This document shows positions 1 to 64,000 of a stretch of 64,000 nucleotides of DNA, in pieces; within the stretch, counting starts at the first letter, position 1; each line of letters starts with the position of its first letter. A program made the position numbers and the translations under genes. Under the pieces are notes generated by a model that was not told where the DNA came from, did no database searches, and worked only from the letters and a program-made list of their open reading frames with translations. Source of the stretch: Niameybacter massiliensis (GTDB taxonomy: Bacteria > Bacillota > Clostridia > Lachnospirales > Cellulosilyticaceae); assembly GCF_001282685.1 (NCBI RefSeq), contig NZ_LN875035.1, positions 2,918,411 to 2,982,410 of the forward strand, in the 5' to 3' direction.

Positions 1-8
1 CCTCCCCT
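1..8 (-). promoter_or_regulatory. Ribosome binding site of a gene beyond the left edge
   Basis: Read on the minus strand the first eight bases are AGGGGAGG, a strong Shine-Dalgarno sequence. The start codon would lie a few bases outside the window, so a gene runs leftwards, divergent from adhE. Nothing can be said about its product. Confidence 0.6.
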
Positions 9-410
9 TCCTATATACTTTTATTAATTTCTTATAGAGGTTCATTCTATACTTCTTTTCAACCATCTAATTACATTAATTACTTTACAACTTTTTTGTT
101 GCATTCGCAACTTTTGACTTAGTAATAGATATTTCTTTAACAAAAAAAGATATTTAATAAAAAGACTGCTATCTTAATATAGCTGTCCTTTTTATTAGAT
201 ATCTCCTTATATTTTTAGCTATAAAAATATTGTTAAAAATTAAATTTTCATATATTCCTAATATATATTTTAAAATTATTTAATAAAAATAGTTTATTTA
301 TTATTTCTGCCAATCTATTTCTCAAGATTTTTTTGTCATATAAGCTATTTTTTTATAACATATGTTTATTTTTTTATGCAATTAATGCATTTTTCTTTGA
401 CACTTACCAC
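9..410. other. AT-rich divergent intergenic region with one orphan hairpin
   Basis: This stretch holds no convincing reading frame. It is very AT-rich and separates the off-window minus-strand gene from adhE. At 159-193 a terminator-like hairpin is seen (AAAAAG and GCTAT paired with ATAGC and CTTTTT, with a small internal bulge), with T or A runs on both sides. A half Rex-like word TTGTTAA occurs near 230 without a good partner. Confidence 0.5.
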
Positions 411-428
411 TTGTTAAATAATTGACAA
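411..428. promoter_or_regulatory. Candidate Rex operator
   Basis: The sequence is TTGTTAAATAATTGACAA. It matches the Rex consensus of Firmicutes (TTGTTAA, four free bases, TTAACAA) at 13 of 14 fixed positions. It overlaps the -35 box of the adhE promoter, so bound Rex would block RNA polymerase. Rex control of adhE by the NADH/NAD+ ratio is established in other Firmicutes; here it is inferred from the site. Confidence 0.8.
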
Positions 429-450
429 TTTTAAACTCCAGTAGTATTAT
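422..450 (+). promoter_or_regulatory. adhE promoter
   Basis: A perfect -35 box TTGACA (422-427) is followed after 17 bases by TATTAT (445-450). The predicted start near 457 gives a leader of about 100 bases before the adhE ribosome site. Confidence 0.75.
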
Positions 451-556
451 TACAATGTATTCAAAATAAATATTAATTTTATATATTTATATGTAAATTA
501 ATAGTATATATAACAAATACGATATCTAATTATTGTTTATAAGGGAGGCTGTTATT

Positions 557-3172
557 ATGGCTACAGAAAAAAAAGCACCTGTTGAAGCTCCTGTTGTGGA
601 TGCTCAAGCTATGGTTAATGAATTAGTTGAAAAAGCAGATAAAGCACTTGAAGAGTACATGAAACTCGATCAAGAACAAATTGATAAAATCACTCAAGCT
701 ATGGCCCTTGCTGGTCTTTCAGCTCAAATGAAGCTTGCTAGAATGGCTGTTGAAGAAACAGGACGTGGCGTTTTTGAAGATAAAGTTACAAAAAATATCT
801 TTGCTACAGAATATATTTATCACAGTATTAAACATGACAAAACTGTTGGCTTAATCGAAGATAATGAAGATGAAGGTTATATGGAAATCGCTGAACCAGT
901 TGGTATTGTTTGCGGTGTTACACCTACTACTAACCCAACTTCAACTGCTATGTTTAAAGCAATTATCTGTGCAAAAACACGTAATCCTATCATCTTTGGT
1001 TTCCATCCATCTGCACAAAACTGCTCACGTGAAGCTGCTAAAATCGTAAGAGATGCTGCTGTTGCTGCTGGCGCTCCTGAAAACTGTGTTCAATGGATTG
1101 AATATCCATCAATTGATGCTACTACAGCTCTTATGAACCATCCAAAAGTTGCGATGATTCTTGCTACTGGTGGTTCTGCAATGGTTCGTTCTGCATACTC
1201 AGCTGGTAAACCAGCACTTGGTGTAGGCCCTGGTAACGTACCTGCTTTCATTGAAAAAACAGCTAACTTAGAACAATCTCTTACAGACCTTATGCTTTCA
1301 AAAGCATTTGATAACGGTATGATTTGTGCTTCTGAACAAGCTGCTATCATTGAAGCACCTGTTTATGATAAAGCAGTTGCTTTCATGAAAAAATTTGGTT
1401 GCTACTTTGCAACTAAAGAAGAAATTAAAAAACTTGAACCAATTGTTATCAACCCACAAAAACAAATGGTTAATCCAGATATCGTAGGTAAATATCCATA
1501 TGAAATTGCTGCTCTTGCAGGTATTACTATTCCAAAAGAAACAAAAGTACTTTGCTGTGAAATTGATGGCGTTGGCGAAGAATATCCTCTTTCAAGAGAA
1601 AAACTTTCTCCAGTACTTGCTGTTGTAAAAGCTAAAGATGCTGAAGATGGTATCAAAAAAGCTGAAACAATGGTTGAACTTGGTGGACTTGGTCATACAG
1701 CTGTTATCCACTCTACTGATGAAGCGCTTATTGAAGAATACGGTGAAAGACTTAAAGCTTGTCGTATCATTGTAAACTCTCCTTCTGCTTTTGGTGGTAT
1801 TGGTGATGTTTATAACTCAATGATGCCTTCATTAACTCTTGGTTGTGGTTCTTACGGACGTAACTCTACTTCTTCAAACGTTACAGCAATGAACTTAATT
1901 AATAAGAAAAGGGTGGCAAAGAGACGCGTGAATATGCAATGGTTTAAAATTCCAGAAAAAATCTATTTTGAAGCTGGCTCAGTTCAATACTTAGCAAAAA
2001 TGCCAAATATCTCTCGTGCATTAATCGTAGCTGACCCAATGATGGTTAAACTTGGTTATGTTGATCGTGTAACATACCAATTAAATAAAAATCCTAATAA
2101 GCTTTCTATTGAAATCTTCAGCGAAGTTGAGCCAGATCCAGACCTTGAAACAGTAAGAAAAGGTGCTGAAGTTATGCGTTCATTCCAACCAGACGTTATC
2201 ATCGCTCTTGGTGGTGGTTCTGCAATGGATGCTGGTAAAGCTATGTGGCTATTCTACGAACACCCAGAAGCTGACTTCGTTGGTATGGCACAAAAATTCT
2301 TAGATATTAGAAAACGTGTTTACAAATTCCCACACATGGGTAAAAATGCTAAATTTGTAGCTATTCCAACAACATCTGGTACTGGTTCAGAAGTAACATC
2401 ATTCGCTGTTATTTCAGATAAATCTAAGAATATGAAATACCCTCTTGCTGACTACGAATTAACACCAGATGTAGCTATTATCGATCCTGAATTTGTAATG
2501 AGTGTACCTGCTAGTCCTACTGCAGATACAGGTCTTGATGTATTAACACATGCTATTGAAGCATATGTATCTGTACTTGCTTCTGATTTCACAGACGCTC
2601 TTGCAATGAAAGCTATTCAACTTGTATTTGAATATTTACCACGCTCATACAAAAATGGTGCTAAAGACCCTGAAGCAAGAGAAAAAATGCACAATGCATC
2701 ATGTATTGCAGGTATGGCCTTTACTAATGCCTTCTTAGGTATTAACCACTCACTTGCTCATAAACTTGGTGGTGAATTCCACATTGCTCATGGTCGTGCA
2801 AACGCTATCCTTCTTCCACATGTTATCGCATACAACGGTGAAACAAATCCAACTAAGTTTATGGCATTCCCTAAATATGGTAAATTCACTGCTCCTGAAA
2901 GATATGCTGATATCGCTAGAATGTTAGGACTTCCTGCTTCTACTCCTGAAGAAGGTGTTAAATCTCTTGTTCAAGCTGTTCGTAACTTAATGAAAGAACT
3001 TAATGTTCCATTTACATTAAAAGAAATGGGTATTGATGAAAAAGTATATCTTGAAGCAATCAAAGACCTTTCATATAAAGCATTCGAAGACCAATGTACA
3101 ACAGCTAATCCAAGACTTCCAAAAGTTCCTGAATTAGAAGACCTTTACAAAAAAGCTTACTACGGTAAATAA
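557..3172 (+). CDS. adhE: Bifunctional acetaldehyde-CoA/alcohol dehydrogenase AdhE
   Basis: This 871-residue enzyme reduces acetyl-CoA to acetaldehyde and then ethanol, regenerating NAD+ in fermentation. The N-terminal aldehyde dehydrogenase half (about 1-450) has the catalytic Cys257 in NGMICASEQ. The C-terminal iron-dependent alcohol dehydrogenase half (about 460-871) has [12 protein letters not shown] for NAD and metal-ligand motifs [14 protein letters not shown] and [10 protein letters not shown] with HIAHGRANA. Length is normal for AdhE. The ATG at 557 is chosen because GGGAGG lies 8 bases upstream; an in-frame TTG at 533 has no ribosome site. The gene is monocistronic, with a Rex-type promoter and a strong terminator. 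Codon use is even and biased, as in a highly expressed gene. Confidence 0.97.
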
Positions 3173-3220
3173 AACATTAAGAAGAGGTAGCCCATATGGA
3201 CTACCTCTTCTTAATGTTTT
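3171..3220. terminator. Bidirectional terminator between adhE and agrB
   Basis: A perfect 20-bp stem (3171-3190 with 3201-3220) with a 10-base loop is flanked by T-rich sequence on one side and A-rich on the other. It can stop adhE from the left and agrB from the right. Confidence 0.9.
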
Positions 3221-3245
3221 TCATAGCTTTAACCTTTTTATATCT

Positions 3246-3833
3246 TTAATCAGTTTGTCTTACTCCTATGTAGTTCTTGATTTGTCCTAGGGTTACCATA
3301 ACCCCTACACTAATAATAACTACTTTTAAAGTTATAACTATTTCTTGATTGCCTAGAATACTAAACATTATCATCATTACTAGTAACAAAGATAAAATAA
3401 TTAATGCTATTTTTTTAAATACTCGTTTTTCATTCAAGCTTAATGGCTTATTAGTATCTTGTACTGGTACTAATGTTACTATTATGCCTAATGCTATGCA
3501 CAATAGTAAATTCCCTATTCCTTGACTCTTGCCTAGTAGATCTATTCCCATAAAACATACTATAAGCATTCCAACCGAAAACAAATAGCACCTTATCCTT
3601 GTCTTTGCGTGATATCCCCCTGCATATGACCTTAATGGAATATATGCCATCATAAAAATAAGACTTGCTAATAGTTTATTAAAGAACATACCCAGAACCA
3701 GTGTTGTACATATATTAATACCTATTAATATTACTTGTTCAATCCCATAGATATAAATGGGTTTATCCTCAGGTACAATAACTTTATTTTCTATTAGATA
3801 ATCCGCCATTTGTTGACTTATTGCTGATAACAT
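3246..3833 (-). CDS. agrB: AgrB-type peptide-processing membrane protease
   Basis: AgrB is an integral membrane cysteine endopeptidase that cleaves the AgrD precursor and forms its thiolactone ring. This 195-residue protein has several hydrophobic segments and the family core RSYAGGYHAKT. His75 and Cys82 are seven residues apart, the same spacing as the catalytic His77/Cys84 of S. aureus AgrB. Its ATG overlaps the agrD stop (TAATG), and no separate ribosome site is visible, so translation is probably coupled to agrD. It is the last gene of the agrD-agrB transcript, which ends at the shared adhE terminator. Confidence 0.93.
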   Translation of the reverse strand: MLSAISQQMADYLIENKVIVPEDKPIYIYGIEQVILIGINICTTLVLGMFFNKLLASLIFMMAYIPLRSYAGGYHAKTRIRCYLFSVGMLIVCFMGIDLLGKSQGIGNLLLCIALGIIVTLVPVQDTNKPLSLNEKRVFKKIALIILSLLLVMMIMFSILGNQEIVITLKVVIISVGVMVTLGQIKNYIGVRQTD

Positions 3834-3976
3834 TAAAATTTACTCAACTTTTTAGCTTCATCTGGAAGTTCTGGTTGGTGTACAAGAAAAACACAAGCAC
3901 TATTTGAATTAAATGCAGTGATTACTAGTGCAAGGCTTGCTACAATTCCACTTAATTTTAATAACATATTTTTCAT
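3833..3976 (-). CDS. agrD: AgrD-type cyclic autoinducing peptide precursor
   Basis: This 47-codon gene was found by reading the gap between agrC and agrB. It has an amphipathic N-terminal part (MKNMLLKLSGIVASLALVI), then NSACVFLV, then an acidic/proline tail HQPELPDEAKKLSKF. This is the AgrD layout. By alignment with S. aureus AgrD-I (ring CDFIM followed by DEPEVP) the predicted ring is Cys28-Val-Phe-Leu-Val32 with cleavage before His33. Ring size and the N-terminal tail of the mature signal are inferred. GGAGGAG lies about 8 bases before the ATG. It has its own promoter (4012-4041). Confidence 0.92.
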   Translation of the reverse strand: MKNMLLKLSGIVASLALVITAFNSNSACVFLVHQPELPDEAKKLSKF

Positions 3977-4011
3977 CTGGCTCTCCTCCTTCAGCTATAT
4001 TTACACTAGTA

Positions 4012-4041
4012 ATTATACTACTTTTTCACAATATTTGTCTA
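4012..4041 (-). promoter_or_regulatory. agrDB promoter
   Basis: On the minus strand TAGACA (4036-4041), an 18-base spacer and a perfect TATAAT (4012-4017) are seen about 35 bases before the agrD start. This splits the locus into agrAC and agrDB transcripts. I could not find convincing LytTR-type repeats upstream of it. Confidence 0.65.
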
Positions 4042-4082
4042 TTTATGTAATAAATTATAATATTATTTTTAATCTCTTATTT

Positions 4083-5357
4083 TCAATCAATATACATTAA
4101 TGCTAGAGCAGAAAAAACATTTTCTGCATACTCTATTTCTAAGGAACCATCATACTTTTCCAATGTACGTTTAATGCTTTCTAATCCTATACCATGATTT
4201 TCTTTATCTTGATGGGTTGTCAGTATAGACTCTCCGTCTTTTTCTATCACACCATTAAAAGTATTTTCAACTTTTATAATCAGTACTCCTTTTGTATACT
4301 TTATCTTGACATGAATATATTTATGTTCCTCTATTTTATTTACTGCATTGATAGCATTATCCAATAGGTTTCCTAAAATAACAGACATGTCAAAGGAAGA
4401 TAACTCTAGTTCAAAAGGAATATATAGTTCAGCAATTACTTTTATATTCTCTTCTACTGCTTGTTGTAATTTAAAATTTAAAATACTATCTATTGCAATA
4501 TTACCTGACTGAGCATATTCTTGTTGTAACTCACAAACATCCATTATCTCACTAATATGTTTGATTGCATTGTCTTTCTCATCTCGTTCAACTAAGGCAA
4601 GTAACATATATAAATGATTTTTTAAATCATGCTTTATTGTTCTTGTTGTTTTTACTGAAGATTTCATCATATTAAATTGTTTTTCATAATACATATTTTG
4701 TTGAGCAATCCACTTTTTCTCAGCTTCTTCACTATACATTTTTGAAATAACATCATATAAATAAAATGTTCCAAAGTTCATCAATAATAATAATGCAATT
4801 ATAATACACATAACAACATTTGAAATAACATATGTTTTGAAAAGTACTAGAATAATATATAGTGACGCCACTGGCATAAGCAATAAACAAACCCAGTATG
4901 ATATTTGTACCTTTTCACCATCTTTAATCCTTTTAAATTTGCTTAAGCACGTAATTATACTGTAGTTTGCAAGTGCTAACACTACTAGTGTATAAGATAA
5001 GGAATAATCATTTTGAGCCATAATATCAAACTTTATACCCGAAAGCATAGTAATAACGATAATTTCTATACACATTGAAATTAAATAAATAAAGGCAACT
5101 GCTATCGTTCGTTTTTTTAAAGGTGCTTTGTAGTTTAAGGTCAAACAAAAATAGGCAATTATATTCGTCATTAACATGATAATGGGTATCTTAACAACCA
5201 AATACATAAATGAACTACATAAAAAATATAAAATATAAGATAACTGCTCTATCCTTTTATTGCAATCTTTATTATAAAAAAAGATCATCATAAACTTATA
5301 CAATGTATAAGTTCCTAAAATATTAGTACATAAATATACTCCCTCATATAATGTCAT
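4083..5357 (-). CDS. agrC: AgrC-type sensor histidine kinase
   Basis: This 424-residue protein has about six N-terminal membrane segments (roughly 10-200) that would sense the peptide signal. A cytoplasmic GHKL kinase follows: H-box IKHDLKNHLY with His243, N-box LLDNAINAV and G-box HGIGLESIKR near the C-terminus. This matches the AgrC family, which lacks a periplasmic loop domain. The gene starts three bases after the agrA stop, with AAGGA upstream, so the two form an operon. About 106 bases separate it from agrD, where a new promoter lies. Confidence 0.9.
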   Translation of the reverse strand: MTLYEGVYLCTNILGTYTLYKFMMIFFYNKDCNKRIEQLSYILYFLCSSFMYLVVKIPIIMLMTNIIAYFCLTLNYKAPLKKRTIAVAFIYLISMCIEIIVITMLSGIKFDIMAQNDYSLSYTLVVLALANYSIITCLSKFKRIKDGEKVQISYWVCLLLMPVASLYIILVLFKTYVISNVVMCIIIALLLLMNFGTFYLYDVISKMYSEEAEKKWIAQQNMYYEKQFNMMKSSVKTTRTIKHDLKNHLYMLLALVERDEKDNAIKHISEIMDVCELQQEYAQSGNIAIDSILNFKLQQAVEENIKVIAELYIPFELELSSFDMSVILGNLLDNAINAVNKIEEHKYIHVKIKYTKGVLIIKVENTFNGVIEKDGESILTTHQDKENHGIGLESIKRTLEKYDGSLEIEYAENVFSALALMYID

Positions 5358-5360
5358 AAT

Positions 5361-6077
5361 CTAATTATCCTTTTCTAAACTTAATTGGATTTGTCTTATT
5401 TCTTTCCTTCTAGACTGTCCTATAGGCAATAAATCATTATTTGTCATAATGACTGCATCATATTTAAATCGACTTATATGTACGTAATTAACTACATAAG
5501 ATCTATGTATTTGAAGAAATTGGTACTGTCCTACTCTCTTTAAAACATTTTCTATAGAATCATAAAAGGTTTCTTCACCTTTTATATGTACCATACGTAT
5601 TTCTCGATTTAGGCTTTCAAAATATAGAATATCTTTGATAGGTATACTATATTTTTCAAACCCTTTTTTATATGTAAAAGATCCTCTTCTTTTATCTGCT
5701 AATCTTATAGCTAACTTCACATCTTCAATTACCTTGTCAGCTACTAGTGGTTTGGGTAAAAAATGCATTGGCTGTACATCAAATAATTCTCTGTCATAAT
5801 GATTTTTTGCTGAGATATAAACAATCTTTGTCTCATAATCATCCATAATCTCTCTTATAATTCTTCCAACTTGAATGCCATTAAGTTTTTTCATTTCAAT
5901 ATCTAGGAATATTAAATCAAAACTATTCTCTTTTTCTAGATACTTACATAAAGATTCTCCATTATAAAAAATCTCTACCTCTATCTTCATAGTAATAGTT
6001 TCTTGAAAATTTAAAATAAGCTGCTCTATATCGGCACATATTAATCGGTCATCATCACATACTGCTATTTTAAACAT
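5361..6077 (-). CDS. agrA: AgrA-type LytTR response regulator
   Basis: The N-terminal receiver domain (about 1-120) has the acidic pair Asp8/Asp9, phospho-acceptor Asp59 in LIFLDIEM and Lys109 in LPKP. The C-terminal LytTR DNA-binding domain (about 135-235) contains YFESLNREIRMVHI and LQIHRSYVVNYVHI. The 238-residue length is normal for AgrA. The product should be phosphorylated by the AgrC encoded just downstream and activate the peptide operon. The gene order agrA-agrC-agrD-agrB is the reverse of the staphylococcal order. Confidence 0.92.
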   Translation of the reverse strand: MFKIAVCDDDRLICADIEQLILNFQETITMKIEVEIFYNGESLCKYLEKENSFDLIFLDIEMKKLNGIQVGRIIREIMDDYETKIVYISAKNHYDRELFDVQPMHFLPKPLVADKVIEDVKLAIRLADKRRGSFTYKKGFEKYSIPIKDILYFESLNREIRMVHIKGEETFYDSIENVLKRVGQYQFLQIHRSYVVNYVHISRFKYDAVIMTNNDLLPIGQSRRKEIRQIQLSLEKDN

Positions 6078-6120
6078 AAATATTTTTTTCTCCCTCTGAT
6101 ATCATTATTCACTGAAATAT

Positions 6121-6166
6121 ATTATACATTATGTAGGCAAAAATAAAATAAAGATTTATTTTATTT
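6121..6166 (-). promoter_or_regulatory. agrA promoter region with a 12-bp palindrome
   Basis: A minus-strand TATAAT (6121-6126) lies 44 bases before agrA, with no good -35 box. At 6141-6166 a perfect inverted repeat is found: AAATAAAATAAA, two bases, TTTATTTTATTT. It sits over the -35 region and could be an operator or an intrinsic AT-rich element. Confidence 0.45.
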
Positions 6167-6247
6167 ATTCCGTATGCAATTATTATTCTTGCTCATACTA
6201 ATAACGTGCAAATTATTTTTACTATAATCCTAGGGAGGTATTTCAAA

Positions 6248-6400
6248 ATGGGAAAAAAACCAAAAACTCCAACCTGCAATGCATGGGTTAGTAATACAAG
6301 TGATGAAAGCGTGAAATATTTTCATGATAAAGCGAAGAAATCTGCTGGTGATAACCAATGGACTTCTACTTGTGTAACAAAAGGATTATTAAACAAATAA
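6248..6400 (+). CDS. Orphan 50-residue peptide with two cysteines
   Basis: I do not recognise this gene. The 50-residue product starts MGKKPKTPTCNAWVSNT, is lysine-rich and soluble, has no signal peptide or membrane segment, and carries Cys10 and Cys42. The ATG at 6248 has GGGAGG nine bases upstream, and a strong terminator follows at once. It is therefore a real transcription unit rather than chance. It is divergent from agrA across 170 bases, so it could be an agr target, but nothing proves that. Confidence 0.7.
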   Translation: MGKKPKTPTCNAWVSNTSDESVKYFHDKAKKSAGDNQWTSTCVTKGLLNK

Positions 6401-6410
6401 TAGTACATCA

Positions 6411-6446
6411 AAAAGGGTGTTGCATAAGATTATGCAATACCCTTTT
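6411..6446. terminator. Bidirectional terminator
   Basis: AAAAGGGT and TTGCATAA pair with TTATGCAA and ACCCTTTT around a tight loop. A and T runs on both sides serve the 50-residue peptide gene (plus) and the MacB-like gene (minus), whose stop codon lies in the hairpin. Confidence 0.88.
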
Positions 6447-7659
6447 ATTCTTCTAAAATAGTTCTCCATTTATTTATTAAAGCATGTATACCTAAAAGTA
6501 GAGGAATACTACACCAAAAGGCTGGTATAATCAACACACTACCCTCTATTATATAAATACTTATAATGCTTATAAAGCTTATGATTATTGACATCAGTAT
6601 ACATCCAAAATACTCACTTGTTTCTTCAAATACTGCCTTTTTAATAATCATTATACACCCTAGTAAACTCACAATAAAGCTACTCATGAGTACAACATAC
6701 ACCTCTTGATACCACCCATCTGCTATAGAAGTTGGTAGCATTTTTAGCATCTGCTCATTGGCTCTAAACTTCTCTAACAAGCTGGACCAAAATGCAAAGT
6801 CTGACCACCTATTGGGTATAATGTAAGAAGGTAATTGTATCGAAAGCTGTAATACCTCACCCGTAACCCAAGTTATACCTATAGCTATTATAGAAAGAAC
6901 AATTGCAGATATCCAATATCTATGGGTTCTATAAATATAGAAATACAGCTTAAGCATTCCATACACACCTAATAGACAGCCAGGTATAAGCGCTAGATAA
7001 CTTAACAAAATACTTTTTAAGGATAAATTGTTGTATATTCCCTTTGGTAAATTATATTTGAACTGCAAAGTATTAAGTGTTTCCTCAACATTGTCATTAT
7101 CTATAAACTCAATTCGAGCTACATTAAATTTAGCTTCTTCATTAGTTGTATCAGATTGGACAATAATACTTTTTGATTTGTCTTTTAATATACCTCTTAT
7201 AGTATAGTCTTTATCTTGAAGTGTAATCTGCTTCCCTACTACATCTGTATTTCCCCATAATTCATAAGCTACTTGCTCTGTAATAATGGCTCCTTCTAAA
7301 TCATTTTCATAGAGTCCATTTCCTATTAATTCTTTGGTTTCAAATAATAATCTCGTATTACCATAAACCTTAAGTTGATTTCCTTCAATACTCCTCCCAA
7401 GATCTTGATTCTTCATGGTTTGTTGCGTTTCCTGATTCCAAGCTACTAGACCACTAATAATTCTATCTTTACTTTCTAGCTGGTCTTTTAATACACTTTC
7501 TAGTTGATCTCCTGTTAATCCTTCTTTCTCATAGTGTAACTGCACCACATGATCTAAGGCTTGTATTTTCTGTGCATTGACTAAGCATATACCCCACGCA
7601 AATAAGGTAACTGCTAGAATACTTATATAAATGAGCACATGCTTAGTACACTTTATCAT
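6445..7659 (-). CDS. MacB-like multi-spanning membrane protein
   Basis: This 404-residue protein has one N-terminal membrane segment (about 7-27), an extracytoplasmic domain (about 30-215) and about five C-terminal membrane segments. The extracytoplasmic part contains GAIITEQVAYELWG, then VVGKQITLQDKDYTIRGILKD, a pattern typical of MacB periplasmic-core domains of FtsX-like ABC exporters. The C-terminal part is longer than the usual three segments. It overlaps the HlyD gene by four bases (ATGA) and is the last gene of the operon. No ATPase partner is encoded nearby. FtsX-like exporter permease is the best guess; a signalling or lipoprotein-release role is also possible. Confidence 0.65.
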   Translation of the reverse strand: MIKCTKHVLIYISILAVTLFAWGICLVNAQKIQALDHVVQLHYEKEGLTGDQLESVLKDQLESKDRIISGLVAWNQETQQTMKNQDLGRSIEGNQLKVYGNTRLLFETKELIGNGLYENDLEGAIITEQVAYELWGNTDVVGKQITLQDKDYTIRGILKDKSKSIIVQSDTTNEEAKFNVARIEFIDNDNVEETLNTLQFKYNLPKGIYNNLSLKSILLSYLALIPGCLLGVYGMLKLYFYIYRTHRYWISAIVLSIIAIGITWVTGEVLQLSIQLPSYIIPNRWSDFAFWSSLLEKFRANEQMLKMLPTSIADGWYQEVYVVLMSSFIVSLLGCIMIIKKAVFEETSEYFGCILMSIIISFISIISIYIIEGSVLIIPAFWCSIPLLLGIHALINKWRTILEE

Positions 7660-9452
7660 TGCTCCATCAGGCGTACTCTATCGCCTGACTTAATTGGTTT
7701 ATTCGACTTGATAATAATATTATCTTGTGGACTAAATGCCCCTTCTACAGCTACAGAACTTTCATTACTCTCTTTTTTCATCACATTAACTCTTTCTGCA
7801 ACCATTTCTTCTCCCAAAGTTGTTACCTTTTTCTTTGCCACAAGTACATAATAGCTTCCATTATCTTCTTTTAATGCTTCTACTGGCACGATCGAATTAT
7901 ATTGTTCCGATTGATTTGTTACTTCAAATGATGCATTCATACCTGGAATGCCTTCTGGTACAGAAATACTTATTTTTTTCTTACTTCCACCTTCACCTTG
8001 GACATATGAAATATTTTCTACTATTGTATTTTCTAACGGTCTTTTTTCGCCTTCAAGGGTTACAATAACCTGATCCCCTACTTGTATGCCTTCACTTTTT
8101 TCCTGACTAAGTTCTACCTCTAGTACATACTTACTATCATCACCTATAAATGTAACTAATTCACCACCAGTAGTTACTTGACCTTTTTCAACTTTAATTT
8201 CTTTAATCATTCCATCTGCTGGTGCTACAAGCTTACCGCCTTCTGCTATAATCTTTTGAATACGGCTAATTTCCTTTTCTTTAGCTGCAATATCCACTTG
8301 CATAAGTTGCTTTTCTATTGCTTGTTTTTGCTCAGATTGTTGCTCTTCTAAATCCATATTATTTTCTTTTTGTACTGCCAATTCTACTTCTTTTTTAGCC
8401 GACTCTATTTGTCTATCTAGATCTTTAATAAGCTCTTCTTGTTCTATAATAAGGTCTTCTTGTAAACGTTTCTGTTCTTCTACTACACGCTCCGCTGCTT
8501 TTACTTTTTCTTCTTCTTGTTTTAAAAGTTCTTGGTCAACTTCGCCATTTTCCAGTTGAATCACTTTGTCTTTAGCTTTTTTAAATTTTTCTTCTGCTTC
8601 TTTTACATTTCTATCCCAATCTGACTTTGTAATGTTATATTCCATTTGGGCACGGTCTACAGCTTGCTGAGCACTGGTAATATCCACACCTTGGCCTGCT
8701 GTCATCCAGAAGTTTTCTTTGGCTTCATTTAAAACCTGTTCTGATCTTTTAAGTGCTTTATCTCTTTCATACTTTTGATTTTCTAAATGGCGCTTAGCTT
8801 CATCTTCTTCTTCACGCGCCTTCTTAAGCTGCTCTTCCAAATTACTTCCTTTAAAAGCTTCTAAATCTTTCTTTGCACTAAGCAAATCTTCTTCTGCTTG
8901 TTTAATTTTCTGTTCACCTCTACTGATTTTAACTTTCCCCTTCTCAGTAGCATTTAACTTTTCTTCCTCAAGCTTTGTAACTTTGTTATTCGCCTCTTCA
9001 AGAGGTGAAAGTACTGTACTATAATCTTCATTTAACCCTAATTGTTGTAATCTTAATTTTAGTTTTGCTAAATCATCCTGAGACATCTCTAACTTTTCTT
9101 GTAACTCTTTTGCATCTAGTTCTAAGATAGGCTCACCTTTTTTAATACGGTCATCTACTTCTACAAAGATGTCTTTTACTTTAAGCCCACTGCTTGCTTC
9201 CATACTCTCTTCATCTTTTGCTTTTAATACACCATTTCCTTGTATTTTGTGTTCAATACGCCCTCCCTTTGGGAGTGCAATTGTAACTTGTGGTGTTGTT
9301 AGTGCATTCGCTGTTCTTGACAGTCCTGTCAAAGTGACCATAATAATCAGAAATCCTGCTAGACCTTTGATTGCCACTTGTTTTACTTTATCTCTATCCT
9401 CTTTTGGCGAGGGTAATTGTCTTTGAAGTTGCTGCTTTAATTCTATTTTCAT
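7656..9452 (-). CDS. HlyD-family membrane fusion/adaptor protein
   Basis: The 598-residue protein has an N-terminal membrane anchor (about 30-50), a lipoyl-like half (GNGVLKAKDEESMEASSG), a very long charged coiled coil (about 110-390, rich in KAEE and QEEEK runs), the second lipoyl half (VAPADGMIKEIKVEKGQV) and a beta-barrel region. This is the HlyD/MacA/AcrA adaptor layout, with an unusually long hairpin. The ATG at 9452 has AAAGG eight bases upstream and is preferred over a GTG at 9473. It follows the MalG-type permease gene and overlaps the MacB-like gene, suggesting one complex. Confidence 0.85.
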   Translation of the reverse strand: MKIELKQQLQRQLPSPKEDRDKVKQVAIKGLAGFLIIMVTLTGLSRTANALTTPQVTIALPKGGRIEHKIQGNGVLKAKDEESMEASSGLKVKDIFVEVDDRIKKGEPILELDAKELQEKLEMSQDDLAKLKLRLQQLGLNEDYSTVLSPLEEANNKVTKLEEEKLNATEKGKVKISRGEQKIKQAEEDLLSAKKDLEAFKGSNLEEQLKKAREEEDEAKRHLENQKYERDKALKRSEQVLNEAKENFWMTAGQGVDITSAQQAVDRAQMEYNITKSDWDRNVKEAEEKFKKAKDKVIQLENGEVDQELLKQEEEKVKAAERVVEEQKRLQEDLIIEQEELIKDLDRQIESAKKEVELAVQKENNMDLEEQQSEQKQAIEKQLMQVDIAAKEKEISRIQKIIAEGGKLVAPADGMIKEIKVEKGQVTTGGELVTFIGDDSKYVLEVELSQEKSEGIQVGDQVIVTLEGEKRPLENTIVENISYVQGEGGSKKKISISVPEGIPGMNASFEVTNQSEQYNSIVPVEALKEDNGSYYVLVAKKKVTTLGEEMVAERVNVMKKESNESSVAVEGAFSPQDNIIIKSNKPIKSGDRVRLMEQ

Positions 9453-9474
9453 CACGCTTACCTTTCTTGCCACT

Positions 9475-10314
9475 CTACTCTTTTAAACCTGCAACTCGAA
9501 TGCCTGCTTCTAAATCATTTTGTCCCCATAAGAAGACAAGAAGAGCTGGTATAAGCATAATAACTGAAGCAACAATAGATACACCTAACTTATCTATTGC
9601 TATATTAGGCAGATATAAAGATAGTGGCCATAATGATTTATTTTGTAAAAATGTTAAAGGCTGTTCTATCATATTCCAGTACTCTAAAAAGCCTAACACA
9701 AGTGCTGATACAATTCCTGGTGCTCCAAGGGGTAACCCTATGTATAAGAACGTTTTAAAATGTCCTGCCCCATCTATTTGAATAGCTTCTATCATAGCTT
9801 CTGGGATAGATTTAAAAAATCGATACATAATGAATACTGGAAAAGTGGAAAAGATAGCAGGCAAAATAATCGCAAGCCTTGTATCTAAAAGTTGTAACTT
9901 ATCTAATACTAAATAGTTAGGTACCATCGTTACCTGAAATGGCATTAGCATTAAGGCTATGTACATTGTAAAAATCGTTTTCTTAAAAGGAAATCTAAAC
10001 CTTGCAAACGCCCATGCCGCCGGCATACCAAAACATACTTGCCCAATAAGAATAGGTACTACAATTTTAACTGAGTTCCAAAACATAGCAAAAAACTCTG
10101 GTGAATCTAACAATAGCTCAACATAAGGCATAAGCGTTGGATACTTAGGGATAAGAGGCCAGTTAGCAAGGCCAGATTTTCCAGCAAGTACTGGTCCAAA
10201 TCCTGCCCTTATTTCATCTAGTGGCATAAAAGACCCACTAAAAAGCATCCACAAAGGTAACCATACAATGAGGGCCAGTATACTTACAAATGCAATCGGT
10301 ATATACTTTTTCAT
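9475..10314 (-). CDS. Carbohydrate ABC transporter permease, MalG type
   Basis: This 279-residue protein has six membrane segments and the EAA loop IEAIQIDGAGHFKTFLYIGLP, which contacts the ATPase. It belongs to the CUT1 sugar permease family. Its ATG overlaps the stop of the preceding permease (ATGA). In CUT1 systems the ATPase is often encoded elsewhere (MsmX-type), and none is present here. Confidence 0.9.
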   Translation of the reverse strand: MKKYIPIAFVSILALIVWLPLWMLFSGSFMPLDEIRAGFGPVLAGKSGLANWPLIPKYPTLMPYVELLLDSPEFFAMFWNSVKIVVPILIGQVCFGMPAAWAFARFRFPFKKTIFTMYIALMLMPFQVTMVPNYLVLDKLQLLDTRLAIILPAIFSTFPVFIMYRFFKSIPEAMIEAIQIDGAGHFKTFLYIGLPLGAPGIVSALVLGFLEYWNMIEQPLTFLQNKSLWPLSLYLPNIAIDKLGVSIVASVIMLIPALLVFLWGQNDLEAGIRVAGLKE

Positions 10315-11228
10315 CCTTCCTCATCCTCCGCCCATGTTTTTTGCAAGATTAAAATTAATATAAAGATTACAAGAGATACAATTGTTGCTGCTGCTGATAA
10401 CTTATCAATATCAAGGGATACAAACCAGTTATTAAACAGATGCTGTAACATATACATACTGTCATGAGGGTAGTCCCCTGCGATCAAATAGGCTTCTCTA
10501 AATACTTTAAAGGAATTAAGTAATGAAAGCACAACAATTGTAAATAAGGTTGGTAAAAGCTGAGGAATTGTAATCTTAGTAAATTGCTGCCATCCATTTG
10601 CCCCATCTACCCTAGCTGCTTCATATATAGCAGGTGATATAGTGCTAAGCCCTGCTAACCATAGCACCATATCATACCCTATATTACGCCACAAATAACT
10701 TAATATTAAAATCCAAAAAGCCCAGTCACTTTTCATCCAGTCTACACTTTGTCCTCCAAGTGCTAGAATGCCTTTACTTAATAATCCATTTTGATGAAAT
10801 AGAACTTGCCATAGTAGTACAACTGAAGCCACTGGGATTGCCATTGGTAAAAGAAAAGTCATTTTAAAGACTTTAGCACTTTTATTTAGCTTGTTAATAA
10901 GAAGTGCTAAGCCTAGAGAAGTAATGACGAGTACTGGAATACAAATGGCTATAAACTTCAAAGTATTCCCTGACGCTAGCTTAAAAGCTTCATTTTGAAA
11001 TATAGTGCTATAGTTTTTAAGCCCAACGAATTTACCACTCATTGCTCCAAAAAAAGACCTTCTAATAACATCCATGAAAGGAAGCATAATAAAAATCATA
11101 ACCCCTAATAAGCTAGGTAATAAGAAGCAAAATGCAACCTTCCACTCATTCTTTTTTTTATTCTGCCAAATAGGCTCTTGTACGTTTTGCAACTGCACTT
11201 GCAGCTTCTTCGGCTGTTTTCTCACCAT
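10311..11228 (-). CDS. Carbohydrate ABC transporter permease, MalF type
   Basis: The 305-residue protein has six membrane segments after a basic cytoplasmic N-terminus, and the EAA motif YEAARVDGANGWQQFTKITIP. It pairs with the MalG-type permease just downstream. The ATG at 11228 is supported by AAAGGA seven bases upstream, although this places the first 24 codons inside the 3' end of the binding-protein gene, in another frame. No later in-frame ATG precedes the first membrane segment. Confidence 0.9.
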   Translation of the reverse strand: MVRKQPKKLQVQLQNVQEPIWQNKKKNEWKVAFCFLLPSLLGVMIFIMLPFMDVIRRSFFGAMSGKFVGLKNYSTIFQNEAFKLASGNTLKFIAICIPVLVITSLGLALLINKLNKSAKVFKMTFLLPMAIPVASVVLLWQVLFHQNGLLSKGILALGGQSVDWMKSDWAFWILILSYLWRNIGYDMVLWLAGLSTISPAIYEAARVDGANGWQQFTKITIPQLLPTLFTIVVLSLLNSFKVFREAYLIAGDYPHDSMYMLQHLFNNWFVSLDIDKLSAAATIVSLVIFILILILQKTWAEDEEG

Positions 11229-13320
11229 TAAAGTATCCTTTCGTTTCTTGTATAATTAAATTTAATAACACTTCATCTTTTACTACTGGTATAGTAGCTT
11301 TTTCTGCAAGTTCCTTCACTTTTGAATAAACTTCTTGTGTTACCTCTATCATTGCAATTGGTTTTTCAAAGCTTACTGGATACGATATAAAGTTTTGTTC
11401 TGGGTTTAATACAGCTTGCTCTTCAAAAGTTTGTTTATGAACAGGTAATCCATCTCCTAGATTTACACTTTGTACTTCTTTTGACATTGCTAATTGAACA
11501 ATCTCTCTTGCAATATCTTGATATTTACTATTTGCATTAATTCCAATAATACCTCTAGGCTCAAATGTACTTTCTTCACCTGCAAATATTAAGTCAAAAT
11601 CTCCATCTCCTTGTTGAGTGATCGCAGAATATTGATAATTTAGGCCATCAAAACCAGAAATATTTTCTAAATGAAGTTCTGTATCCTTACTAGCCATATA
11701 CTCTGTTGAAAGGAAGTTCCAAGCTATCTCATCTTGTTCTCCCATGTTATCTACCTGAGTTAATTCTTTTATAGCTTCTAAGAAAGTTATGAATTCTGCC
11801 TCTTTAATTTGTCCTTTTTCATCAATCCAAGTATGAGCTGTTGGGCCATATAGAAGATTCATAAGTTTTTCAGGTGACATCTTATAAAATACTTCTTTGT
11901 CTGGGTTAGACTTCGCCCATGAAGCAAGGTCCTCTATACCTTTAATATTTTCTATAATAGCTTTATTTCCCCACATTGTTGGAAGTGAAAATCTAAGAGG
12001 TAATGTATAGATAGAATTCTCCTCTTGAAAAGCACCAACAATATTTGGTAACCATTCTCCTTGTTCAATTTTCTCTTTTGCCCAATTACTCATATCTAAC
12101 AATACACCTTTTTCAATATAAGATTGTACTGGTAGACCATCTAAAAGTAATAAGTCCGGTCCTTTTCCTGCTAATAATTGTGTGTTAAGGGTACGTATAG
12201 CATCTGCTTTTGTCATACTTCCCCCTTCTTCAACCCCTACTTGAATATTAATAAATACACCAGGATTTTGACGTTGATACGTTGCTATTGCTTGTCGCAT
12301 GGTTACATTATCTTCTAGCATATAGAGGTTTACTTCTGTAGTTGGCTTAGTTGGTGTATTTGGATCAAAACGATAATGGCTCAGTTGATATCCCATATCT
12401 CTATCATAGAAGAGGACTAAAAACTCTTCATCACCTTTAACCATTCCATTTTCTATATATAGTGAAGGCATTCCAAAAGAACTAAGTTGTCCTTCAATAA
12501 TTTGTTCCCATACACTTCCGCCTTTTGCAAGTCTGCTCACCCCTTCTTCATTGATGAGATAAGCATTTCCATCTGAACTCACTTCTAATTTGCTTCCCCA
12601 TAATGAACCTTCACATGGAATAAATGTTTTCTCCTTGGCTGTTTCTAAGTCAAAAGTAACTAGCCCACCTCTTAAGGTATCTAATAACATGACTTCATCT
12701 TGATTAAAGCCAAATTCACGGTCCATTCCTGTACTTAAGTATTCTTTAATCACTGCTCCTGTTGTACTATCTAAGACTACAACGCCGTTATACTGTAACC
12801 CTACGGCAATGTTACCATCAGGTAAAGCTTTTATCCCTGTTACAGAATACGCTAAATCATTTGTATCATAGGGTACTTCTTCTAATGCTTCATTATTTAC
12901 TACTTTTGCTATATGTATCTTGTAATCATCATCAAAATAGGATACATAGATAGTGCTTTTACCATCATGAGCAATTTGTATCCCCATATTATTCTCTTCT
13001 ACTAATTTTTCAAACCACTTAGCTTCTTCTTTCACCCATTCTTTACCATCTTTTGATGTATAAGTAACCCCTTTATTATTGGCAGTATATCCATATACTT
13101 GAATACGTTCATCTTCTAAAACTTGATAATGTACTAAGCTTTTTAGATCCTTTGGAAGTTCTATATTTTCTTCTATATAACGACCCATAGGTGTATCCTT
13201 AGAATCTTGATTGGTTGTATTTACTTCACTTTTTATTTCTTGATTGCTACATGCAGTTACTGACATCATTGTTGTTACTATAAGTAAACTTGCCATTAAT
13301 CTATAAATATGTTTTTTCAT
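11158..13320 (-). CDS. Solute-binding lipoprotein with N-terminal propeller-like domain
   Basis: The 720-residue lipoprotein has a signal peptide ending in VTAC with Cys24 as the likely lipidated residue. Residues about 35-320 look like beta-propeller repeats (for example YTSKDGKEWVKE, VVVLDSTTGAVIKEYL, MLLDTLRGGLVTFDLETA). From about 325 a type-1 sugar-binding domain follows (TMRQAIATYQRQNPG, GKGPDLLLLDG, YTLPLRFSLP). Usual binding proteins have about 430 residues, so this is a fusion. GAGGAG before the ATG at 13320 decides the start; an ATG eight codons earlier has none. It is first in the operon feeding the two permeases. Confidence 0.87.
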   Translation of the reverse strand: MKKHIYRLMASLLIVTTMMSVTACSNQEIKSEVNTTNQDSKDTPMGRYIEENIELPKDLKSLVHYQVLEDERIQVYGYTANNKGVTYTSKDGKEWVKEEAKWFEKLVEENNMGIQIAHDGKSTIYVSYFDDDYKIHIAKVVNNEALEEVPYDTNDLAYSVTGIKALPDGNIAVGLQYNGVVVLDSTTGAVIKEYLSTGMDREFGFNQDEVMLLDTLRGGLVTFDLETAKEKTFIPCEGSLWGSKLEVSSDGNAYLINEEGVSRLAKGGSVWEQIIEGQLSSFGMPSLYIENGMVKGDEEFLVLFYDRDMGYQLSHYRFDPNTPTKPTTEVNLYMLEDNVTMRQAIATYQRQNPGVFINIQVGVEEGGSMTKADAIRTLNTQLLAGKGPDLLLLDGLPVQSYIEKGVLLDMSNWAKEKIEQGEWLPNIVGAFQEENSIYTLPLRFSLPTMWGNKAIIENIKGIEDLASWAKSNPDKEVFYKMSPEKLMNLLYGPTAHTWIDEKGQIKEAEFITFLEAIKELTQVDNMGEQDEIAWNFLSTEYMASKDTELHLENISGFDGLNYQYSAITQQGDGDFDLIFAGEESTFEPRGIIGINANSKYQDIAREIVQLAMSKEVQSVNLGDGLPVHKQTFEEQAVLNPEQNFISYPVSFEKPIAMIEVTQEVYSKVKELAEKATIPVVKDEVLLNLIIQETKGYFNGEKTAEEAASAVAKRTRAYLAE

Positions 13321-13366
13321 TTTTGTTCTCCTCTTCGATTTCATTAACCTTATCTTAATAGACTTA

Positions 13367-13433
13367 CCTCTAAATAACCTCTAAAACTTAAAATTTCTTT
13401 GTACTAATTTTATCCATTAAAGGATATTTAGAG
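13367..13433. promoter_or_regulatory. Three CTCTAAA boxes between divergent genes
   Basis: CCTCTAAATAA and CCTCTAAAACT lie head to tail at 13367-13388 with an 11-bp period, and an inverted copy TATTTAGAG is at 13425-13433. Tandem sites at one helical turn are typical for OmpR/PhoB-type regulators. The response regulator encoded next door is the natural candidate; this is inference. Confidence 0.5.
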
Positions 13434-13491
13434 ATAAATGGGTTAAAATTGAATTATAAAAAGAAGCAACTCACTATAATGGAGGAACATT

Positions 13492-14172
13492 ATGCGTATT
13501 TTACTAATTGAAGATGATCAAACTTTATGTAATACCATGGGCTTACAACTTCAAAATCAAGGCTATACTGTAGACTGCTGTTATGATGGAGAAGAAGGTT
13601 TATTCTATATCAAACAACAAGTACATGACCTTGTTATTTTAGACCGTATGCTCCCATCTTTAGATGGTATTCATATTCTTAAAGCAATGAGAATGCTACA
13701 TATTAATACACCTGTGATTATGCTCACTGCCCTCAATAGTATAGGAGATAAAGTCGTTGGTTTAGATGCTGGTGCAGATGACTACCTAGCAAAACCTTTT
13801 GCCATCGAAGAACTCCTTGCACGTATTCGTGCCCTTAGCAGACGCCCTGTGGATTGGAGTACCACTGAACAGCTTATATTTGGAGATGCTACTTTAGATG
13901 CCACCGCTCTTACACTAACAGGACCAAAAGCTGTTTGCTCTCTTTCTAAAAAAGAAGCTGAACTCTTTGAAGCCTTTTTTAAACAACCTAGGACGGCACT
14001 TCCCCGTGCTTTCTTGCTCTCTAGAGTTTGGGGACCTGATACTGAAGTAGAAGAAGGAAATTTAGATAACTATATGCATTTTCTAAGACGTAGACTACGT
14101 ACAGTAGGGTGCCATATAGAAATTAAAACCCTTCGAGGGGTTGGATATAGCTTGGAACATACCCATGCTTAA
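13492..14172 (+). CDS. OmpR-family response regulator
   Basis: The receiver domain (about 1-115) has the acidic Glu7/Asp8/Asp9, phospho-acceptor Asp51 in VILDRMLP and Lys101 in YLAKPF. A winged-helix domain (about 125-225) ends with NLDNYMHFLRRRLR and IKTLRGVGYSL. Length 226 is typical. A GGAGG-type site lies upstream of the ATG. The gene overlaps the kinase gene by eight bases and is divergent from the binding-lipoprotein operon across 171 bases containing repeated CTCTAAA boxes. Confidence 0.95.
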   Translation: MRILLIEDDQTLCNTMGLQLQNQGYTVDCCYDGEEGLFYIKQQVHDLVILDRMLPSLDGIHILKAMRMLHINTPVIMLTALNSIGDKVVGLDAGADDYLAKPFAIEELLARIRALSRRPVDWSTTEQLIFGDATLDATALTLTGPKAVCSLSKKEAELFEAFFKQPRTALPRAFLLSRVWGPDTEVEEGNLDNYMHFLRRRLRTVGCHIEIKTLRGVGYSLEHTHA

Positions 14173-15469
14173 AGGACTACGTTTTCAACTTGCTCTAATC
14201 TGTAGCACAATCACAGGTTTAATCTTATTTATCATCTGTCTTATCTCTCTACAAATTTCAGAATCTCAACTAAATAGTAGAAATCAAATAGCCTTTGAGA
14301 ATCAGCTTCAGACTATTTCTTATCAGCTTCAAACACAAAGAAATATTAAAGCTTCTTGGCTTGCTCAATTAGAGGCAGACAACAAACTTATTATTTATAT
14401 AGAAGATAATGGTCATCCCTTTTTCTTCAAAGGTGCCTGGTCTCCCTCTACACCTCGTCATGACCTTCTTCAACAAGCTCATAAAGATGCACTAGAAATT
14501 CATGGTTTTGATAAAGATGTACCTGCGACTTCAACCTTATCTATTGATAAGATATTTTTTAGAATTCAAGGTGATACGAATGACTCCTACCGTGTAGGTA
14601 TTGCACGTATCCCTTCTTCTGTAGGCAGCTATACGCTTACACTCCTTCAAGACCTTTCAACTGAAAAAGCGACGATTATTGAAACCCGTATCCTGTTTAT
14701 TTTGATTAGCTTTACTGGTATTTTGCTTCTTAGTTTATTTAGTTATTGGTTTGCTGGACGAGCTATTATCCCTATTGAAGAAAATCAACGTAAGCAAGTT
14801 CAGTTTATTGCCGCTGCTTCACATGAGCTTAAAACGCCTCTTGCAGTAATAAGAAGTAGTAATGCTCTCATTCAAAGTCAAAACCACCAAGAAGCACAAC
14901 TCTTTACTTCTCAAATTGAAAGAGAATGTACAAGGCTCACACGTCTTATTAATGACTTACTTCTTCTTGCAACAGCAGATGCACACACTTGGTCTATTCA
15001 TAAGGAACCTGTTGATTTAGATACACTTCTGATAGACCTCTTAGATACATTCTTACCTCTTGCGGCGCAAAAACAACAGCATCTTACTCTTCATCTTCCT
15101 GATGAGATGCTTCCACCTATTCCATGTGACCAAGAGCGTATTGAACAAATCATTACTATCCTAATTGACAATGCCCTGCACTATGTACCAACAGGTGGTC
15201 ATATTACTATCGAGCTAAACAAAACGCCAGGGTCCTATATCATTAAAATTATGGATGATGGACCTGGCATCTCCAAAGAACATGCACCCCATATCTTTGA
15301 CCGCTTCTATAGAGTAGATGCTGCAAGAAAAGATAAAAATCACTATGGTTTAGGACTCAGTATTGCTAAAGAAATCATTCATCTTCACAATGGTTCTCTT
15401 ACCCATTCTCCTACGCCTGGTGGTGGATGTACTTTTAAAATAGAATTGCCTTATTTACCTACGAAATAA
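14165..15469 (+). CDS. Membrane sensor histidine kinase
   Basis: This 434-residue kinase has a first membrane segment (about 8-30), an extracytoplasmic sensor of about 145 residues, a second membrane segment (about 175-205), then H-box AASHELKTPL with His220, N-box IDNALHYVP, and G-boxes MDDGPGIS and YGLGLSIAKE. The ATG at 14165 inside the end of the regulator gene is preferred because the membrane segment follows directly; a TTG at 14141 is possible but poorly spaced. There is no separate HAMP signature that I can see. It forms a two-component pair with the preceding regulator. Confidence 0.92.
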   Translation: MLKGLRFQLALICSTITGLILFIICLISLQISESQLNSRNQIAFENQLQTISYQLQTQRNIKASWLAQLEADNKLIIYIEDNGHPFFFKGAWSPSTPRHDLLQQAHKDALEIHGFDKDVPATSTLSIDKIFFRIQGDTNDSYRVGIARIPSSVGSYTLTLLQDLSTEKATIIETRILFILISFTGILLLSLFSYWFAGRAIIPIEENQRKQVQFIAAASHELKTPLAVIRSSNALIQSQNHQEAQLFTSQIERECTRLTRLINDLLLLATADAHTWSIHKEPVDLDTLLIDLLDTFLPLAAQKQQHLTLHLPDEMLPPIPCDQERIEQIITILIDNALHYVPTGGHITIELNKTPGSYIIKIMDDGPGISKEHAPHIFDRFYRVDAARKDKNHYGLGLSIAKEIIHLHNGSLTHSPTPGGGCTFKIELPYLPTK

Positions 15470-15470
15470 A

Positions 15471-15511
15471 AGAAAGGTTGCAGCCCTATATCTATGGGCT
15501 ACAACCTTTCT
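15471..15511. terminator. Bidirectional terminator between convergent genes
   Basis: AGAAAGGTTG and AGCCC pair with GGGCT and CAACCTTTCT with one mismatch. T-rich tails occur in both directions, so it serves the kinase gene and the converging PP-loop ligase gene. Confidence 0.88.
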
Positions 15512-15533
15512 TCTTATTTGTCTAAAGCACTTT

Positions 15534-16214
15534 TTATCTATCTAATGCAAGTGATAAATACATATATTCACCACGGCTTGTTATTTCACCATCTTTTACA
15601 GGGATTGGCTTTTTGAATAATGGTCCATCTATGACTGTAGTATGGAACTCACCCGCTTCACCACAAGGATCTATACCACGTTCTTCTAACTCTTGCATAT
15701 ACTCTTTTGTTAGAATTCTGCCTAAATCCTCTGCTCTCATTCCTTTATTTAAATTAACTGTTACAATCTTAGTAATAAAACCTGCCTCAATAAAAGTTTT
15801 AACAACTTCTCTATGGTCCATTTCCCATAAAGGCATACCTAATCCCAGTCCTACACTTTCTGTTACACGTTCATGCCAACATTCATGTTCTGGTACATCA
15901 ATATCGCCTGTTACAAGCACTTGTGCACCTTTTTCTTTAGCTTCTTGTAGTAACTTTATGAATACTTCCTCATATCCTTCCCAACTGGCACAACCTATAT
16001 AAAGAGGTACACCAATAGCTTCTGCTTGAGCTTGTAGCATTTCCTCTGACAATCCATGAGATCTAGAACGTATTCCCTTTTCTTCCATCATAGCAATAAT
16101 ACCAATTGCTTCTCCTTGTTGCATGGCTTGATAAAGTGCTAAGGAACTATCCTTACCTCCACTATAAGAAGCAATAAACTTTTTACCTACTGCACCCTGT
16201 TTCCAATTTTTCAT
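15534..16214 (-). CDS. Dph6-like PP-loop ATP-binding ligase
   Basis: This 226-residue protein belongs to the adenine nucleotide alpha-hydrolase-like PP-loop family that includes diphthine-ammonia ligase. The PP-loop YSGGKDSS (residues 17-24) binds ATP, and the family signature DPCGEAGEFHTTVIDGPLF is present near the C-terminus. Bacteria make no diphthamide, so the substrate is unknown. Amidation of some carboxyl group is the best inference. It follows the HAD phosphatase gene by 19 bases, probably in one transcript. Confidence 0.85.
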   Translation of the reverse strand: MKNWKQGAVGKKFIASYSGGKDSSLALYQAMQQGEAIGIIAMMEEKGIRSRSHGLSEEMLQAQAEAIGVPLYIGCASWEGYEEVFIKLLQEAKEKGAQVLVTGDIDVPEHECWHERVTESVGLGLGMPLWEMDHREVVKTFIEAGFITKIVTVNLNKGMRAEDLGRILTKEYMQELEERGIDPCGEAGEFHTTVIDGPLFKKPIPVKDGEITSRGEYMYLSLALDR

Positions 16215-16233
16215 TGATAGACACTCCTATTTT

Positions 16234-17031
16234 CTAGTTATTTAAAATATATTTTTCAATCCCTATAGCTACGCCATCATTATGTACAGTATCTGTTACA
16301 GCCTTAGCATATTGCTTGACTTCATCAGTTGCATTTCCCATAGCAATACCATAGCCTACTGTTTCTAGCATCTCAATATCATTTTTTCCATCTCCAAAAC
16401 CATAACTATCTTCTACTGGAATACCTAAATATTTAAGAATTCTTAAAATTCCTGTTGCCTTTGTATTACGTCTTGGATAAAGTTCAAAAGCCTTAGCACT
16501 AATGCTATGCCAATAATCATAATCTGGATGTGCCTTGATAAAGTCTAGGCATGTTTCATAGGCTTCTTCTGTTGGACAACGCATTTCTATCTTTTGTACT
16601 TCAATTGTATCTATGTCATACTCACGTTTTACAAGTTGTGGAGATGCACCTACACCTAAATAAAAATTATAGTATTCTTCATAATCTGCTTTCATATAAG
16701 AGTAGTATTCATCTTCTAGTATGTATTCCATTCCTAGTTCTTCAAATGTTTCTACTGCTTTATTTACAAATGCTTTATCTATTTTATCTGTGAATAGTGT
16801 TTTATTATTTAATATAACTTGTGCACCATTTGCTAAAATCAGACCATCGAATCCAAAGTTCATGATTTCATCGCTTATAAAAGCATAAGGTCTACCTGTT
16901 GCAATAAATACATAATGGCCTTTGGCTTGTACTTTCTTTATTGCTTCTTTCACCTTCGGTGTTATATCCATTATTCCATCCCAGCTATTAATTAATGTTC
17001 CATCAATGTCAAAAAATATTACTTTTCTCAT
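16234..17031 (-). CDS. Cof-type HAD-IIB phosphatase
   Basis: The 265-residue protein has HAD motif I FFDIDGTLI with the nucleophile Asp, motif II in FIATGRPY, and motif IV YGFGDGKNDIEML. The cap domain between them is of the C2B (Cof/YidA) type. Such enzymes dephosphorylate sugar phosphates or cofactors, and the specific substrate cannot be read. The ATG at 17031 has GAGGAGG directly upstream; an earlier in-frame ATG at 17079 does not. An extended -10 promoter lies at 17066-17074. Confidence 0.92.
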   Translation of the reverse strand: MRKVIFFDIDGTLINSWDGIMDITPKVKEAIKKVQAKGHYVFIATGRPYAFISDEIMNFGFDGLILANGAQVILNNKTLFTDKIDKAFVNKAVETFEELGMEYILEDEYYSYMKADYEEYYNFYLGVGASPQLVKREYDIDTIEVQKIEMRCPTEEAYETCLDFIKAHPDYDYWHSISAKAFELYPRRNTKATGILRILKYLGIPVEDSYGFGDGKNDIEMLETVGYGIAMGNATDEVKQYAKAVTDTVHNDGVAIGIEKYILNN

Positions 17032-17065
17032 GTTGCCTCCTCTAATGCTGTCAGTGTCACCCCCT

Positions 17066-17074
17066 ATTATAGCA
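17066..17074 (-). promoter_or_regulatory. Extended -10 promoter of the HAD gene
   Basis: Minus-strand TGCTATAAT is a perfect extended -10 element 35-43 bases before the start codon. The -35 region is poor and lies in the upstream gene's terminator. Confidence 0.6.
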
Positions 17075-17077
17075 TAC

Positions 17078-17115
17078 AAAAAAGCCTACGAAATAATTGA
17101 TTAATCATCTCGTAG
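17078..17115 (-). terminator. Terminator of the TraB/GumN gene
   Basis: On the minus strand CTACGA pairs with TCGTAG across an AT-rich loop, followed by GC and six T residues. Confidence 0.7.
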
Positions 17116-17148
17116 ACTTATTATATTTCAAACTATTTTAACAAAATC

Positions 17149-18507
17149 CTATCTTTCTACTACTTTAACAGTATAACCTAATTCTTGGAGACGTTTAACA
17201 ATTCCTTCTTTTCCTATCATATGACCTGCACCTACAGCTACAAAGTAATTTGCATCTGTTGTGTCATTTAAGTATTCTACTACTTTTTCTGTCATATGTG
17301 CATCACGCCCTTCAAAGAGAGCTTTAGTCATAATATCTCCACTTTCAATACCTGAATCTTTAGGATAGCTTGCTTCAAATCCTTCTATATCTCTTACCTT
17401 CATCATTTGTATCCAGCTATTCATCATTTCTACTTCAGCTTGTGCAGCTTCTGCAGTTTCTGCATTGCCCTCACCAGATTGTATTGCCTCTACCATATCT
17501 AATCCTGCTTTTAAGCTTTGAATTTGATAATCCACAGGTATGCCATCAAGTAAATCTGCTTGGAAGGCATAGCCTTCAATTTCTAAGATTTCTTTGTCTT
17601 CTAATAGGGCTTTTGAATAAACATAAGCATCTATAACTGGATAGGTTGCTACTGCTTCTAAGCTTTCTGTATCTTGTGCTGTTAAGGCTGTTAATGTATT
17701 AGAAAGTGCCCAAGGTTTATAGTATTTTGTTTGTTCTTCTGGTACTCCATATTGTTCCATAAGCGCGACAATACGTTTATAGGTTTCTTCATCTACATGA
17801 TTATCTAATGTTGTACCATCTAAGTACATTTGCTTTTGTGCTAAATACATCATTCCTTCTTGATTGGCAAAATCTACTTCAAAAGATACTTTATCAGAAG
17901 CTTCAATAGCTTTCCTTAACCCTTTGCTTAATGGATATACTTCTGATTTCCCAATATGTACAGTACCAAGTAAATAAATTGTATTATTTTCATCGCTTAC
18001 TTCCCATAAGAACCCATCTGTGCCTAACCCAAGTTGGTCATATACGCTTTCTACTACACGTGATGCAAAAACAAGTGCTTCTTGTACCGTACATGGTTGC
18101 TGTAATCTAAGGTCCTCTTTACCATAACCTTTGATAATTTGATTTTCGCTCATATAAGCTATGTAGTCATTCTTTAAGTCTAATCCACTATAATCTTTAA
18201 GAACAGTATAATAAGCTTCTAATACTTCTCCTCTTGTTGTACCTAATTTAACTTCTGTATTTGTACTAGCAACAAGTTTTGCTTCTATACATTTATTTCT
18301 AAGCCCTTGTATAATAAAACTCATTTGTTCTGGAGATACAACATTATTCAGTCCTTTTTCAAAATCTTTTGGTGCTACGCCATAGGCCTCTGCATCATTT
18401 AATTCACTTAATGCCCATTTTGCTGGATCAACTTCCCCTGCAAAAACTGAAACGGAGCTTGCTAACATGACTGTCATTAATCCTAAACTTAAAACCTTTT
18501 TAAACAT
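17149..18507 (-). CDS. Secreted TraB/GumN family protein
   Basis: The 452-residue protein starts with a signal peptide (MFKKVLSLGLMTVMLASSVSVFA region). Residues about 30-150 form an undefined N-terminal part. From about 155 the TraB/GumN domain follows, with LLGTVHIG, the VSFEVDF motif, and near the end FVAVGAGHMIGKEGI. The conserved Gly-x-x-His and Glu residues suggest a metal-dependent hydrolase, related to Tiki proteases, but its function in bacteria is not settled. GGGAGG nine bases before the ATG at 18507 fixes the start. It follows the DUF3169 gene by 26 bases and may be co-transcribed. Confidence 0.85.
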   Translation of the reverse strand: MFKKVLSLGLMTVMLASSVSVFAGEVDPAKWALSELNDAEAYGVAPKDFEKGLNNVVSPEQMSFIIQGLRNKCIEAKLVASTNTEVKLGTTRGEVLEAYYTVLKDYSGLDLKNDYIAYMSENQIIKGYGKEDLRLQQPCTVQEALVFASRVVESVYDQLGLGTDGFLWEVSDENNTIYLLGTVHIGKSEVYPLSKGLRKAIEASDKVSFEVDFANQEGMMYLAQKQMYLDGTTLDNHVDEETYKRIVALMEQYGVPEEQTKYYKPWALSNTLTALTAQDTESLEAVATYPVIDAYVYSKALLEDKEILEIEGYAFQADLLDGIPVDYQIQSLKAGLDMVEAIQSGEGNAETAEAAQAEVEMMNSWIQMMKVRDIEGFEASYPKDSGIESGDIMTKALFEGRDAHMTEKVVEYLNDTTDANYFVAVGAGHMIGKEGIVKRLQELGYTVKVVER

Positions 18508-18533
18508 CTTCAAATACCTCCCACAATAATTTA

Positions 18534-19244
18534 TTATTTGCTCTTACTATAATCTTTGTTGCTATAATAAGTCATCAAAATAGTTTGTACTGCCCAAATG
18601 ATTCCAATTGGTAAACAAATAACTGGGCTAACGTTAAATACCAAACTTATTCCATAACATAATAAGAATAAAAACACATAGATAGGTGTCATCATTGATA
18701 TTGTTTTAAAACACGCTTTCCCTACTTTATCTTTTTCAAATTCATCTAGTTTATCAAAGTGATCTCTATTAAAGTTCACTTCTAATGGATCTGCATCAAG
18801 TTCTGGTCTAACCTTTTTGACTAAAGCAATATGTGCTACCTCTCCCCAAAAAGCTAATATAACATTTACAAAAAATAATGTGGCAAAAGGTGTATCATTA
18901 AAAATATTTATGCCTAATGCAGTAAAGTTTATGACTGCACATAAGGTAGAGCACATCATCACTACACTCATTGCTTTTTCATGAGTATCGTAGAAAGAGC
19001 CTTCTTCATCACAATAATGTTCTTTTTTCAGTTTCCCATTAAAGTAAAAATACCCTCCAATTCCTATGATACCTGATATAAGACCAATTATATATAAACT
19101 TGGTGATATCCCTTGGGCAACGCTTATAATTGTATTTAAATAATTACTTCCTTCTATCATGTTCATCAAAACTCCTATTAACCCACCAATAAAACCACTT
19201 ATTACAATAATCCCAATTCCCTTTTTCCAATTATAGCTTTTCAT
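18534..19244 (-). CDS. DUF3169-like integral membrane protein
   Basis: The 236-residue protein has about six membrane segments and no catalytic motif. Pairing with a small XRE regulator upstream is a common arrangement for DUF3169 proteins in Firmicutes, where the function is unknown. The ATG at 19244 lies nine bases after GGAGG and overlaps the end of the regulator gene by 14 bases, so translation is coupled. Regulation should follow the two palindromic operators at 19467-19519. Confidence 0.75.
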   Translation of the reverse strand: MKSYNWKKGIGIIVISGFIGGLIGVLMNMIEGSNYLNTIISVAQGISPSLYIIGLISGIIGIGGYFYFNGKLKKEHYCDEEGSFYDTHEKAMSVVMMCSTLCAVINFTALGINIFNDTPFATLFFVNVILAFWGEVAHIALVKKVRPELDADPLEVNFNRDHFDKLDEFEKDKVGKACFKTISMMTPIYVFLFLLCYGISLVFNVSPVICLPIGIIWAVQTILMTYYSNKDYSKSK

Positions 19245-19449
19245 TTTCTTCATCCTCCAGCCAAAATAGCTCTTCTACCTGCTTATCAAATATATGTGCA
19301 ATCTTGATTGCCAATACAATTGAAGGATGGTAGTCTCCACGTTCAATACTACTTACTGTCTGCCTTGATACCCCACAAAGCTTCCCAAATTCTGTCTGAC
19401 TTATACCCTTTTCTTCTCTCATCTGTTTCACACGATTGTACAGGGGCAT
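19231..19449 (-). CDS. XRE-family transcriptional regulator
   Basis: This 72-residue protein is essentially one helix-turn-helix domain: MREEKGISQTEFGKLCGVSR, then QTVSSIERGDYHPSI. It resembles small Cro/CI-type regulators that control their own operon. The ATG at 19449 is preferred: GGAGG lies eight bases upstream. The longer in-frame ATG at 19485 would start inside an operator copy. It probably represses its own promoter through the paired palindromes upstream. Confidence 0.93.
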   Translation of the reverse strand: MPLYNRVKQMREEKGISQTEFGKLCGVSRQTVSSIERGDYHPSIVLAIKIAHIFDKQVEELFWLEDEENEKL

Positions 19450-19466
19450 TCCATTCACCTCCAACT

Positions 19467-19484
19467 TGACAAGTATACTTGTCA
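19467..19484. promoter_or_regulatory. Operator copy 1 (promoter-proximal palindrome)
   Basis: TGACAAGTATACTTGTCA is a perfect 18-bp palindrome between the predicted transcription start and the regulator's start codon. It is identical to the copy 35 bp away. Confidence 0.85.
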
Positions 19485-19491
19485 TAGTGAA

Positions 19492-19520
19492 AGCATATCA
19501 CTGACAAGTATACTTGTCAA
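19492..19520 (-). promoter_or_regulatory. Promoter of the XRE-DUF3169 operon
   Basis: TTGACA (19515-19520, inside operator copy 2), a 17-base spacer and TATGCT (19492-19497) form a good promoter on the minus strand. Both operator copies would block it. Confidence 0.7.
19502..19519. promoter_or_regulatory. Operator copy 2 (distal palindrome over the -35 box)
   Basis: A second perfect TGACAAGTATACTTGTCA, 35 bp centre to centre from copy 1. It contains most of the -35 hexamer. Confidence 0.85.
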
Positions 19521-19529
19521 CACAAAAAA

Positions 19530-19556
19530 AATAAGAGTTTATTTTAAACTCTTATT
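19530..19556 (-). terminator. Terminator of the small P-loop kinase gene
   Basis: A perfect 12-bp stem AATAAGAGTTTA/TAAACTCTTATT with a 3-base loop is followed on the minus strand by eight T residues. Confidence 0.88.
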
Positions 19557-19564
19557 TAATACCC

Positions 19565-20080
19565 CTATCCATCAACAAATTCTAGAATTTTATCTTCTTT
19601 TATATAGACATCTTTAGAACGTCTTAGAAGAATTAACTTATCACCATATTTAAAAAGCATCTTTTCAAATTTGTCTCTACTTTTTTCAAAGTCATCTGAC
19701 CAGTTATACATAGACCTGAGCATGCTTAAAGTAGGTGTATAATGGCATTTTTCTAGACCACAAATTTGTTTAAGGTATCTACTTAAAATCCTTACTTTAC
19801 GCTTCCATAATGGAGGGTCTAAAAAGACAATTTTATCTGCTATATCTAAAAGTTGATGACAACTTTTTCTATAAGTACCTTCGATAATCCAATCACCTTT
19901 TTGGTCGATTTTCTCTATAATCATTAGTTGTTCTTCTGGCGTTCTTTTATATCTTACGCCATCTTTCTTCCCATATATAATGCAGTCTAGTTCGTAAAAA
20001 GGTATGTCTAGTTCTTCTGACCACCTTCTAGCCAATGTTGTTTTACCACTTGCCACTATCCCTACAATATAAATTTTCAT
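19565..20080 (-). CDS. Small P-loop kinase-like ATPase (FlaR/topology-modulation type)
   Basis: The 171-residue protein has Walker A VGIVASGKTTL near residue 10 and an adenylate-kinase-like fold, with GDWIIEGTY and DKIVFLDPPLWKRK. It resembles the family annotated as DNA topology modulation protein (FlaR), which are small kinases of unknown substrate. GGGGGAG six bases before the ATG at 20080 fixes the start. It follows the Nudix gene by 27 bases in one operon. Confidence 0.8.
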   Translation of the reverse strand: MKIYIVGIVASGKTTLARRWSEELDIPFYELDCIIYGKKDGVRYKRTPEEQLMIIEKIDQKGDWIIEGTYRKSCHQLLDIADKIVFLDPPLWKRKVRILSRYLKQICGLEKCHYTPTLSMLRSMYNWSDDFEKSRDKFEKMLFKYGDKLILLRRSKDVYIKEDKILEFVDG

Positions 20081-20107
20081 TGTGTTCTCCCCCAACACCT
20101 ATTACTT

Positions 20108-20620
20108 TTATTTATTAAATATAAAACGTTCAACATCCTCTCTTATAGGTAGTAATCTTTTTGCAACCGGTCCTGCAATAAGCCCTGACTCTATCATTTC
20201 ATCTAATACTTCTAGACTTACCCATTTAGCATCTACAGTTTCACCTTCTTGCATCACTAATTCATCACGGCCTATATCTTTTCTTACAATGTATAAATCC
20301 ACAAAAGCACTCTCTTCTTTAATGGTTCGTAAAAAGTAAAGTTCTTCCTCTTCTACCTTTATACCTGTTTCTTCTAATAGTTCTCTTCTTGCACCTTGTC
20401 TACTTGTTTCTCCTGCTAAGACTGAACCTGCTGTATTCTCCCAAAAGTTTGGGTATTTATCTTTTTCCGGATGTCTTAACGTAGTGAGTACTTCATTTTT
20501 ACTATTTACAGTCCAAATACTTACCACTACATGATATTCACCTAGGACCATTGATTCTGGTCTATTATGTGTTCTATTTAAAGGTTGTCTTTGTTCATTA
20601 TATAAATCCCATTTTTCCAT
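20108..20620 (-). CDS. Nudix hydrolase
   Basis: The 170-residue protein has a perfect Nudix box, G-x5-E-x7-REL-LEE-TGI, starting at GSVLAGE. The preceding region (VVVSIWTVNSKNEVLTTLR) resembles YfcD-like Nudix proteins related to isopentenyl diphosphate isomerase. It should hydrolyse a nucleoside diphosphate derivative; the substrate is not readable. It is followed closely by the P-loop kinase gene. Confidence 0.92.
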   Translation of the reverse strand: MEKWDLYNEQRQPLNRTHNRPESMVLGEYHVVVSIWTVNSKNEVLTTLRHPEKDKYPNFWENTAGSVLAGETSRQGARRELLEETGIKVEEEELYFLRTIKEESAFVDLYIVRKDIGRDELVMQEGETVDAKWVSLEVLDEMIESGLIAGPVAKRLLPIREDVERFIFNK

Positions 20621-20747
20621 TGTGTTTTTTCCTAGCCTTTCTATTTTAAGAAATTCTTTTATCTAACGACTACATGTCTGAATATTTCTATTATATCATA
20701 GGATACCTTTCTCTATTCTTAATTTTATCTTACAATTTCTATACATT

Positions 20748-20780
20748 AAAAAGCTGTTATACATATGTACAACAGCTTTT
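20748..20780 (-). terminator. Terminator of the first MATE gene
   Basis: AAAAGCTGTT pairs with AACAGCTTTT around a TACATATGTA-like inner stem. A run of T follows on the minus strand. Confidence 0.85.
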
Positions 20781-20796
20781 CTTATTTCTAATCTCT

Positions 20797-22176
20797 TTAA
20801 TCTGTTACAAGATTTTGTATCCATACACCTTTTCTCAGTAATATATACCCTAGCATGCATTTGAAAATATCAACTAACTGACACATTAAATACACTACTA
20901 GAATATTAATGCCTGTATAATAGGCTAGCATAAAAGCTAAAGGTATACTTACTAACCATAAATAAACACTATCAAATATAAAGGTAATAATCGTCTTGCC
21001 ACCTGAGCGAAGTGTAAAGTAAGTTGCATGTAAAAAGCCGTATATAGGCATACATATGGCTGCAATACGTATAAACCAAGCTGCTAAATCTTTAACTTCA
21101 TCTGTCGTATTATAAAGCATCGGGAATGCTGGAGCTACAACTACCATAACCCCTCCTAGTATTAAGCAACAACAAACAGAAAAGAAAATCATCTTGTAAG
21201 CTGTTTCTTTCGCTTCATCCATTTTACCTGCACCTAATAGTGGCCCTACAATAATCGCTACTGCATTACCTAATGCTAAAAATACTATGTTAAATAAATT
21301 GGCTATAGTATTGGCTATATTAATCCCTGCTACTACTGATAATCCTCTAACTGAGTAACATTGCATCAATACTGCCATACCACCTGCCCACAATCCTTCA
21401 TTAAGTAAAAGTGGCATACCTTTTATGATAATTTTATTTGTGAGGGCTAGTGGTACCCTTAATGTTTTATAAGCACCTTTTATAAATGGATTCTTTTCGT
21501 GATGTCTATGCGTCCATACCACTACAATAAGACACTCTATAAATCTTGCGATGATCGTACCTATAGCTGCTCCTGCAATACCTAGTTTGGGGAATCCAAA
21601 ATGTCCAAAGATTAGTAAGTAATTTAAAACTAAGTTTACTAATACTGCAGCAATCCCTGCCTTCATAGGTACTATGGTTTCTCCTGTCTCACGTAAAGTA
21701 CCACAATACGCTTGTGAAATGGCAAAAGGTATAAGCCCAATTAACATGATACGTAAATACTCTTCTCCATATGTAAGCGTATTACCAATGTCTCCCGAGC
21801 TACTTCCTTCATGTAAATAAAGGGCGATTAAACTACTTCCACATGCTCCAAAAATAAGTATTGCAATAGCTGTAATCATTGCACAAATAATAATTTTGAA
21901 ACGAAAAGTATCTCGTACCCCTTCATGATTTTCTTGACCAAAAAATTGTGCTGTAAAAATCCCAGCACCTGATATCCCACCAAAAATACATAAATTAAAC
22001 ACAAATAGCAATTGATTAACAATGGCAACCCCAGACATAGAATCTGTCCCCACTTGGCCCACCATAATATTATCTATTAATCCTACAAAGCTTGTAATTC
22101 CACTTTGAATCATAATAGGTACTGCAATGGCCAATACCATCTGATAAAACTTTTTGTCACCTATCAATTTCTTCAT
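20797..22176 (-). CDS. MATE family efflux transporter
   Basis: The 459-residue protein has about twelve membrane segments and typical MATE features: an N-terminal AVPIMIQSGITSFVGLIDNIMVG, GVAIVNQL, and duplicated halves. MATE proteins export organic cations or drugs using Na+ or H+ gradients. GGGGGAG seven bases before the ATG supports the start. A second MATE gene lies at 46420, only distantly similar to this one. Confidence 0.93.
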   Translation of the reverse strand: MKKLIGDKKFYQMVLAIAVPIMIQSGITSFVGLIDNIMVGQVGTDSMSGVAIVNQLLFVFNLCIFGGISGAGIFTAQFFGQENHEGVRDTFRFKIIICAMITAIAILIFGACGSSLIALYLHEGSSSGDIGNTLTYGEEYLRIMLIGLIPFAISQAYCGTLRETGETIVPMKAGIAAVLVNLVLNYLLIFGHFGFPKLGIAGAAIGTIIARFIECLIVVVWTHRHHEKNPFIKGAYKTLRVPLALTNKIIIKGMPLLLNEGLWAGGMAVLMQCYSVRGLSVVAGINIANTIANLFNIVFLALGNAVAIIVGPLLGAGKMDEAKETAYKMIFFSVCCCLILGGVMVVVAPAFPMLYNTTDEVKDLAAWFIRIAAICMPIYGFLHATYFTLRSGGKTIITFIFDSVYLWLVSIPLAFMLAYYTGINILVVYLMCQLVDIFKCMLGYILLRKGVWIQNLVTD

Positions 22177-22238
22177 GATAGTTCTCCCCCCGGTATCTTC
22201 GCTTATTTCATTTTCATATTATTTTCTCATAAATACAA

Positions 22239-22279
22239 AAGACACACAAGTGATTATTCTCCATCAACTTATGTGTCTT
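22239..22279 (-). terminator. Probable terminator of the PHP gene
   Basis: AAGACACA and AAGT pair with ACTT and TGTGTCTT; on the minus strand the stem is followed by TTTTG. It lies 70 bases after the PHP stop and 63 bases before the MATE start, so an attenuator role for the MATE gene is also possible. Confidence 0.6.
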
Positions 22280-22349
22280 CTCTTACATCTCATGTTATCT
22301 ATTCTTTCATCATTCCTTTGAATGAATAGGTATTTAAAAAAGTCTATGT

Positions 22350-23129
22350 TTACCATACAAACTCAACTTTTTTTAATCCGTATTGATCTGCAATCTGATA
22401 ACCCTCTTCAACTTTTGCAATAATATCAGTTGGTTTATGTGCATCTGAATTAGCTAGTACCTTGCAATCATACCCAGCTGCTAGCTCCCAGAATCCTTTT
22501 AGTGGATACTGTTTTCTATAACCTTGTGGTGTCATAATCTCTGGTTTTCTTAATCCGTATCCATTAATCTCTAATGGCATATTATAGTGACTTGCTGCTT
22601 CAATAATATATTTAGAGGCTGCAATCGCTTCTTCATCCCATGGTAAATAAAAGTGTCCAAACACATCCGGATGTGCTACAAACTTAAATAATCCTGTTTC
22701 CATTGCTTTTACTAGATAGTTGGCATAGAGTTTAAGCTCTTCTTTATCACTTTTAACCATACCTAGCCTATTCCATGGTGAAGTTCCATGAATCATATGC
22801 CCTGCTAAAATTAAATAATCTGCCCCATATTGTCCTCTTAGCACTTCATTATAAAATGAACTATAATCTTCAATAAATTCACATTCAAACGCCTTTAACA
22901 GTTTGATTTGTGGATATTTTGTTTGTGCCTCATCAATCTCCTTAATATAGTCATCTAATTCCTCATATGCCATTCTTACTTCTGGCCAAAGGCTATTATT
23001 TGGAAATGGAGTATGATCTGACATCCCTAGTATTTCTACACCTGCACTTACTGCTGCTTCTACGTAATCTATAACTTTTCCTGTTGCATGCTTACAACAT
23101 TCCGTATGCGTATGATAATTGGCTAACAT
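22350..23129 (-). CDS. PHP-domain phosphatase, histidinol-phosphatase type
   Basis: This 259-residue protein has PHP metal-binding motifs YHTHTECCKHA at the N-terminus, GMSDHTPF, FECEFIED, LAGHMIHG, and a C-terminal NSDAHKP. This matches the HisK/HisJ family of histidinol-phosphate phosphatases. No other histidine biosynthesis gene is near, so the substrate is uncertain. AAGGAG six bases before the ATG at 23129 decides the start. It follows the YibE/F gene by 48 bases. Confidence 0.88.
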   Translation of the reverse strand: MLANYHTHTECCKHATGKVIDYVEAAVSAGVEILGMSDHTPFPNNSLWPEVRMAYEELDDYIKEIDEAQTKYPQIKLLKAFECEFIEDYSSFYNEVLRGQYGADYLILAGHMIHGTSPWNRLGMVKSDKEELKLYANYLVKAMETGLFKFVAHPDVFGHFYLPWDEEAIAASKYIIEAASHYNMPLEINGYGLRKPEIMTPQGYRKQYPLKGFWELAAGYDCKVLANSDAHKPTDIIAKVEEGYQIADQYGLKKVEFVW

Positions 23130-23177
23130 AATAAACTCCTTTATGGTCCGACATTCATCGCTACCCATTATAGCACA

Positions 23178-24302
23178 CTATTTTTCCTTTTTGTATACAT
23201 AGCTACAGATCATCGTTGTAAGTGGTGAGACAATCACTAGACCTATACAGCCTACAAATGTATGTAAAATTTCACCTGCAATAGATTTGGAATTTAAAAT
23301 ACTTATCATTGGTGTACCTTGTGCCATATAAACCATCATAACTGTAATAAAACTTCCCATATAAGCTAAGAGTAATGTTGTCGCTTGAGATCCTACTACA
23401 GACCTTCCGATTCTCATACCTGACACCCAAATCTCTTTGCTTGATATGTCTGGCTTTTTCTCTACCACCTCTTCTAGTGCAGCAGATAAATCCATTGCTA
23501 AGTCTACAATTGCTCCTGAACAAGATAAGTAAATTGCAGCTTGATAGATTTGTGTTAAGTTTAAGTTTTCAAACCCCGCGTATAGTAATGATTCAGACCA
23601 CGCCATAACCGTTCCATCTATTTTGAAGATGGCTCCAAACCCCATTGCCATAAAACATGTCAATATAGAAGCGAGCCCCGTACCTGCTATTGCACAGTAG
23701 GCCTTCTTTGTAAACCCTCCAACTAAGATTAAAGTTACTGTAGCCATTGTTAACCCAATAACTAATCCTAATATCATAGGCTGATAGCCTTTTAAAAGCA
23801 TTGGAATTAGTAATTTCCATATACAAAGTAAACTAAATATAAAAGATATAATCGTTCTAATACCTACTGTTCCAGAGAAAATAAGTAATGCTGCCATAAA
23901 TACAAGTACAATAAACCATTCAGCAGATAGCCTATAATGGTCAAGCATATTCACAAATAGGATTTCTCCTGATTGAGATTTTTCAACTAATACAAGTGCT
24001 GTATCACCTACTTGAAATAACTTATCAAACTCTAACTTACCTGTTAGAAGATTGACTGCCTCTACTTGTTCCCCCTTAAAGGTTCCACCTAATAATTCTA
24101 CTTGGCACACTTGGCTTCCTTGTCTAAGTAGACCATTGTTATATACTGTACTTTCGTTAGTTTCTAAGACCTTTGCCTTAACACTTTCTGCATTGACATA
24201 CATTTGTTTTTCAAACCCTGTAGGAATGATAAGTAGTATGCCTATCAATATAAGACATAAAAGCGAAAAGATAACATTTTTATTTTTGAGAGCTGCTTTC
24301 AT
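23178..24302 (-). CDS. YibE/F family membrane protein
   Basis: The 374-residue protein has an N-terminal membrane segment (about 10-30), an extracytoplasmic domain (about 35-125) and six to eight C-terminal membrane segments. ISFIFSLLCIWKLLIPMLLKG, IYLSCSGAIVDLAMDLSAALEE and GSQATTLLLAYMG are typical of YibE/F. The molecular function of this family is unknown. It is first in an apparent two-gene operon with the PHP phosphatase. Confidence 0.88.
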   Translation of the reverse strand: MKAALKNKNVIFSLLCLILIGILLIIPTGFEKQMYVNAESVKAKVLETNESTVYNNGLLRQGSQVCQVELLGGTFKGEQVEAVNLLTGKLEFDKLFQVGDTALVLVEKSQSGEILFVNMLDHYRLSAEWFIVLVFMAALLIFSGTVGIRTIISFIFSLLCIWKLLIPMLLKGYQPMILGLVIGLTMATVTLILVGGFTKKAYCAIAGTGLASILTCFMAMGFGAIFKIDGTVMAWSESLLYAGFENLNLTQIYQAAIYLSCSGAIVDLAMDLSAALEEVVEKKPDISSKEIWVSGMRIGRSVVGSQATTLLLAYMGSFITVMMVYMAQGTPMISILNSKSIAGEILHTFVGCIGLVIVSPLTTMICSYVYKKEK

Positions 24303-24378
24303 TGATCACCTTACTCCTATCCATTGATTCTATATTTCAAGTCTAACCATCCTATAGACTTATTCCTATTTAAACTAT

Positions 24379-24421
24379 AAAAGGTGAGGATAACTTTTAT
24401 TTTTAAGTCCCCTCACCTTTT
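24379..24421 (-). terminator. Terminator of phoA
   Basis: An 11-bp stem AAAAGGTGAGG/CCTCACCTTTT with a 21-base loop is followed by a modest T tract on the minus strand. Confidence 0.7.
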
Positions 24422-24474
24422 ACTCCATTTAGACTTTTTTTAATAACCCAACCTTACTTACTGCTATGTATTAC

Positions 24475-26004
24475 TTATTCAAGGCCACAGATTGTTACAA
24501 GTTTATTGAAGATATCTGTGTTATCATAAGCACCACTGAAAAGTTCTTGACCTTGGCCCATTGCGTATACTGGTACTGGTACACCTGTATGTGAGTAAGA
24601 AGTCCAGCCAATACCTGCTTTATTATTAAGAAGGTGTGTAAGTGTTACACTAAGTGGTTCATATCCACCGTAGAGAAGACCTGCTTCTTGGTCTTTAGAG
24701 CGATCTGCTGATGCTTTCATTGTTTCTTCAAATGCTTTTTCTAACTTGTTGTATTCATAATCTGTAAGCACAAACTCAGGGTTTTTGCTTGCATCTTTAT
24801 CTTTTGATGTCATAAGCCCAAAGTTTTCTTTGATCGTTGGAAGAAGATCTTCAAGTTTTGCTGTCTTAATATCTGTAGTCGCTTTATAATCAGCAATGAG
24901 TTTATCAAACTCTACATAACTCATTGTTTGATTTTCTAACATATCAAATGTTGTATTGTAACCAGTTGTTGAGTATCCGATGCTCATACCACCTGTTTCA
25001 TGGTCACCTGTTACAAGGATTAAAGTTTCTTCTGGGTGTTTGTTTGCAAAGTCTATAGCTACTTGAATGGCTTCATCTAATGCAATAACATCCCCAATGT
25101 TACTTCTTGCATCATTTGCATGACCTGCCCAGTCAATTTTTCCACCTTCAATCATCATGAAGAATCCATCTTCATTGTCTAATACTTCAATACCTTTTTT
25201 AACGAAATCTTTAAGTTCTAAATCCCCTTTTTCACTATCAAGTGCATAGCTCATAGCATTTGACTCTTGGAGTTTTGGACTGATTGCATAGACTTTACCA
25301 GAATCGCTATCTAATGCTGCAATCTCTTCTTTTGTATCAGCAATTGTGTAGCCATTTTCTTCTATAATTTCAAAAGCACTTTTTTGATCTTTATTTTTAC
25401 CATTTGGTTGTGCTAATGAACCACCTGCAAAGTAATCAAAATCGCTTTCAGCAAGTTGGATTGCAATATTGTACATATTACTTCTTGATACTTCATGAGC
25501 ATAGAAAGCAGCTGGTGTAGCATGGTCAATAGAAACACTACTTACGATACCAATTTTATAGCCATCTTCTTTAAGTTTTTCTGTAATACTTTCTGGTTTT
25601 GTTTCTTTGTCAGCGTTGTAACCAATTACACCACTATGTGTTTTAACCCCACTAGAAATCGCTGTAGCTGTTGAAGCTGAATCTGGACAGAAAGATGTAG
25701 AATCTTGTGTTGTTGCTGAACCTACAACTGGGAAGCTACTTACTGCAAGTTTGCCTAAGTTAACGCCTCCTTTTTCTGTCGCACCTTTGTATACTTGTGC
25801 TGCATTAAGCTGTACATAAGACATACCATCCCCAATGAATGTAAAGATATATTTTGGTTTCTTATATTCTACCTTCTTGGTATTTGCTGCAGCAGCTGCT
25901 ACGATTGGTGTTGGACTTGCTTGCATTTGTGTTACCCCTACAAATGATGATGCAAGTACTGCCATTCCTACTAGTGCTATAACGAATCTTTTATTTAATT
26001 TCAT
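24475..26004 (-). CDS. phoA: Secreted alkaline phosphatase
   Basis: The 509-residue enzyme hydrolyses phosphomonoesters outside the cell. It has a signal peptide (about 1-30), the first metal site FIGDGM with Asp59, the catalytic serine Ser109 in CPDSASTAT, and later metal ligands in GGKIDWAGHANDA, VTGDHETGG and SHTGVPVPV. Length and motif order fit the E. coli PhoA and B. subtilis PhoA/PhoB family. AAGGGG precedes the ATG. A five-unit Pho box upstream indicates induction by phosphate starvation. Confidence 0.95.
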   Translation of the reverse strand: MKLNKRFVIALVGMAVLASSFVGVTQMQASPTPIVAAAAANTKKVEYKKPKYIFTFIGDGMSYVQLNAAQVYKGATEKGGVNLGKLAVSSFPVVGSATTQDSTSFCPDSASTATAISSGVKTHSGVIGYNADKETKPESITEKLKEDGYKIGIVSSVSIDHATPAAFYAHEVSRSNMYNIAIQLAESDFDYFAGGSLAQPNGKNKDQKSAFEIIEENGYTIADTKEEIAALDSDSGKVYAISPKLQESNAMSYALDSEKGDLELKDFVKKGIEVLDNEDGFFMMIEGGKIDWAGHANDARSNIGDVIALDEAIQVAIDFANKHPEETLILVTGDHETGGMSIGYSTTGYNTTFDMLENQTMSYVEFDKLIADYKATTDIKTAKLEDLLPTIKENFGLMTSKDKDASKNPEFVLTDYEYNKLEKAFEETMKASADRSKDQEAGLLYGGYEPLSVTLTHLLNNKAGIGWTSYSHTGVPVPVYAMGQGQELFSGAYDNTDIFNKLVTICGLE

Positions 26005-26055
26005 GTTTTGATTTCCCCTTTATTATCTGTTTTCTTCAGTTAAAAGAATAATATT

Positions 26056-26110
26056 ATGAGGTTAAATCCACATTGGACAAATATTAGATTTATATTAAAT
26101 CTTTGTTAAA
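26056..26110 (-). promoter_or_regulatory. Five-unit Pho box upstream of phoA
   Basis: On the minus strand five 11-bp units follow without a gap: TTTAACAAAGA, TTTAATATAAA, TCTAATATTTG, TCCAATGTGGA, TTTAACCTCAT. Each contains a TTAACA-like hexamer with five bases between, the known PhoP-binding pattern of Gram-positive Pho promoters. AT-rich -10 candidates follow directly. Confidence 0.8.
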
Positions 26111-26115
26111 TAAAA

Positions 26116-26139
26116 AAAAGACTGCATAGGCAGTCTTTT
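26116..26139 (-). terminator. Terminator of the pentapeptide-repeat gene
   Basis: A perfect 10-bp stem AAAAGACTGC/GCAGTCTTTT with a 4-base loop is followed by a T run on the minus strand. It overlaps the stop codon and adjoins the Pho box of phoA. Confidence 0.9.
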
Positions 26140-26770
26140 ATAGAAATCCGGCTTCTTTATAAGTCTCTAACATTTTAAGTAAATAACTTAGTGTACAGAA
26201 CTCTTTGTCTAAACGTGGTTGCATAATTTTGAATCCACGAATAAGTGCTTTTTCCTCGTAGTGTGCAAGTAAACGTATTACACTAAGTGTATTAATGTCA
26301 CCATCTTTTGTATCTAGTACACGTGAAGCTTTCACATATTCATTTTCCATAAGGCTTAAGATGGCAGCTCTAAGTTCTTCACTCATTTCAAGTTCTGGCA
26401 TACATTCATAAACTGTAATACCTTCATCATTTAAGTTTAAGTTAGCTGCTACACTTACATCTGTATTTAGAAATACTGTATTTTTAAATGTTGCTCCACT
26501 GAAGTCTGCACCATTTAAGTTAACCCCTTCAAAAATAGTATCTTCAAATTTAGCTTGTTTGAATTTACTCTTCTTACAATTTGTTCCTACTAATTCAGCT
26601 GATTTAAAGGTACATTTATAGAAGTTACATCCTTTGAAATGTGCCCCTCTTAAACTGGTAAAGTCAAAATTTGAACCTGAAAAGTCTACATCAAAACAAT
26701 TACTTTTCTTTAAGTTATTGTACATGAAGTTCTTCTTAAGCTTTTGTGTATTCTTAAAATTAATAGCCAT
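26138..26770 (-). CDS. Pentapeptide-repeat protein
   Basis: Residues about 20-105 of this 210-residue protein consist of pentapeptide repeats of the A(D/N)LXX type, for example FSGSNFDFTSLRGAHFKGCNF, TIFEGVNLNGADFSGATFKN. Such repeats fold as a right-handed quadrilateral beta-helix. The C-terminal half (about 120-210) is helical and without a known motif. It is cytoplasmic, with no signal peptide. The role is unknown; some pentapeptide proteins protect gyrase, but nothing here shows that. Confidence 0.85.
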   Translation of the reverse strand: MAINFKNTQKLKKNFMYNNLKKSNCFDVDFSGSNFDFTSLRGAHFKGCNFYKCTFKSAELVGTNCKKSKFKQAKFEDTIFEGVNLNGADFSGATFKNTVFLNTDVSVAANLNLNDEGITVYECMPELEMSEELRAAILSLMENEYVKASRVLDTKDGDINTLSVIRLLAHYEEKALIRGFKIMQPRLDKEFCTLSYLLKMLETYKEAGFL

Positions 26771-26893
26771 GTATCCTCCAGCTAAAACAAAATGTTTTAG
26801 TTTCCTATTTATTATCTTCTTATACTATATAGGATAATCGATTAAAGTCAATCCGCAAGGTATATTCAGATATTATTTTAGTGATGCTGAAGT

Positions 26894-28318
26894 CTATGCA
26901 TCTAGGCTACTTTCCTCTTTTTTACGTAATATGGTTGTTTTAAGGAATATTCCTAAACATACTATCGCAAAGATTGCGCCTACTGGATAAGAAATAGCTG
27001 TTGAAAGCTTAAAGCCCTCTGGTGCTTGTAAAATATAAGTACAAGAAACAGCTGACATAAAGGCTGCTGGTGCTGCTGCAATCCAATATTTTGCTTTGCT
27101 CTTATAAAGATATACCGCTGCTGCCCAAAGTGCGATCATGGCTAATGTTTGATTTGACCAAGAGAAGTATCTCCAAATAATATTAAAATCTATTTGTGAA
27201 AGAAGTCCACCTACTGCTAAAAGTGGCACTGCAAGGATTAATCTATTTTTCATTGGTAATTGATTTTTGCCCATCCAGTCTGCAAGGGTAAGTCTTGCGC
27301 TTCTAAATGCTGTATCGCCTGAAGTAATAGGACATGCAATAACACCAATCATTGCAAGTACGCCACCCATAGGCCCTAAAAGTTTAAATGAAATATCATA
27401 AACAACACCTGCTTGACCGCCCATTTCAGTTAGTGCTGCTGATAAACCGCCTGTTGTTTCATAGAAGGCAACACCTGCTGCTGCCCAAATAAGAGCAATA
27501 ATCCCCTCTGCTACCATTGCACCATAAAATACTTTGCGTCCATCTTTCTCACTTTTAATACAACGTGCCATCATAGGTGATTGAGTTGCATGGAATCCTG
27601 AGATGGCCCCACAAGCAACGGTTATAAACATCATTGGCCAGATTGGTAAATTATCCGGATGCATATTAGTAAGTGTTAACTCTGGAATATGATATCCCTG
27701 TACTAAAATACCACCACCGATTCCGAGAGCCATAACAATAAGAGCTAATCCAAAAACTGGATAAATCTTTCCGATTAATTTATCAATAGGTAATAATGTT
27801 GCTAAGAAATAATATATAAGTACTACAATAAGCCAGAAATTAGTTGTAAGTGTATCGGGTGTAAGTCTTGCTAGCAATCCTGCTGGTCCTGTCATAAATA
27901 CTGTACCAACTAATACGAGAAGAACCACAGAAAAAATACGCATGACTGTTTTCATACCATTCCCTAAGTACATACCTACTATTTCAGATATACTTGCACC
28001 ATTATGTCGTACAGAAATCATACCTGATAAATAATCATGTACACCACCAGCGAAGATGGTTCCAAATACAATCCATAAGAATACAACTGGTCCCCACAAT
28101 GCACCAAGTAGTGCACCAAAGATTGGCCCAAGACCTGCTATGTTTAGAAGTTGTATCAAAAATATACGTCCTGTTTTCATCGGTACAAAGTCTACACCAT
28201 CTTCCATCGTGCTTGCTGGTGTCAGCCTGTCATCAGGGTTAAATGCCCTTTCAACTATTTTTCCGTAAACAAAATACCCTCCTATAAGTAGGGCAAGTGC
28301 AACAAAAAATGTAATCAT
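26894..28318 (-). CDS. cstA: CstA-family transporter (pyruvate/peptide uptake)
   Basis: The 474-residue protein has about twelve membrane segments and the CstA core: FFVALALLIGGYFVYGK, LLNIAGLGPIFGALLGALWG, FAGGVHDYLSGMISVRHNGAS, GFHATQSPM. It is shorter than E. coli CstA and BtsT (about 700 residues), as usual in Gram-positives. E. coli members import pyruvate and peptides under control of the LytS/LytTR-type BtsSR system. The same kind of pair is encoded directly upstream here, supporting a pyruvate-related role. Candidate LytTR boxes lie at 28380-28430. Confidence 0.92.
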   Translation of the reverse strand: MITFFVALALLIGGYFVYGKIVERAFNPDDRLTPASTMEDGVDFVPMKTGRIFLIQLLNIAGLGPIFGALLGALWGPVVFLWIVFGTIFAGGVHDYLSGMISVRHNGASISEIVGMYLGNGMKTVMRIFSVVLLVLVGTVFMTGPAGLLARLTPDTLTTNFWLIVVLIYYFLATLLPIDKLIGKIYPVFGLALIVMALGIGGGILVQGYHIPELTLTNMHPDNLPIWPMMFITVACGAISGFHATQSPMMARCIKSEKDGRKVFYGAMVAEGIIALIWAAAGVAFYETTGGLSAALTEMGGQAGVVYDISFKLLGPMGGVLAMIGVIACPITSGDTAFRSARLTLADWMGKNQLPMKNRLILAVPLLAVGGLLSQIDFNIIWRYFSWSNQTLAMIALWAAAVYLYKSKAKYWIAAAPAAFMSAVSCTYILQAPEGFKLSTAISYPVGAIFAIVCLGIFLKTTILRKKEESSLDA

Positions 28319-28379
28319 AAATATCCCTCCTTGTTTTATTATATATTAACAAATTTATAGCAAAACGTCAGAATTTTAT

Positions 28380-28430
28380 GTTTAAAATGTATATACTCTT
28401 GTTTAAAAGGTTTGATTTCACGTTTTAAAT
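28380..28430 (-). promoter_or_regulatory. Candidate LytTR boxes upstream of cstA
   Basis: TGTTTAAAA occurs at 28380 and 28400, and a related CGTTTTAAAT at 28421 (plus-strand reading). Starts are 20 and 21 bases apart, the two-turn spacing typical for LytTR regulators. A minus-strand TATAAA at 28354-28359 follows 20 bases after the nearest box, placing that box near the -35 region. Confidence 0.6.
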
Positions 28431-28438
28431 GCACAGTT

Positions 28439-29194
28439 TTAACTTAAAAAGTATTCTTTCAATTTCTTAATATGATTACGACTTACAGGAAGTGCCTCTC
28501 TCTCGAATCCTCTTAGCTTAACAACGTACATATTATTAAAACTTGGTTCTATTTCTGTTACATACTTTAAGTTAATCATATAGCTCTTATGTATCCTTAG
28601 AAAATGTTCCTTCCCTAACTTTTCCTCAAAATACTTTAAGGGTTGCCCACTTTGCAGTGTACCCTTAAAAGTATGTATTTTGCACGCACGTTCATCTACT
28701 TCTATAAAGGCAATCTCTTTAATATCCACTAAATTTAACTTTTTATCTGTACCTATAGCCAGCTTTCCAATTTCTCTTGCTTGTTCTTTTACCTGTAATG
28801 CTTCTATAGATTGATCTCTTAAAACTTGCTTTCTCTTATGTTGCCTCATAATCTTCTTCATAGTAAGCTCTATTCGCCTTTCATCAAAGGGCTTCATAAT
28901 ATAATCTATTGCTTCCATTTCAAAAGCTTTTACAGCAAATTCATCATATGCAGTAGCAAAAACAATACTCACCTCAGGTAGAACGCCTTTGACTAAAGCC
29001 GCTAACTCTATGCCTTGTACATCTCCTAAGTTAATATCTAAAAAAATCACATCAAAAGGTATCTCTAAAACTTTTTTCATAAGACCTTGTCCACTATTTG
29101 CCTCTTCAATCTCAACATAAGGCAAATACTTTTCAATAAGATATCTTAACTCACTTCTCGATGGTCTCTCATCATCTACAATAGCAATTTTCAT
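28439..29194 (-). CDS. LytTR response regulator (BtsR/LytR type)
   Basis: This 251-residue regulator has a receiver domain with Asp7/Asp8, phospho-acceptor Asp53 in VIFLDINLG and Lys in IMKPFDERR, then a LytTR DNA-binding domain (about 145-250) with IAFIEVDERACKIHTF and FLRIHKSYMINLKYV. The ATG at 29194 has GGGGG upstream and overlaps the kinase stop by four bases (ATGA); a longer in-frame start lies inside the kinase gene and lacks a ribosome site. It should control cstA downstream. Confidence 0.93.
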   Translation of the reverse strand: MKIAIVDDERPSRSELRYLIEKYLPYVEIEEANSGQGLMKKVLEIPFDVIFLDINLGDVQGIELAALVKGVLPEVSIVFATAYDEFAVKAFEMEAIDYIMKPFDERRIELTMKKIMRQHKRKQVLRDQSIEALQVKEQAREIGKLAIGTDKKLNLVDIKEIAFIEVDERACKIHTFKGTLQSGQPLKYFEEKLGKEHFLRIHKSYMINLKYVTEIEPSFNNMYVVKLRGFEREALPVSRNHIKKLKEYFLS

Positions 29195-30894
29195 GCTACT
29201 TCCCCCTTTCTCATCAAAGGTATATGTATGGTACAAATGGTACCTTTACCTATATTTGAATCAATTTGTAAACCATTCTGCTCTCCATAAACACTTTTTA
29301 ACCTTCTATGTACATTAGATAAGCCTACTTTCCCTTTTGCCATTTTATTTTTGTAGAGATCTTCTAGTAAACCTTCTTCTATCCCTTTACCATTATCACT
29401 TACTGTAATGATAACTTCTTGTGCTTGTTGTGTGACAGCAACGATTACTTTACCGCCCTCTGCTCTACTCATGGCACCATGTTTCACAGCATTTTCTACA
29501 ATAGGTTGTAAAATAAAGTTGGGCACTGTACAGCAAATCCCTTCTGGCATGTCTATTTCTACTTGTAACCGCTCTTCAAACCTGGCTTTTTCTAACTGTA
29601 AATAGGCTTTAACATGCTCTATCTCCTTAGCTAAACTTATAGAATCTAAGCTTTCCTCTAAAGTATTTCTAAAATAAGTACTTAACACAATAAGTAACTC
29701 TCTTGCACGCTCTGGTTTCTCCCTACACAATGCACTAATTGTATTTAAAGCATTAAAAAGAAAATGAGGATTAATTTGAGATTGTAAGGCTTGGTATTCT
29801 GCCCTTTGCCTTAACTTAATTTGATTATCTAGTTCTGCTAACTCTAATTGGGTTGAAAATAATTTGGCTAAACCATCTACAAAGCCTATTTCTGCTTGTA
29901 TGGCCTTCTTAGATTTGTTAATGAGAACAACCATGCATCCTAAGCATTCATTATGTTTTATAATAGGTGCAATGACTACTGTAAACATCTTAAAAGATTT
30001 AAAGATTTTTTCCCCTAGCTCATGCTTATCTGCTACTTGTATCTTACCTGTTATACATGTTGTCTTAATGAGTTCCTTTAAATAGGTACATTGACTAAAC
30101 TGTGCCTTTTCTAATAATCCTGCACAACTTAATATTTCTTGTTCATTTGTCATGGCTACTCCTGATACATCAGACATCTTTAAAATAGTTTGAGCCATAT
30201 CCTGTAAATTTTGTTCATTATAAAATCCATTTTTAAAATAGGGTAAACATCTATCGACTATTTTTAAAGACAGCTTAATACGTGTTGCAGCTTCATAGTC
30301 TCTCTCCATAACAATAAAATCTAAAATATTAATAAAGACTCCTACACCTACTGCATTTAGAAATACCATAGGTATAAAGATTGCTTTTACCACTTCTACT
30401 GCTTGATTAAATGGCCTTGCTACAAGCAAAATGACACTCATCTGTACCAGCTCAGCCAAAATAGTAACACCTATTATATACATCCCTCTTTGTTTTGATT
30501 TCTGTATACGATTTGAGAATAATCCTGCTATTAGCCCTTCAAGTATAGTAGAAATGGCACATGCTGTTGCCGTAAATCCCCCTATATTAATAAGGTATCT
30601 ATGTACACCTGCTATAAGTCCAGCACCTACACCTGCTACAGGCCCCCCGATGATTCCTGCTGTTACAATAGCAATAACCCTTGTATTTGCTATTGCACCT
30701 TGTACGCTGATTCCTGTATAGGTTGAAACAATCCCCATTCCTCCAAATATAACTGCCAGAATAATCTTTGAGTATAATCTGTCACTATCATTAAAAATAA
30801 AATCTTTTATTATAGGAATACGTGTAAATAAATAAGCCATAAAAACCAACATACTAATATTTAAGCAAATATTTCTTAATATTGGATCCATCAT
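29191..30894 (-). CDS. LytS-family sensor histidine kinase
   Basis: The protein of about 567 residues starts with a 5TM-5TMR_LYT membrane domain (about 1-170) with IIGGPVAGVGAGLIAGVHRY, followed by a GAF-like region (about 220-350) and a His_kinase/GHKL part with QSQINPHFLFNALNTISAL, IVENAVKHGA and GKGKVGLSNVHRRL-type motifs. This is the layout of LytS and of the pyruvate sensor BtsS. Start choice among 30900 (GTG), 30894 and 30891 (ATG) is uncertain because only AGGG is seen upstream. It forms an operon with the LytTR regulator. Confidence 0.92.
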   Translation of the reverse strand: MMDPILRNICLNISMLVFMAYLFTRIPIIKDFIFNDSDRLYSKIILAVIFGGMGIVSTYTGISVQGAIANTRVIAIVTAGIIGGPVAGVGAGLIAGVHRYLINIGGFTATACAISTILEGLIAGLFSNRIQKSKQRGMYIIGVTILAELVQMSVILLVARPFNQAVEVVKAIFIPMVFLNAVGVGVFINILDFIVMERDYEAATRIKLSLKIVDRCLPYFKNGFYNEQNLQDMAQTILKMSDVSGVAMTNEQEILSCAGLLEKAQFSQCTYLKELIKTTCITGKIQVADKHELGEKIFKSFKMFTVVIAPIIKHNECLGCMVVLINKSKKAIQAEIGFVDGLAKLFSTQLELAELDNQIKLRQRAEYQALQSQINPHFLFNALNTISALCREKPERARELLIVLSTYFRNTLEESLDSISLAKEIEHVKAYLQLEKARFEERLQVEIDMPEGICCTVPNFILQPIVENAVKHGAMSRAEGGKVIVAVTQQAQEVIITVSDNGKGIEEGLLEDLYKNKMAKGKVGLSNVHRRLKSVYGEQNGLQIDSNIGKGTICTIHIPLMRKGEVA

Positions 30895-31027
30895 TATCAC
30901 CCTAAAATTGTATTTTATTTTCTAACTTTTTAAATTTATTATAGCATAAATATTAAGGTTTGTTCATTCTATAATCCTGTTCATTTCTACACATACTATT
31001 TCTATATTAAGAAAGGAGTTTGATAAG

Positions 31028-31597
31028 ATGAAAACAGGCTGGAAAGTACTTATTGGTATCATTATTGTGATTGTACTCCTTGCTATTCCTACTGTTGGCA
31101 GTTACAACAATCTGATTACGCAAGAACAAAATGTCAATACAACGAAGTCCAATATCGACACACAACTTCAACGTCGTATGGATCTTATTCCAAATCTTGT
31201 AAATACTGTACAAGGCTATGCAACTCAAGAAAAAGAAATTTTTACAGACATCGCCAATTCTAGAAGTAAACTTGCTGGTGCGACTGATGTAAAAGAGCAA
31301 GCTGCGGCGGATAGTGAATTAAGTAATGCTCTATCTAGATTACTTGTCATTGTAGAACGCTATCCTGACTTAAAGTCTAATCAGAACTTTCAAGACTTAT
31401 CTATTCAGCTAGAAGGTACTGAAAACAGAATTGCTATTGCAAGACAAGACTATAATACTGCTGTAGCAAGCTATAACAATCAAAAAAGACGTTTTCCTAC
31501 TAATATTGTAGCTTCCCTATTTAATTTCCCAGATTATCCATTATATACAGCTACTGCTGGTGCTAATGAAGCACCGATTGTAGACTTCTCTGGCTGA
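31028..31597 (+). CDS. lemA: LemA family protein
   Basis: The 189-residue protein has one N-terminal membrane segment (about 7-25) and a helical LemA domain with NLITQEQNVNTTKSNIDTQL, RMDLIPNLVNTVQGYA and RIAIARQDYNTAVASYN. LemA proteins are membrane-anchored helical bundles of unknown function, very often next to TPM-domain proteins, as here. AAAGGAG lies nine bases upstream of the ATG. It is first in a two-gene operon. Confidence 0.95.
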   Translation: MKTGWKVLIGIIIVIVLLAIPTVGSYNNLITQEQNVNTTKSNIDTQLQRRMDLIPNLVNTVQGYATQEKEIFTDIANSRSKLAGATDVKEQAAADSELSNALSRLLVIVERYPDLKSNQNFQDLSIQLEGTENRIAIARQDYNTAVASYNNQKRRFPTNIVASLFNFPDYPLYTATAGANEAPIVDFSG

Positions 31598-31599
31598 TT

Positions 31600-32364
31600 A
31601 TGCTAAATAAATCTAAACATTGGAAGCTCATAACTTTAGTTCTAATAACTGTTACACTTTTGAACTTTGTTTCTTTAGCTGCTACACCATCTCTCCCCTC
31701 ACCTACAACATACAAATACATTAACGATTATGCTGGCGCAATCTCTAAGCAAGGTCTAGATTATTTTGTAGAAGTAGGTACACAAGTAGAGCTCTCAACA
31801 GGTGCACAAGCTATTGTTGTTGTGGTCCCTTCAACTGAAGGTATTCCTATTGAAGACTATGCCATTAAACTTTTTAGGAGCTGGGGTATTGGTCATGCGG
31901 AGGAAGATAATGGTTTGCTTATTCTCCTTGCTACAAAGGATCAGCGTTGGCGCGTTGAAGTAGGAAGAGGATTAGAAGGTCTTATTCCTGATGCACTTAG
32001 TAATCGTATTATGACCAATATAGCAAAACCCGAATTTATAGAGGGCCGCTATGAAGAAGGTCTTATAAAAGCTTATGATAGCTTTAATGCTATTTTATTT
32101 GAAGAATATGGCGTTACGCCTTCTACAAATACACAACCTCATAAACAAACTTCTATTGCACCTATCATTATTGTCTTACTTCTTCTAGATATTGTTCTAA
32201 ATAGAGGACGTATTCTCTCTAGCCTACTACAAATCTTCTATATTTCTAGTATTACTGGTGGTGGCAGAGGTCGTGGAAATGGTGGTGGTCCTGGTGGATT
32301 TGGAGGAAATGGTGGTTTCGGAGGCGGCTCTTCTAATGGTGGCGGCTCAAGCGGTGGATGGTAA
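31600..32364 (+). CDS. TPM-domain membrane protein (YgcG type)
   Basis: This 254-residue protein has a signal peptide (about 1-28), a TPM domain (about 35-165) with YINDYAGAIS, AQAIVVVVPST and LLIATKDQRWRVEVGRGLEG-like sequence, one membrane segment (about 180-200) and a glycine-rich tail (about 215-254, GGFGGNGGFGGGSS). It begins two bases after lemA and is translationally coupled. The family is thought to work with LemA at the envelope; biochemical function is not established. Confidence 0.92.
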   Translation: MLNKSKHWKLITLVLITVTLLNFVSLAATPSLPSPTTYKYINDYAGAISKQGLDYFVEVGTQVELSTGAQAIVVVVPSTEGIPIEDYAIKLFRSWGIGHAEEDNGLLILLATKDQRWRVEVGRGLEGLIPDALSNRIMTNIAKPEFIEGRYEEGLIKAYDSFNAILFEEYGVTPSTNTQPHKQTSIAPIIIVLLLLDIVLNRGRILSSLLQIFYISSITGGGRGRGNGGGPGGFGGNGGFGGGSSNGGGSSGGW

Positions 32365-32366
32365 TA

Positions 32367-32398
32367 AAAAAGAGGTCGCAACTTTGCGACCTCTTTTT
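32367..32398 (+). terminator. Terminator of the lemA operon
   Basis: A 15-bp stem AAAAAGAGGTCGCAA/TTGCGACCTCTTTTT ends in a T run. Confidence 0.93.
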
Positions 32399-32553
32399 GA
32401 GATGTCCTACTCTTAAAATATTTAGTTGTACCAGAACTAAAATACTTCCTTCATTAGTATGGCACCTTTCAAAACAAAATAATCATATCTGTTTGACTTT
32501 CTCCCTAATCCTTTCTAAGATAGAATTAACAAAACTATAGAGGGGTGTTAGAA

Positions 32554-33495
32554 ATGAAATTAGTTATTATAGAACCATTAGGGGTAGATGAACAAAAGTT
32601 ACTTTCTTTAACACATGATACTTTAGGACAAGACATAGAAGTTATTTACTATGATACACGTACAACTGATACGGATGAACTTATTAAACGCGGTCAAGAT
32701 GCTGATATCATCGCTGTATCTAACTTGCCTTTATCTCGTGAAGTCATTGCAGGGTGTACCAACCTTAAGATGCTTGCGGTTGCCTTCACTGGTGTAGATC
32801 ACATTGCACTTGATGCTTGCCGTGAACGTGATATCACTGTTTGTAATTGTTCTGGCTACTCTAATGCTGCCGTTACAGACTTAGTATTTGGCATGGTGGT
32901 TGGACTCTATCGTAATCTTATTCCTTGCAATGAAGTAGTACGCCAAGAAGGTACAAAACAAGGTTTAGTTGGATTTGAATTAGAAGGAAAGAAATTTGGC
33001 ATTATCGGTACGGGGGCAATTGGTATGCGTGTAGCTAAAGTGGCTGCTGCTTTTGGATGTGAAGTCTATGCCTATAGCCGTACTGTTAAAAATGAAGAAG
33101 GCATTCATTATACTGATTTAGATACACTTCTTAAAACTTGTGATATTGTCTCTTTACATGTCCCACTTACACCATCTACAACACATCTTATTAATGCAGA
33201 CAAATTAGCACTTATGCAACCACATGCTCTTCTCATTAATACAGCACGTGGTCCTGTTGTAGACACTAAAGCCCTTGCTGATGCACTTTTCAATCATCAA
33301 ATTGCCGGTGCTGGTATAGATGTCTTTGAAGTAGAACCTCCTGTACCTTCTGACCATCCACTCTTTAGTGCTCCAAATGTTATTGTGACACCACATATTG
33401 CTTTTGCCACTATTGAAGCACTTGAAAAACGTGCTGTTATTATGCTAGATAATGTTAAAAACTTCTTATCTAATACCCCTACAAATGTTATTTAA
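32554..33495 (+). CDS. D-2-hydroxyacid dehydrogenase
   Basis: The 313-residue enzyme belongs to the NAD-dependent D-isomer 2-hydroxyacid dehydrogenases. The Rossmann motif is FGIIGTGAIGMRVA; catalytic Arg lies in NTARGPVVD, Glu in VFEVEPP and His in TPHIAFAT. Substrate (glycerate, lactate, phosphoglycerate or other) cannot be decided. The ATG at 32554 has GAGGGG nine bases upstream and is preferred over a GTG at 32545. The 3' end overlaps the converging transglutaminase gene by eight bases. Confidence 0.93.
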   Translation: MKLVIIEPLGVDEQKLLSLTHDTLGQDIEVIYYDTRTTDTDELIKRGQDADIIAVSNLPLSREVIAGCTNLKMLAVAFTGVDHIALDACRERDITVCNCSGYSNAAVTDLVFGMVVGLYRNLIPCNEVVRQEGTKQGLVGFELEGKKFGIIGTGAIGMRVAKVAAAFGCEVYAYSRTVKNEEGIHYTDLDTLLKTCDIVSLHVPLTPSTTHLINADKLALMQPHALLINTARGPVVDTKALADALFNHQIAGAGIDVFEVEPPVPSDHPLFSAPNVIVTPHIAFATIEALEKRAVIMLDNVKNFLSNTPTNVI

Positions 33496-35626
33496 GTATT
33501 TTCCTTAAAGATGTGTGAAGCCCACGCATCTTTTCTTTTTGCTCCTGTGTCATGCCTTGATTGCTATATTTTGCGCGTAAATAGAGTTTTGTCATTTCTT
33601 CAAATACATTTGTGCCAAGTCTTTCATCTACTCTTTTAGCAAAAATAAGCTCAGTTTCTCCTTCTTCTACTTTAAGTCCTTTCATTGCTAGCCTTGTTAA
33701 TCCATCAGAATACTCCTCTAAAATATATTCCCTTGGTAATAGCTTATCCTTCTTCATCCTTCTTACAAAAATAATACTCCCCAAAATAACAAGTATAGTA
33801 CTTACTAGCATACCCATTATACCCTTTAGCTTGCTATAAGACTTGATCACAGGTGATTGTGGCTGTGAGTTGTTTATGTTACTATCCTCTAGCTCAATAG
33901 GCTCCATTTCTGGATAATAGGGATCTGTCGTCCCTACATATCTTTGTCTTAATACCCCTTGATAAGCTGGAGTTGGTTCAAAGAGCATCCACCCAAATCC
34001 TTCAAAATACACTTCTACCCATGCGTGTGCTTGCTTATTGGTAATCATATAAGTACTGGTTCCTTGTTGATAAACTGCTGGTGTTACATAACCTTCAACA
34101 TAGCGACTAGGTAAGTCTATGCATCTAGCTAAAACCGCCATTGCTGTTGCAAAATAGGTACAATAACCTTCTTTTTTTTCAAATAGGAAGGTATCTACAA
34201 AATCTTTACGTACATTATTTTCTCCTGGTGTCAAAGTATAAGTATATTGAGAGGCCAAATAGCTTTCTATAGCACGTACTTTATCATAAGCATTTTCATA
34301 GTCTTTTGTAATTTCATAAGCCAATTCTCTTACCCGCTCAGGCACAGTATTGGGTAACTGTGTATAGGCCTCTTGTATCTCCTCAGCCCTTATCATCCAC
34401 TTCCCTAACTCTTCTCTTGTTAGAACACTTGTATCACCTATTTTCCTATATTCAGCGTACAGACCTTTTTTACTTTTCCTGATAGCCTCTTTAAACTCTT
34501 CTGTATTATATTGTGGGGTATAGCCATGAACACTATAAGTAAATCCCTTTCCAAAGGCTGACCCCATATATAAGTTATCTTCATGTATTTGGTAAAACTC
34601 TTTTACTTCTTGAGACACAGCTAAATTACTACTTTTAGTTGGGATAAACAAAGACTGAGTCAATATATCTTTAAACTTAATTCGATACAGTTGATCTCTA
34701 TATAGTCTATCTTCTGATGCATTGGATAATAAGCGCATACCTTGTATCATTTCAAGGGTATCTAAAAACTGATACTCACCAATACTTTTTACAACAGGGT
34801 TCTCTTCTTCATTAGTCCAGTAGTTCCCTCTATAAATACTTTTTGTATCCGCTTTAAAATAAGTACTTTTTGTCGTTGTTACCTCTAGTACTTCTTCATT
34901 GCCTAAGACAATATCCCCACCTAACTTACCTTTGTAAGGATAATATTTTGTATAGGCATCTTTATGTTCTCCTGACTCCTTCTTATCTAATAGTCTATGT
35001 AATGCAGTAAATTTAATGGGTGCTGTAGAAGCACTAAATACAGTGAGTACAAATGTTAAACCACAAATTAAGCTGGTGATTTTGAAATAACTCATTTTCA
35101 TCTTTCTACTTTCTTCTGCTTCATCTAAAAGCTTCAAATAATAATCGTAGAAAAAATATAGTAAGGCGATTATCACAAAAAGCATTAGCCCTACTCCATT
35201 AAAGTCCTTTTCCCAGAAAATAATAAAACCATAAAGACATACCCCTACCATCATAAGAAGTACTTTATTAAAGTATTTTTGGGTTAAAATATATACAACG
35301 AGTGTAATACCTAAGGTTATACCAAGCTCCAATCCATTTGCTTTTATATATTGCCCCAATTGTTCTATACTACTTGTCCACTTTTCATGATTTTTTAAAA
35401 GGATTGTTGCAGCACCAATAAGCCCTATACTCCCGGCTCCTGCTATAAAGGTATAGAAATTCTTCAAAACTAAACACCATATGATATAACCTATTATCGT
35501 CGCTATAGCCACTAACATATATTTCCCGGGAATACCTATTAAATAAAGTGCACCATAGATTAAGCTTATGCTCATTCCTACTCCAAGACATATTTTAACC
35601 CATTCACTAAAGAAGTTCCGTTTCAT
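33488..35626 (-). CDS. TgpA-like transglutaminase membrane protein
   Basis: The 712-residue protein has about six N-terminal membrane segments (10-205), an extracytoplasmic region with a transglutaminase-like core, and a membrane segment near 610-630. The catalytic triad is read as Cys489 in EGYCTYFATAMA, His534 in KQAHAWVEVY and an acidic Glu550 in FEPTPAY where many homologues have Asp. It is the third gene of a MoxR-DUF58-transglutaminase operon, a widespread module of unclear function. Confidence 0.9.
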   Translation of the reverse strand: MKRNFFSEWVKICLGVGMSISLIYGALYLIGIPGKYMLVAIATIIGYIIWCLVLKNFYTFIAGAGSIGLIGAATILLKNHEKWTSSIEQLGQYIKANGLELGITLGITLVVYILTQKYFNKVLLMMVGVCLYGFIIFWEKDFNGVGLMLFVIIALLYFFYDYYLKLLDEAEESRKMKMSYFKITSLICGLTFVLTVFSASTAPIKFTALHRLLDKKESGEHKDAYTKYYPYKGKLGGDIVLGNEEVLEVTTTKSTYFKADTKSIYRGNYWTNEEENPVVKSIGEYQFLDTLEMIQGMRLLSNASEDRLYRDQLYRIKFKDILTQSLFIPTKSSNLAVSQEVKEFYQIHEDNLYMGSAFGKGFTYSVHGYTPQYNTEEFKEAIRKSKKGLYAEYRKIGDTSVLTREELGKWMIRAEEIQEAYTQLPNTVPERVRELAYEITKDYENAYDKVRAIESYLASQYTYTLTPGENNVRKDFVDTFLFEKKEGYCTYFATAMAVLARCIDLPSRYVEGYVTPAVYQQGTSTYMITNKQAHAWVEVYFEGFGWMLFEPTPAYQGVLRQRYVGTTDPYYPEMEPIELEDSNINNSQPQSPVIKSYSKLKGIMGMLVSTILVILGSIIFVRRMKKDKLLPREYILEEYSDGLTRLAMKGLKVEEGETELIFAKRVDERLGTNVFEEMTKLYLRAKYSNQGMTQEQKEKMRGLHTSLRKILK

Positions 35627-35637
35627 CCCTTCCCCTC

Positions 35638-36840
35638 CTAGCTATTTAGAACTTGATTAAGTTCATCGTCTATATTTATTTCATAATAGATTGCACCTAA
35701 ACGAATAAGTGCTTCACTAATCACATTCTTTTCATCATTTACAATGCCACCAACTTGTTCTGGATTCACGTAAATCAAAATGACTTGTTTATCTTCACTT
35801 ATACACCTATTAACTTGATCATAAAGCTCATAATTAAGGTCACTGGTTATACCTATCCAATAACTACGACATACTTCAAGCTCTGGTATCATCTCAAATA
35901 CCTTATCTATTGGAACCTGACTTTGAAACTTCATTTTGAAGAGTAACTCGTAAAGTTCATAGAAATAGGCTAAATCTTTACCTTTATGAATACGAAGTTC
36001 CTTTTGGAAATAGCAAAAAGTTGTAGGAATTTCCTGATTTAGGCAATAGTATAAAACAGCTACTGCACATTCTACCAACTTATCTTCTAAAATGGTTTGC
36101 GCCTCTATTTCTAAATAACCTTGTGGCACTAAATCTAATACCACATAAACTTTAGCTATAGCCGTCGCATCTTCGCTTTTCACCATAAGCTTTTGCTCCT
36201 TTGCACTAAGCTTCCAATGCACTTTATGCATACTATCTCCATAGGCATACTCACGTACATCTGAAATAAGCCCACCACCACTTTTAATACCATTGATAAT
36301 CATTTCTGATTCTTCTTCTGCATTGGGATAAATAGGTAACTTCTCTAGCACTACGATTTTAGGATATACTGTTACCTCTTTAGGCTCCATGACTTTATAA
36401 GGCATACGAAAAATGCCTAAAAAATCCGTAATGTAGACTTTATGAACACCTATTTCATAGCAACCTCTATATTTACATTCAATTTCATATCGAAAGGTCT
36501 TTTTACTTTTTGCTGGTACGCACATTCTCTTGGTCTCAAAGTATTTAATTAAAATGCTATCTATTCCATAAAACTCAACTTCTAAATTAGGATAAAATAA
36601 AGACGTTTCATTTGAAGTACTAAAGTTAAATTGAATACGTTCACCTTTAGTCATAAATTTCTTATTTATTTCTTGTGTATAGGTAAATTTAGAGTAAATA
36701 TATAAAACATGAATCAAACATATAATGGTTAAAAAAATAAGGGGATAAGCCAATAACGAACTTCCTATCCCTCCTTTAAAATAACAAAAAACTAAGGTTA
36801 ATAAGAGTAATATGCTATAAAGTATTCTATTTTTGATCAT
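35638..36840 (-). CDS. DUF58 domain protein
   Basis: This 400-residue protein has two N-terminal membrane segments (about 5-50) and a DUF58 domain with the signature DVREYAYGDSMHKVHWKLSAK near residue 200. The C-terminal part resembles a von Willebrand A-like fold. It overlaps the MoxR gene by 14 bases and precedes the transglutaminase gene by 11 bases. DUF58 proteins are usual partners of MoxR ATPases and are thought to act as adaptors. Confidence 0.92.
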   Translation of the reverse strand: MIKNRILYSILLLLTLVFCYFKGGIGSSLLAYPLIFLTIICLIHVLYIYSKFTYTQEINKKFMTKGERIQFNFSTSNETSLFYPNLEVEFYGIDSILIKYFETKRMCVPAKSKKTFRYEIECKYRGCYEIGVHKVYITDFLGIFRMPYKVMEPKEVTVYPKIVVLEKLPIYPNAEEESEMIINGIKSGGGLISDVREYAYGDSMHKVHWKLSAKEQKLMVKSEDATAIAKVYVVLDLVPQGYLEIEAQTILEDKLVECAVAVLYYCLNQEIPTTFCYFQKELRIHKGKDLAYFYELYELLFKMKFQSQVPIDKVFEMIPELEVCRSYWIGITSDLNYELYDQVNRCISEDKQVILIYVNPEQVGGIVNDEKNVISEALIRLGAIYYEINIDDELNQVLNS

Positions 36841-37783
36841 AAGCTTTCACCCTAGGCATCCTAATGCCTTTCAAAATACGTCCTATAATATATTCAGTCG
36901 TAATTTGTTTAAGTTTTGCTTCATGCCTAAGATGAATACGATGTTTGAGTATAAAGGGTGCCATCATCACAACATCATCTGGAATCACATAGTCTCTTCC
37001 CTCATAAAATGCCCACCCTTGAGCTGCTCTTAACAAGTTTAAAGACCCTCTTGGACTTGCCCCTAATAAAACTTCTTCTTGTGATCTTGTTGCACTTACA
37101 ATCTCTACAATCAACCGATTAATAGTTTCATGTACATAAACCTTTTGAACTGCTTCTTGTACCGCTATAATCTCTTCCCCTGTCGCAACAGGCTCAAGTG
37201 TATGTAATGGATTCTCTTCTTTATATTTACTCAGCATAGCCACTTCACTTTCATAACCTGGATAACCAACACTTAACTTCATGAAAAAGCGGTCTAACTG
37301 TGCTTCTGGTAAAGGAAATGTTCCTAAGTGCTCTACTGGATTTTGTGTTGCCATAACCATAAATGGTGTTGGCATTACATAGGTTTTACCATCAACGGTT
37401 ATTTGTCCCTCTTCCATTGCCTCTAACAAACTAGATTGGGTTTTTGGTGGTGTTCTATTAATCTCATCTGCTAATATAAATTGTCCTAAAAGTGCACCTT
37501 TACGGTATTCAAACTCCCCTGTTTTTGGATTAAACATTGAAAATCCAAGTAGGTCAGACGGTAATACATCTGGTGTAAATTGTATTCTATTAAATGTTCC
37601 ATCTATAGATTTTGCTAGTGCTGCAACAAGAGTCGTTTTCCCCACTCCTGGAACATCTTCTAAAAGTATATGACCCTTACATATTAAGGTGAGTACGGCC
37701 ATTTCTATTGTCTCTCTCTTACCTAACATAACTTTTTCTATATTGTCTACAATTCTCTTCACTACCTCTTGATTATGATCCAT
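36827..37783 (-). CDS. MoxR-type AAA+ ATPase
   Basis: The 318-residue ATPase has Walker A EDVPGVGKTTL with Lys49, Walker B FILADEINR with Asp106/Glu107, sensor 1 in FMVMATQNPVE and the arginine region PLPEAQLDRFFMK. MoxR proteins act as chaperone-like ATPases for complex assembly or metal insertion. It is first in the operon with DUF58 and the transglutaminase. Confidence 0.95.
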   Translation of the reverse strand: MDHNQEVVKRIVDNIEKVMLGKRETIEMAVLTLICKGHILLEDVPGVGKTTLVAALAKSIDGTFNRIQFTPDVLPSDLLGFSMFNPKTGEFEYRKGALLGQFILADEINRTPPKTQSSLLEAMEEGQITVDGKTYVMPTPFMVMATQNPVEHLGTFPLPEAQLDRFFMKLSVGYPGYESEVAMLSKYKEENPLHTLEPVATGEEIIAVQEAVQKVYVHETINRLIVEIVSATRSQEEVLLGASPRGSLNLLRAAQGWAFYEGRDYVIPDDVVMMAPFILKHRIHLRHEAKLKQITTEYIIGRILKGIRMPRVKAYDQK

Positions 37784-37897
37784 AGCCTTCCCCCTTAGAC
37801 GTCTATTATCTTCTCAATTTAATTGTAGTTCGCCAAATTATCATTTGTCAAAGTTAAATAGTCTGTTTTATCTAAATTCGTTATTATAGTCAAAACA

Positions 37898-37928
37898 AAG
37901 GTCTAGATAAGCATTTTACCTAGACCTT
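37898..37928 (-). terminator. Terminator of the Bcs-like operon
   Basis: AAGGTCTAG/CTAGACCTT stem with a 13-base loop, followed on the minus strand by TTTGTTTTG. Confidence 0.75.
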
Positions 37929-37944
37929 CCTTGTACAAAACTAC

Positions 37945-39894
37945 CTATTTATTTTTTCTATAGACAAAGTAAACAATGATTAATCCGCCCATCAGCACAA
38001 ATATACTAATCACCAAAATACCTTCTTGTATTCGCCCTTCTGTAGGCTTATTAGCAGAAGGATTATTTACAGTTTCTTCTTTAGAAGTTGAAATGATTTG
38101 GGGTACTTCTATTACCTCTGCAAGAGAGGTTTGTCCCTCACTATCAATGATTAACTTTTGCCCCATTAAAGAGGTTGGGTTCACTTTAGTATTTAGCAAA
38201 CGATTCAGTTCCTCATGAGATGCCACACTAATCTTTAACTCTCCTTGCTCTTTACCTTCTTTAGGTTTTATCGTACATACTATACTTTCTGTATTAAAAG
38301 TTGTCACAGCACTCTGAGGCACCACTTCATAAATAATACTTTGATATTGATTATACTCTGGGTCTACTGCTTCTCTTGTAATATAAATGCTTCCTGCTCG
38401 TTGTGACATATTTGCCCCAATCTTTGTAAATAACCTTGAAAGCACTTTAAGATCTGCTTGATTTAAATCTTTTGGTAACACAAGTTGTATAGGCTGTAAT
38501 ACGCCCTCTTTTACAAAGGGGTAAGGAAACATTTCAAAGGCATAGGTTTTTACTACACCTGCTGGCAAATAGAAATAGGAATCTTTTAAAATAAGTCCCC
38601 ATGGTGTATCTTCTTCCCTTGTTATACATTCAGCTTTATTAATTTCTAAATCAAAAGCTATGGTTACTTTTGTATTATTTTTTATTCGTATATCTTGTGG
38701 GATAGTGAGCTCTATTGTATCATCATCTGCTCTACTTCTATCTAATAAACTACTAGAAACAGCTTGATCATTAATATAAAGGGTTACTAAAGCATGTTCA
38801 AAATCTAAGTTTTTACTATATCTTGTGTGTAAAACCAACTTAGCACCTTTTTGTAATATCAATTCATTAGGTACTTTTAAAAAGATATTTGCTTTATTTC
38901 TATGCTGACCTGTTATATAGATAGAATCCAGTCCCATTTTCTCTAGTGTATAGTGACTTTTACCTTTTTCTATCTGGGCTTCTTCAAAAGCATTCTCTTC
39001 GTTTATAACAAGATAATTAGACTGTACAAGACTTCTTACCTCTTCTGCTCCCAAGAAATCTATACCACGCTCTAGTGCCTCCTTCGTATTCCCACATAAG
39101 ATAAGCCTATCATAATCTGATGTCCTATCAAGTAATATACCAACAGATTGTTCTCTTGGTAATGTTAACTCAGGATAGTAGATACTAAGCATTTTTTCAT
39201 TGCCTATAATGATGCTTTTCTTATATTCATCTAAATTATCCGTTGGCTTGATAAAGAATTCATCGCCTTGGCTGGTATACTCACCTAAAGTTGTGATAAT
39301 TTCTAATGCTGCTGCTAGCTCCTCATCTGTATAATCCTTAGCAATAATAATAGGAATGGTATCTTCTAATTGCTTTCGCATAATAGGATAGGGGAATTGG
39401 CCTATTGTTAGCTCATTGGCTTCTGTATACGTAAGTGTAAGCTGTGATTCTTTAAATAAATTGAGCCAGTTTGCAGGATTCACAGAATCTGTACATCTTT
39501 CTTCAGATAACCTTAGATAGCCTTTTATACTTAATTTATTAAACCCTTCTTTTATATTTGCTAGAGGTATCCCTACCTCTAATTGATCTGCTTCAAACTT
39601 TTGGCTAGGATTAAATGAATAAAAAGGTTCATCGTTTAAATAAAGTGTTATTGTAGACATATCTGTTCGTATTAATTGAGTTGTTAAATAGACTAAGTTT
39701 AACTTAGCTCCTGTAACTTCCCATGGTTCCTCTACATAAAAGTACCAATCCTCTTTTCCAAAGTTACCATTCACTTGTCTATTGGTCCCTAGTGTATAAC
39801 TTACCTCACCTGTTCTAACAGCTCCAAACACTGGTTGTATAAAGCATATAACCAGAAGGATTATTAGACCGGTCCATTGTTTTAGCATTTTCAT
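37945..39894 (-). CDS. BcsB-like polysaccharide synthase accessory protein
   Basis: The 649-residue protein has a signal peptide (about 1-24), a long extracytoplasmic beta-rich region and a single C-terminal membrane segment (about 622-644) followed by YRKNK. Repeated carbohydrate-binding-like modules alternate with BcsB-type sequences such as LVYLTTQLIRTDMSTITLYL and LNDEPFYSF. In cellulose synthase BcsB guides the emerging glucan and its C-terminal anchor helix stabilises BcsA. It is last in the operon, ten bases after the GT2 gene. Confidence 0.82.
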   Translation of the reverse strand: MKMLKQWTGLIILLVICFIQPVFGAVRTGEVSYTLGTNRQVNGNFGKEDWYFYVEEPWEVTGAKLNLVYLTTQLIRTDMSTITLYLNDEPFYSFNPSQKFEADQLEVGIPLANIKEGFNKLSIKGYLRLSEERCTDSVNPANWLNLFKESQLTLTYTEANELTIGQFPYPIMRKQLEDTIPIIIAKDYTDEELAAALEIITTLGEYTSQGDEFFIKPTDNLDEYKKSIIIGNEKMLSIYYPELTLPREQSVGILLDRTSDYDRLILCGNTKEALERGIDFLGAEEVRSLVQSNYLVINEENAFEEAQIEKGKSHYTLEKMGLDSIYITGQHRNKANIFLKVPNELILQKGAKLVLHTRYSKNLDFEHALVTLYINDQAVSSSLLDRSRADDDTIELTIPQDIRIKNNTKVTIAFDLEINKAECITREEDTPWGLILKDSYFYLPAGVVKTYAFEMFPYPFVKEGVLQPIQLVLPKDLNQADLKVLSRLFTKIGANMSQRAGSIYITREAVDPEYNQYQSIIYEVVPQSAVTTFNTESIVCTIKPKEGKEQGELKISVASHEELNRLLNTKVNPTSLMGQKLIIDSEGQTSLAEVIEVPQIISTSKEETVNNPSANKPTEGRIQEGILVISIFVLMGGLIIVYFVYRKNK

Positions 39895-39903
39895 TATGTC
39901 CTC

Positions 39904-41154
39904 CTAAAATCGCTCGGTCTTGTACCATTTAACTTCTGTCTTTAATATACTATCCTTAATATAATGATAAAGTCCCATCAGTGTTACAACTGCCCAAAGC
40001 TTGGAATAGGTAAAATACATGAGCATGGCTATTAAAATATTCTCGGCATATAATTCACCCTTTTCTAGCATGAGTGCCATAGATATAGAAAGTATATACA
40101 CCACATAAGCTAGAAACCATAAAATCAGACTATATCCTACTACATTGATTGTAATAAGATGTGTTAATCCAAAAATAAATAGTACATCTGAAACAACACT
40201 TGCTGTTAAACCAAAAATATAAATTGCTGTAAAATAGATAATATCGAATTTAACAGGTCCACTTTTTGGATCAAATACATATTTCAAATCTTTGAAAATC
40301 ACATAGATATTTCCCTTGGCCCATCTTGTCCTTTGCTTCAACCAAACTTTGATGGTTTGTGGCTCTTGCTCCCATGTAACAGCCTTTGGCATAAACATAA
40401 TTCTATAACCCATTCTATACATTCTAAAGCTAATCTCTGTATCCTCTGCTAAAGCCTTTGTATCCCATCCACCTATTTCATCAATAATACGCCTTCTTAG
40501 GATAAAATTAGTACCTGGAATTGTACATAATTTGAGAAGTTTCCATCTCCCTGCTTGAGCCATCCATTGAAAGAATAACGTTTCTATATTCACAAACTTA
40601 GTCAATAAGTTATGTTCCTTATTTCGTGTTCTAAACTTCCCAATTACTGCTCCTAATTTGTCATCTCTTACAAGAGTCGTTACCAAATAAAGTAGAGCCT
40701 TTTTCTCTGGTGTATTATCTGCATCATAAATAGCAATAAACTCACCCACACTTTCCTTATATCCAATATTAAGTGCATTAGACTTACCTTTTCCTCCTGT
40801 AACTGCATCTGTATTGATTACCTTTAGACATACAGGATGCCCTTCATCTTGGATACGCTTTAAAGTCTTAGCTGAATCATCACTAGAGTTATCATTAATA
40901 ACGATGACTTCATACCTATCTACGGGATAGTCAAAGCTTAATAGAGACCGAACTGTCTTTTCAATAACTATCCCTTCATTATGAGCTGGTACCATAATAG
41001 ACACCATAGGATAGTATTCTAACTGTGTATCAATCCAAGTGTTATCCATTTCTTTGCTATACAAATAGCCACCTATTCCTAATACTATATTTACAAGAAT
41101 AACAACCCATATAATAATTAACGAAGCAATAAATAAATACTCGATTAGACTCAT
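39904..41154 (-). CDS. Processive family-2 glycosyltransferase (BcsA-like)
   Basis: The 416-residue synthase has one N-terminal membrane segment (about 8-30), the GT2 core with Asp88 in VINDNSSDDS, DAD at 144-146, the TED-type acid AEDTE around Asp238, and the processive signature QRTRW (274-278). Three or four membrane segments follow (about 300-400). This is the cellulose/hyaluronan synthase type. It ends without a PilZ domain, so c-di-GMP control as in BcsA is not expected. It overlaps the preceding gene by four bases (ATGA). Confidence 0.9.
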   Translation of the reverse strand: MSLIEYLFIASLIIIWVVILVNIVLGIGGYLYSKEMDNTWIDTQLEYYPMVSIMVPAHNEGIVIEKTVRSLLSFDYPVDRYEVIVINDNSSDDSAKTLKRIQDEGHPVCLKVINTDAVTGGKGKSNALNIGYKESVGEFIAIYDADNTPEKKALLYLVTTLVRDDKLGAVIGKFRTRNKEHNLLTKFVNIETLFFQWMAQAGRWKLLKLCTIPGTNFILRRRIIDEIGGWDTKALAEDTEISFRMYRMGYRIMFMPKAVTWEQEPQTIKVWLKQRTRWAKGNIYVIFKDLKYVFDPKSGPVKFDIIYFTAIYIFGLTASVVSDVLFIFGLTHLITINVVGYSLILWFLAYVVYILSISMALMLEKGELYAENILIAMLMYFTYSKLWAVVTLMGLYHYIKDSILKTEVKWYKTERF

Positions 41155-41795
41155 ATATTTCCTTTCTTATAAAATTTTCTTTTTTCTCTTTTCCTGCCTT
41201 CTCTAATGAAATAGATAAAGGCGATAATAGCTAGAATCATGACCCATCTTATCATACGATTAAATCTGCTTATATCTATTACCTCTTGCTCTATATTTTG
41301 TCCTGTATTTTCTTCTATGATCTCTTGTTCTATATATTTAGGCATTCTAAGTAGTCTTACATACTGCTTCGGTAAAGGACTTATTGGGATTTCTAGATCC
41401 CCCATATTTTGTATAACTGTTTTTATATTTTCGGTAGCTGCATCAACTCGAATAGCTATTGGTTGTTGACTCGTTGTAAAAGCTTCATAGCCATGTAAAT
41501 CTAATTCACTACTCTCTATCATTGTAAATAGACTGATCTCTTTTAGAATGGTATTTCGCTCCATATAAGGCTCTGCCTTCTCACCTGGTAACAGAATGCC
41601 TACCTCTTCTTTATCTAATTCAAGAGTATAGGGAATATGTGCTGCTTTTAAATATTCAGTAGCCACTTCTAACCTATCTCCTGCTCCTCTATCATTACAG
41701 GTTAAAATCAAAAATCGAGGTCCTATATCTTGTCCTACTAGATTGAGTATGGTGCATAACCATACACCTATAACAACTACGATTCTATACATCAT
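41151..41795 (-). CDS. Uncharacterised bitopic membrane protein of the Bcs-like operon
   Basis: I do not recognise this 214-residue protein. It has an N-terminal signal or membrane segment (about 4-21), an extracytoplasmic region of about 160 residues, and a C-terminal membrane segment (about 183-198) followed by a strongly basic tail EGRKREKRKF. The topology resembles a small BcsB-like or assembly subunit. It overlaps both neighbours (11 and 4 bases), so it is made with the synthase. Confidence 0.75.
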   Translation of the reverse strand: MMYRIVVVIGVWLCTILNLVGQDIGPRFLILTCNDRGAGDRLEVATEYLKAAHIPYTLELDKEEVGILLPGEKAEPYMERNTILKEISLFTMIESSELDLHGYEAFTTSQQPIAIRVDAATENIKTVIQNMGDLEIPISPLPKQYVRLLRMPKYIEQEIIEENTGQNIEQEVIDISRFNRMIRWVMILAIIAFIYFIREGRKREKRKFYKKGNI

Positions 41796-42630
41796 ATTCT
41801 AATTCTCTATTCACTTGCTCTATATATTCAAGAGGTGAAGCTATACCTTCATGATACTGTTTAAAAGCAATTCTTAGCTCAATCTCAATACCTTTAAGAG
41901 GTGATGTTTCATCAAATTCCAATTCTGTTATCTGTTGTTTAATACGCTCTCTAATCACTTCTTGATAGGTCTCATCCATGACTAAAATAGAAGCAAAACT
42001 TTCTTCTTCTCTTAGACTATACGTTGCATCTTCTTCACGTAGCGTACTAATAATAGCCTTGCCAATCTGCTTTTGTAATTCATCATATGCTTTTTGTCCA
42101 ATAATGCCTTTAATGCGCTTCCCATAACGTAATTTAACGATCATGACGGTTAGAGGTAGCTCTTGTCTACTACATAACTTCATATACATTTTTAAATGTT
42201 CTAGAAAGGCACTTGTATTCTTTAATCCTGTTAACTCATCTATTCTTACTAACATTTGTTTTTGTAAATTCAATTGTTTATTAAATTTTTGTAGATTGTT
42301 GATGGCTTGTCCTAAAGCACCTATGCTCAGATAAAAGGCGGGTAAAATAATAAAACCACTTGCTTCAAAAAATGTAACTACTCCTTGACTTTGATGAATC
42401 ATAGCAAGCAATATGGTACCGTAAATAAAATCTCCTATCATGCTTAAACAAAGGGCCACACCAAATCCTGTATAATACGAAATAATTGATCCTATACACA
42501 GTGCGCCCATAAAATAATAAACGATAAAGTCCGCTCGCTGTATACCTGTTGTTAACAATAAAATAAATGTAAAAATAATCATCAAACTTATTCCTGCATA
42601 AATGTCTGCTTTTATTCTAGTTATTTTCAT
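41785..42630 (-). CDS. Membrane protein with degenerate GGDEF domain
   Basis: The 281-residue protein has about four membrane segments (1-110) and a GGDEF-like domain starting at DELTGLKN (131-138). Where active diguanylate cyclases have GGDEF this protein has EEESF (208-212), so the metal- and GTP-binding residues are lost. It is probably a non-catalytic sensor or scaffold. It lies 19 bases downstream of the GH8-like gene and overlaps the next gene by 11 bases. Confidence 0.8.
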   Translation of the reverse strand: MKITRIKADIYAGISLMIIFTFILLLTTGIQRADFIVYYFMGALCIGSIISYYTGFGVALCLSMIGDFIYGTILLAMIHQSQGVVTFFEASGFIILPAFYLSIGALGQAINNLQKFNKQLNLQKQMLVRIDELTGLKNTSAFLEHLKMYMKLCSRQELPLTVMIVKLRYGKRIKGIIGQKAYDELQKQIGKAIISTLREEDATYSLREEESFASILVMDETYQEVIRERIKQQITELEFDETSPLKGIEIELRIAFKQYHEGIASPLEYIEQVNRELEYDV

Positions 42631-42649
42631 AGTATCACTTCCTTTATTT

Positions 42650-43753
42650 CTAGAAAGCTAAAAGTGCTTGTAAATTGTCATAAGAATATATTTCTTCACT
42701 TGCCTCGTCTCCAAACGCTCCTTTTAACACACTATTCTCCGTTTGAATTTGAAAGCTTAACATTTTATCCATTGCGAGATCATAAAGTTCTTGATTACCT
42801 ATCACCTTACCTATTTGAGCTATGCCGGCATAAATGGCTGTAGACTCTATATCCGTCGTTGGCATACCTGTTAAAGTATTATATGTTCCATAAACTGCTC
42901 CATTTTTTAGCTCCTCTAATAACCATTTAATCGTCTCATCTTTATGTTGTCCCACCTGTGCTAATTGCAAAATAGTTAAAACCCCTTCTGTCATACGCCA
43001 CTCCTTGCCATGGTCATACGATTTGGTTTCATAATCATATTGAAAAGCGTAAAAGGGAAATACCTTGCCTAGAAATCCTTTTTCTATTGTTTTCAAACTC
43101 TTCCTATATACCTTTTTCCATGCTGGATTAATATCACTTAACTTCCACATGGTTTCAAGATCAAAATAGCAAAGAGGTATGGTGTCTACAACCTCTTCTA
43201 CAAGCCCATCATAACATCCATACAACCGCCCTTTAACTACATTAGTGTTATAAAACTTTTCTTCTATTTGTTGTACCAATGTACTGTACTCAGGATTATT
43301 CCATTTAATACTTGCTTCATAAAGTGCCCTTAAAATTCTTAAGTCATCAATCGCTGCATTGCTACTTGCAAGCGTCTCATCTTCTTTGCTACGCCATACC
43401 AATATCCCATTTGCATTTATCAAATATTGATTAACAAATGTTACTGCTTGTTCAAATTCTTCTGACTTATCTTCTTTTACTAAATACAACATATAGAGTC
43501 CTTGTGATTCTGAAAGTACTTCATGTCCTGTAGCCCACTCATTGGCCATTGTAGTAGGATGGTAATTTGTATAAATTCCTCCTAATTCATTCATGAGATA
43601 TTGCTTTATAAAGTTATAACAAGCTTCTTGCTCTTGACTATTACTCATAACTTCAATTACTTTATTATTAACTACGGGGCCTTGGTACTTAATAATAGCA
43701 ATGCTTACTATAATCAATACACCTATTAAAATTACAACATTTTTTTTATACAT
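42650..43753 (-). CDS. Membrane-anchored GH8-like glycoside hydrolase
   Basis: The 367-residue protein has an N-terminal membrane anchor (about 4-22) and an alpha/alpha-barrel-like domain. HEVLSESQGLYML contains the probable general acid Glu82; residues 137-151 (D-x2-I-x2-A-L-x2-A-x3-W) follow the GH8 signature, but the first Asp of the usual D-A-D is Ile135. It fills the place of BcsZ, the cellulase of cellulose synthase operons. The ATG at 43753 is weakly supported by GGAA; a TTG at 43765 is possible. It is first in the operon. Confidence 0.72.
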   Translation of the reverse strand: MYKKNVVILIGVLIIVSIAIIKYQGPVVNNKVIEVMSNSQEQEACYNFIKQYLMNELGGIYTNYHPTTMANEWATGHEVLSESQGLYMLYLVKEDKSEEFEQAVTFVNQYLINANGILVWRSKEDETLASSNAAIDDLRILRALYEASIKWNNPEYSTLVQQIEEKFYNTNVVKGRLYGCYDGLVEEVVDTIPLCYFDLETMWKLSDINPAWKKVYRKSLKTIEKGFLGKVFPFYAFQYDYETKSYDHGKEWRMTEGVLTILQLAQVGQHKDETIKWLLEELKNGAVYGTYNTLTGMPTTDIESTAIYAGIAQIGKVIGNQELYDLAMDKMLSFQIQTENSVLKGAFGDEASEEIYSYDNLQALLAF

Positions 43754-44086
43754 ATAATATTCCAATCTATAATTTTCGCTTATGGTCTTATGATTTTCTC
43801 ATCTTTATTATTATATAATTTGAGAGACTTTATTTATATCTATCTACTTTTAACCTATCTAAATCTATTCAACAGAAGATATAACATAAAACATATTAAA
43901 TAGTAATAGGTATTATAACCAGTCTATAACTATATTAAAATATTTATTTTAATATAAAAATAAGTTACGTTTTAAATCCATAATACAAATTCTAAAGAAA
44001 CCTTAAGAATTTAGATATTTCATTTTAAGAAGTTTCCTGTACACTATATTTATAAAATAAAAATAATCTATGGGAGATTTAAACTA
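43754..44086. other. Divergent intergenic region
   Basis: This 333-base AT-rich gap separates the Bcs-like operon from the TM2-like gene and must carry both promoters. A minus-strand TATAAT lies in the first 80 bases, without a clear -35. At 43931-43956 there is a perfect 11-bp AT-only inverted repeat (TATATTAAAAT, four bases, ATTTTAATATA). No reading frame is convincing. Confidence 0.5.
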
Positions 44087-44596
44087 ATGGAAAAAAATCG
44101 CTTTTTAACTTTTCTTTTTTCACTTATTCCGGGGGCAGGACATATGTATTTAGGACTTATGAAAAAGGGTGTCTCACTTATGCTCGTTTTCGGACTTGTA
44201 TTCAGCTTATGTAACTTCTTACATTTTGGACTTATCAGCTTTATTCTACCTGTTATTTGGTTCTACTGCTTCTTTGATAGCTTAACACTTTCTCGTTTTA
44301 ATGCACAGGATCGTGCCATCGATGAAGCCAACTTCATGGAAAAAATGAATCAATTATTAAAACAAGATTGGCAACAAATTTTAACGACTTATCGTACACC
44401 TATTGGAATCGCTGCACTCATTATTGGGATTTATGCTTTCTTTTCTAATTTTGTAATGCCATATCTTTATCAATTTGGTAACTGGGGACATAGATTCTAT
44501 AGCTTATTCTACAATATTCCTACTGCAATCTTTAGTGTTGCCCTCATTGGTGTCGGTATTTATCTGCTTACACGCTATCATGCAAATAATGATTAA
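44087..44596 (+). CDS. TM2-like small membrane protein
   Basis: The 169-residue protein begins with SLIPGAGHMYLGLMKKG, the recognisable start of TM2-type domains, followed by two membrane segments (about 30-65), a cytoplasmic helical stretch, and two more segments (about 105-125 and 145-163). GGGAG lies upstream of the ATG. Function is unknown. It is a single-gene unit with its own terminator. Confidence 0.75.
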   Translation: MEKNRFLTFLFSLIPGAGHMYLGLMKKGVSLMLVFGLVFSLCNFLHFGLISFILPVIWFYCFFDSLTLSRFNAQDRAIDEANFMEKMNQLLKQDWQQILTTYRTPIGIAALIIGIYAFFSNFVMPYLYQFGNWGHRFYSLFYNIPTAIFSVALIGVGIYLLTRYHANND

Positions 44597-44600
44597 TTAT

Positions 44601-44627
44601 AAAAAGGACGTATAAAACGTCCTTTTT
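44601..44627 (+). terminator. Terminator of the TM2-like gene
   Basis: An 11-bp stem AAAAAGGACGT/ACGTCCTTTTT with a 5-base loop ends in a T run. Confidence 0.92.
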
Positions 44628-44730
44628 TGTTTATTCTCCAATTTTAACCATGTATCCTACTTTTGCATATTTAGGTTTTACTCTATACATAATAAATAAT
44701 AAATTTTTAATATAAAAGGAGATTTAAATT

Positions 44731-45831
44731 ATGTCTAACCGTTCAAAAAAATGGATTCTTCTATTAGGAGCATGTGTTTTATGTAGTGCACCACTTTATG
44801 CTACTATTACAGAATCTACAAATACTCGTGGAGAAAAACCTTCAGTAACACAACCTCAAGCTAAACCAGAAACAAAACCTACACCAGCCCCTACTCCTGG
44901 TCAAAGTACTAAACCTGCTCCAGCTCCTACTCCTGGCGAAAGTACTAAACCTGCTCCAGCCCCTACTCCTGGTGAAAGTACTAAACCTGCCCCAGCTCCT
45001 ACTCCTGGCGAAAGTACTAAACCTGCTCCAGCCCCTACTCCTGGCGAAAGTACTAAACCTGCCCCAGCTCCTACTCCTGGTCAAAGTACTAAACCAATGC
45101 CTGCTCCTACTCCTGGCGAAAGTACTAAACCTGCTCCAGCCCCTACTCCTGGACAATGTACTAAACCTACTCCAGCTCCTACTCCTGGACAATGTACTAA
45201 ACCTACTCCAGCTCCTACTCCTGGTCAAAATACTAAGCCAATGCCTGCCCCTACTCCTAACTGTAAACAAACAGGCTACTATAAAGCATTTGAAAAGGCT
45301 ATGGCTGGTTACGAAGAAACCACTTCAAAACTTCAACCATCTGGATTCGTTGATATTGACTTCTTAGAAGAAATGATTCCTCATCATGAATTAGGTATTT
45401 CAATGGCTGAAAACATCTTAAAAACTGCAAAAAATGATGAAGTTAAAGCCATTGCAACTTCTATTGTAGAAAGCCAAAAAGCTCAAGTAGGACAAATGAC
45501 TAAACTTGAAGAAAAATTAAAAACAAAAAATTGTAAATGCGACAAAAATAATTCTTGCGCAAATGAAGAAGAAGCTAAATATTTAGCTAAATATAAAGAA
45601 ATCAATGAATCTATGATTAAAAAGATGAAAGCTCTTGTTGCTACTTGTAACGATGATGCAGATTTCATTGCTGAAATGATTCCTCATCATGAAGGTGCAG
45701 TTGAAATGGCTCAAAACATTCTCGAATATAGCCATAATCGTGCAGTTAAAAAAATAGCTAAAAACATAGTTAAAGAGCAACAAGCACAAATTAAACAAAT
45801 GCAAACTTTACTTGCTACTCTTCAAAAATAA
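44731..45831 (+). CDS. Secreted proline-repeat protein with two DUF305 halves
   Basis: The 366-residue protein has a signal peptide (about 1-25), eleven tandem 12-residue repeats of the type TKPAPAPTPGES (residues 48-179), and two DUF305 units (about 200-265 and 300-365). Each unit contains the metal-binding-like motif EMIPHHE (VDIDFLEEMIPHHELG and DADFIAEMIPHHEG). DUF305 is a ferritin-like helical domain, linked in several bacteria to copper or other metals. The proline repeat is probably a wall-spanning stalk. AAAGGAGA precedes the ATG. Confidence 0.87.
   Translation: MSNRSKKWILLLGACVLCSAPLYATITESTNTRGEKPSVTQPQAKPETKPTPAPTPGQSTKPAPAPTPGESTKPAPAPTPGESTKPAPAPTPGESTKPAPAPTPGESTKPAPAPTPGQSTKPMPAPTPGESTKPAPAPTPGQCTKPTPAPTPGQCTKPTPAPTPGQNTKPMPAPTPNCKQTGYYKAFEKAMAGYEETTSKLQPSGFVDIDFLEEMIPHHELGISMAENILKTAKNDEVKAIATSIVESQKAQVGQMTKLEEKLKTKNCKCDKNNSCANEEEAKYLAKYKEINESMIKKMKALVATCNDDADFIAEMIPHHEGAVEMAQNILEYSHNRAVKKIAKNIVKEQQAQIKQMQTLLATLQK
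44872..45267 (+). repeat. Eleven 36-bp in-frame tandem repeats
   Basis: Eleven near-identical 36-base units encode the 12-residue proline repeat. Units differ mainly at the Ala/Thr/Met position and at Glu-Ser, Gln-Ser, Gln-Cys or Gln-Asn. Third-base differences are few, suggesting recent copying by slippage or unequal exchange. Confidence 0.95.
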
Positions 45832-46272
45832 TTAATTACTCTTCTTACCCATTAACACCATATCTTCGTAGTCTTTATAACCTCTACGTTGATAGTACCC
45901 CTGTGTAGCCTCAGCTCTACAGGTTAATAAAACAATATCATTAATACCTTTTTCATAAAGGTGCTTTTCAAATTCATTAAGGAGTTTTGTGCCTCTTCCG
46001 CCACCACTAAGTGTAGGATCGGTACAAAACTCTTTTATTTCAAACTTAATCCCATCATAGTATTGTTCTTCATATCCTAATATCATGCCAACAAGCTTGT
46101 CTTCTTCATAGGCTACTAAACCATATGAAGCCTCATGACTTAACATTTGTGAAAGCCTTTTACTTGCAGTTTGTATTGTCCATTTATCATTCCATGGTGA
46201 TGCATTAAATGCCTTAATATAGATATTAGCTATTTCATTTAGATGTTCTTTTGTTAATCTTTCAAATCTCAT
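45832..46272 (-). CDS. GNAT family N-acetyltransferase
   Basis: This 146-residue protein has the GNAT acetyl-CoA site, here FCTDPTLSGGGRGTKLLNEFE, where the usual Q/RxxGxG/A is read as SGGGRGT, and a C-terminal YYQRRGYK. Substrate is unknown. GAGAAGG precedes the ATG. Its stop codon abuts the stop codon of the converging DUF305 gene with no spacer and no visible terminator. Confidence 0.9.
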   Translation of the reverse strand: MRFERLTKEHLNEIANIYIKAFNASPWNDKWTIQTASKRLSQMLSHEASYGLVAYEEDKLVGMILGYEEQYYDGIKFEIKEFCTDPTLSGGGRGTKLLNEFEKHLYEKGINDIVLLTCRAEATQGYYQRRGYKDYEDMVLMGKKSN

Positions 46273-46419
46273 CTTTTACGCCTTCTCTCTTAATAAATAT
46301 AAGTATCTACTATTATATATGTTAATCCATATTTTTGTCACAAAATAATTGCATTCTCTATATGATAGACTTAGAATAAATGAGGCAATTAAATTTGTTT
46401 TACATAAGGAGATTTTATC

Positions 46420-47763
46420 GTGGATCATTCAATGAAAAAAACGGTATGGCAAAACTACGTAAGCTATTTATTACCTACTGTTATCGGTATGGTAACCTAT
46501 AGCTTATACTGCTTGGCTGATGTTCTATTTGTGTCGTTAGGGGAAGGTAGTAATGGACTTGCAGCTTTAAACATTTCCCTTCCTATCTTCACCATTTATT
46601 CTGCATTAGCTATTTTAATTGGGGTAGGTGCTTCTATTACAATTGGAGTTTTAAAAGGAGAAGGAAATCTAGATGGAGCCCATAAAACGTTGACTATGGC
46701 TATTTCCACAGTTACATTACTCGGTACTTTGTTCACTCTACTAAGTATCCTTTTTACTAAAGAATTAGCGCTACTATTAGGAGCAGATACGACTATATTA
46801 AAAGACGTTATTGGCTACTTAATCCCCGTATGCTATGGTGTCTTATTCTATATGCTTGCAGGTAGTCTAACTGTGCTTGTTCGCTCAGATGGTAATCCAA
46901 AACTTGTTATGGTTGCAGGTATGACCGGTAATCTGATTAATATTATTTTAGACTATATTTTCATTATACCTCTTGGTTGGGGAACATTTGGTGCAGGCCT
47001 AGCAACCGCTATTGGATTTACCATTAGCATGTGTATACTTTGGTTACACTTTATTATGAAAAAAAATACAGTTCATTTTACAAAATCGTATTTTGATATA
47101 AATTTATTTATTCGTATGATTAAAAATGGTTTAGGTGCTAGTTTATTAGAAATATCTACGGGTGTTACAATCTTTCTCATTAATCTAGCCCTTATGAAAG
47201 TAAGTGGTGCAACCGCTGTAGCCATATTTAGTGTCATTTCTAATATCGCCTTCATCGCCAAAGGCCTATTTGGTGGTATGGCACAAGCTAGCCAGCCTAT
47301 TATTAGCCTTAACTTTGGTCTTAAGAATTTCGGGGTGATGAAACTTGCCAATAACTACGCAATGTGGGTAGCTGGTAGCGCAGGTCTTATTTCCTTTATC
47401 CTATTAGACCTATTCTCTAGACCTATTATCAGTGCTTTAGTCTCTACTGACCCTCAAGTAATTGAACAAGGTGCACTGGCTATACGCCTTTACTTCTTCG
47501 CCTTTGCCTTTACTGGATTTAATACAGTACTTATGTATTACTTCCAGTCCATAGAATGTTCTTTCTACTCTACAATCATGGCATTTTTACGAGGTATTGG
47601 ACTTATCTTCATCCTTCTCCTCATACTTCCACGTTTCTTAGGAGAAGCAGGCATCTGGCTCGTACTACCAGTTACAGAACTTATCATCTTTGCAGTATTC
47701 TTCAGTGTTAAACAGCTCTACAGCAACAAACACTTAAATCATACTCTAGGTGTTTCTGCCTAA
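46420..47763 (+). CDS. MATE family efflux transporter
   Basis: The 447-residue protein has about twelve membrane segments and MATE motifs (YSLYCLADVLFVSLGEGSNG, AALNISLPIF, GMTGNLINIILDYIFI). It is closer to the MepA/DinF-like group than the MATE at 20797. The GTG at 46420 is chosen because AAGGAG lies eight bases upstream; the ATG four codons later is too far. It is monocistronic with a strong terminator. Confidence 0.93.
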   Translation: MDHSMKKTVWQNYVSYLLPTVIGMVTYSLYCLADVLFVSLGEGSNGLAALNISLPIFTIYSALAILIGVGASITIGVLKGEGNLDGAHKTLTMAISTVTLLGTLFTLLSILFTKELALLLGADTTILKDVIGYLIPVCYGVLFYMLAGSLTVLVRSDGNPKLVMVAGMTGNLINIILDYIFIIPLGWGTFGAGLATAIGFTISMCILWLHFIMKKNTVHFTKSYFDINLFIRMIKNGLGASLLEISTGVTIFLINLALMKVSGATAVAIFSVISNIAFIAKGLFGGMAQASQPIISLNFGLKNFGVMKLANNYAMWVAGSAGLISFILLDLFSRPIISALVSTDPQVIEQGALAIRLYFFAFAFTGFNTVLMYYFQSIECSFYSTIMAFLRGIGLIFILLLILPRFLGEAGIWLVLPVTELIIFAVFFSVKQLYSNKHLNHTLGVSA

Positions 47764-47797
47764 GCACATATCACACCTAATAATAGAGACAACATAA

Positions 47798-47833
47798 ACA
47801 AGGCAACGACTTGATCAAAAGTCGTTGCCTTGT
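47798..47833 (+). terminator. Terminator of the second MATE gene
   Basis: A 15-bp stem ACAAGGCAACGACTT/AAGTCGTTGCCTTGT is followed by TTTTAT. Confidence 0.93.
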
Positions 47834-47842
47834 TTTATAGGA

Positions 47843-48000
47843 TGAAAACTTTTAGTATATGATGTAGTCCGATCGGCACTGCCCTTTTCTACTCTATGAA
47901 GTAAGTTTTCACTTTCAGTGACACCCTTAAAGAAAAAAGTTGGGTAAGCATCTCTTCTTTGAAGGTAAAAATTTCATGCACCCTATCTATCTTTCTACCG
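47843..48000. other. Cluster of nested hairpins, left module
   Basis: Helices visible directly: TGAAAACTT (47843) with AAGTTTTCA (47903-47911), enclosing GTAG/CTAC and CCGATCGG; TCACT/AGTGA (47909-47921); GGGT and GCAT (47942-47951) with ATGC and ACCC (47976-47983); CTTTCTA (47991) with TAGAAAG (48009-48015). There is no reading frame. It may be part of one structured RNA or element with the palindrome that follows. Strand is not determined. Confidence 0.55.
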
Positions 48001-48287
48001 GCAGAATCTAGAAAGTAAGGGCATGCATATACAGTAGACTTGAGAAAGCGAGATGGTTAGGTGTGTTCTCTGGAACCTGCCTACGTAGCTTTCAGAGAAG
48101 AAATGTGCGAAATGAAAAAATAACGGTTTTAGGTGTGCTGTCTGAACGAAGTGAGTTCACACCGTTATTATTTTTGAATGAGCTACATTTCTCTGAAAGC
48201 GAAGTGTAGCAGGTGAAGGAGAATCCACCTAGCCAACACGCTTAAGTACACTAAATATAATCATGCCCTTACTTAACCCTATTCTGC
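48001..48287. repeat. 287-bp imperfect palindrome, possible structured RNA or MITE-like element
   Basis: Two arms of about 110 bases pair almost along their length: GCAGAAT with ATTCTGC, AAGTAAGGGCATG (48013-48025) with CATGCCCTTACTT (48262-48274), ACTTGAG with CTTAAGT, GGTTAGGTG with CACCTAGCC, ACCTGC with GCAGGT, GCTTTCAGAGAA with TTCTCTGAAAGC. The tip has AATAACGG/CCGTTATT (48119-48169) and TGAAC/GTTCA. The right end enters the last codons of galT. I do not recognise it as 6S, SRP, RNase P or tmRNA. Confidence 0.75.
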
Positions 48288-49781
48288 TAAACTTCCAAAG
48301 GTTTCAATAAAGCGTTTGAATCCAGCTATACCTTCTTCATTTAATTTATAAACACCAGCATCTTCAAGTACTCTTACGAATTTATCTCCAAGTGCTTGCT
48401 TAATATACTGTTCTATATCCATTGCTTCATTATAAGTAGCTTTTAATCCATCTGCCCAAAGCATATGATTTTCTGCTACGTCAGCTACTTCTCCACGTAC
48501 ATACTTCTTCACTTCTTCTAATTCAGTTAGAAGTCTACCTGGTAAAATAGCGAGTCCCATTACTTCAATCAGTCCAATATTTTCTTTCTTAATATGTTGT
48601 ACATCTTGATGTGGATGGAATATTCCTAGCGGATGTTCATCTGTTGTACGATTATTACGAAGTACTAATCGCATCACATACTTACTGCCTTCACGCTTAC
48701 AAATTGGTGTAATCGTATTATGTGGTGTATCTTCTGTATAGGCTAAAATATCACATATTGGATCACTATATGCTCTCCAAAGCTTTAAGATTTCATCGCT
48801 ACATTTCGCTAATTCTTCTGTTGACTCACCTACTAGCTCAATCGTTGAAAGAGGCCAGTTTACAACTTTCCCTTGAATACTTTTGTATTTAGGTAAAGTG
48901 AACTCAAAGAGTGTTGTTGCTTCATCCATAGGGAATGTATGACGTCCACCTTGGTAATGTTCATGTGAAAGAATAGATCCTCCAACAATAGGTAAATCTG
49001 CATTAGAACCTATGAAATAGTGTGGAAACTGTGTTGTAAAGTCTAATAAATTATTGAAAGTGCTTGCTGTAATTTGCATTGGTGTATGCGTATCAGATAA
49101 TATAATACAATGCTCATTGTAATATAAGTATGGTGAATACTGCATAAGCCATTTTTTATTATTTAATTCTAAACGAATCATACGATGATTTGCTCGATCT
49201 GGGTGTTTGATTGTACCTTCATATCCTTCATTTTCTTGACATAAAAGACATGTTGGGTAATTACTACTTGGAGCTAATCTTTCTAGTGCAATTTGCTTAG
49301 GATCTTTTTCTGGTTTTGATAAGTTAATTGTAATTTGAATTTCTCCATATGGAGAATCCACATTAAATTGTTTGTTCTTCGCTAACTGTCTCACCTTGAT
49401 ATAAGTAGAAAGTTGGCTAAGTTCATAGAAATAATCTGTTGCAGCTTTTACATCATTTTTATAAAGTTCAAAGAACTTTCTATTAACGCCTGATGGTTTA
49501 TCTAAAAATAGATCCATAAGGTGGCTAACGAATTGATCCTTAGCCGCCATATGTTCTTCAATAAGTTCTTTTTCAAGTGCAATCTCTAAAAGTGCATCTA
49601 AAGTTTCATATTGATTGGTTTCTACTTTTTCTGAAACCTCATAATAGTCTTCTTTAAAAAGTGCTAACACTCTATTTCTAATGTAGATTGCATCCATTTC
49701 TTCAATAAGATGATTCTCTATATTAAGTTCTATAAGTCTATCGATAAACCCACATAACTTCTTAGTTAAATTCTTTTCCAT
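48279..49781 (-). CDS. galT: UDP-glucose-hexose-1-phosphate uridylyltransferase, Gram-positive type
   Basis: The 500-residue enzyme transfers UMP between UDP-glucose and galactose-1-phosphate in the Leloir pathway. Length and sequence fit the class-2 GalT of Firmicutes. The active-site motif is SHEHYQGG with His273 and His275; CLLCQENEGYEG near residue 190 may bind metal. AGGAGG lies ten bases before the ATG. It follows galK by 20 bases. Its 3' end forms the right end of the large palindrome, which may act as terminator. Confidence 0.95.
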   Translation of the reverse strand: MEKNLTKKLCGFIDRLIELNIENHLIEEMDAIYIRNRVLALFKEDYYEVSEKVETNQYETLDALLEIALEKELIEEHMAAKDQFVSHLMDLFLDKPSGVNRKFFELYKNDVKAATDYFYELSQLSTYIKVRQLAKNKQFNVDSPYGEIQITINLSKPEKDPKQIALERLAPSSNYPTCLLCQENEGYEGTIKHPDRANHRMIRLELNNKKWLMQYSPYLYYNEHCIILSDTHTPMQITASTFNNLLDFTTQFPHYFIGSNADLPIVGGSILSHEHYQGGRHTFPMDEATTLFEFTLPKYKSIQGKVVNWPLSTIELVGESTEELAKCSDEILKLWRAYSDPICDILAYTEDTPHNTITPICKREGSKYVMRLVLRNNRTTDEHPLGIFHPHQDVQHIKKENIGLIEVMGLAILPGRLLTELEEVKKYVRGEVADVAENHMLWADGLKATYNEAMDIEQYIKQALGDKFVRVLEDAGVYKLNEEGIAGFKRFIETFGSLAE

Positions 49782-49801
49782 CTTTACACGCCTCCTAGGA
49801 A

Positions 49802-50965
49802 TTAATCCACTCTAATTGGTCCATCTCCTATATTCGCTACAAAGAAAGAAGCTTCATATCCAATAACTTCTTTATACTTTTTGCCTACTTGTTCAATAAA
49901 GTTATCTACGCTTTCATTTTCTACAAGTGCGATACCACATCCACCAAAACCAGCACCTGTCATACGTGCTCCAAGTACACCTTCTGCTTGCCAAGCAGCT
50001 TCAGCTAATGTATCTAATTCAATACCTGTTACTTCATAATCTTTACAAAGTGAAGTATGAGAACTATTAAGTAATCGGCCTAATTGAACTAAGTCACCTT
50101 CAGCTAAAGCTGTTGTAGCTTGTTTTACACGCGCATTCTCTGTAATAACATGGTGTACTCTACGGTATTCAACTTCTGTTAAAAGTTCTTTATTGGCTTC
50201 TAATTCTTCTAAAGTAATCTCACAAAGGTTATTTGCCGTGCATACTGTTTGAAGTTTTTCTAAAGCACTTTCACATTCACTACGTCTTTCATTATATTTA
50301 GAATCAGCTAATTCTCTACGTTTATTAGTATTCATAATAACAATGCTATGTTTTTCTAATTGTAATGGATGATAAGAGTATTCTAATGTATTACAATCTA
50401 ATAAAATCACATGATCTTTTTTTCCTAAAGCAATGGCAAATTGATCCATGATTCCACTATTTACGCCTATGTATTGATTTTCAACTTTTTTACCTAATAA
50501 TGCAGCTTCAACTGGTGTAATTGGTAATTCAAATAAATCTTTAAAAATTGTAACAGAAAGCATTTCAAGTGATGCTGAAGAAGATAGACCTGAGCCATTT
50601 GGTATATTGCCATATACAACAATGTCAAATCCATGTTGTAACGCATAATCTTCTTCAATAAGTGCTTTTGCCACACCTTTTAAATAATTTACCCAGTTAT
50701 GTTCTTTATTGTATTCTAAGTTATCTAAGCTAAATTCAATAATCCCTATTTCTTCAAAGTTTATTGAGTAGGCCCTTACTAACTTATCTTCTCTTTTACC
50801 TACTAAAGCATAGGTTCCTAAGGTAATAGGACTTGGGAAAACTAGCCCTCCATTATAGTCAATATGCTCACCTATAATATTAATTCTACCAGGTGCAAAG
50901 TATTTTCTGTCTGCAGCTTTACCAAATTCCTCTTGGAACTTTGAACTCATTTCTGCAAAATCCAT
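49802..50965 (-). CDS. galK: Galactokinase
   Basis: The 387-residue enzyme phosphorylates galactose at C1. It carries the GHMP kinase motifs: galactokinase signature APGRINIIGEHIDYNGG near residue 25, the ATP loop GNIPNGSGLSSSAS near 115, and TGAGFGGCGIAL near the C-terminus. Length is normal. AGGAG lies nine bases before the ATG. It is first in the galK-galT operon, divergent from the GH84 gene. Confidence 0.96.
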   Translation of the reverse strand: MDFAEMSSKFQEEFGKAADRKYFAPGRINIIGEHIDYNGGLVFPSPITLGTYALVGKREDKLVRAYSINFEEIGIIEFSLDNLEYNKEHNWVNYLKGVAKALIEEDYALQHGFDIVVYGNIPNGSGLSSSASLEMLSVTIFKDLFELPITPVEAALLGKKVENQYIGVNSGIMDQFAIALGKKDHVILLDCNTLEYSYHPLQLEKHSIVIMNTNKRRELADSKYNERRSECESALEKLQTVCTANNLCEITLEELEANKELLTEVEYRRVHHVITENARVKQATTALAEGDLVQLGRLLNSSHTSLCKDYEVTGIELDTLAEAAWQAEGVLGARMTGAGFGGCGIALVENESVDNFIEQVGKKYKEVIGYEASFFVANIGDGPIRVD

Positions 50966-51286
50966 TTAATCAACTCCTTAGTGTTTTTTTACTTTATTTT
51001 ACCTTATATTATCATATGTTTACTAAAAAAACCACTGAAAATTTTATCTGAATTTTATTTTTTATAATTTATTTTTGGAAACCTTTTTCTTCATATAGTT
51101 TCTATGCTAGTTTTTATTGTAAATTCTAATTTCATATACTATTTTTCATATAGATTTTACAAACTCAGAGGCCAAATTCTAGTGACAATACCTAAATTAT
51201 AAAAAGTACATGAAAAATAGTAAAAAATATAGTAAAATATTAATAGTTACAATCTAAACATATTAATTTTAAGAGAGGTATTCATC
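50966..51286. promoter_or_regulatory. Divergent control region between galK and the GH84 gene
   Basis: This 321-base AT-rich gap must contain both promoters. Two perfect inverted copies of a 12-mer lie 60 bases apart: ACTATTTTTCAT (51138-51149) and ATGAAAAATAGT (51210-51221). ATAGTAAAA is repeated at 51218 and 51230. No central-CG LacI-type operator is visible; the region has no CG dinucleotide before the GH84 start. Confidence 0.5.
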
Positions 51287-53824
51287 ATGTGTACGACTTA
51301 CACTATTTTTCCTGTACCACAACAAGTTATCTATAATAACAAACAACTTACAATCACTAAAAATGTTGCTATTTTAGCAGAAGCAAAACCAAAAACAGCA
51401 ACACTTAATGCATTAGAAAAAGCACTATCTTCTATTGGCGTAAATTATGAATTTGTAGAGCAACCAGTAGATGGTCAAACTCATATTTATCTAAAAGACC
51501 AAGCAACTTCTACTACTGCTTTAGAACTTAATAAAACAGAAGGTTATACACTTTCTATTACAGGTGATACATATTGTGATATTACAATTGCTGGTTGCGA
51601 TATTGATGGTATTCATTATGGGGTAATTACACTTAGTAAAATTTTTAGCCAGTTAAACAATAATACAATTGAATCTTTATCAATGACTGATTATCCTCAA
51701 ATCCTTTACAGAGGTTATATTGAAGGTTTCTATGGATTCCCATGGAGCCATGAAGATCGTAAAGACTTAATGGTATTTGGGGGAGAACAAAAGCTTAATA
51801 CATACATTTATGCTCCAAAAGATGATCCATATCATAGAAGTCACTGGAGAGAACTCTATCCAGCTGATAAAGCAAAAGAAATTGCAGAACTTGCTTTAGT
51901 TGGACATGAGAATAACGTAAACTTTGTATGGACTATCCACCCTGGTGATTCTATAGATTTAGACTCTGAAGCAGATTTCAAATCAACCATTGCAAAGTTA
52001 GAACAGCTTTATGATCTTGGCGTTCGCCAATTTGGTATTTTATTTGATGACATCGGTGGCTATCCAGACGGGGCTCAACAAGCACGTTACATCAACCGTG
52101 TAGATAGTGAATTTATTAAGCCAAAAGGAGATGTGCGTCCACTTCTTACTGTAGGTACTAGATATTGTGAAGCTTGGGGACCTTCTATGGAGAAATACTT
52201 CAAACCTTTTGTTGAACTTCTTCATGATGATGTTGAAATTATGTGGACTGGCTCTGCTACAATGTCTAATGTGTCTAAAGAACAATTTGATGCACCAAAA
52301 CGTACGATTAACTCTGATAAGAACTTATCTGTATGGTGGAACTATCCAGTTAATGACTACTGTGATGCAAAAATGCTTATGGGTAAAATTGAAAACCTTA
52401 ATCCTGATGTAGACAACATTAACGGTTTCTTCTCAAACCCTATGAACCAAGCTCAAGCTTCTAAACAAGCTCTTTTCTGTATTGCTGACCACAACTGGAA
52501 TACAGCAAGCTATGACTGTGAAGCAAGCTTTGTACATTCATTCAAGGCTATTGCACCTGAAGTTGCTAACGAACTTCAAATCTTCGCTTCTAACTGTTCT
52601 TATGTAAAAGAAGACGGTGGTGTAAGTGGCACATTCTTATTTGATGAGTCATGGTACTTAGCATCTGATATTGAAGCCCTTGCTACTCATTTAGAAAACG
52701 GTACAGATTTAACCCAAACTAGCAAAGCACTTCTTACTGAATTTGCTAAAATGGAAAAAGCCATTGATACGATTGATGCTAAATGTACAAATAGTGCACT
52801 TGTTGCAGAGCTTCGTCCTTTCTTAGACGCTACTCGCCTTATGGGACAAGCTGGTCAAAACACTATGGAAGCACTTCTTGCATTACAAGCTCATGATATT
52901 AAAACAATGGAAGCAAGAAATGAAGCTGCACTTAAACAACTTGAAGCAATGGAAGATTGTAAAGTACTCCGCCTCAAAGATGGTGCCGAAAGATACTTTA
53001 CTGTAGATGTTGGTACACTTCGTATCAAACCATTTTTAACAGAAACATTAAAGAAATCTGCTATCCTTGCTGGTATTGAGACTGCTCCAATCACACTTAA
53101 TTATGATATGAATAACATTGCACTTGCATCTTGTGGTGTAACTGCTTGTGCTTCTGGTGAAGTACAAAAAGATCAAGAACCAGAAAAAGTAATTGATGGC
53201 ACAATTAGAAGTGGTAAATGGTGTTCTCGTGATTACAGACCATACTTAACTCTTGACCTACAAGAAGTTAAAAACATTAAACAATATCGTATCATTAACT
53301 GTGGTCACCCTGAAGCTGGTGAAACACGTATTTGGAATACAAAAGCTTTACAAATTCTTGCAAGTACAGACGGAGAAAATTATACTGTAGTTGATGAAGT
53401 TAAAGATAATACTGAAGATATTATTAACAGAATGCTCTTTACACCTGTAGATGCTAGATATATTCGTTTACAAATCATTGAGCCAGCTCAAATTAGCATC
53501 AATGGTGGCGGACATACAAGAATCTATGCATTTGAACTCTTTGAAGAAGGTTATCCATATCAATCAAGAAAAGTTCAACCTTCTGAAATTGAATGCACTA
53601 CAGATAACCAAGTTGTTATCCGTAATGTAGATAAAGGTGATGTGATCAACCTTTACACCGATTTAGATGCGACTACACCTGTTGTAACTTCACCTGAAGT
53701 GCTCGACGGTGAGACATCTGTATGCTTCAATAATCTTCCACTTAATACATTTAATACGCGAATCTTTGTAGAACGTACTGCTAAAAACTATCTTCCAAGT
53801 GTTAGAACTTCTAAAGGATTATAA
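51287..53824 (+). CDS. GH84 beta-N-acetylglucosaminidase without signal peptide
   Basis: The 845-residue enzyme has an N-terminal GH20b-like domain (about 1-135), a GH84 catalytic barrel (about 140-440) with YRGYIEGFYGFPWS and the catalytic pair Asp254-Asp255 in ILFDDIGG, a helical linker, and a C-terminal F5/8-type (CBM32) module (about 620-760). It resembles NagJ of C. perfringens. It should remove GlcNAc from glycans by substrate-assisted catalysis. Unlike NagJ it has no signal peptide (start MCTTYTIFPV), so it appears cytoplasmic. It is followed by galM after 20 bases. Confidence 0.92.
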   Translation: MCTTYTIFPVPQQVIYNNKQLTITKNVAILAEAKPKTATLNALEKALSSIGVNYEFVEQPVDGQTHIYLKDQATSTTALELNKTEGYTLSITGDTYCDITIAGCDIDGIHYGVITLSKIFSQLNNNTIESLSMTDYPQILYRGYIEGFYGFPWSHEDRKDLMVFGGEQKLNTYIYAPKDDPYHRSHWRELYPADKAKEIAELALVGHENNVNFVWTIHPGDSIDLDSEADFKSTIAKLEQLYDLGVRQFGILFDDIGGYPDGAQQARYINRVDSEFIKPKGDVRPLLTVGTRYCEAWGPSMEKYFKPFVELLHDDVEIMWTGSATMSNVSKEQFDAPKRTINSDKNLSVWWNYPVNDYCDAKMLMGKIENLNPDVDNINGFFSNPMNQAQASKQALFCIADHNWNTASYDCEASFVHSFKAIAPEVANELQIFASNCSYVKEDGGVSGTFLFDESWYLASDIEALATHLENGTDLTQTSKALLTEFAKMEKAIDTIDAKCTNSALVAELRPFLDATRLMGQAGQNTMEALLALQAHDIKTMEARNEAALKQLEAMEDCKVLRLKDGAERYFTVDVGTLRIKPFLTETLKKSAILAGIETAPITLNYDMNNIALASCGVTACASGEVQKDQEPEKVIDGTIRSGKWCSRDYRPYLTLDLQEVKNIKQYRIINCGHPEAGETRIWNTKALQILASTDGENYTVVDEVKDNTEDIINRMLFTPVDARYIRLQIIEPAQISINGGGHTRIYAFELFEEGYPYQSRKVQPSEIECTTDNQVVIRNVDKGDVINLYTDLDATTPVVTSPEVLDGETSVCFNNLPLNTFNTRIFVERTAKNYLPSVRTSKGL

Positions 53825-53844
53825 TAAAAGGCTGGAGGGCATAT

Positions 53845-54882
53845 ATGAAAATTAATGTAGAAACGATTAAACTAGGCACACTTTCAGTACAGAAGATCAA
53901 CCTTACCAATGATTTAGGTATGGAATTAGAATGTTTAAACTTTGGTGGTGCTATTACAAAGCTTACAGCACCTGACCGTAATGGTGTATTTGAAAATATT
54001 ATACTTGCTTACAAAAGCTTAGAAGATTATCTAGAAAATCCTTCTTTCTTTGGTACTGTTATTGGACGTACAGCTGGTCGCATCCACAAAGGTCAAGTGA
54101 CTATTGATGGGCAAGTTTATCCTTTAACACCAACTCAAGGCATCCATACACTTCATGGTGGTAAGGAAGGTTTCCACAAAAAACTTTGGGATATTGAAAC
54201 ATTCGAAGCAGAAAATAAAGTAGGGGTACACTTCTCTTATACTAGTGCTGATATGGAAGAAGGTTATCCAGGTAATTTAAATGTAAAATTTACTTATACC
54301 CTTACAAACGAAAATGCTTTAGAAATTTCTTACTGTGCTACAACTGATAAAGATACGGTTGTCAATCTTACTAATCATTCTTACTTCAACTTATCAGGAT
54401 ATATGAAGCAAAATATTGCACCACAAATCCTACAAGTTAGTAGTAACCAAGTTCTAGAATTAGATAATGATAATATTCCTACTGGTACTGTATTAGATGT
54501 AAAAGAACATACTACTTTTGATTTCAATGCACCTCGTGCCATCGGCGTACATATTGAGGATCCATTTATGAATCCACAAAGAGGTTACGACCATCCTTGG
54601 CTTCTTACACCTAATACTTCTGCGTGTGCTAGTCTCTACGATGAAGTATCTGGAAGACAAATGATAGTTTCTACAACTGAGCCTGCTCTTGTTCTTTATA
54701 CAATGAACTTTGCAGATCCATACATGCTAGATAATGATACACTTGCTTCTCCTCGCCGTGCTATTTGCTTCGAAACACAAAAGCCACCTATTGGCCATAA
54801 CGAAAGTTTCAAAGAATATAGCCTTTTAAAAGTAGGTGAAGTATTACACTCTACTACAGAGTATAAATTTACTGTTAGATAA
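53845..54882 (+). CDS. galM: Aldose 1-epimerase (galactose mutarotase)
   Basis: The 345-residue enzyme interconverts alpha and beta anomers of galactose and glucose, supplying alpha-galactose to GalK. The catalytic His residues lie in HTLHGGKEG and TNHSYFNLSG, and the catalytic Glu in ICFETQKPP. GGAGG lies upstream of the ATG. It is co-transcribed with the GH84 gene. Confidence 0.95.
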   Translation: MKINVETIKLGTLSVQKINLTNDLGMELECLNFGGAITKLTAPDRNGVFENIILAYKSLEDYLENPSFFGTVIGRTAGRIHKGQVTIDGQVYPLTPTQGIHTLHGGKEGFHKKLWDIETFEAENKVGVHFSYTSADMEEGYPGNLNVKFTYTLTNENALEISYCATTDKDTVVNLTNHSYFNLSGYMKQNIAPQILQVSSNQVLELDNDNIPTGTVLDVKEHTTFDFNAPRAIGVHIEDPFMNPQRGYDHPWLLTPNTSACASLYDEVSGRQMIVSTTEPALVLYTMNFADPYMLDNDTLASPRRAICFETQKPPIGHNESFKEYSLLKVGEVLHSTTEYKFTVR

Positions 54883-54887
54883 TCAAA

Positions 54888-54932
54888 AAGAATGCCCCTA
54901 AAACATTTACTTAATGTTTTAGGGGCATTCTT
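54888..54932. terminator. Bidirectional terminator between galM and the LacI gene
   Basis: A perfect 20-bp stem with a 5-base loop (54888-54907 with 54913-54932) sits between convergent genes. Confidence 0.92.
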
Positions 54933-54958
54933 ACTTTATAGATTATTTACTTTATAAG

Positions 54959-55984
<1,026 letters not shown>

Positions 55985-56173
55985 TTATATTTTTACACAT
56001 ATATCTCGTATTATATATCCCACGCTTGATCCATAACTATCATCTATCATACTCTATCTTCTTTTATTAGAAGTAAATGACTGCTATGCCCCTAAATAAC
56101 AACTTCTAAACTAAGAGGTCTGTTTATGAAATCATACCACTTTCATATAGTGTCTGACAAGCTATTTTTTACT

Positions 56174-56213
56174 AAAAAAAGCCACAGACTTATATTGTCT
56201 GTGGCATTTTTTT
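56174..56213 (-). terminator. Terminator of the four-permease operon
   Basis: GCCACAGAC/GTCTGTGGC stem with a 7-base loop, followed by a T run on the minus strand. Confidence 0.93.
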
Positions 56214-56233
56214 ATCTGCTGCTTAGTATCTTA

Positions 56234-57268
56234 TTATCCAACGATACCTGAACGCTCTAAACTTTCTACTAAGTTTCTTTGTACGATGAAGTATACAATC
56301 AGTAGCGGAATTAAGAAAATGATTAATGCCGCTTGCTTTGTTGCATCAAATGTAAGCTGGCTTGTTAAGAATACATTGAACTGATCGAAAAGAATAGAGT
56401 TAATTCTATCTCTTTGCTCTGCACCGAATAGACGTTGTAGTACAACACTTAAATATGGTCCATCTGGATGGAAGTAGTTCGTATAGTAAACATCCCCATA
56501 GTTCCATACGAATGAAAGAACACCAACTGTCATAATTGGAGGCATTGCGTTAGGGAACATAATTTTAAAGTATGTACGATAGAAACCACAACCATCAATT
56601 ACAGCTGCTTCTTCAAACTCATTTGGCATAGTAATAAAGAACTGTCTAAAAATGAAGATGAAGAGCCCTTGTTTTACCCCAAATCCTAAAAAGGCTAATA
56701 TATAAAGTACAAATGGTTTATTAATAAGGTCTATTGTCGAACCATTCATAAGTGTAATTAAGCCAAAGATATCAAATTGTTTGAAGTGAAGGTATTGAGA
56801 AATTAATAATGCTTGTGGTGGTACTAAGAATGTAAGTACTACTAAAGCAAATATAATATTTCTACCTTTGAAATCAATTCTAGCAAGTGAGTACCCTGCC
56901 ATTGCACTCATAAATACTTGAATTACAGCCATACTTAATGCGTAAAGAAGTGAAATGATAAGCCCCATAAAGCTTCCACCTAAGGCAATCTTGAAGGCTG
57001 CCTTAAAACTAAGAAGAGAGAACTCTTTTGGAATCCAGATAACGTCAGGGTTACCTAAGTCAGCCATTTCTCCAAAAACTAGTGGGAAAAGTTTTAACAT
57101 AGGATAAAGGATTACAAAACATAATCCTAGTATAAGTGAGTAAAAGCAAAGTTTGTACCCAATACCCATAGCTTCTTTTTTAATACGATAGCCATCCCAT
57201 GGGATCTTTGCACTTTTTAATTCTCTCGCTTTCACAAATCTGTCGTTACTAACTACTTTATTTGCCAT
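56234..57268 (-). CDS. Carbohydrate ABC transporter permease, MalG type
   Basis: The 344-residue protein has six membrane segments and the EAA loop EEAAVIDGCGFYRTYFKIMFP. It is longer than usual MalG proteins because of a cytoplasmic N-terminal extension (about 1-35) and a larger periplasmic loop after the first segment. It overlaps the preceding permease gene by 11 bases and is the last gene of the operon. Confidence 0.9.
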   Translation of the reverse strand: MANKVVSNDRFVKARELKSAKIPWDGYRIKKEAMGIGYKLCFYSLILGLCFVILYPMLKLFPLVFGEMADLGNPDVIWIPKEFSLLSFKAAFKIALGGSFMGLIISLLYALSMAVIQVFMSAMAGYSLARIDFKGRNIIFALVVLTFLVPPQALLISQYLHFKQFDIFGLITLMNGSTIDLINKPFVLYILAFLGFGVKQGLFIFIFRQFFITMPNEFEEAAVIDGCGFYRTYFKIMFPNAMPPIMTVGVLSFVWNYGDVYYTNYFHPDGPYLSVVLQRLFGAEQRDRINSILFDQFNVFLTSQLTFDATKQAALIIFLIPLLIVYFIVQRNLVESLERSGIVG

Positions 57269-58157
57269 AATCTAGTTTCACCACCTTCTTCAAGAACCAG
57301 CTAATAAATACAAGTAATACAATTGCATTAACAATAAAGATAATAGAAAGTGCAGAACCTACACCAATTTTACTCTTAATAAAAGCAAAGTTATGAATTT
57401 CTTTTGTTACTGGTGAGCTTAAGAATAGCTCAACAAGTGTGTAGATTGCTACGAAAAATGTAATGTTTGCTGTTGAAGGAATTGTAACCTTCCAGAATGT
57501 TTCGTATGTCGTTGCACCTTCAATTTTTGCTACTTCATAAAGAGCAGGGCTGATAGATTGAAGACCCGCTAAGAAGATTAAAGTTTGTACCCCTGATTTT
57601 GTAATCAGTGTAAAAATACCTGTTATCGTACTTTGAATAAAGGCTACAACTTCTGGAGGTAATCCAGTAAACTGCAGTATAGACTCCGCAAAAGACGTTT
57701 CAGCAAATACTGCTGTTGTTGCTGCTTGTGTCATCATACCTGTATCAATACTCATCATGCTTACTACAACATCTAATCCAAGAATAATTGGTAAGAAGAA
57801 AATGATACGTACAATAGCTCTTCCTGGGAACTTAGCATTAATAATTAATGCTAAGAACAAGGAGAAGATTACTGTAAGTGGTACATTGATTAACATCTTT
57901 TGATTTTCTTCAACAAGTAGTCTAAGTACTTGAGTATTCTCTGTTGTTACTTCTGTTTTAAATAGATCTATATAGTTCTGTATACCTGAGAATGCTAAAT
58001 TCATCCCTCCAGCTTCCCCTACAGATACATGGTTAAAAGAATAAACTGTTGTGTTAATAATAGGTATTGCAAAGAATGTAATAAACCCGATTATCCAAGG
58101 CAAGATAAAAATAAAGCCGTGTATTTTTCTCTTTGTTGAATATTTTAGTGCTCTCAT
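57258..58157 (-). CDS. Carbohydrate ABC transporter permease, MalF type
   Basis: The 299-residue protein has six membrane segments, starting with FIFILPWIIGFITFFAIP, and the EAA loop YEVAKIEGATTYETFWKVTIP. It pairs with the MalG-type protein just downstream. A loop of about 60 residues between the third and fourth segments (TQAATTAVFAETS) is longer than typical. It follows the DUF5696 gene by 17 bases. Confidence 0.9.
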   Translation of the reverse strand: MRALKYSTKRKIHGFIFILPWIIGFITFFAIPIINTTVYSFNHVSVGEAGGMNLAFSGIQNYIDLFKTEVTTENTQVLRLLVEENQKMLINVPLTVIFSLFLALIINAKFPGRAIVRIIFFLPIILGLDVVVSMMSIDTGMMTQAATTAVFAETSFAESILQFTGLPPEVVAFIQSTITGIFTLITKSGVQTLIFLAGLQSISPALYEVAKIEGATTYETFWKVTIPSTANITFFVAIYTLVELFLSSPVTKEIHNFAFIKSKIGVGSALSIIFIVNAIVLLVFISWFLKKVVKLDYGK

Positions 58158-58174
58158 TTTATATCCTCCCTCAA

Positions 58175-60739
58175 TTATTTAATAATCTCATACCCTACTG
58201 CATCAATTGTACGTCCTTCAACTTGTACTGGATATGGATTGTAGTTTACAAGCACTTTTGTACCATTTGCATACTCTGTTTCAAAGGCACCTGCTTCAAG
58301 CATTCTATGATTTTTAATTTCTCTTGTACCAATTGTATTAAATGCTTCACTGTATTCACTATAAAGTGCTTCCATCTCTGGTTTAAGTGTGTTGTAATCT
58401 ACACTTAAATACTCTCTATATTGTGAATCTTTTAATACATCTTGGTTTGTTGCACTTATTGTAAATTTAGGATAACTACCTACTTCTAAAGCTTGTAATA
58501 AGTAATAATCTTTACTTTCTTTAGACATATTCACATTAAGCGTTGTATACTCTACTAATCCATTCATTACAAGTTGTCTAAATGGAATACTTGAATACAT
58601 TGTTCCATAGTTACTGCTCTCTCTTGAGATATTTACTGCATAATCACAGTAAGGTAATGTATTCATGTTTGGATTGTTAAAGGCTAATACCTTATTCTCA
58701 CTTAACTGAGCTAATCCATTTTCAATCATCACATTTGCTTGTACAGGTGTTAAGATCTCTTCTTCTTTATAATTTGCATAATAAGTATTTGGTACATCAC
58801 CAACTGAAATGTTATTAATTCCTTCTGTACCTTTTACAAAACGATTAACAATATCTCCAAAGAATTTTGGATGCATACGATAAGTAGGTTCAAATTCTGG
58901 TGAATATTTACCTGTTGTGTAATCGTAATCATAAATTGCTACTGGTTTACTATCATAGTTATAAAGACCATGCACTTTTGCACTAAATGGATAACTTGTA
59001 TCTTTGATTGTCATTAAGTCTGTTCCAAAGAAAATTTGATCATTACTAGCTTCTACTGCTTGCACTAATGCGTCAAATTCTTTTTTACTACCATTTTCTT
59101 TTACAAGGCTTGCTTTTGATTGAAGACCTGTTTTCTCTCCACCAAAGAACGCACCTTCATAGTTAAGAACAAGATTCATATCGCTAAGCTCTTCCACTAT
59201 CGCTTGCGCTTGTTCATAAGTAGTCATTGAAATGGTTTTATCATATGGTACCCCAGCAATACGTGCTGGAATAGTAAGTGCGCCAAGCATATCTATATAC
59301 ATTTTTGGCTCAGTTACATAATTTTGTGTTAAACCATGTTTCTCAGTTAAATATTCTTTATAGGTATTTGCCATATCAAAATAGGTTACTGAGTCGTTGA
59401 AAAGTTTATAACGTACTGTATAGTCCATATCAATTTTGCCTGTAGATGCTAAGTATCTACTATCGTTATCACTATATGGTCCCATCAGCTTAACCCTTGA
59501 ATATTGCATTACATCTACAGATGGATAAACCTTGTTGTTTACACTTCCTCCTGTAGAGATATCGTTCGTCCCCAGACGTACATTAACTGTTGCGAGTTCT
59601 GCTCCTGATTCAATAATCCCCATAAATCCATGCGTAGCATTTTCATCTTTGCCATAAGTCATACCAAATACTGGCATATGAATGTCTTCTTTGAATGTTG
59701 GCATTTGATACATTTGATCATAGTATGTATTATCATAAACTGGTCTTGAATATTGTGGGTATGCTGCATTGTAAGAATTTAATTCAAATAATGCCCCAGC
59801 TCCATCAGGAACCATGATATATCCATCTTTAACATCTTCTGAAGATGCGTGTCCAAAAGTAGCATAAGCTTCAATGTTTTGTAATTCGAAATAATCATTT
59901 CCACTTGTACACTCAGAAGTTGGTACATTAATAACTAAGTCTTCTCCATCAAGTGTAACATCTACTACAATTTTAAAGCTTGCAATTTGTGGAATTTCAA
60001 TATCTAAACCAGCAGCCTCATTATCTGCTTTTACCATTTCTTCTGTATAACCAATGATTTGTACCATTTCATTAAGTTGTTTTACAGCACTTGGTGGTAA
60101 AGCTTTGGCATCAACAATTTTAAATCCACCTTTTGTTAAGTCTTTCATATAGACTTTCTTTAAAATGTTTTTGTAGTTTGCAGCTTGTTTATCAGTGATA
60201 GCCCCTTCTTTGGCCTTCTTCTCTATTTCATCATAAAATCTTGAGTTAAGATATTCACTTTCAATATAACTTGGTAATAACTGATCAGGCTTTTTAGTTG
60301 AAGTTTCGAAGTATAAAGTAAGTTTTACCCCATCTTCAATTCGGTCAATACTATAATTACCTGGTTCAATGACGTCTACAAAAGCGTCCCATTCGTTCTT
60401 TTTATTATCTCCACTTAAATAAGAGATCGTTAAAATCGATTTATCCTTGTTATTACTTGGTGCTGCAACTTTACTTGTCCACTCTCTGCCACTTACTTTA
60501 TCTGCTACTCTAATATCAAGTGTATCAGTATCTAAGTGAAGCTCTTTAGTTGCAGATTCTGCAACTAAGAGTTCGCCTTTTTTAATATCTATAGATCCTT
60601 TAACCTCTTTTATCCCTTCTCGTTCAACACTTGCAACTTGTGCTGCTTTAAGTGTTAGGTGAGGAATGACCTTAACTGTTCCTGCTACTAAAACTACTAC
60701 TGCTACCCCTAGAATAATATTACGTATCTTTTTATTCAT
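58175..60739 (-). CDS. DUF5696 protein of a sugar transport operon
   Basis: The 854-residue protein has an N-terminal membrane anchor (about 7-25) and a large extracytoplasmic part. I assign it to DUF5696, seen in Firmicutes next to sugar ABC permeases. The middle (about 300-700) has alternating features like a glycoside hydrolase barrel (MYIDMLGALTIPAR, LVLNYEGAFFGG, QIFFGTDLMTIKD), and the end (VLVNYNPYPVQVEG) resembles the C-terminal beta domain of such enzymes. An enzymatic role is inference. It sits four bases after the Yip1 gene. Confidence 0.7.
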   Translation of the reverse strand: MNKKIRNIILGVAVVVLVAGTVKVIPHLTLKAAQVASVEREGIKEVKGSIDIKKGELLVAESATKELHLDTDTLDIRVADKVSGREWTSKVAAPSNNKDKSILTISYLSGDNKKNEWDAFVDVIEPGNYSIDRIEDGVKLTLYFETSTKKPDQLLPSYIESEYLNSRFYDEIEKKAKEGAITDKQAANYKNILKKVYMKDLTKGGFKIVDAKALPPSAVKQLNEMVQIIGYTEEMVKADNEAAGLDIEIPQIASFKIVVDVTLDGEDLVINVPTSECTSGNDYFELQNIEAYATFGHASSEDVKDGYIMVPDGAGALFELNSYNAAYPQYSRPVYDNTYYDQMYQMPTFKEDIHMPVFGMTYGKDENATHGFMGIIESGAELATVNVRLGTNDISTGGSVNNKVYPSVDVMQYSRVKLMGPYSDNDSRYLASTGKIDMDYTVRYKLFNDSVTYFDMANTYKEYLTEKHGLTQNYVTEPKMYIDMLGALTIPARIAGVPYDKTISMTTYEQAQAIVEELSDMNLVLNYEGAFFGGEKTGLQSKASLVKENGSKKEFDALVQAVEASNDQIFFGTDLMTIKDTSYPFSAKVHGLYNYDSKPVAIYDYDYTTGKYSPEFEPTYRMHPKFFGDIVNRFVKGTEGINNISVGDVPNTYYANYKEEEILTPVQANVMIENGLAQLSENKVLAFNNPNMNTLPYCDYAVNISRESSNYGTMYSSIPFRQLVMNGLVEYTTLNVNMSKESKDYYLLQALEVGSYPKFTISATNQDVLKDSQYREYLSVDYNTLKPEMEALYSEYSEAFNTIGTREIKNHRMLEAGAFETEYANGTKVLVNYNPYPVQVEGRTIDAVGYEIIK

Positions 60740-60743
60740 TCTC

Positions 60744-61370
60744 TCACCACCTTCTAATAAATTCTTGTCCTAATGTTGATATAAAACTAATAACTTGTTC
60801 CATTAAAGAGAAGTAAAGTACACTAATGAAAATAATAACGATTGCAGCAACTGCTGTAGTAATTAATGTAATTACACTCTCTTTAGCTGTATATTCATGT
60901 ACAGTTGTAACACCACAGAATACTAAATAATAGAACCATAACATTCCTACTGCATTAAAAGCAAAGAGTAAACTTGCTTCCTCTAAAATAATAATGTTAC
61001 TGATTGCAATTGTAGCTACTTGGAATAAAAGCATTGGGCAAATCGCATATCCTATAACCATGTAAAGATCTTTGATTTTTCCTTTACCATTACACAAAGT
61101 AGATACACTCCAGTTACTTACAATAAATAGAAGTAATGGTGCTACTGTTAAAACAAAAGTAGCAATACTATTGATTTTATACGCTGGGAAACTATTAACT
61201 ACAAATCCTGTATATTGATTATTTAAAATCATTGCTATTCCATATGCTAAAATTAAAACTGTTGCAAGCCATATGTTACCTTTTCCACGCCATTTAATTT
61301 CATAAAAAGCATCGAATGGGTGAAAAAGCGTATATTTTAGGTATTTAAGCTCTTCTACAACTTTATTCAT
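60744..61370 (-). CDS. Yip1-domain membrane protein
   Basis: This 208-residue protein has five membrane segments and the usual Yip1 start LFHPFDAFYEIKWRGKGN. Yip1 proteins in bacteria have no known function but recur in operons with sugar permeases and DUF5696. It lies between the propeller/TPR gene (13 bases) and the DUF5696 gene (four bases), so all are made together. Confidence 0.82.
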   Translation of the reverse strand: MNKVVEELKYLKYTLFHPFDAFYEIKWRGKGNIWLATVLILAYGIAMILNNQYTGFVVNSFPAYKINSIATFVLTVAPLLLFIVSNWSVSTLCNGKGKIKDLYMVIGYAICPMLLFQVATIAISNIIILEEASLLFAFNAVGMLWFYYLVFCGVTTVHEYTAKESVITLITTAVAAIVIIFISVLYFSLMEQVISFISTLGQEFIRRW

Positions 61371-61383
61371 TTTTACACCCTCC

Positions 61384-62853
61384 TTACATTTTCTGCTTTT
61401 TATAATAGCGCCATTCAGAGAAGATTACCCCGCCTATCACTAATACAAATGTAGCAAAAATCCAACCAAAATGATCTTTAATCCAAATACTTCTGTAGCC
61501 ATTAAATGCTTTAGAATAGTATTCTTGGTTGTCTCCAAGTTTAAAGTAATACATAGCTGTTTCATAATCTTCTTTCATCAGATAGGATTTACCAATGGTT
61601 GAATAAGCCATTTCATAGTTACCATTGATTGCAACAGCATTTAATAAAAGTTCTGTTGCTTTGTCCCACTCACCATTAAAGTAAGCTTCTGAAGCACTAA
61701 GCGCTAATTTACCAAATTCAGTTGGCGCATAAACATACGCTGCTTTCATTTGTTTATCTGTTATAACAAGCTTTTCTCCAAGCCATGCAATAGAAGAAGG
61801 ATCTGCAAATTCACCTTTCATGTAACCTTTACCACCAAAGATGTTCATAAGTTCTCCATCAAAGTTATAAATGAAGATACGTCCTTTTTCTTTATCAAGT
61901 ACTGCATATGTACCATAGTCAGTAAGCGCAATATCTGTAAATTTACTAATACGTGCTACTGATGTTGATGTTGGATCTGTATTTAAATCACCACGTACTT
62001 TCCAGAATCCATTTTCACGAAGTACATTTTCCCCTTTTGGGTTAAATCTAAATACTGCATCTTGTGCACTGCTATCTTGTGTTGTTGCATAAATAAAACC
62101 TTCATCATCAATTTCGATATTGTTGAATGATGGCGCTAAAACTTTTTGCATTTTAGCTTTTTGTTCTTCAGATGCTTGTTGTCTCCAGAAGTAATCAAGT
62201 AAATTTACTTTTGGTTTGTTAACCCCAAAGTATCTTACAAACTCACCATCTTGGTTAAGTTCAATAATCCCTTCAAATCCTGATTGTACAACTACATAGA
62301 TTCTATTGATTCTATCTACTGCAATCTTTGAAGGTTTAAATACAGTTTGTCCAACCATATTTGTTGGTTGATTAATAATTTTCTTAAGTGAAAAGTCTTT
62401 TTCATTTAAGACAACAATTCTTTGGTTACCAGTATCAGCAATATAAATCTCTTCTTCTGGTTCATGTACGAATACACCTTCTGGTGCATTAAGTACAATT
62501 TGTTTTTTTGTTTTTTCGTCAACTGCAATTTTTCCTTCTGCATTACGTACTACTTTAATAGAAGTGATAAGCTCTAAATCTGGATTAAATACATTTACTC
62601 TAGATTCTACGCTATCAACAATATAGATTCTGTCGCCTGATACCGTTACATCATCCATACTTGAAACTTTTACTTCTCCCATACTTCCTTGATCTATCGT
62701 TGTATACAGTTCAAAGAAAGGAATATCTTCAATTACTCTACCCCAATAGTCATACGCGTAATTCATCTCACGTGTGTTTTGTCCATATACAAAACTTGGG
62801 ATACAGAGCATTACTATCAAAAGATAGGCAAAAAAGTTTTTCCCTTTACGCAT
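61384..62853 (-). CDS. Membrane-anchored NHL-like propeller with TPR motifs
   Basis: The 489-residue protein has a signal peptide (about 5-24), six NHL-like propeller blades (about 45-385; examples DRIYIVDSVESRVNVFNP, EEIYIADTGNQRIVVLN, GTYAVLDKEKGRIFIYN), two TPR motifs (about 390-450) and a C-terminal membrane segment (about 462-480). The ATG at 62853 follows GGGGGTGAG and is preferred over the ATG at 62868, which overlaps the upstream stop. Role is unknown; it may bind glycan or act as a scaffold at the transporter. Confidence 0.82.
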   Translation of the reverse strand: MRKGKNFFAYLLIVMLCIPSFVYGQNTREMNYAYDYWGRVIEDIPFFELYTTIDQGSMGEVKVSSMDDVTVSGDRIYIVDSVESRVNVFNPDLELITSIKVVRNAEGKIAVDEKTKKQIVLNAPEGVFVHEPEEEIYIADTGNQRIVVLNEKDFSLKKIINQPTNMVGQTVFKPSKIAVDRINRIYVVVQSGFEGIIELNQDGEFVRYFGVNKPKVNLLDYFWRQQASEEQKAKMQKVLAPSFNNIEIDDEGFIYATTQDSSAQDAVFRFNPKGENVLRENGFWKVRGDLNTDPTSTSVARISKFTDIALTDYGTYAVLDKEKGRIFIYNFDGELMNIFGGKGYMKGEFADPSSIAWLGEKLVITDKQMKAAYVYAPTEFGKLALSASEAYFNGEWDKATELLLNAVAINGNYEMAYSTIGKSYLMKEDYETAMYYFKLGDNQEYYSKAFNGYRSIWIKDHFGWIFATFVLVIGGVIFSEWRYYKKQKM

Positions 62854-62867
62854 CTTACTCACCCCCA

Positions 62868-63755
62868 TTAGTCTTTCATTCCTGATGTTGCCATAGTCTC
62901 AATAACGTTAGATTGAGAAATTACAAAGACAGTAACCGGTACGATCATCATAATTAGCGAAACAACTGATGCTACCCCTGTTCTTGCAATACCCCCTCCA
63001 ATAATTTGAGATAATGAGTAACTAATTGGCTTTAAGTTTTCAGAATAGATAAAGTTACCACCTGTTGCTCCCCAAAGTGTTTGGAAAGATAAGATACAAA
63101 GTGTAATCCAAGCTGGTTTACAAAGTGGAATAATTACAGTCCAGAATACTCTTATTTCACTTGCTCCATCAATCTTAGCTGATTCAATAAGTGCCATTGG
63201 AATCTGAACGATAAAGTTCTTCATCAGATAAAGTCCAAGTGTTGAACCAATAACTGGTAAAATAACTGCCCAATATGTATTAACCATTCCTAACTTACTC
63301 ATGATGATATAGTTAGGTATAGCTGTAACTGATGCGTTAAACATAAGTGCATAAACGATGATATTAGACATCACTTGTGAACCTGGGAACTTATACTTAG
63401 CAAGTGGATACGCTGCCATTGTTCCTAAAAGTACTGTACCAAAGGTTCCAAGTAATGTTATAAGAAGTGTATTAAATATGTATCTTGAAAATGGAACCCA
63501 AGAGTTATTGATAATTGTTGATAAATCATAAAAGTTATTTAAAGTAGGGTTTTGAACAAAGAGTTTTGGTGGGAATAAGAAAATCTCACTCATCGGCTTA
63601 AATGCATTGTTGATTGCATATAAGAGAGGATAAGCACTAAAGAGTGCAAACCCTCCAAGAAGGATCATCAGACCAAGGTCGCCACCAATACTTCTATTTC
63701 TACGTGTAAATTTTCTACTATTAATGGATTGTTTAACTTTTTGTATAACGTTCAT
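62868..63755 (-). CDS. Carbohydrate ABC transporter permease, MalG/LplC type
   Basis: The 295-residue protein has six membrane segments and the EAA loop IESAKIDGASEIRVFWTVIIP. It begins one base after the stop of the upstream permease (TAATATG). GGGG lies six bases before the ATG at 63755; a TTG at 63767 is the alternative. It is the second permease pair in the same operon. Confidence 0.9.
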   Translation of the reverse strand: MNVIQKVKQSINSRKFTRRNRSIGGDLGLMILLGGFALFSAYPLLYAINNAFKPMSEIFLFPPKLFVQNPTLNNFYDLSTIINNSWVPFSRYIFNTLLITLLGTFGTVLLGTMAAYPLAKYKFPGSQVMSNIIVYALMFNASVTAIPNYIIMSKLGMVNTYWAVILPVIGSTLGLYLMKNFIVQIPMALIESAKIDGASEIRVFWTVIIPLCKPAWITLCILSFQTLWGATGGNFIYSENLKPISYSLSQIIGGGIARTGVASVVSLIMMIVPVTVFVISQSNVIETMATSGMKD

Positions 63756-63756
63756 A

Positions 63757-64000
63757 TTAATCCCCAACCCTTCTCAGCATTTTTTGAACGATGATATTGG
63801 CTATTAACATAACGAAGAATAATACTGTCGCAATAGCACTTGCATATCCCATTTCAAATCTTACATTACCGTAGTCATGTAAGTGAGTAAGAATGGTATG
63901 ACCTGCATAATCTACTGATGGGAATCCCGCAAGCTCAATAGATATAGCTGATACAGATAGTGAGTTTGTAATCTGCATTACCGCACCGAACATAAGCTGT
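63757..64000 (-). CDS. Carbohydrate ABC transporter permease, C-terminal part, cut by window edge
   Basis: About 81 C-terminal residues are visible, with two membrane segments and the usual sugar-permease ending (LFFVMLIANIIVQKMLRRVGD). The frame stays open to position 64000, so the 5' end lies outside. A methionine at 63993 is internal. It pairs with the next permease. A binding protein may be encoded further right. Confidence 0.8.
   Translation of the reverse strand, partial: QLMFGAVMQITNSLSVSAISIELAGFPSVDYAGHTILTHLHDYGNVRFEMGYASAIATVLFFVMLIANIIVQKMLRRVGD

Follow-up and report, generated by a model that had tools for sequence, protein, structure and literature searches.

A locus likely to encode a complete agr peptide quorum-sensing circuit, with a predicted CVFLV ring, in Niameybacter massiliensis

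A four-gene agr locus in Niameybacter

We analyzed a 64,000-nucleotide stretch of the Niameybacter massiliensis genome (hereafter, the window) and found that its reverse strand carries four adjacent genes, in the order agrA-agrC-agrD-agrB, that very likely make up a complete agr peptide quorum-sensing circuit. A preliminary description had proposed a complete locus in this order with a 47-residue AgrD, and these proposals held: agrA (5361–6077), agrC (4083–5357), agrD (3833–3976) and agrB (3246–3833) all lie on the minus strand, and agrA, agrC and agrB are intact and each encode the expected domains.

The agrD gene is an intact frame of 47 codons that opens with ATG behind the ribosome-binding site AAGGAGGAG and encodes the predicted autoinducing-peptide precursor MKNMLLKLSGIVASLALVITAFNSNSACVFLVHQPELPDEAKKLSKF. 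An AgrD profile search had been suggested as a check, and the NCBIfam model TIGR04223 (quorum_AgrD) matched the protein with 51.4 bits (E = 8e-14; cut-off 19), whereas the staphylococcal Pfam model PF05931 gave 12.6 bits, below its gathering cut-off of 22.7. Because His33 and Gln34 replace Asp33 and Glu34 of Staphylococcus aureus, the protein fits, on its profile scores, the broad AgrD family and not the staphylococcal model. A search of the whole genome (4.57 Mb) returned two TIGR04223 matches and two AgrB genes, and each AgrD adjoins one AgrB, which excludes chance as an explanation of the match.

The agrB gene encodes a 195-aa membrane peptidase that matches Pfam PF04647 with 127.9 bits (3.7e-37). 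The residues R70, G75, H77 and C84, which are essential in S. aureus AgrB (PMC10196373), are all kept with numbers two lower (R68, G73, H75 and C82), and they occupy invariant columns in an alignment of ten AgrB sequences. No sequence relatives of AgrB were found among solved structures. The product of agrC is a 424-aa membrane sensor histidine kinase, assigned from its hydropathy, a GHKL ATPase domain (PF14501, 2.2e-26), a weak SPOB_a match, and motifs that comprise His243, an N box at 330 and a G box at 388; a profile built from its relatives matched the S. aureus AgrC kinase structures 6e52 and 4bxi. AgrA is a 238-aa response regulator with a LytTR DNA-binding domain (PF00072 and PF04397), and the corresponding profile matched S. 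aureus AgrA (3bs1) and ComE (4cbv).

The genes are tightly packed. agrA ends 3 bp before agrC, the agrB start codon shares one base with the agrD stop, and only agrC and agrD are set apart, by an A+T-rich gap of 106 bp. All four frames are intact, and both agrD and agrA have good ribosome-binding sites. Beyond agrB, a 23-bp hairpin at 3174–3222 (-35.8 kcal/mol, z -9.25) separates it from a convergent gene for a bifunctional aldehyde/alcohol dehydrogenase and is probably a terminator shared by the two transcripts.

On the other side of the locus, a 50-aa ORF, MGKKPKTPTCNAWVSNTSDESVKYFHDKAKKSAGDNQWTSTCVTKGLLNK, runs divergently from agrA at 6248–6400 on the plus strand. Counterparts with 56–66% identity occur in five further genomes of the family, and none of the Pfam and NCBIfam models matched it. 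We considered it as a part of the circuit and rejected it, as in all five other genomes it lies far from the AgrB match or in a genome that has no such match. Further along, an export-like pair is encoded at 6445–9473 on the minus strand, consisting of a 605-aa HlyD/RND-type adaptor, whose long middle part is charged and probably a coiled coil, and a 404-aa MacB-like membrane protein; sugar-ABC-type permease genes follow this pair.

Distribution of the A-C-D-B cassette

In our genome set, Niameybacter groups with the gut bacterium Cellulosilyticum at the level of the family but belongs to another genus. A relative of AgrB was detectable in 34 of 116 genomes, a set made up of the window's own genome and relatives. 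When the contigs of named genomes were scanned, the AgrA alignment as a query recovered 79 loci and AgrB alone recovered none. The A-C-D-B cassette with a matching AgrD was present in at least ten other Firmicutes genomes. Among named genomes it was found in Cellulosilyticum (L044/L063), Lutispora thermophila (L065), Fontibacillus panacisegetis (L064) and Lachnoanaerobaculum gingivalis (L061), with further examples at L035, L037, L040, L058, L059, L069, L078 and L125 and in genome G008 (L039). Relatives of AgrD with 45–60% identity are encoded in the equivalent gene cluster. The order was D-B-A-C in Tissierella pigra (L057). Since A-C-D-B has also been published for agr2 of Clostridioides difficile, as agrACDB (PMC3754575), and is present in many relatives, the order in Niameybacter is not unusual.

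At the G008 locus (L039, 5975–9285), two agrDB copies follow a single agrAC pair; both encode the ring CMFIM, and the two AgrB copies differ. Searches among phages returned no similar DNA, and the AgrB matches from phages and plasmids were distant, with about 35% identity or less; such distant relatives occur on three IMG/VR contigs classed as viral (L134, L135 and L136) and in eight phage records. The locus thus shows no sign of carriage by a mobile element.

Candidate promoter and paired repeat upstream of agrD

The preliminary description had also proposed a separate promoter for agrDB. This is plausible in view of the A+T-rich gap, where the candidate TAGACA-18-TATAAT (4041–4012, minus strand) matches the consensus at 11 of 12 positions and is the best match of the region, but promoter-like matches were no more numerous in the region than in shuffled sequences. 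The spacer of 18 nt equals that of the S. aureus P2 promoter, where AgrA binds direct repeats that come as a pair with its centre near -60 (PMC4227749).

Paired repeats stand out in the relatives. The 150 bp upstream of agrD were compared across 18 loci (17 relatives and the window) against 200 shuffles. Self-similarity at spacings of 20–23 bp summed to 172, whereas the shuffles had a mean of 140 and a maximum of 146 and other spacings gave 134–149. A paired direct repeat about 22 bp apart precedes agrD in the 17 relatives, a feature that emerged from this analysis; its spacing is as expected for a LytTR regulator. A two-copy motif derived from the 17 relatives alone, with the form of roughly [AG]TT[TC]NTTACA, scored 253, compared with 174–203 for 25 shuffled sets and 186–200 for other spacings, and in 14 of the 17 relatives the paired sites finish 66–89 nt before the agrD ATG. 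In genome G087 (L038, 5659–5802), agrD lies between agrA and agrB on the strand opposite to agrA, agrC and agrB, and a perfect paired repeat stands upstream of it.

The window itself shows part of this arrangement. A candidate promoter-proximal AgrA half-site, ATTTATTACA, lies at 4046–4055 on the minus strand, 69 nt before the agrD ATG and at the expected position. In an anchored shuffle test with a held-out motif from 15 of the 17 loci it gave p of about 0.004, a value that is indicative, as it followed trials of several other motifs and spacings. A distal copy 21–22 bp further upstream was not recognisable in the held-out motif scan, and the anchored pair was not significant (p 0.067). A perfect repeat pair did not turn up in the window either, the best self-similarity being 8 of 11 (p 0.66 unanchored, 0.16 anchored). 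In all, 31 sites in the window score at least as well as its own best pair, so that paired-site matches elsewhere in it are at background level. Autoregulation through AgrA thus appears well supported for the family and partly supported for the Niameybacter locus.

No Rfam family matched at the gathering threshold within positions 1–12000, a search that an unrelated RNA could escape. A divergent RNAIII of the S. aureus type was not found in the same search, and the 106-bp gap between agrC and agrD is too small for one.

A second agr-type cluster and the choice of receptor

The Niameybacter genome holds a second agr-type cluster, at about 1.137–1.141 Mb of contig C11 (L054, 4983–8553). It comprises, in order, a DUF5317 gene, an ORF for a 157-aa membrane protein, agrB2, agrD2 and a gene for a membrane GGDEF/HD-GYP protein, with no agrC adjacent. 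The predicted ring of AgrD2 is CMWAF, followed by YQPEEP. The two genes that precede agrBD recall the Clostridium perfringens operon (PMC2706048), and the same five-gene order is kept in genomes G021 (L149, ring CFWAG) and G008 (L150, ring CIWAS). The last gene raises a possible link from a peptide signal to cyclic-di-GMP.

With two AgrD signals in one genome, the peptide made by AgrD and AgrB of the locus in the window might not be read by the adjacent AgrC and AgrA; another kinase could read one of the two signals, or the systems could cross-talk. We regard this as unlikely, though it is the strongest of the alternatives considered. It draws on the presence of a CMWAF cluster that lacks an adjacent agrC and on C. 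perfringens, for which evidence that VirS reads the Agr-like signal has been reported (PMC7492741). However, agrA, agrC, agrD and agrB stay together in many genera, and the repeat upstream of agrD agrees with a LytTR regulator acting there. Both points favor the adjacent AgrC and AgrA as the reader of the signal.

Placement of the ring

To place the ring, we aligned 47 distinct AgrD sequences on the cysteine and calculated the entropy of each column. The cysteine and a proline at +10 were invariant, an invariance that is partly built in because candidates were selected with a search pattern (one more AgrD candidate was left out as lying outside it), whereas the difference between ring and flank does not arise in that way. 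Mean entropy was 2.81 bits over the four residues that follow the cysteine, compared with 0.96 bits for the six residues after the ring, which are conserved as HQPxLP and read HQPELP in the window. This combination of a variable ring and a conserved flank is the pattern of specificity-determining autoinducing peptides, and it places the predicted ring at Cys28–Val32 (CVFLV), in agreement with the preliminary description; the placement is one read from the sequences. The ring is followed in AgrD by HQPELP and the tail DEAKKLSKF. C28, Q34 and P38 were invariant in all 11 AgrDs of a separate alignment.

The position-for-position correspondence with staphylococcal AgrD that had been pointed out around the ring is also borne out, in that the numbering agrees: S. 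aureus AgrD1 also has its cysteine at position 28 and is cut by AgrB between M32 and D33 (PMC10196373), the position predicted in Niameybacter. Yet the next two residues are His33 and Gln34, as is usual in the clostridial set, in place of D33 and E34, which are essential for cleavage in S. aureus (PMC10196373). CVFLV was not found in the literature searched and appears to be a new ring sequence.

A variant in which the circuit is unchanged but AgrB cuts after His33 to give a six-residue ring, CVFLVH, seems improbable. His33 directly adjoins Val32, and clostridial rings vary in size, that of C. acetobutylicum being listed with six residues (PMC12312760, Table 1). On the other hand, position +5 was only H, Y or N across the 47 homologues, with an entropy of 0.98 bits, and so behaves like a recognition segment and unlike the variable ring. 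In addition, the rings of C. perfringens (CLWFT) and Listeria (CFMFV) have five residues, and the ring of C. thermocellum verified by LC-MS/MS stops right before a tyrosine (PMC5322536). A five-residue CVFLV ring remains the preferred assignment. That the locus is decayed or silent is the least probable of the alternatives and very hard to maintain, given four intact frames, a full set of catalytic and signature residues and good ribosome-binding sites at agrD and agrA, even though a single regulator half-site can be recognised where two were expected.

Proposed circuit and peptide chemistry

The four genes, their domains, the catalytic residues, the position of the ring, the gene order and the family-wide paired repeat are features of the DNA and its predicted products, and we infer the chemistry, sensing, feedback and targets described below. 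The 47 residues of AgrD would form the precursor, including a hydrophobic leader. As a membrane cysteine peptidase with Cys82 and His75, AgrB would cut between Val32 and His33 and link the thiol of Cys28 to the carbonyl of Val32, closing a ring of five residues, CVFLV. Trimming of the N-terminal leader would come later and might leave no residue before Cys28. The released peptide would bind the membrane domain of AgrC, which would phosphorylate AgrA; AgrA may then bind at about -55, ahead of the agrDB promoter, leading to more signal and to the expression of further target genes. Our confidence as to what the locus controls is low.

Five-residue rings have been verified as a thiolactone for the Listeria signal CFMFV (PMC4916163) and as a lactone in C. 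thermocellum (PMC5322536). Pentameric thiolactones without an exotail rearrange to homodetic cyclopeptides through an S-to-N acyl shift. For the Listeria peptide the half-life was 1.3 min (37 °C, pH 7), and a comparable shift has been described in Ruminiclostridium cellulolyticum (PMC11297923). If no residue is left before Cys28, the Niameybacter thiolactone should likewise rearrange spontaneously to homodetic cyclo(CVFLV). Because such tail-less pentapeptides rearrange within minutes, the absence of a thiolactone from culture supernatants would not disprove the agr assignment.

Taken jointly, we tentatively suggest, at rather less than even odds, that the A-C-D-B cassettes of Firmicutes share one AgrA site, approximately two copies of [AG]TT[TC]NTTACA about 22 bp apart and mostly 66–89 nt before agrD, and that a tail-less CVFLV thiolactone converts rapidly to cyclo(CVFLV). 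Through such a conversion, the chemistry itself would set the lifetime of the signal.

Comparison with known agr systems

Going by its published description, agr2 of C. difficile R20291 is a close counterpart, with the same A-C-D-B order, a LytTR-type AgrA and an AgrD of 46 aa against 47 (PMC3754575). Its predicted ring, SSWVA, starts with serine (PMC12312760), whereas that of Niameybacter starts with cysteine. The S. aureus system has the same four proteins, with AgrD numbered alike at Cys28 and at the cut behind residue 32, with the catalytic residues of AgrB in register, and with an 18-nt spacing at P2. It differs in its order (agrBDCA), in having D-E instead of H-Q after the ring, and in having RNAIII, for which the Niameybacter window gave no Rfam match; the Niameybacter AgrD also falls below the staphylococcal Pfam cut-off. 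The agr system of Listeria monocytogenes shares a hydrophobic five-residue cysteine ring that ends in valine (PMC4916163, PMC11297923) but differs in order (agrBDCA) and ring sequence, and its signal has an exotail of none or one residue. The AgrD-type pentapeptide of C. thermocellum is likewise a five-residue clostridial ring cut before an aromatic residue; in contrast, it is closed as a lactone through serine and has no agr genes adjacent (PMC5322536).

The Niameybacter locus is an ordinary agr locus, of a kind that is both widespread and well studied. With it, the complete agr circuits gain one whose ring is specific and cheap to synthesise, from a family of anaerobes that degrade fibre and are related to Cellulosilyticum; the literature searched yielded no earlier work on an agr circuit in this family. 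The paired repeat upstream of agrD, common to distant genera, offers a handle on the targets of AgrA in clostridia, which are mostly unknown.

Follow-up and report, generated by a model that had tools for sequence, protein, structure and literature searches.

How can an exopolysaccharide operon be controlled when its synthase carries no PilZ domain and the GGDEF domain encoded next to it has lost its catalytic motif? An earlier interpretation of this locus, made from the letters alone (hereafter the sequence-only reading), considered that control by c-di-GMP had been replaced or lost. Overall, its description of a PilZ-less BcsB operon with a non-catalytic GGDEF domain stands, whereas the loss of c-di-GMP control is most likely wrong here and the assignment to a cellulose-specific core goes too far.

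A tight minus-strand operon

The window, i.e., the whole stretch of 64,000 nucleotides that was analysed, carries, between positions 37945 and 43765, five ORFs that are all read from the minus strand. In the order of transcription, these encode a hydrolase, a membrane GGDEF protein, a 214-residue protein, a GT2 and a BcsB-like protein:

42650 to 43765, minus strand: extracellular glycoside hydrolase of GH126 type, PssZ/CPF_2247-like, 371 aa, with a hydrophobic anchor at the N-terminus, in the YdaJ position (match to 3ren and 6r2m)
41785 to 42630, minus strand: predicted c-di-GMP receptor, YdaK/PssE-like, 281 aa, four-helix membrane domain followed by a catalytically dead GGDEF domain (PF00990, E 1e-12, 48 bits)
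41151 to 41795, minus strand: 214-aa protein with N- and C-terminal hydrophobic helices, YdaL position, weakly similar to its relatives
39904 to 41154, minus strand: processive GT2 synthase without PilZ, YdaM/PssC-like, 416 aa (PF13641, E 1e-29, 104 bits)
37945 to 39894, minus strand: BcsB-like extracellular subunit with a C-terminal hydrophobic helix, YdaN/PssD-like, 649 aa (PF03170, E 4e-40, 138 bits)
37897 to 37929, minus strand: terminator-like hairpin directly 3' of the last gene (14-pair stem, 4 G-C pairs)

Successive ORFs are separated by a gap of 19 nt, overlaps of 11 and 4 nt, and a gap of 9 nt, an operon-like arrangement. These are genuine genes, packed into a tight operon that ends at the terminator-like hairpin, for which the argument is position and not rarity, as two comparable hairpin sites were seen against 2.5 expected in shuffles. 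The five-ORF block had been correctly delimited except for its end at 43753, which is an internal ATG, the ORF starting at the TTG at 43765. The downstream neighbours, MoxR, DUF58 and transglutaminase-like genes, are an ordinary set separate from the operon. A search for RNA control (riboswitch or other) around the operon returned as its sole match a sub-threshold CRISPR-repeat, located away from it. On the plus strand, positions 44731-45831 encode a DUF305 protein with a long series of near-identical TKPAPAPTPGES-type repeats.

The synthase, its BcsB partner and the polymer

The profile match confirms the BcsB-like protein, which is the sole BcsB match in its genome, and the absence of PilZ from the GT2 was equally borne out, no Pfam match to this domain being found in the 416-aa protein at E up to 1. 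The catalytic core of the synthase appears complete: D144-x-D146, E237-D238 and Q274-R-x-R-W278 are invariant in all eight aligned sequences, the window's included. The operon thus shares with Bcs systems a BcsB subunit, a processive GT2 and c-di-GMP as the probable activator, but differs from them in that the catalytic subunit lacks a C-terminal PilZ domain, that a separate I-site receptor is encoded, and that the hydrolase belongs to GH126 and not to GH8. Synthases of the GT2 class extrude the chain through the GT2 itself; with BcsB outside, a second membrane is therefore unnecessary for export.

The description of these proteins as a cellulose synthase core was too specific. Of the NCBIfam models, PgaC/IcaA (PNAG) gives the GT2 172.6 bits and CelA 106.3 bits, both below their cut-offs, while phmmer finds catalytic subunits of cellulose synthase as its closest solved chains (E 5e-20). 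A similar ambiguity is described for the Listeria enzyme PssC, which is about equally near to PNAG and cellulose synthases, product prediction being judged unreliable in that account (Chen et al., PMC4125290); the Listeria polymer of the Pss kind is reported as ManNAc/Gal (PMC5422440). For the Yda polymer of B. subtilis, lectin evidence for alpha-Gal or GalNAc was described in 2026 (PMC13274460). The likelier product here would be an amino-sugar polymer and not cellulose, but no other step of the analysis is as uncertain; product identity relies on profile scores below cut-off. Synthesis of true cellulose (Bcs) or of a mixed-linkage glucan seems improbable to us: BcsB homology and the solved relatives of the GT2 speak for it, but the GT2 profile scores, the absence of PilZ, the GH126 hydrolase and the Listeria precedent all speak against it, and a separate PilZ-bearing GT2 of the same genome would suit cellulose better.

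This separate GT2 (locus L002, 1420-3273 minus; G000:C11:3168438-3168710) ends in a PilZ domain and weakly matches the Cellulose_synt family, so that the genome may make a second, PilZ-controlled polymer.

A degenerate GGDEF domain with an intact I-site

In agreement with the sequence-only reading, the 281-residue protein has a GGDEF fold without the GG[DE]EF motif. EEESF stands at residues 208-212 and, owing to one extra residue inserted in the hairpin that follows the I-site, REEES (207-211) is an equally valid reading of the motif, so that (R)EEESF replaces the GG(D/E)EF of active diguanylate cyclases. Overlooked, however, was an intact RxxD directly upstream of the dead motif, accompanied by a second arginine of the ligand site:

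42028 to 42039, minus strand: primary I-site RxxD (REED, residues 198-201; position counted from the ORF start at 42630)
42166 to 42168, minus strand: R155, aligned to 3bre with a WspR arginine that we take to be its secondary I-site residue

All three I-site residues, R155, R198 and D201, are kept, and REED is followed by five residues and then by REEES, the same spacing as in PssE and YdaK. The published account of PssE places RxxD five residues before DKDDA, with a Kd for c-di-GMP of 0.79 µM and a requirement of the protein for polymer formation (PMC4125290); that of YdaK places it five residues before SDERI and reports that R202A or D205A abolish polymer production (PMC5422440). The predicted model (pLDDT 91.9) comprises helices 2-29, 35-54, 56-81 and 87-127 followed by the GGDEF fold, and superposes on solved GGDEF domains with Z of about 20, mostly at 1.6-2.4 A over some 150 residues. 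Such a combination, a dead active site and a ligand site that is conserved, marks a receptor. Most likely, the "dead" GGDEF protein keeps its c-di-GMP pocket and acts as an on-switch; control by c-di-GMP would then most likely have moved onto another protein, not been lost. By the same token, wherever a PilZ-less synthase has a dead GGDEF domain next to it, that domain should be treated as a potential receptor until the I-site is inspected.

Homologues of the receptor were collected from 108 loci, including those of the best 80 GT2 relatives, a selection that under-samples distant or differently controlled relatives. They correspond to 98 proteins, 95 of them distinct (the window's among them) once identical copies and one run-together frame are excluded. 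Among the matches listed, RxxD is found at the aligned site in 87 of the 95, arginine at the R155 position in 91, and a GG(D/E)EF-like motif in none. In a 54-row alignment prepared for modelling (A3), where identity between the window's receptor and the other rows amounts to only 17-30%, the invariant columns are T134, R155, R198 and D201, i.e., the I-site residues make up three of the four; as the rows of A3 were hand-chosen among RxxD-keeping proteins only, the counts over the 95 homologues are the fairer measure.

The window's genome has 19 GGDEF matches including the operon's own, 11 EAL and two PilZ matches; with 18 other GGDEF matches and the EAL proteins, a c-di-GMP signal is very probably available for sensing. 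This abundance, like the intact I-site, makes it quite unlikely that c-di-GMP control was truly lost, with the GGDEF domain acting as a scaffold and the synthase being constitutive or under transcriptional or other-signal control. The missing GGDEF motif and PilZ domain would fit such a loss, and a ligand-site-free version does occur naturally, as receptors without RxxD are found in Enterococcus and Ligilactobacillus genomes devoid of GGDEF proteins (see below). The possibility that the domain still works as a diguanylate cyclase, with an unusual motif, can be set aside almost entirely: the GGDEF fold is intact, but charged residues replace both glycines, the WspR DxD that precedes the motif aligns with K166 and R168, and no listed homologue has the motif.

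The interpretation we favour, with a probability of roughly 0.85, is that of a synthase-dependent exopolysaccharide operon of the Pss/Yda type, controlled by c-di-GMP at the post-translational level. The gene set and order, the dead GGDEF site, the intact I-site, the intact GT2 core, the BcsB-like partner and the GH126 residues described in the next section can all be read in the DNA itself.

A GH126 hydrolase and a possible course of synthesis

In sequence comparisons with solved structures, the best relatives of the hydrolase are 3ren (E 3e-58) and 6r2m (E 3e-19). According to two papers, 3ren is CPF_2247 and 6r2m is the Listeria PssZ, both of the CAZy family GH126, a relative of GH8, in which Glu84, Asp136, Arg139, Tyr194 and Tyr307 (CPF_2247 numbering) are given as invariant. 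The alignment to 3ren, whose chain positions correspond to the published numbers minus 21 by hand count, shows identical residues at all five positions. These matches and conserved residues place the hydrolase in GH126; the GH8-like character first attributed to it is only marginal (Pfam Glyco_hydro_8, 23.1 bits for a cut-off of 24).

Synthesis might then proceed as follows. Produced by the other GGDEF proteins of the cell, c-di-GMP would bind the I-site of the receptor, which would activate the GT2-BcsB synthase through its membrane helices, perhaps also by way of the 214-aa protein. The polymer would be extruded via the GT2 channel across the single membrane, with BcsB handling the chain outside, and the GH126 enzyme would trim or release it; a precedent is PssZ, described as cutting the polymer of its partner operon.

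A probably reduced third subunit

As the sequence-only reading had it, the 214-residue protein is unfamiliar, in that Pfam gives no match. Its place between receptor and GT2, its C-terminal hydrophobic helix and its basic tail agree with the YdaL family. It differs from the B. subtilis protein, presumably a longer DUF2334 protein, in its length of 214 aa and in the absence of a DUF2334 (PF10096) match, which 26 of the 31 sequences of alignment A4 do have; a literature search on DUF2334 yielded nothing useful. Proteins at this position in relatives are 227 to 599 residues long (97 distinct among the matches listed, the window's counted). With the 428-aa protein found at the same place in locus L020, the similarity reaches E 2.7e-4 in a small search, and the 214-aa protein aligns weakly to the C-terminal half of this relative (shuffle z 6.4, against 4.2 and 2.8 with two further relatives). 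The predicted model has a pLDDT of only 67, with residues 63-107 and 144-165 under 50, and was for this reason read no further than its end helices. Among the matches listed, a strict HGYTH-type motif (own regular expression) marks a deacetylase-like site in 16 of 99 proteins at the YdaL place, so that most such sites look degenerate. Taken together, the 214-aa protein is probably a reduced YdaL-like subunit without the DUF2334 domain. The window is a Clostridia-side example of the module, and its seemingly reduced third subunit could help to show through which part the receptor is coupled to the synthase.

In the family of the window's genome, locus L015 (4562-9327) is another operon whose third protein is short (227 aa) and in which RxxD is kept, but its GT2 and BcsB have diverged strongly from the window's (40% and 24% identity). 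An extra gene of about 490-510 aa lies upstream of the receptor gene in L017 (12809-14314) and at the same place in L013, L014, L018, L019 and L020, all from Clostridia, and is absent from the window; a Pfam scan of one of these proteins of about 500 aa gave no match.

Receptors without the I-site in Lactobacillales

The eight listed homologues that lack RxxD come exclusively from Lactobacillales, namely Enterococcus (three), Vagococcus (one), Ligilactobacillus (two) and Secundilactobacillus (two). R155 is also missing in three of the eight, and the Pfam GGDEF profile no longer recognises the L094 protein at E 0.001. The GGDEF profile was searched for in these eight genomes and in those of 16 of the 87 RxxD-keeping homologues (13 Lactobacillaceae, Sporolactobacillus and two Listeria), in addition to the window's own. 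A match was present in 16 of 16 RxxD-keeping genomes (E 3e-32 or better) and absent from five of the eight others. The Vagococcus and the two Secundilactobacillus genomes do have GGDEF proteins yet an RxxD-less receptor, showing that loss of the site tracks loss of the signal imperfectly.

The Enterococcus family was covered further by a search of 105 genomes, the query of which was itself an RxxD-less receptor and hence biased towards such proteins. Matches were obtained in 11 genomes, at 12 loci; RxxD is found in none of the ten that cover the I-site, of which three duplicate proteins of the first set, one is an additional copy in a genome of that set and six lie in new genomes. No GGDEF match was found in the eight further receptor-bearing genomes of this family (completeness unstated), in six of which the I-site is covered. 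Joining both searches, GGDEF proteins are absent from 11 of 14 RxxD-less genomes versus none of 16 RxxD-keeping ones. Within Lactobacillales, genomes with and without GGDEF proteins number 13 and 0 when RxxD is kept versus 3 and 11 when it is not. The corresponding Fisher p of 3e-5 is too favourable, since these genomes share ancestry and the association follows descent in clusters. For the eight, three changes of the RxxD state are seen on the GT2 tree, at least two of them being forced by starred branches, versus 7.8 in shuffles.

The RxxD-less YdaK/PssE-like receptors are those of L094, L101, L142, L139, L090, L108, L126 and L129, and of L151-L155, L157 and L158, mostly from Enterococcaceae and Ligilactobacillus genomes without a GGDEF match. 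No publication on enterococcal YdaK/PssE-like proteins was found in the open-licence literature searched.

The absence of GGDEF proteins from most genomes in which RxxD is lost, and their presence in all those searched in which it is kept, fits an I-site maintained for c-di-GMP. Loss of c-di-GMP control, or something like it, seems to have occurred in the enterococcal relatives, which provide a natural control, a receptor without its signal; this decay of the I-site is the newest side result of the analysis. Tentatively, and with less than even confidence, it may be proposed that the switch lies off the synthase, in a separate membrane receptor, that the only YdaL-like part needed for switching is a membrane helix with a basic tail, retained by the 214-aa protein after loss of DUF2334, and that the receptor of GGDEF-less Lactobacillales is a ligand-free structural subunit of the synthase whose I-site is decaying.

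Known systems and distribution

The layout, first taken as unfamiliar, was already published as yda/pss: a PilZ-less GT2, a BcsB-like subunit and a degenerate GGDEF membrane protein are found in one operon, and this one is an ordinary member of the known kind. Features of B. subtilis and L. monocytogenes are taken here from published descriptions, not from sequence comparison. As described, ydaJKLMN of B. subtilis has the same five-gene order, with hydrolase, membrane protein with RxxD and degenerate GGDEF, YdaL, YdaM and YdaN. The Listeria system, pssA-E with pssZ, is likewise described with a GT2, the BcsB-like PssD, the I-site receptor PssE and the GH126 enzyme PssZ, and the window's GT2 is 58% identical to an L. 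marthii protein; in contrast to the window, the Listeria receptor gene comes last (L096, order L-M-N-K) and the hydrolase is encoded elsewhere. More distant is the Pel system of Pseudomonas, whose synthase receptor is presumably PelD and whose other synthase genes differ from those found here. Its likeness to the window is the use of a degenerate GGDEF domain with an I-site as the c-di-GMP receptor of a polymer synthase, named as the nearest mechanism to PssE (PMC4125290). The clostridial CcsZABHI system is also a Gram-positive synthase operon of five genes, but its description lists a PilZ synthase, GH5, MBOAT and DHHW proteins and no BcsB homologue (PMC7710045); none of these Ccs proteins is among the window's five.

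The compact BcsB-containing operon without PilZ recurs in other genomes. Gene order was counted at 104 loci among the matches listed, four duplicates having been dropped: the full set of receptor, L, GT2 and BcsB is present in 90, with 34 loci in the order J-L-M-N-K and 22 in exactly the window's order, J-K-L-M-N. A BcsB single-sequence search found no relatives in viral contigs or genome contigs, and wider relatives were obtained by a GT2 alignment search instead. Within the class, BcsB is present in 6 of 196 genomes, and within the phylum in 24 of 398; the window's BcsB as query matched in 4 of 116 relatives, itself included. This sporadic distribution suggests repeated loss or transfer. The module is spread across Clostridia, Paenibacillus, Listeria and Lactobacillaceae.

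Follow-up and report, generated by a model that had tools for sequence, protein, structure and literature searches.

The window analysed here, a stretch of 64,000 nucleotides from the genome of Niameybacter massiliensis (contig NZ_LN875035.1; assembly G000 below), contains a long hairpin element between two convergent genes, which encode a MatE-family transporter and a galactose-1-phosphate uridylyltransferase-like (galT-like) protein. The features of the locus are listed below, with positions counted from the first letter of the window.

46420..47763, plus strand: MatE-family transporter gene, convergent with the galT-like gene across the element
47796..47835, listed on the minus strand: terminator-like stem-loop between the MatE gene and the element
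47833..47880, minus strand: outer end of the T2 terminal hairpin, inverted, forming the left end of the mosaic with its terminal repeat eroded (L009 744-791 compared with L019, L024 and L028)
47877..47961, minus strand: B segment, in the opposite orientation to that of nearly all other copies; together with the T2 end it makes up a truncated left hairpin with its tip deleted
47989..48276, plus strand: H module, a long imperfect hairpin common to nine other places in the genome
48013..48025, plus strand: left side of a 13-bp perfect block, partner 48262-48274, adjoining the ancestral terminal repeat AAGTGAGGG
48088..48099, plus strand: left side of a 12-bp perfect block, GCTTTCAGAGAA, partner 48189-48200
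48096..48195, plus strand: tip region of about 100 nt, modelled as R1, with the same architecture across the order
48125..48131, plus strand: conserved internal loop B, with GGTTTTA on the 5' side and GTT on the 3' side at 48164-48166
48138..48157, plus strand: conserved loop C, consisting of CTGTCTGA, the mini-stem ACGAAGT and GAGTT
48139..48157, plus strand: 19-base core TGTYTGARCGNAGYGAGTT within loop C
48279..49781, minus strand: galT-like gene, the 3' end of which reaches the right foot of the hairpin

The stem at 47796-47835 is a near-palindrome followed by TTTTATA on the plus strand. The stop codon of the galT-like gene (48279-48281) lies inside the right foot of the hairpin, and the outermost GCAGAAT/ATTCTGC pairing is partly within the 3' end of this gene. 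Promoters inside the element were no more frequent than in shuffled sequences.

The 287-base imperfect palindrome reported at 48001-48287 in a preliminary description of this DNA is real and forms one long hairpin with a fold z of about -11 on both strands (plus strand, -119.9 kcal/mol, z -10.7; minus strand, -110.7 kcal/mol, z -11.0; none of 200 shuffles was as stable on either strand; folded as DNA, z -10.2), and the perfect 13- and 12-bp blocks are present as described; the repeat module common to the other copies is 47989-48276 and thus differs from the interval first noted. The differences between the arms, which had looked compensatory, prove to be so: in the window copy, two pairs have changed on both sides relative to the nine other copies and still pair (0.31 expected), namely G-C to A-T at alignment columns 33/286 and T-A to C-G at columns 65/256, and the left side of the 13-bp block (48013-48025) bears a compensated G-C to A-T change. 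G-U pairs were found, as had been said, but without any excess (4 G-T versus 4 A-C mismatches in the window copy, counted in a neutral alignment of the two arms). The words shared by the arms (CCTGC and GCTTTCAGAGAA), once taken as a hint that one arm had been copied from the other, are the two strands of the palindrome and not direct copies, and remaking of the palindrome by arm-to-arm copying is unlikely because most internal mismatches are common to all copies.

The genome-wide search for other copies, done by BLAST within the N. massiliensis genome, gave 10 copies of the H module including that of the window (the nine others 84-89% identical), and about 30 dispersed loci of composite elements when the neighbouring modules were counted. 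A typical composite element is about 620-960 bp long; its centre is non-coding, a long imperfect hairpin points outward on each side, and short inverted terminal repeats bound it. Hairpin D stands at one end, followed by segments C and B; at the other end stands either H or T2, the latter pairing back with B to form a hairpin. The inverted terminal repeats AAATAAATATTT are present at both ends in about 18 copies (18 exact or near matches; none for the reversed control) and are eroded in the window copy, and TA stands on both flanks in 4-5 of the 18 (L012, L021, L026 and L028; in L017 it is shifted by one base). Two pairs of copies are nearly identical (L012/L013, 98.2% over 958 bp; L014/L015, 98.9% over 760 bp) and sit at sites with different flanks, and the spread is therefore partly recent. 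The copies are intergenic, lie close to the 3' ends of genes and keep away from divergent promoters; of the loci where both neighbours were seen, 11 have a convergent pair of genes around them, 12 a tandem pair and none a divergent pair. At L010, L011, L013, L016, L021 and L026, the genes next to the element extend 4-10 bases into it and take their stop codon from the terminal repeat TAAAATAAATA.

None of the copies has coding capacity, no transposase was found inside any of them, and no pair of terminal repeats in the own genome brackets a gene or transposase. No IS630-type parent was found in the genome, from which DDE_3 is absent. The same terminal pattern gave 6 matches in the genome collection and 3 in viral sequences, which is about chance level; a first pattern scan of the genome collection, to which the own and near genomes possibly did not belong, had given no matches. 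The parent transposon may be lost or lie outside the assembly.

Compared with these relatives, the window copy is an old mosaic in which the left hairpin is truncated and the right one intact, the right part being a complete H hairpin (47989-48276), and it keeps the plan of two outward hairpins in reduced form. The suggestion of a decayed element holds for the window copy, which has lost its ends and part of its left half, and fails for the family as a whole.

Modules D (on the minus strand), T2 and H of the own genome differ in their arms and have the same tip, in which GGTTTTAG, a short stem, TGTYTGA, a mini-hairpin, GAGTT, the other side of the stem and CGTT follow one another, and which always points outward in the composite elements. 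The tip was first revealed by three genomes of the same family, as matches of 30-60 bases within hairpins whose arms are unrelated. Its architecture comprises a CTTAG/GA loop, a GGTTTTAG/CGTT loop and a TGTYTGA/GAGTT loop with the mini-hairpin; loops A, B and C have strand polarity and are set in helices of any sequence. The covariance analysis of homologues that had been proposed as a check (26 aligned tip hairpins) showed strong covariation of the helices, with 186 doubly changed paired cells versus 62.6 +/- 6.6 in shuffled alignments and a covariation score of 0.645 versus 0.207 +/- 0.017, slid structures scoring at most 0.16. As the arm sequences change, substitutions on both sides of a pair preserve their complementarity; among the more diverged copies, change is 3-5 times lower at paired positions than at unpaired ones. 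The outer helix is flanked by a further conserved segment, CTTAGTGAAY/RTGAACTTAG, which can be read as a putative helix with a U-U mismatch and tandem G-A pairs.

No Rfam covariance model scored above its gathering threshold for the hairpin or the tip, and cmscan with gathering and E-value thresholds returned nothing beyond tRNA, a T-box lying outside the element and chance matches to microRNA hairpins, so that a known RNA family was rejected. No paper naming the tip motif was found in the literature searched. The string GTTTTAG-N5-CTGTTTGAA resembles, by eye, a type II-A CRISPR repeat, which we take to be a coincidence.

Within the order, the covariance model of the tip had matches in five families (20 of 295 genomes), with E-values down to 4e-18 and often many matches per genome, the arms being unrelated between families. 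A few single matches at E 0.002-0.005 are possibly due to chance alone, yet they fold as long hairpins with the core; all folded tip loci are long hairpins, and in some families loop B is flipped to the other strand. The 19-base core was found in 15 of 398 genomes of the phylum (reversed pattern, 0). Outward hairpin pairs recur in another family (G323 and G562), about 300-440 bp apart. Among viral contigs, several hairpins have loops B and C, one of them between capsid/terminase-type genes of a P2-like prophage, and many other viral matches have the core without long arms. At L210, L213, L218, L220 and many other viral loci, the core stands in a recurring context, TAAACAT...GGTTTGTTTGAGCGAAGCGAGTTAAATAAATTATC, and long pairing arms are lacking. 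Some copies in G008 and G021 (L157/L100, L124) appear to lie within further palindromic flanks, e.g., TGTCCGAAAACTA..., which are possibly nested repeats or palindromic targets. A further hairpin in the N. massiliensis genome, outside the module families (L204, G000:C10:331752), has unrelated arms and the same loops B and C.

The sibling element in G245 (L169-L173) is a 296-bp near-perfect palindrome with a fold of about -230 kcal/mol (surrounding 380 bases), and four of the five copies examined are flanked by duplications of 8-9 bp (e.g., TTATACTAA, ATAAATGA, TTTTATAA and ATAATTAA). Many paired ends about 280 bases apart were found in this genome, with no longer, autonomous-looking partner among them; there are also many further copies, as well as derivatives whose ends are separated by about 60 or 160-180 bp. 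The terminal repeats of G245 are unrelated to those of the window family, and the tip is therefore common to mobile palindromes with different ends; since terminal repeats and target duplications differ among the families that share it, the tip is not simply a transposase end. A cargo element between outward hairpins was considered for L127 and L128 and rejected, because the intervening DNA holds ordinary genes or decayed fragments and no consistent cargo. In L128 (G016:C16:35000-38600), a decayed IS200-like TnpA fragment lies among broken reading frames between outward hairpins about 1.7 kb apart.

Taken together, the palindrome is probably the right-hand terminal hairpin of a composite, non-autonomous, probably mobile interspersed repeat, the hairpin of which would be read, and the copies spread, in trans. 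Three readings had been offered at the outset (structured noncoding RNA, processed hairpin, decayed non-autonomous element), and the last is best supported, by the approximately 30 loci, the terminal repeats, TA at some of them, copies 98-99% identical and the absence of a transposase. By the rule set beforehand, that many dispersed copies with target duplications would speak for a mobile element, the outcome favours such an element over an RNA gene. Against this reading, no mobilising enzyme was found, TA stands on both flanks in only 4-5 of 18 copies, and the families with the tip in common differ in their terminal repeats and target duplications.

We consider it unlikely, though worth weighing first among the alternatives, that the hairpins are a structured non-coding RNA family, transcribed in tip orientation, with internal loops that bind a protein or act at the RNA level and with the copies as passengers. 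Covariation together with conserved loops across families, the tandem G-A motifs among these loops, the 3-5 times lower change at paired positions in the more diverged copies and the intergenic placement near gene 3' ends would all suit it. In RNA families, wobble pairs usually far outnumber A-C mismatches, and isolated arm mismatches in G000 and G002 numbered 77 G-T versus 28 A-C; within G000, G-U and A-C mismatches in tip orientation likewise lean to G-U (H 12:4, BT 31:22, D 23:14), an excess that rests on few independent events. In all groups except these two, however, there were 55 G-T (G-U) versus 53 A-C, and G-U is rare among paired positions overall, unlike in typical RNA families. A strand polarity of RNA drawn from this ratio shows in G000 but not outside G000/G002. 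Against an RNA family stand also the lack of Rfam matches above chance and the sibling palindromes, which are near-perfect and carry target duplications. The structured-RNA reading has covarying helices and conserved loops on its side, but wobble pairs are not preferred to A-C mismatches outside two genomes. Either a folded RNA or a single strand of DNA that folds would account for the conserved loops, the covariation and the strand polarity; because G-U is not commoner than A-C outside the two genomes, a folded DNA hairpin seems at least as likely as RNA, and we lean, without certainty, to folding at the DNA level.

REPs, palindromes of 20-40 bp that bear an unpaired tag (GTAG or CGTC), often occur in inverted pairs near gene 3' ends, and two inverted REPs are said always to flank a RAYT gene (PMC3733652, PMC2817692, PMC3116915). 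The elements described here resemble REPs, BIMEs and REPINs in being intergenic palindromes of many copies, often in inverted pairs near gene 3' ends and in mosaic arrangements, but their hairpins are 180-300 bp long, no RAYT gene is flanked by them, the conserved part is the tip, and some families have terminal repeats and target duplications. That they are giant REPs or BIMEs mobilised by a RAYT-type Y1 transposase reading folded single-stranded DNA is improbable. Inverted hairpin pairs as in BIMEs, the REP-like placement, AGTAG/CTACG feet in G188 copies and single-copy long Y1_Tnp genes in G000, G002, G008, G015, G016, G056, G170 and G188 speak for it; against it, no tip match lies within about 2-3 kb of any Y1 gene (12 Y1_Tnp-matching loci), Y1 is absent from the hairpin-bearing G012 and G176 and present in short forms only in G245, and G019 and G022 have the long form and no tip matches. 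The Y1 gene of G188, moreover, lies near different palindromes of its own, a repeated 32-bp unit (L345 4094-4125, 4294-4325 and 4483-4514), probably its own REP-like partner. The RAYT partnership is thus not supported, as no tip lies near Y1 genes and the presence of Y1 does not track the hairpins; nor did the hairpins prove to be 20-40 bp palindromes with an unpaired GTAG/CGTC tag, AGTAG/CTACG foot pairs being confined to G188. In G002, G008, G015, G016, G019 and G022 (L336, L338-L342), spanning several genera, a single-copy long Y1_Tnp (RAYT-like) gene stands in conserved order beside GerAB/GerAC-like germination genes and, in several, by eye, a D-Ala-D-Ala-ligase-like gene; this Y1_Tnp gene looks domesticated.

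With MITEs the elements share shortness, terminal inverted repeats, dispersal in multiple copies, and the lack of coding capacity and autonomy; TA (window family) or 8-9 bp duplications (G245) flank some of the copies. They differ in that the parent transposon was not found (searches with terminal-repeat pairs gave no autonomous partner with common ends in the own genome or G245) and in that unrelated MITE-like families have the same strand-specific tip, a feature not known from ordinary MITEs. The repeat would work like a giant REP/BIME or a MITE; by the tests made it is not a REP, and it is a MITE only in part. ERIC sequences are long imperfect intergenic palindromes and BOX sequences modular A-B-C repeats, both of which can be transcribed and each of which is one sequence family; the present elements resemble the former as palindromes and the latter as modular repeats, but from genome to genome their arms are entirely different and the internal-loop architecture is retained. 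They are also like the bacterial stem-loop repeat families, intergenic sequences with a common predicted hairpin (PMC2267715), among which none with this tip architecture was found in the literature searched.

Least of all do we believe that selection on the neighbouring genes has kept the hairpin as a bidirectional terminator or 3'-end stabiliser: it has convergent genes on both sides, the galT-like gene runs into it with no other terminator found between them at the locus, and the family avoids divergent regions, but it is far longer than needed and has no T-tract after it, the MatE gene has its own terminator-like stem (47796-47835), and the dispersed near-identical copies and the conserved tip would be left unexplained.

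In the preferred reading of a mobile, non-autonomous composite repeat, the copies would be spread in trans by an enzyme that no copy encodes, inserting with duplication of a TA target in the window family and of 8-9 bp in the G245 sibling. Either this enzyme or a host protein of wide conservation would read the folded hairpin in a strand-specific manner, with single-stranded DNA or a cruciform a likelier form of it than RNA; once inserted, the hairpin would probably end or stabilise the transcripts of flanking genes. More tentatively, the tip is possibly a previously undescribed folded motif (single-stranded DNA or RNA) whose reader would be a protein conserved across phyla; mutually unrelated palindromic mobile repeats, in Bacillota and in prophages of Pseudomonadota, would then have captured it.

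What is novel is that unrelated hairpins have a conserved tip in common. Palindromic repeats of bacteria are mostly known in the form of short REPs or of families of a single genome; here, giant hairpins with unrelated arms keep a fixed internal-loop architecture over several families, and the core recurs in prophages of another phylum. The sharing of the tip across families and prophages therefore points to a common reader of the folded strand, and a defined motif makes the recognition and spread of bacterial hairpin repeats testable.
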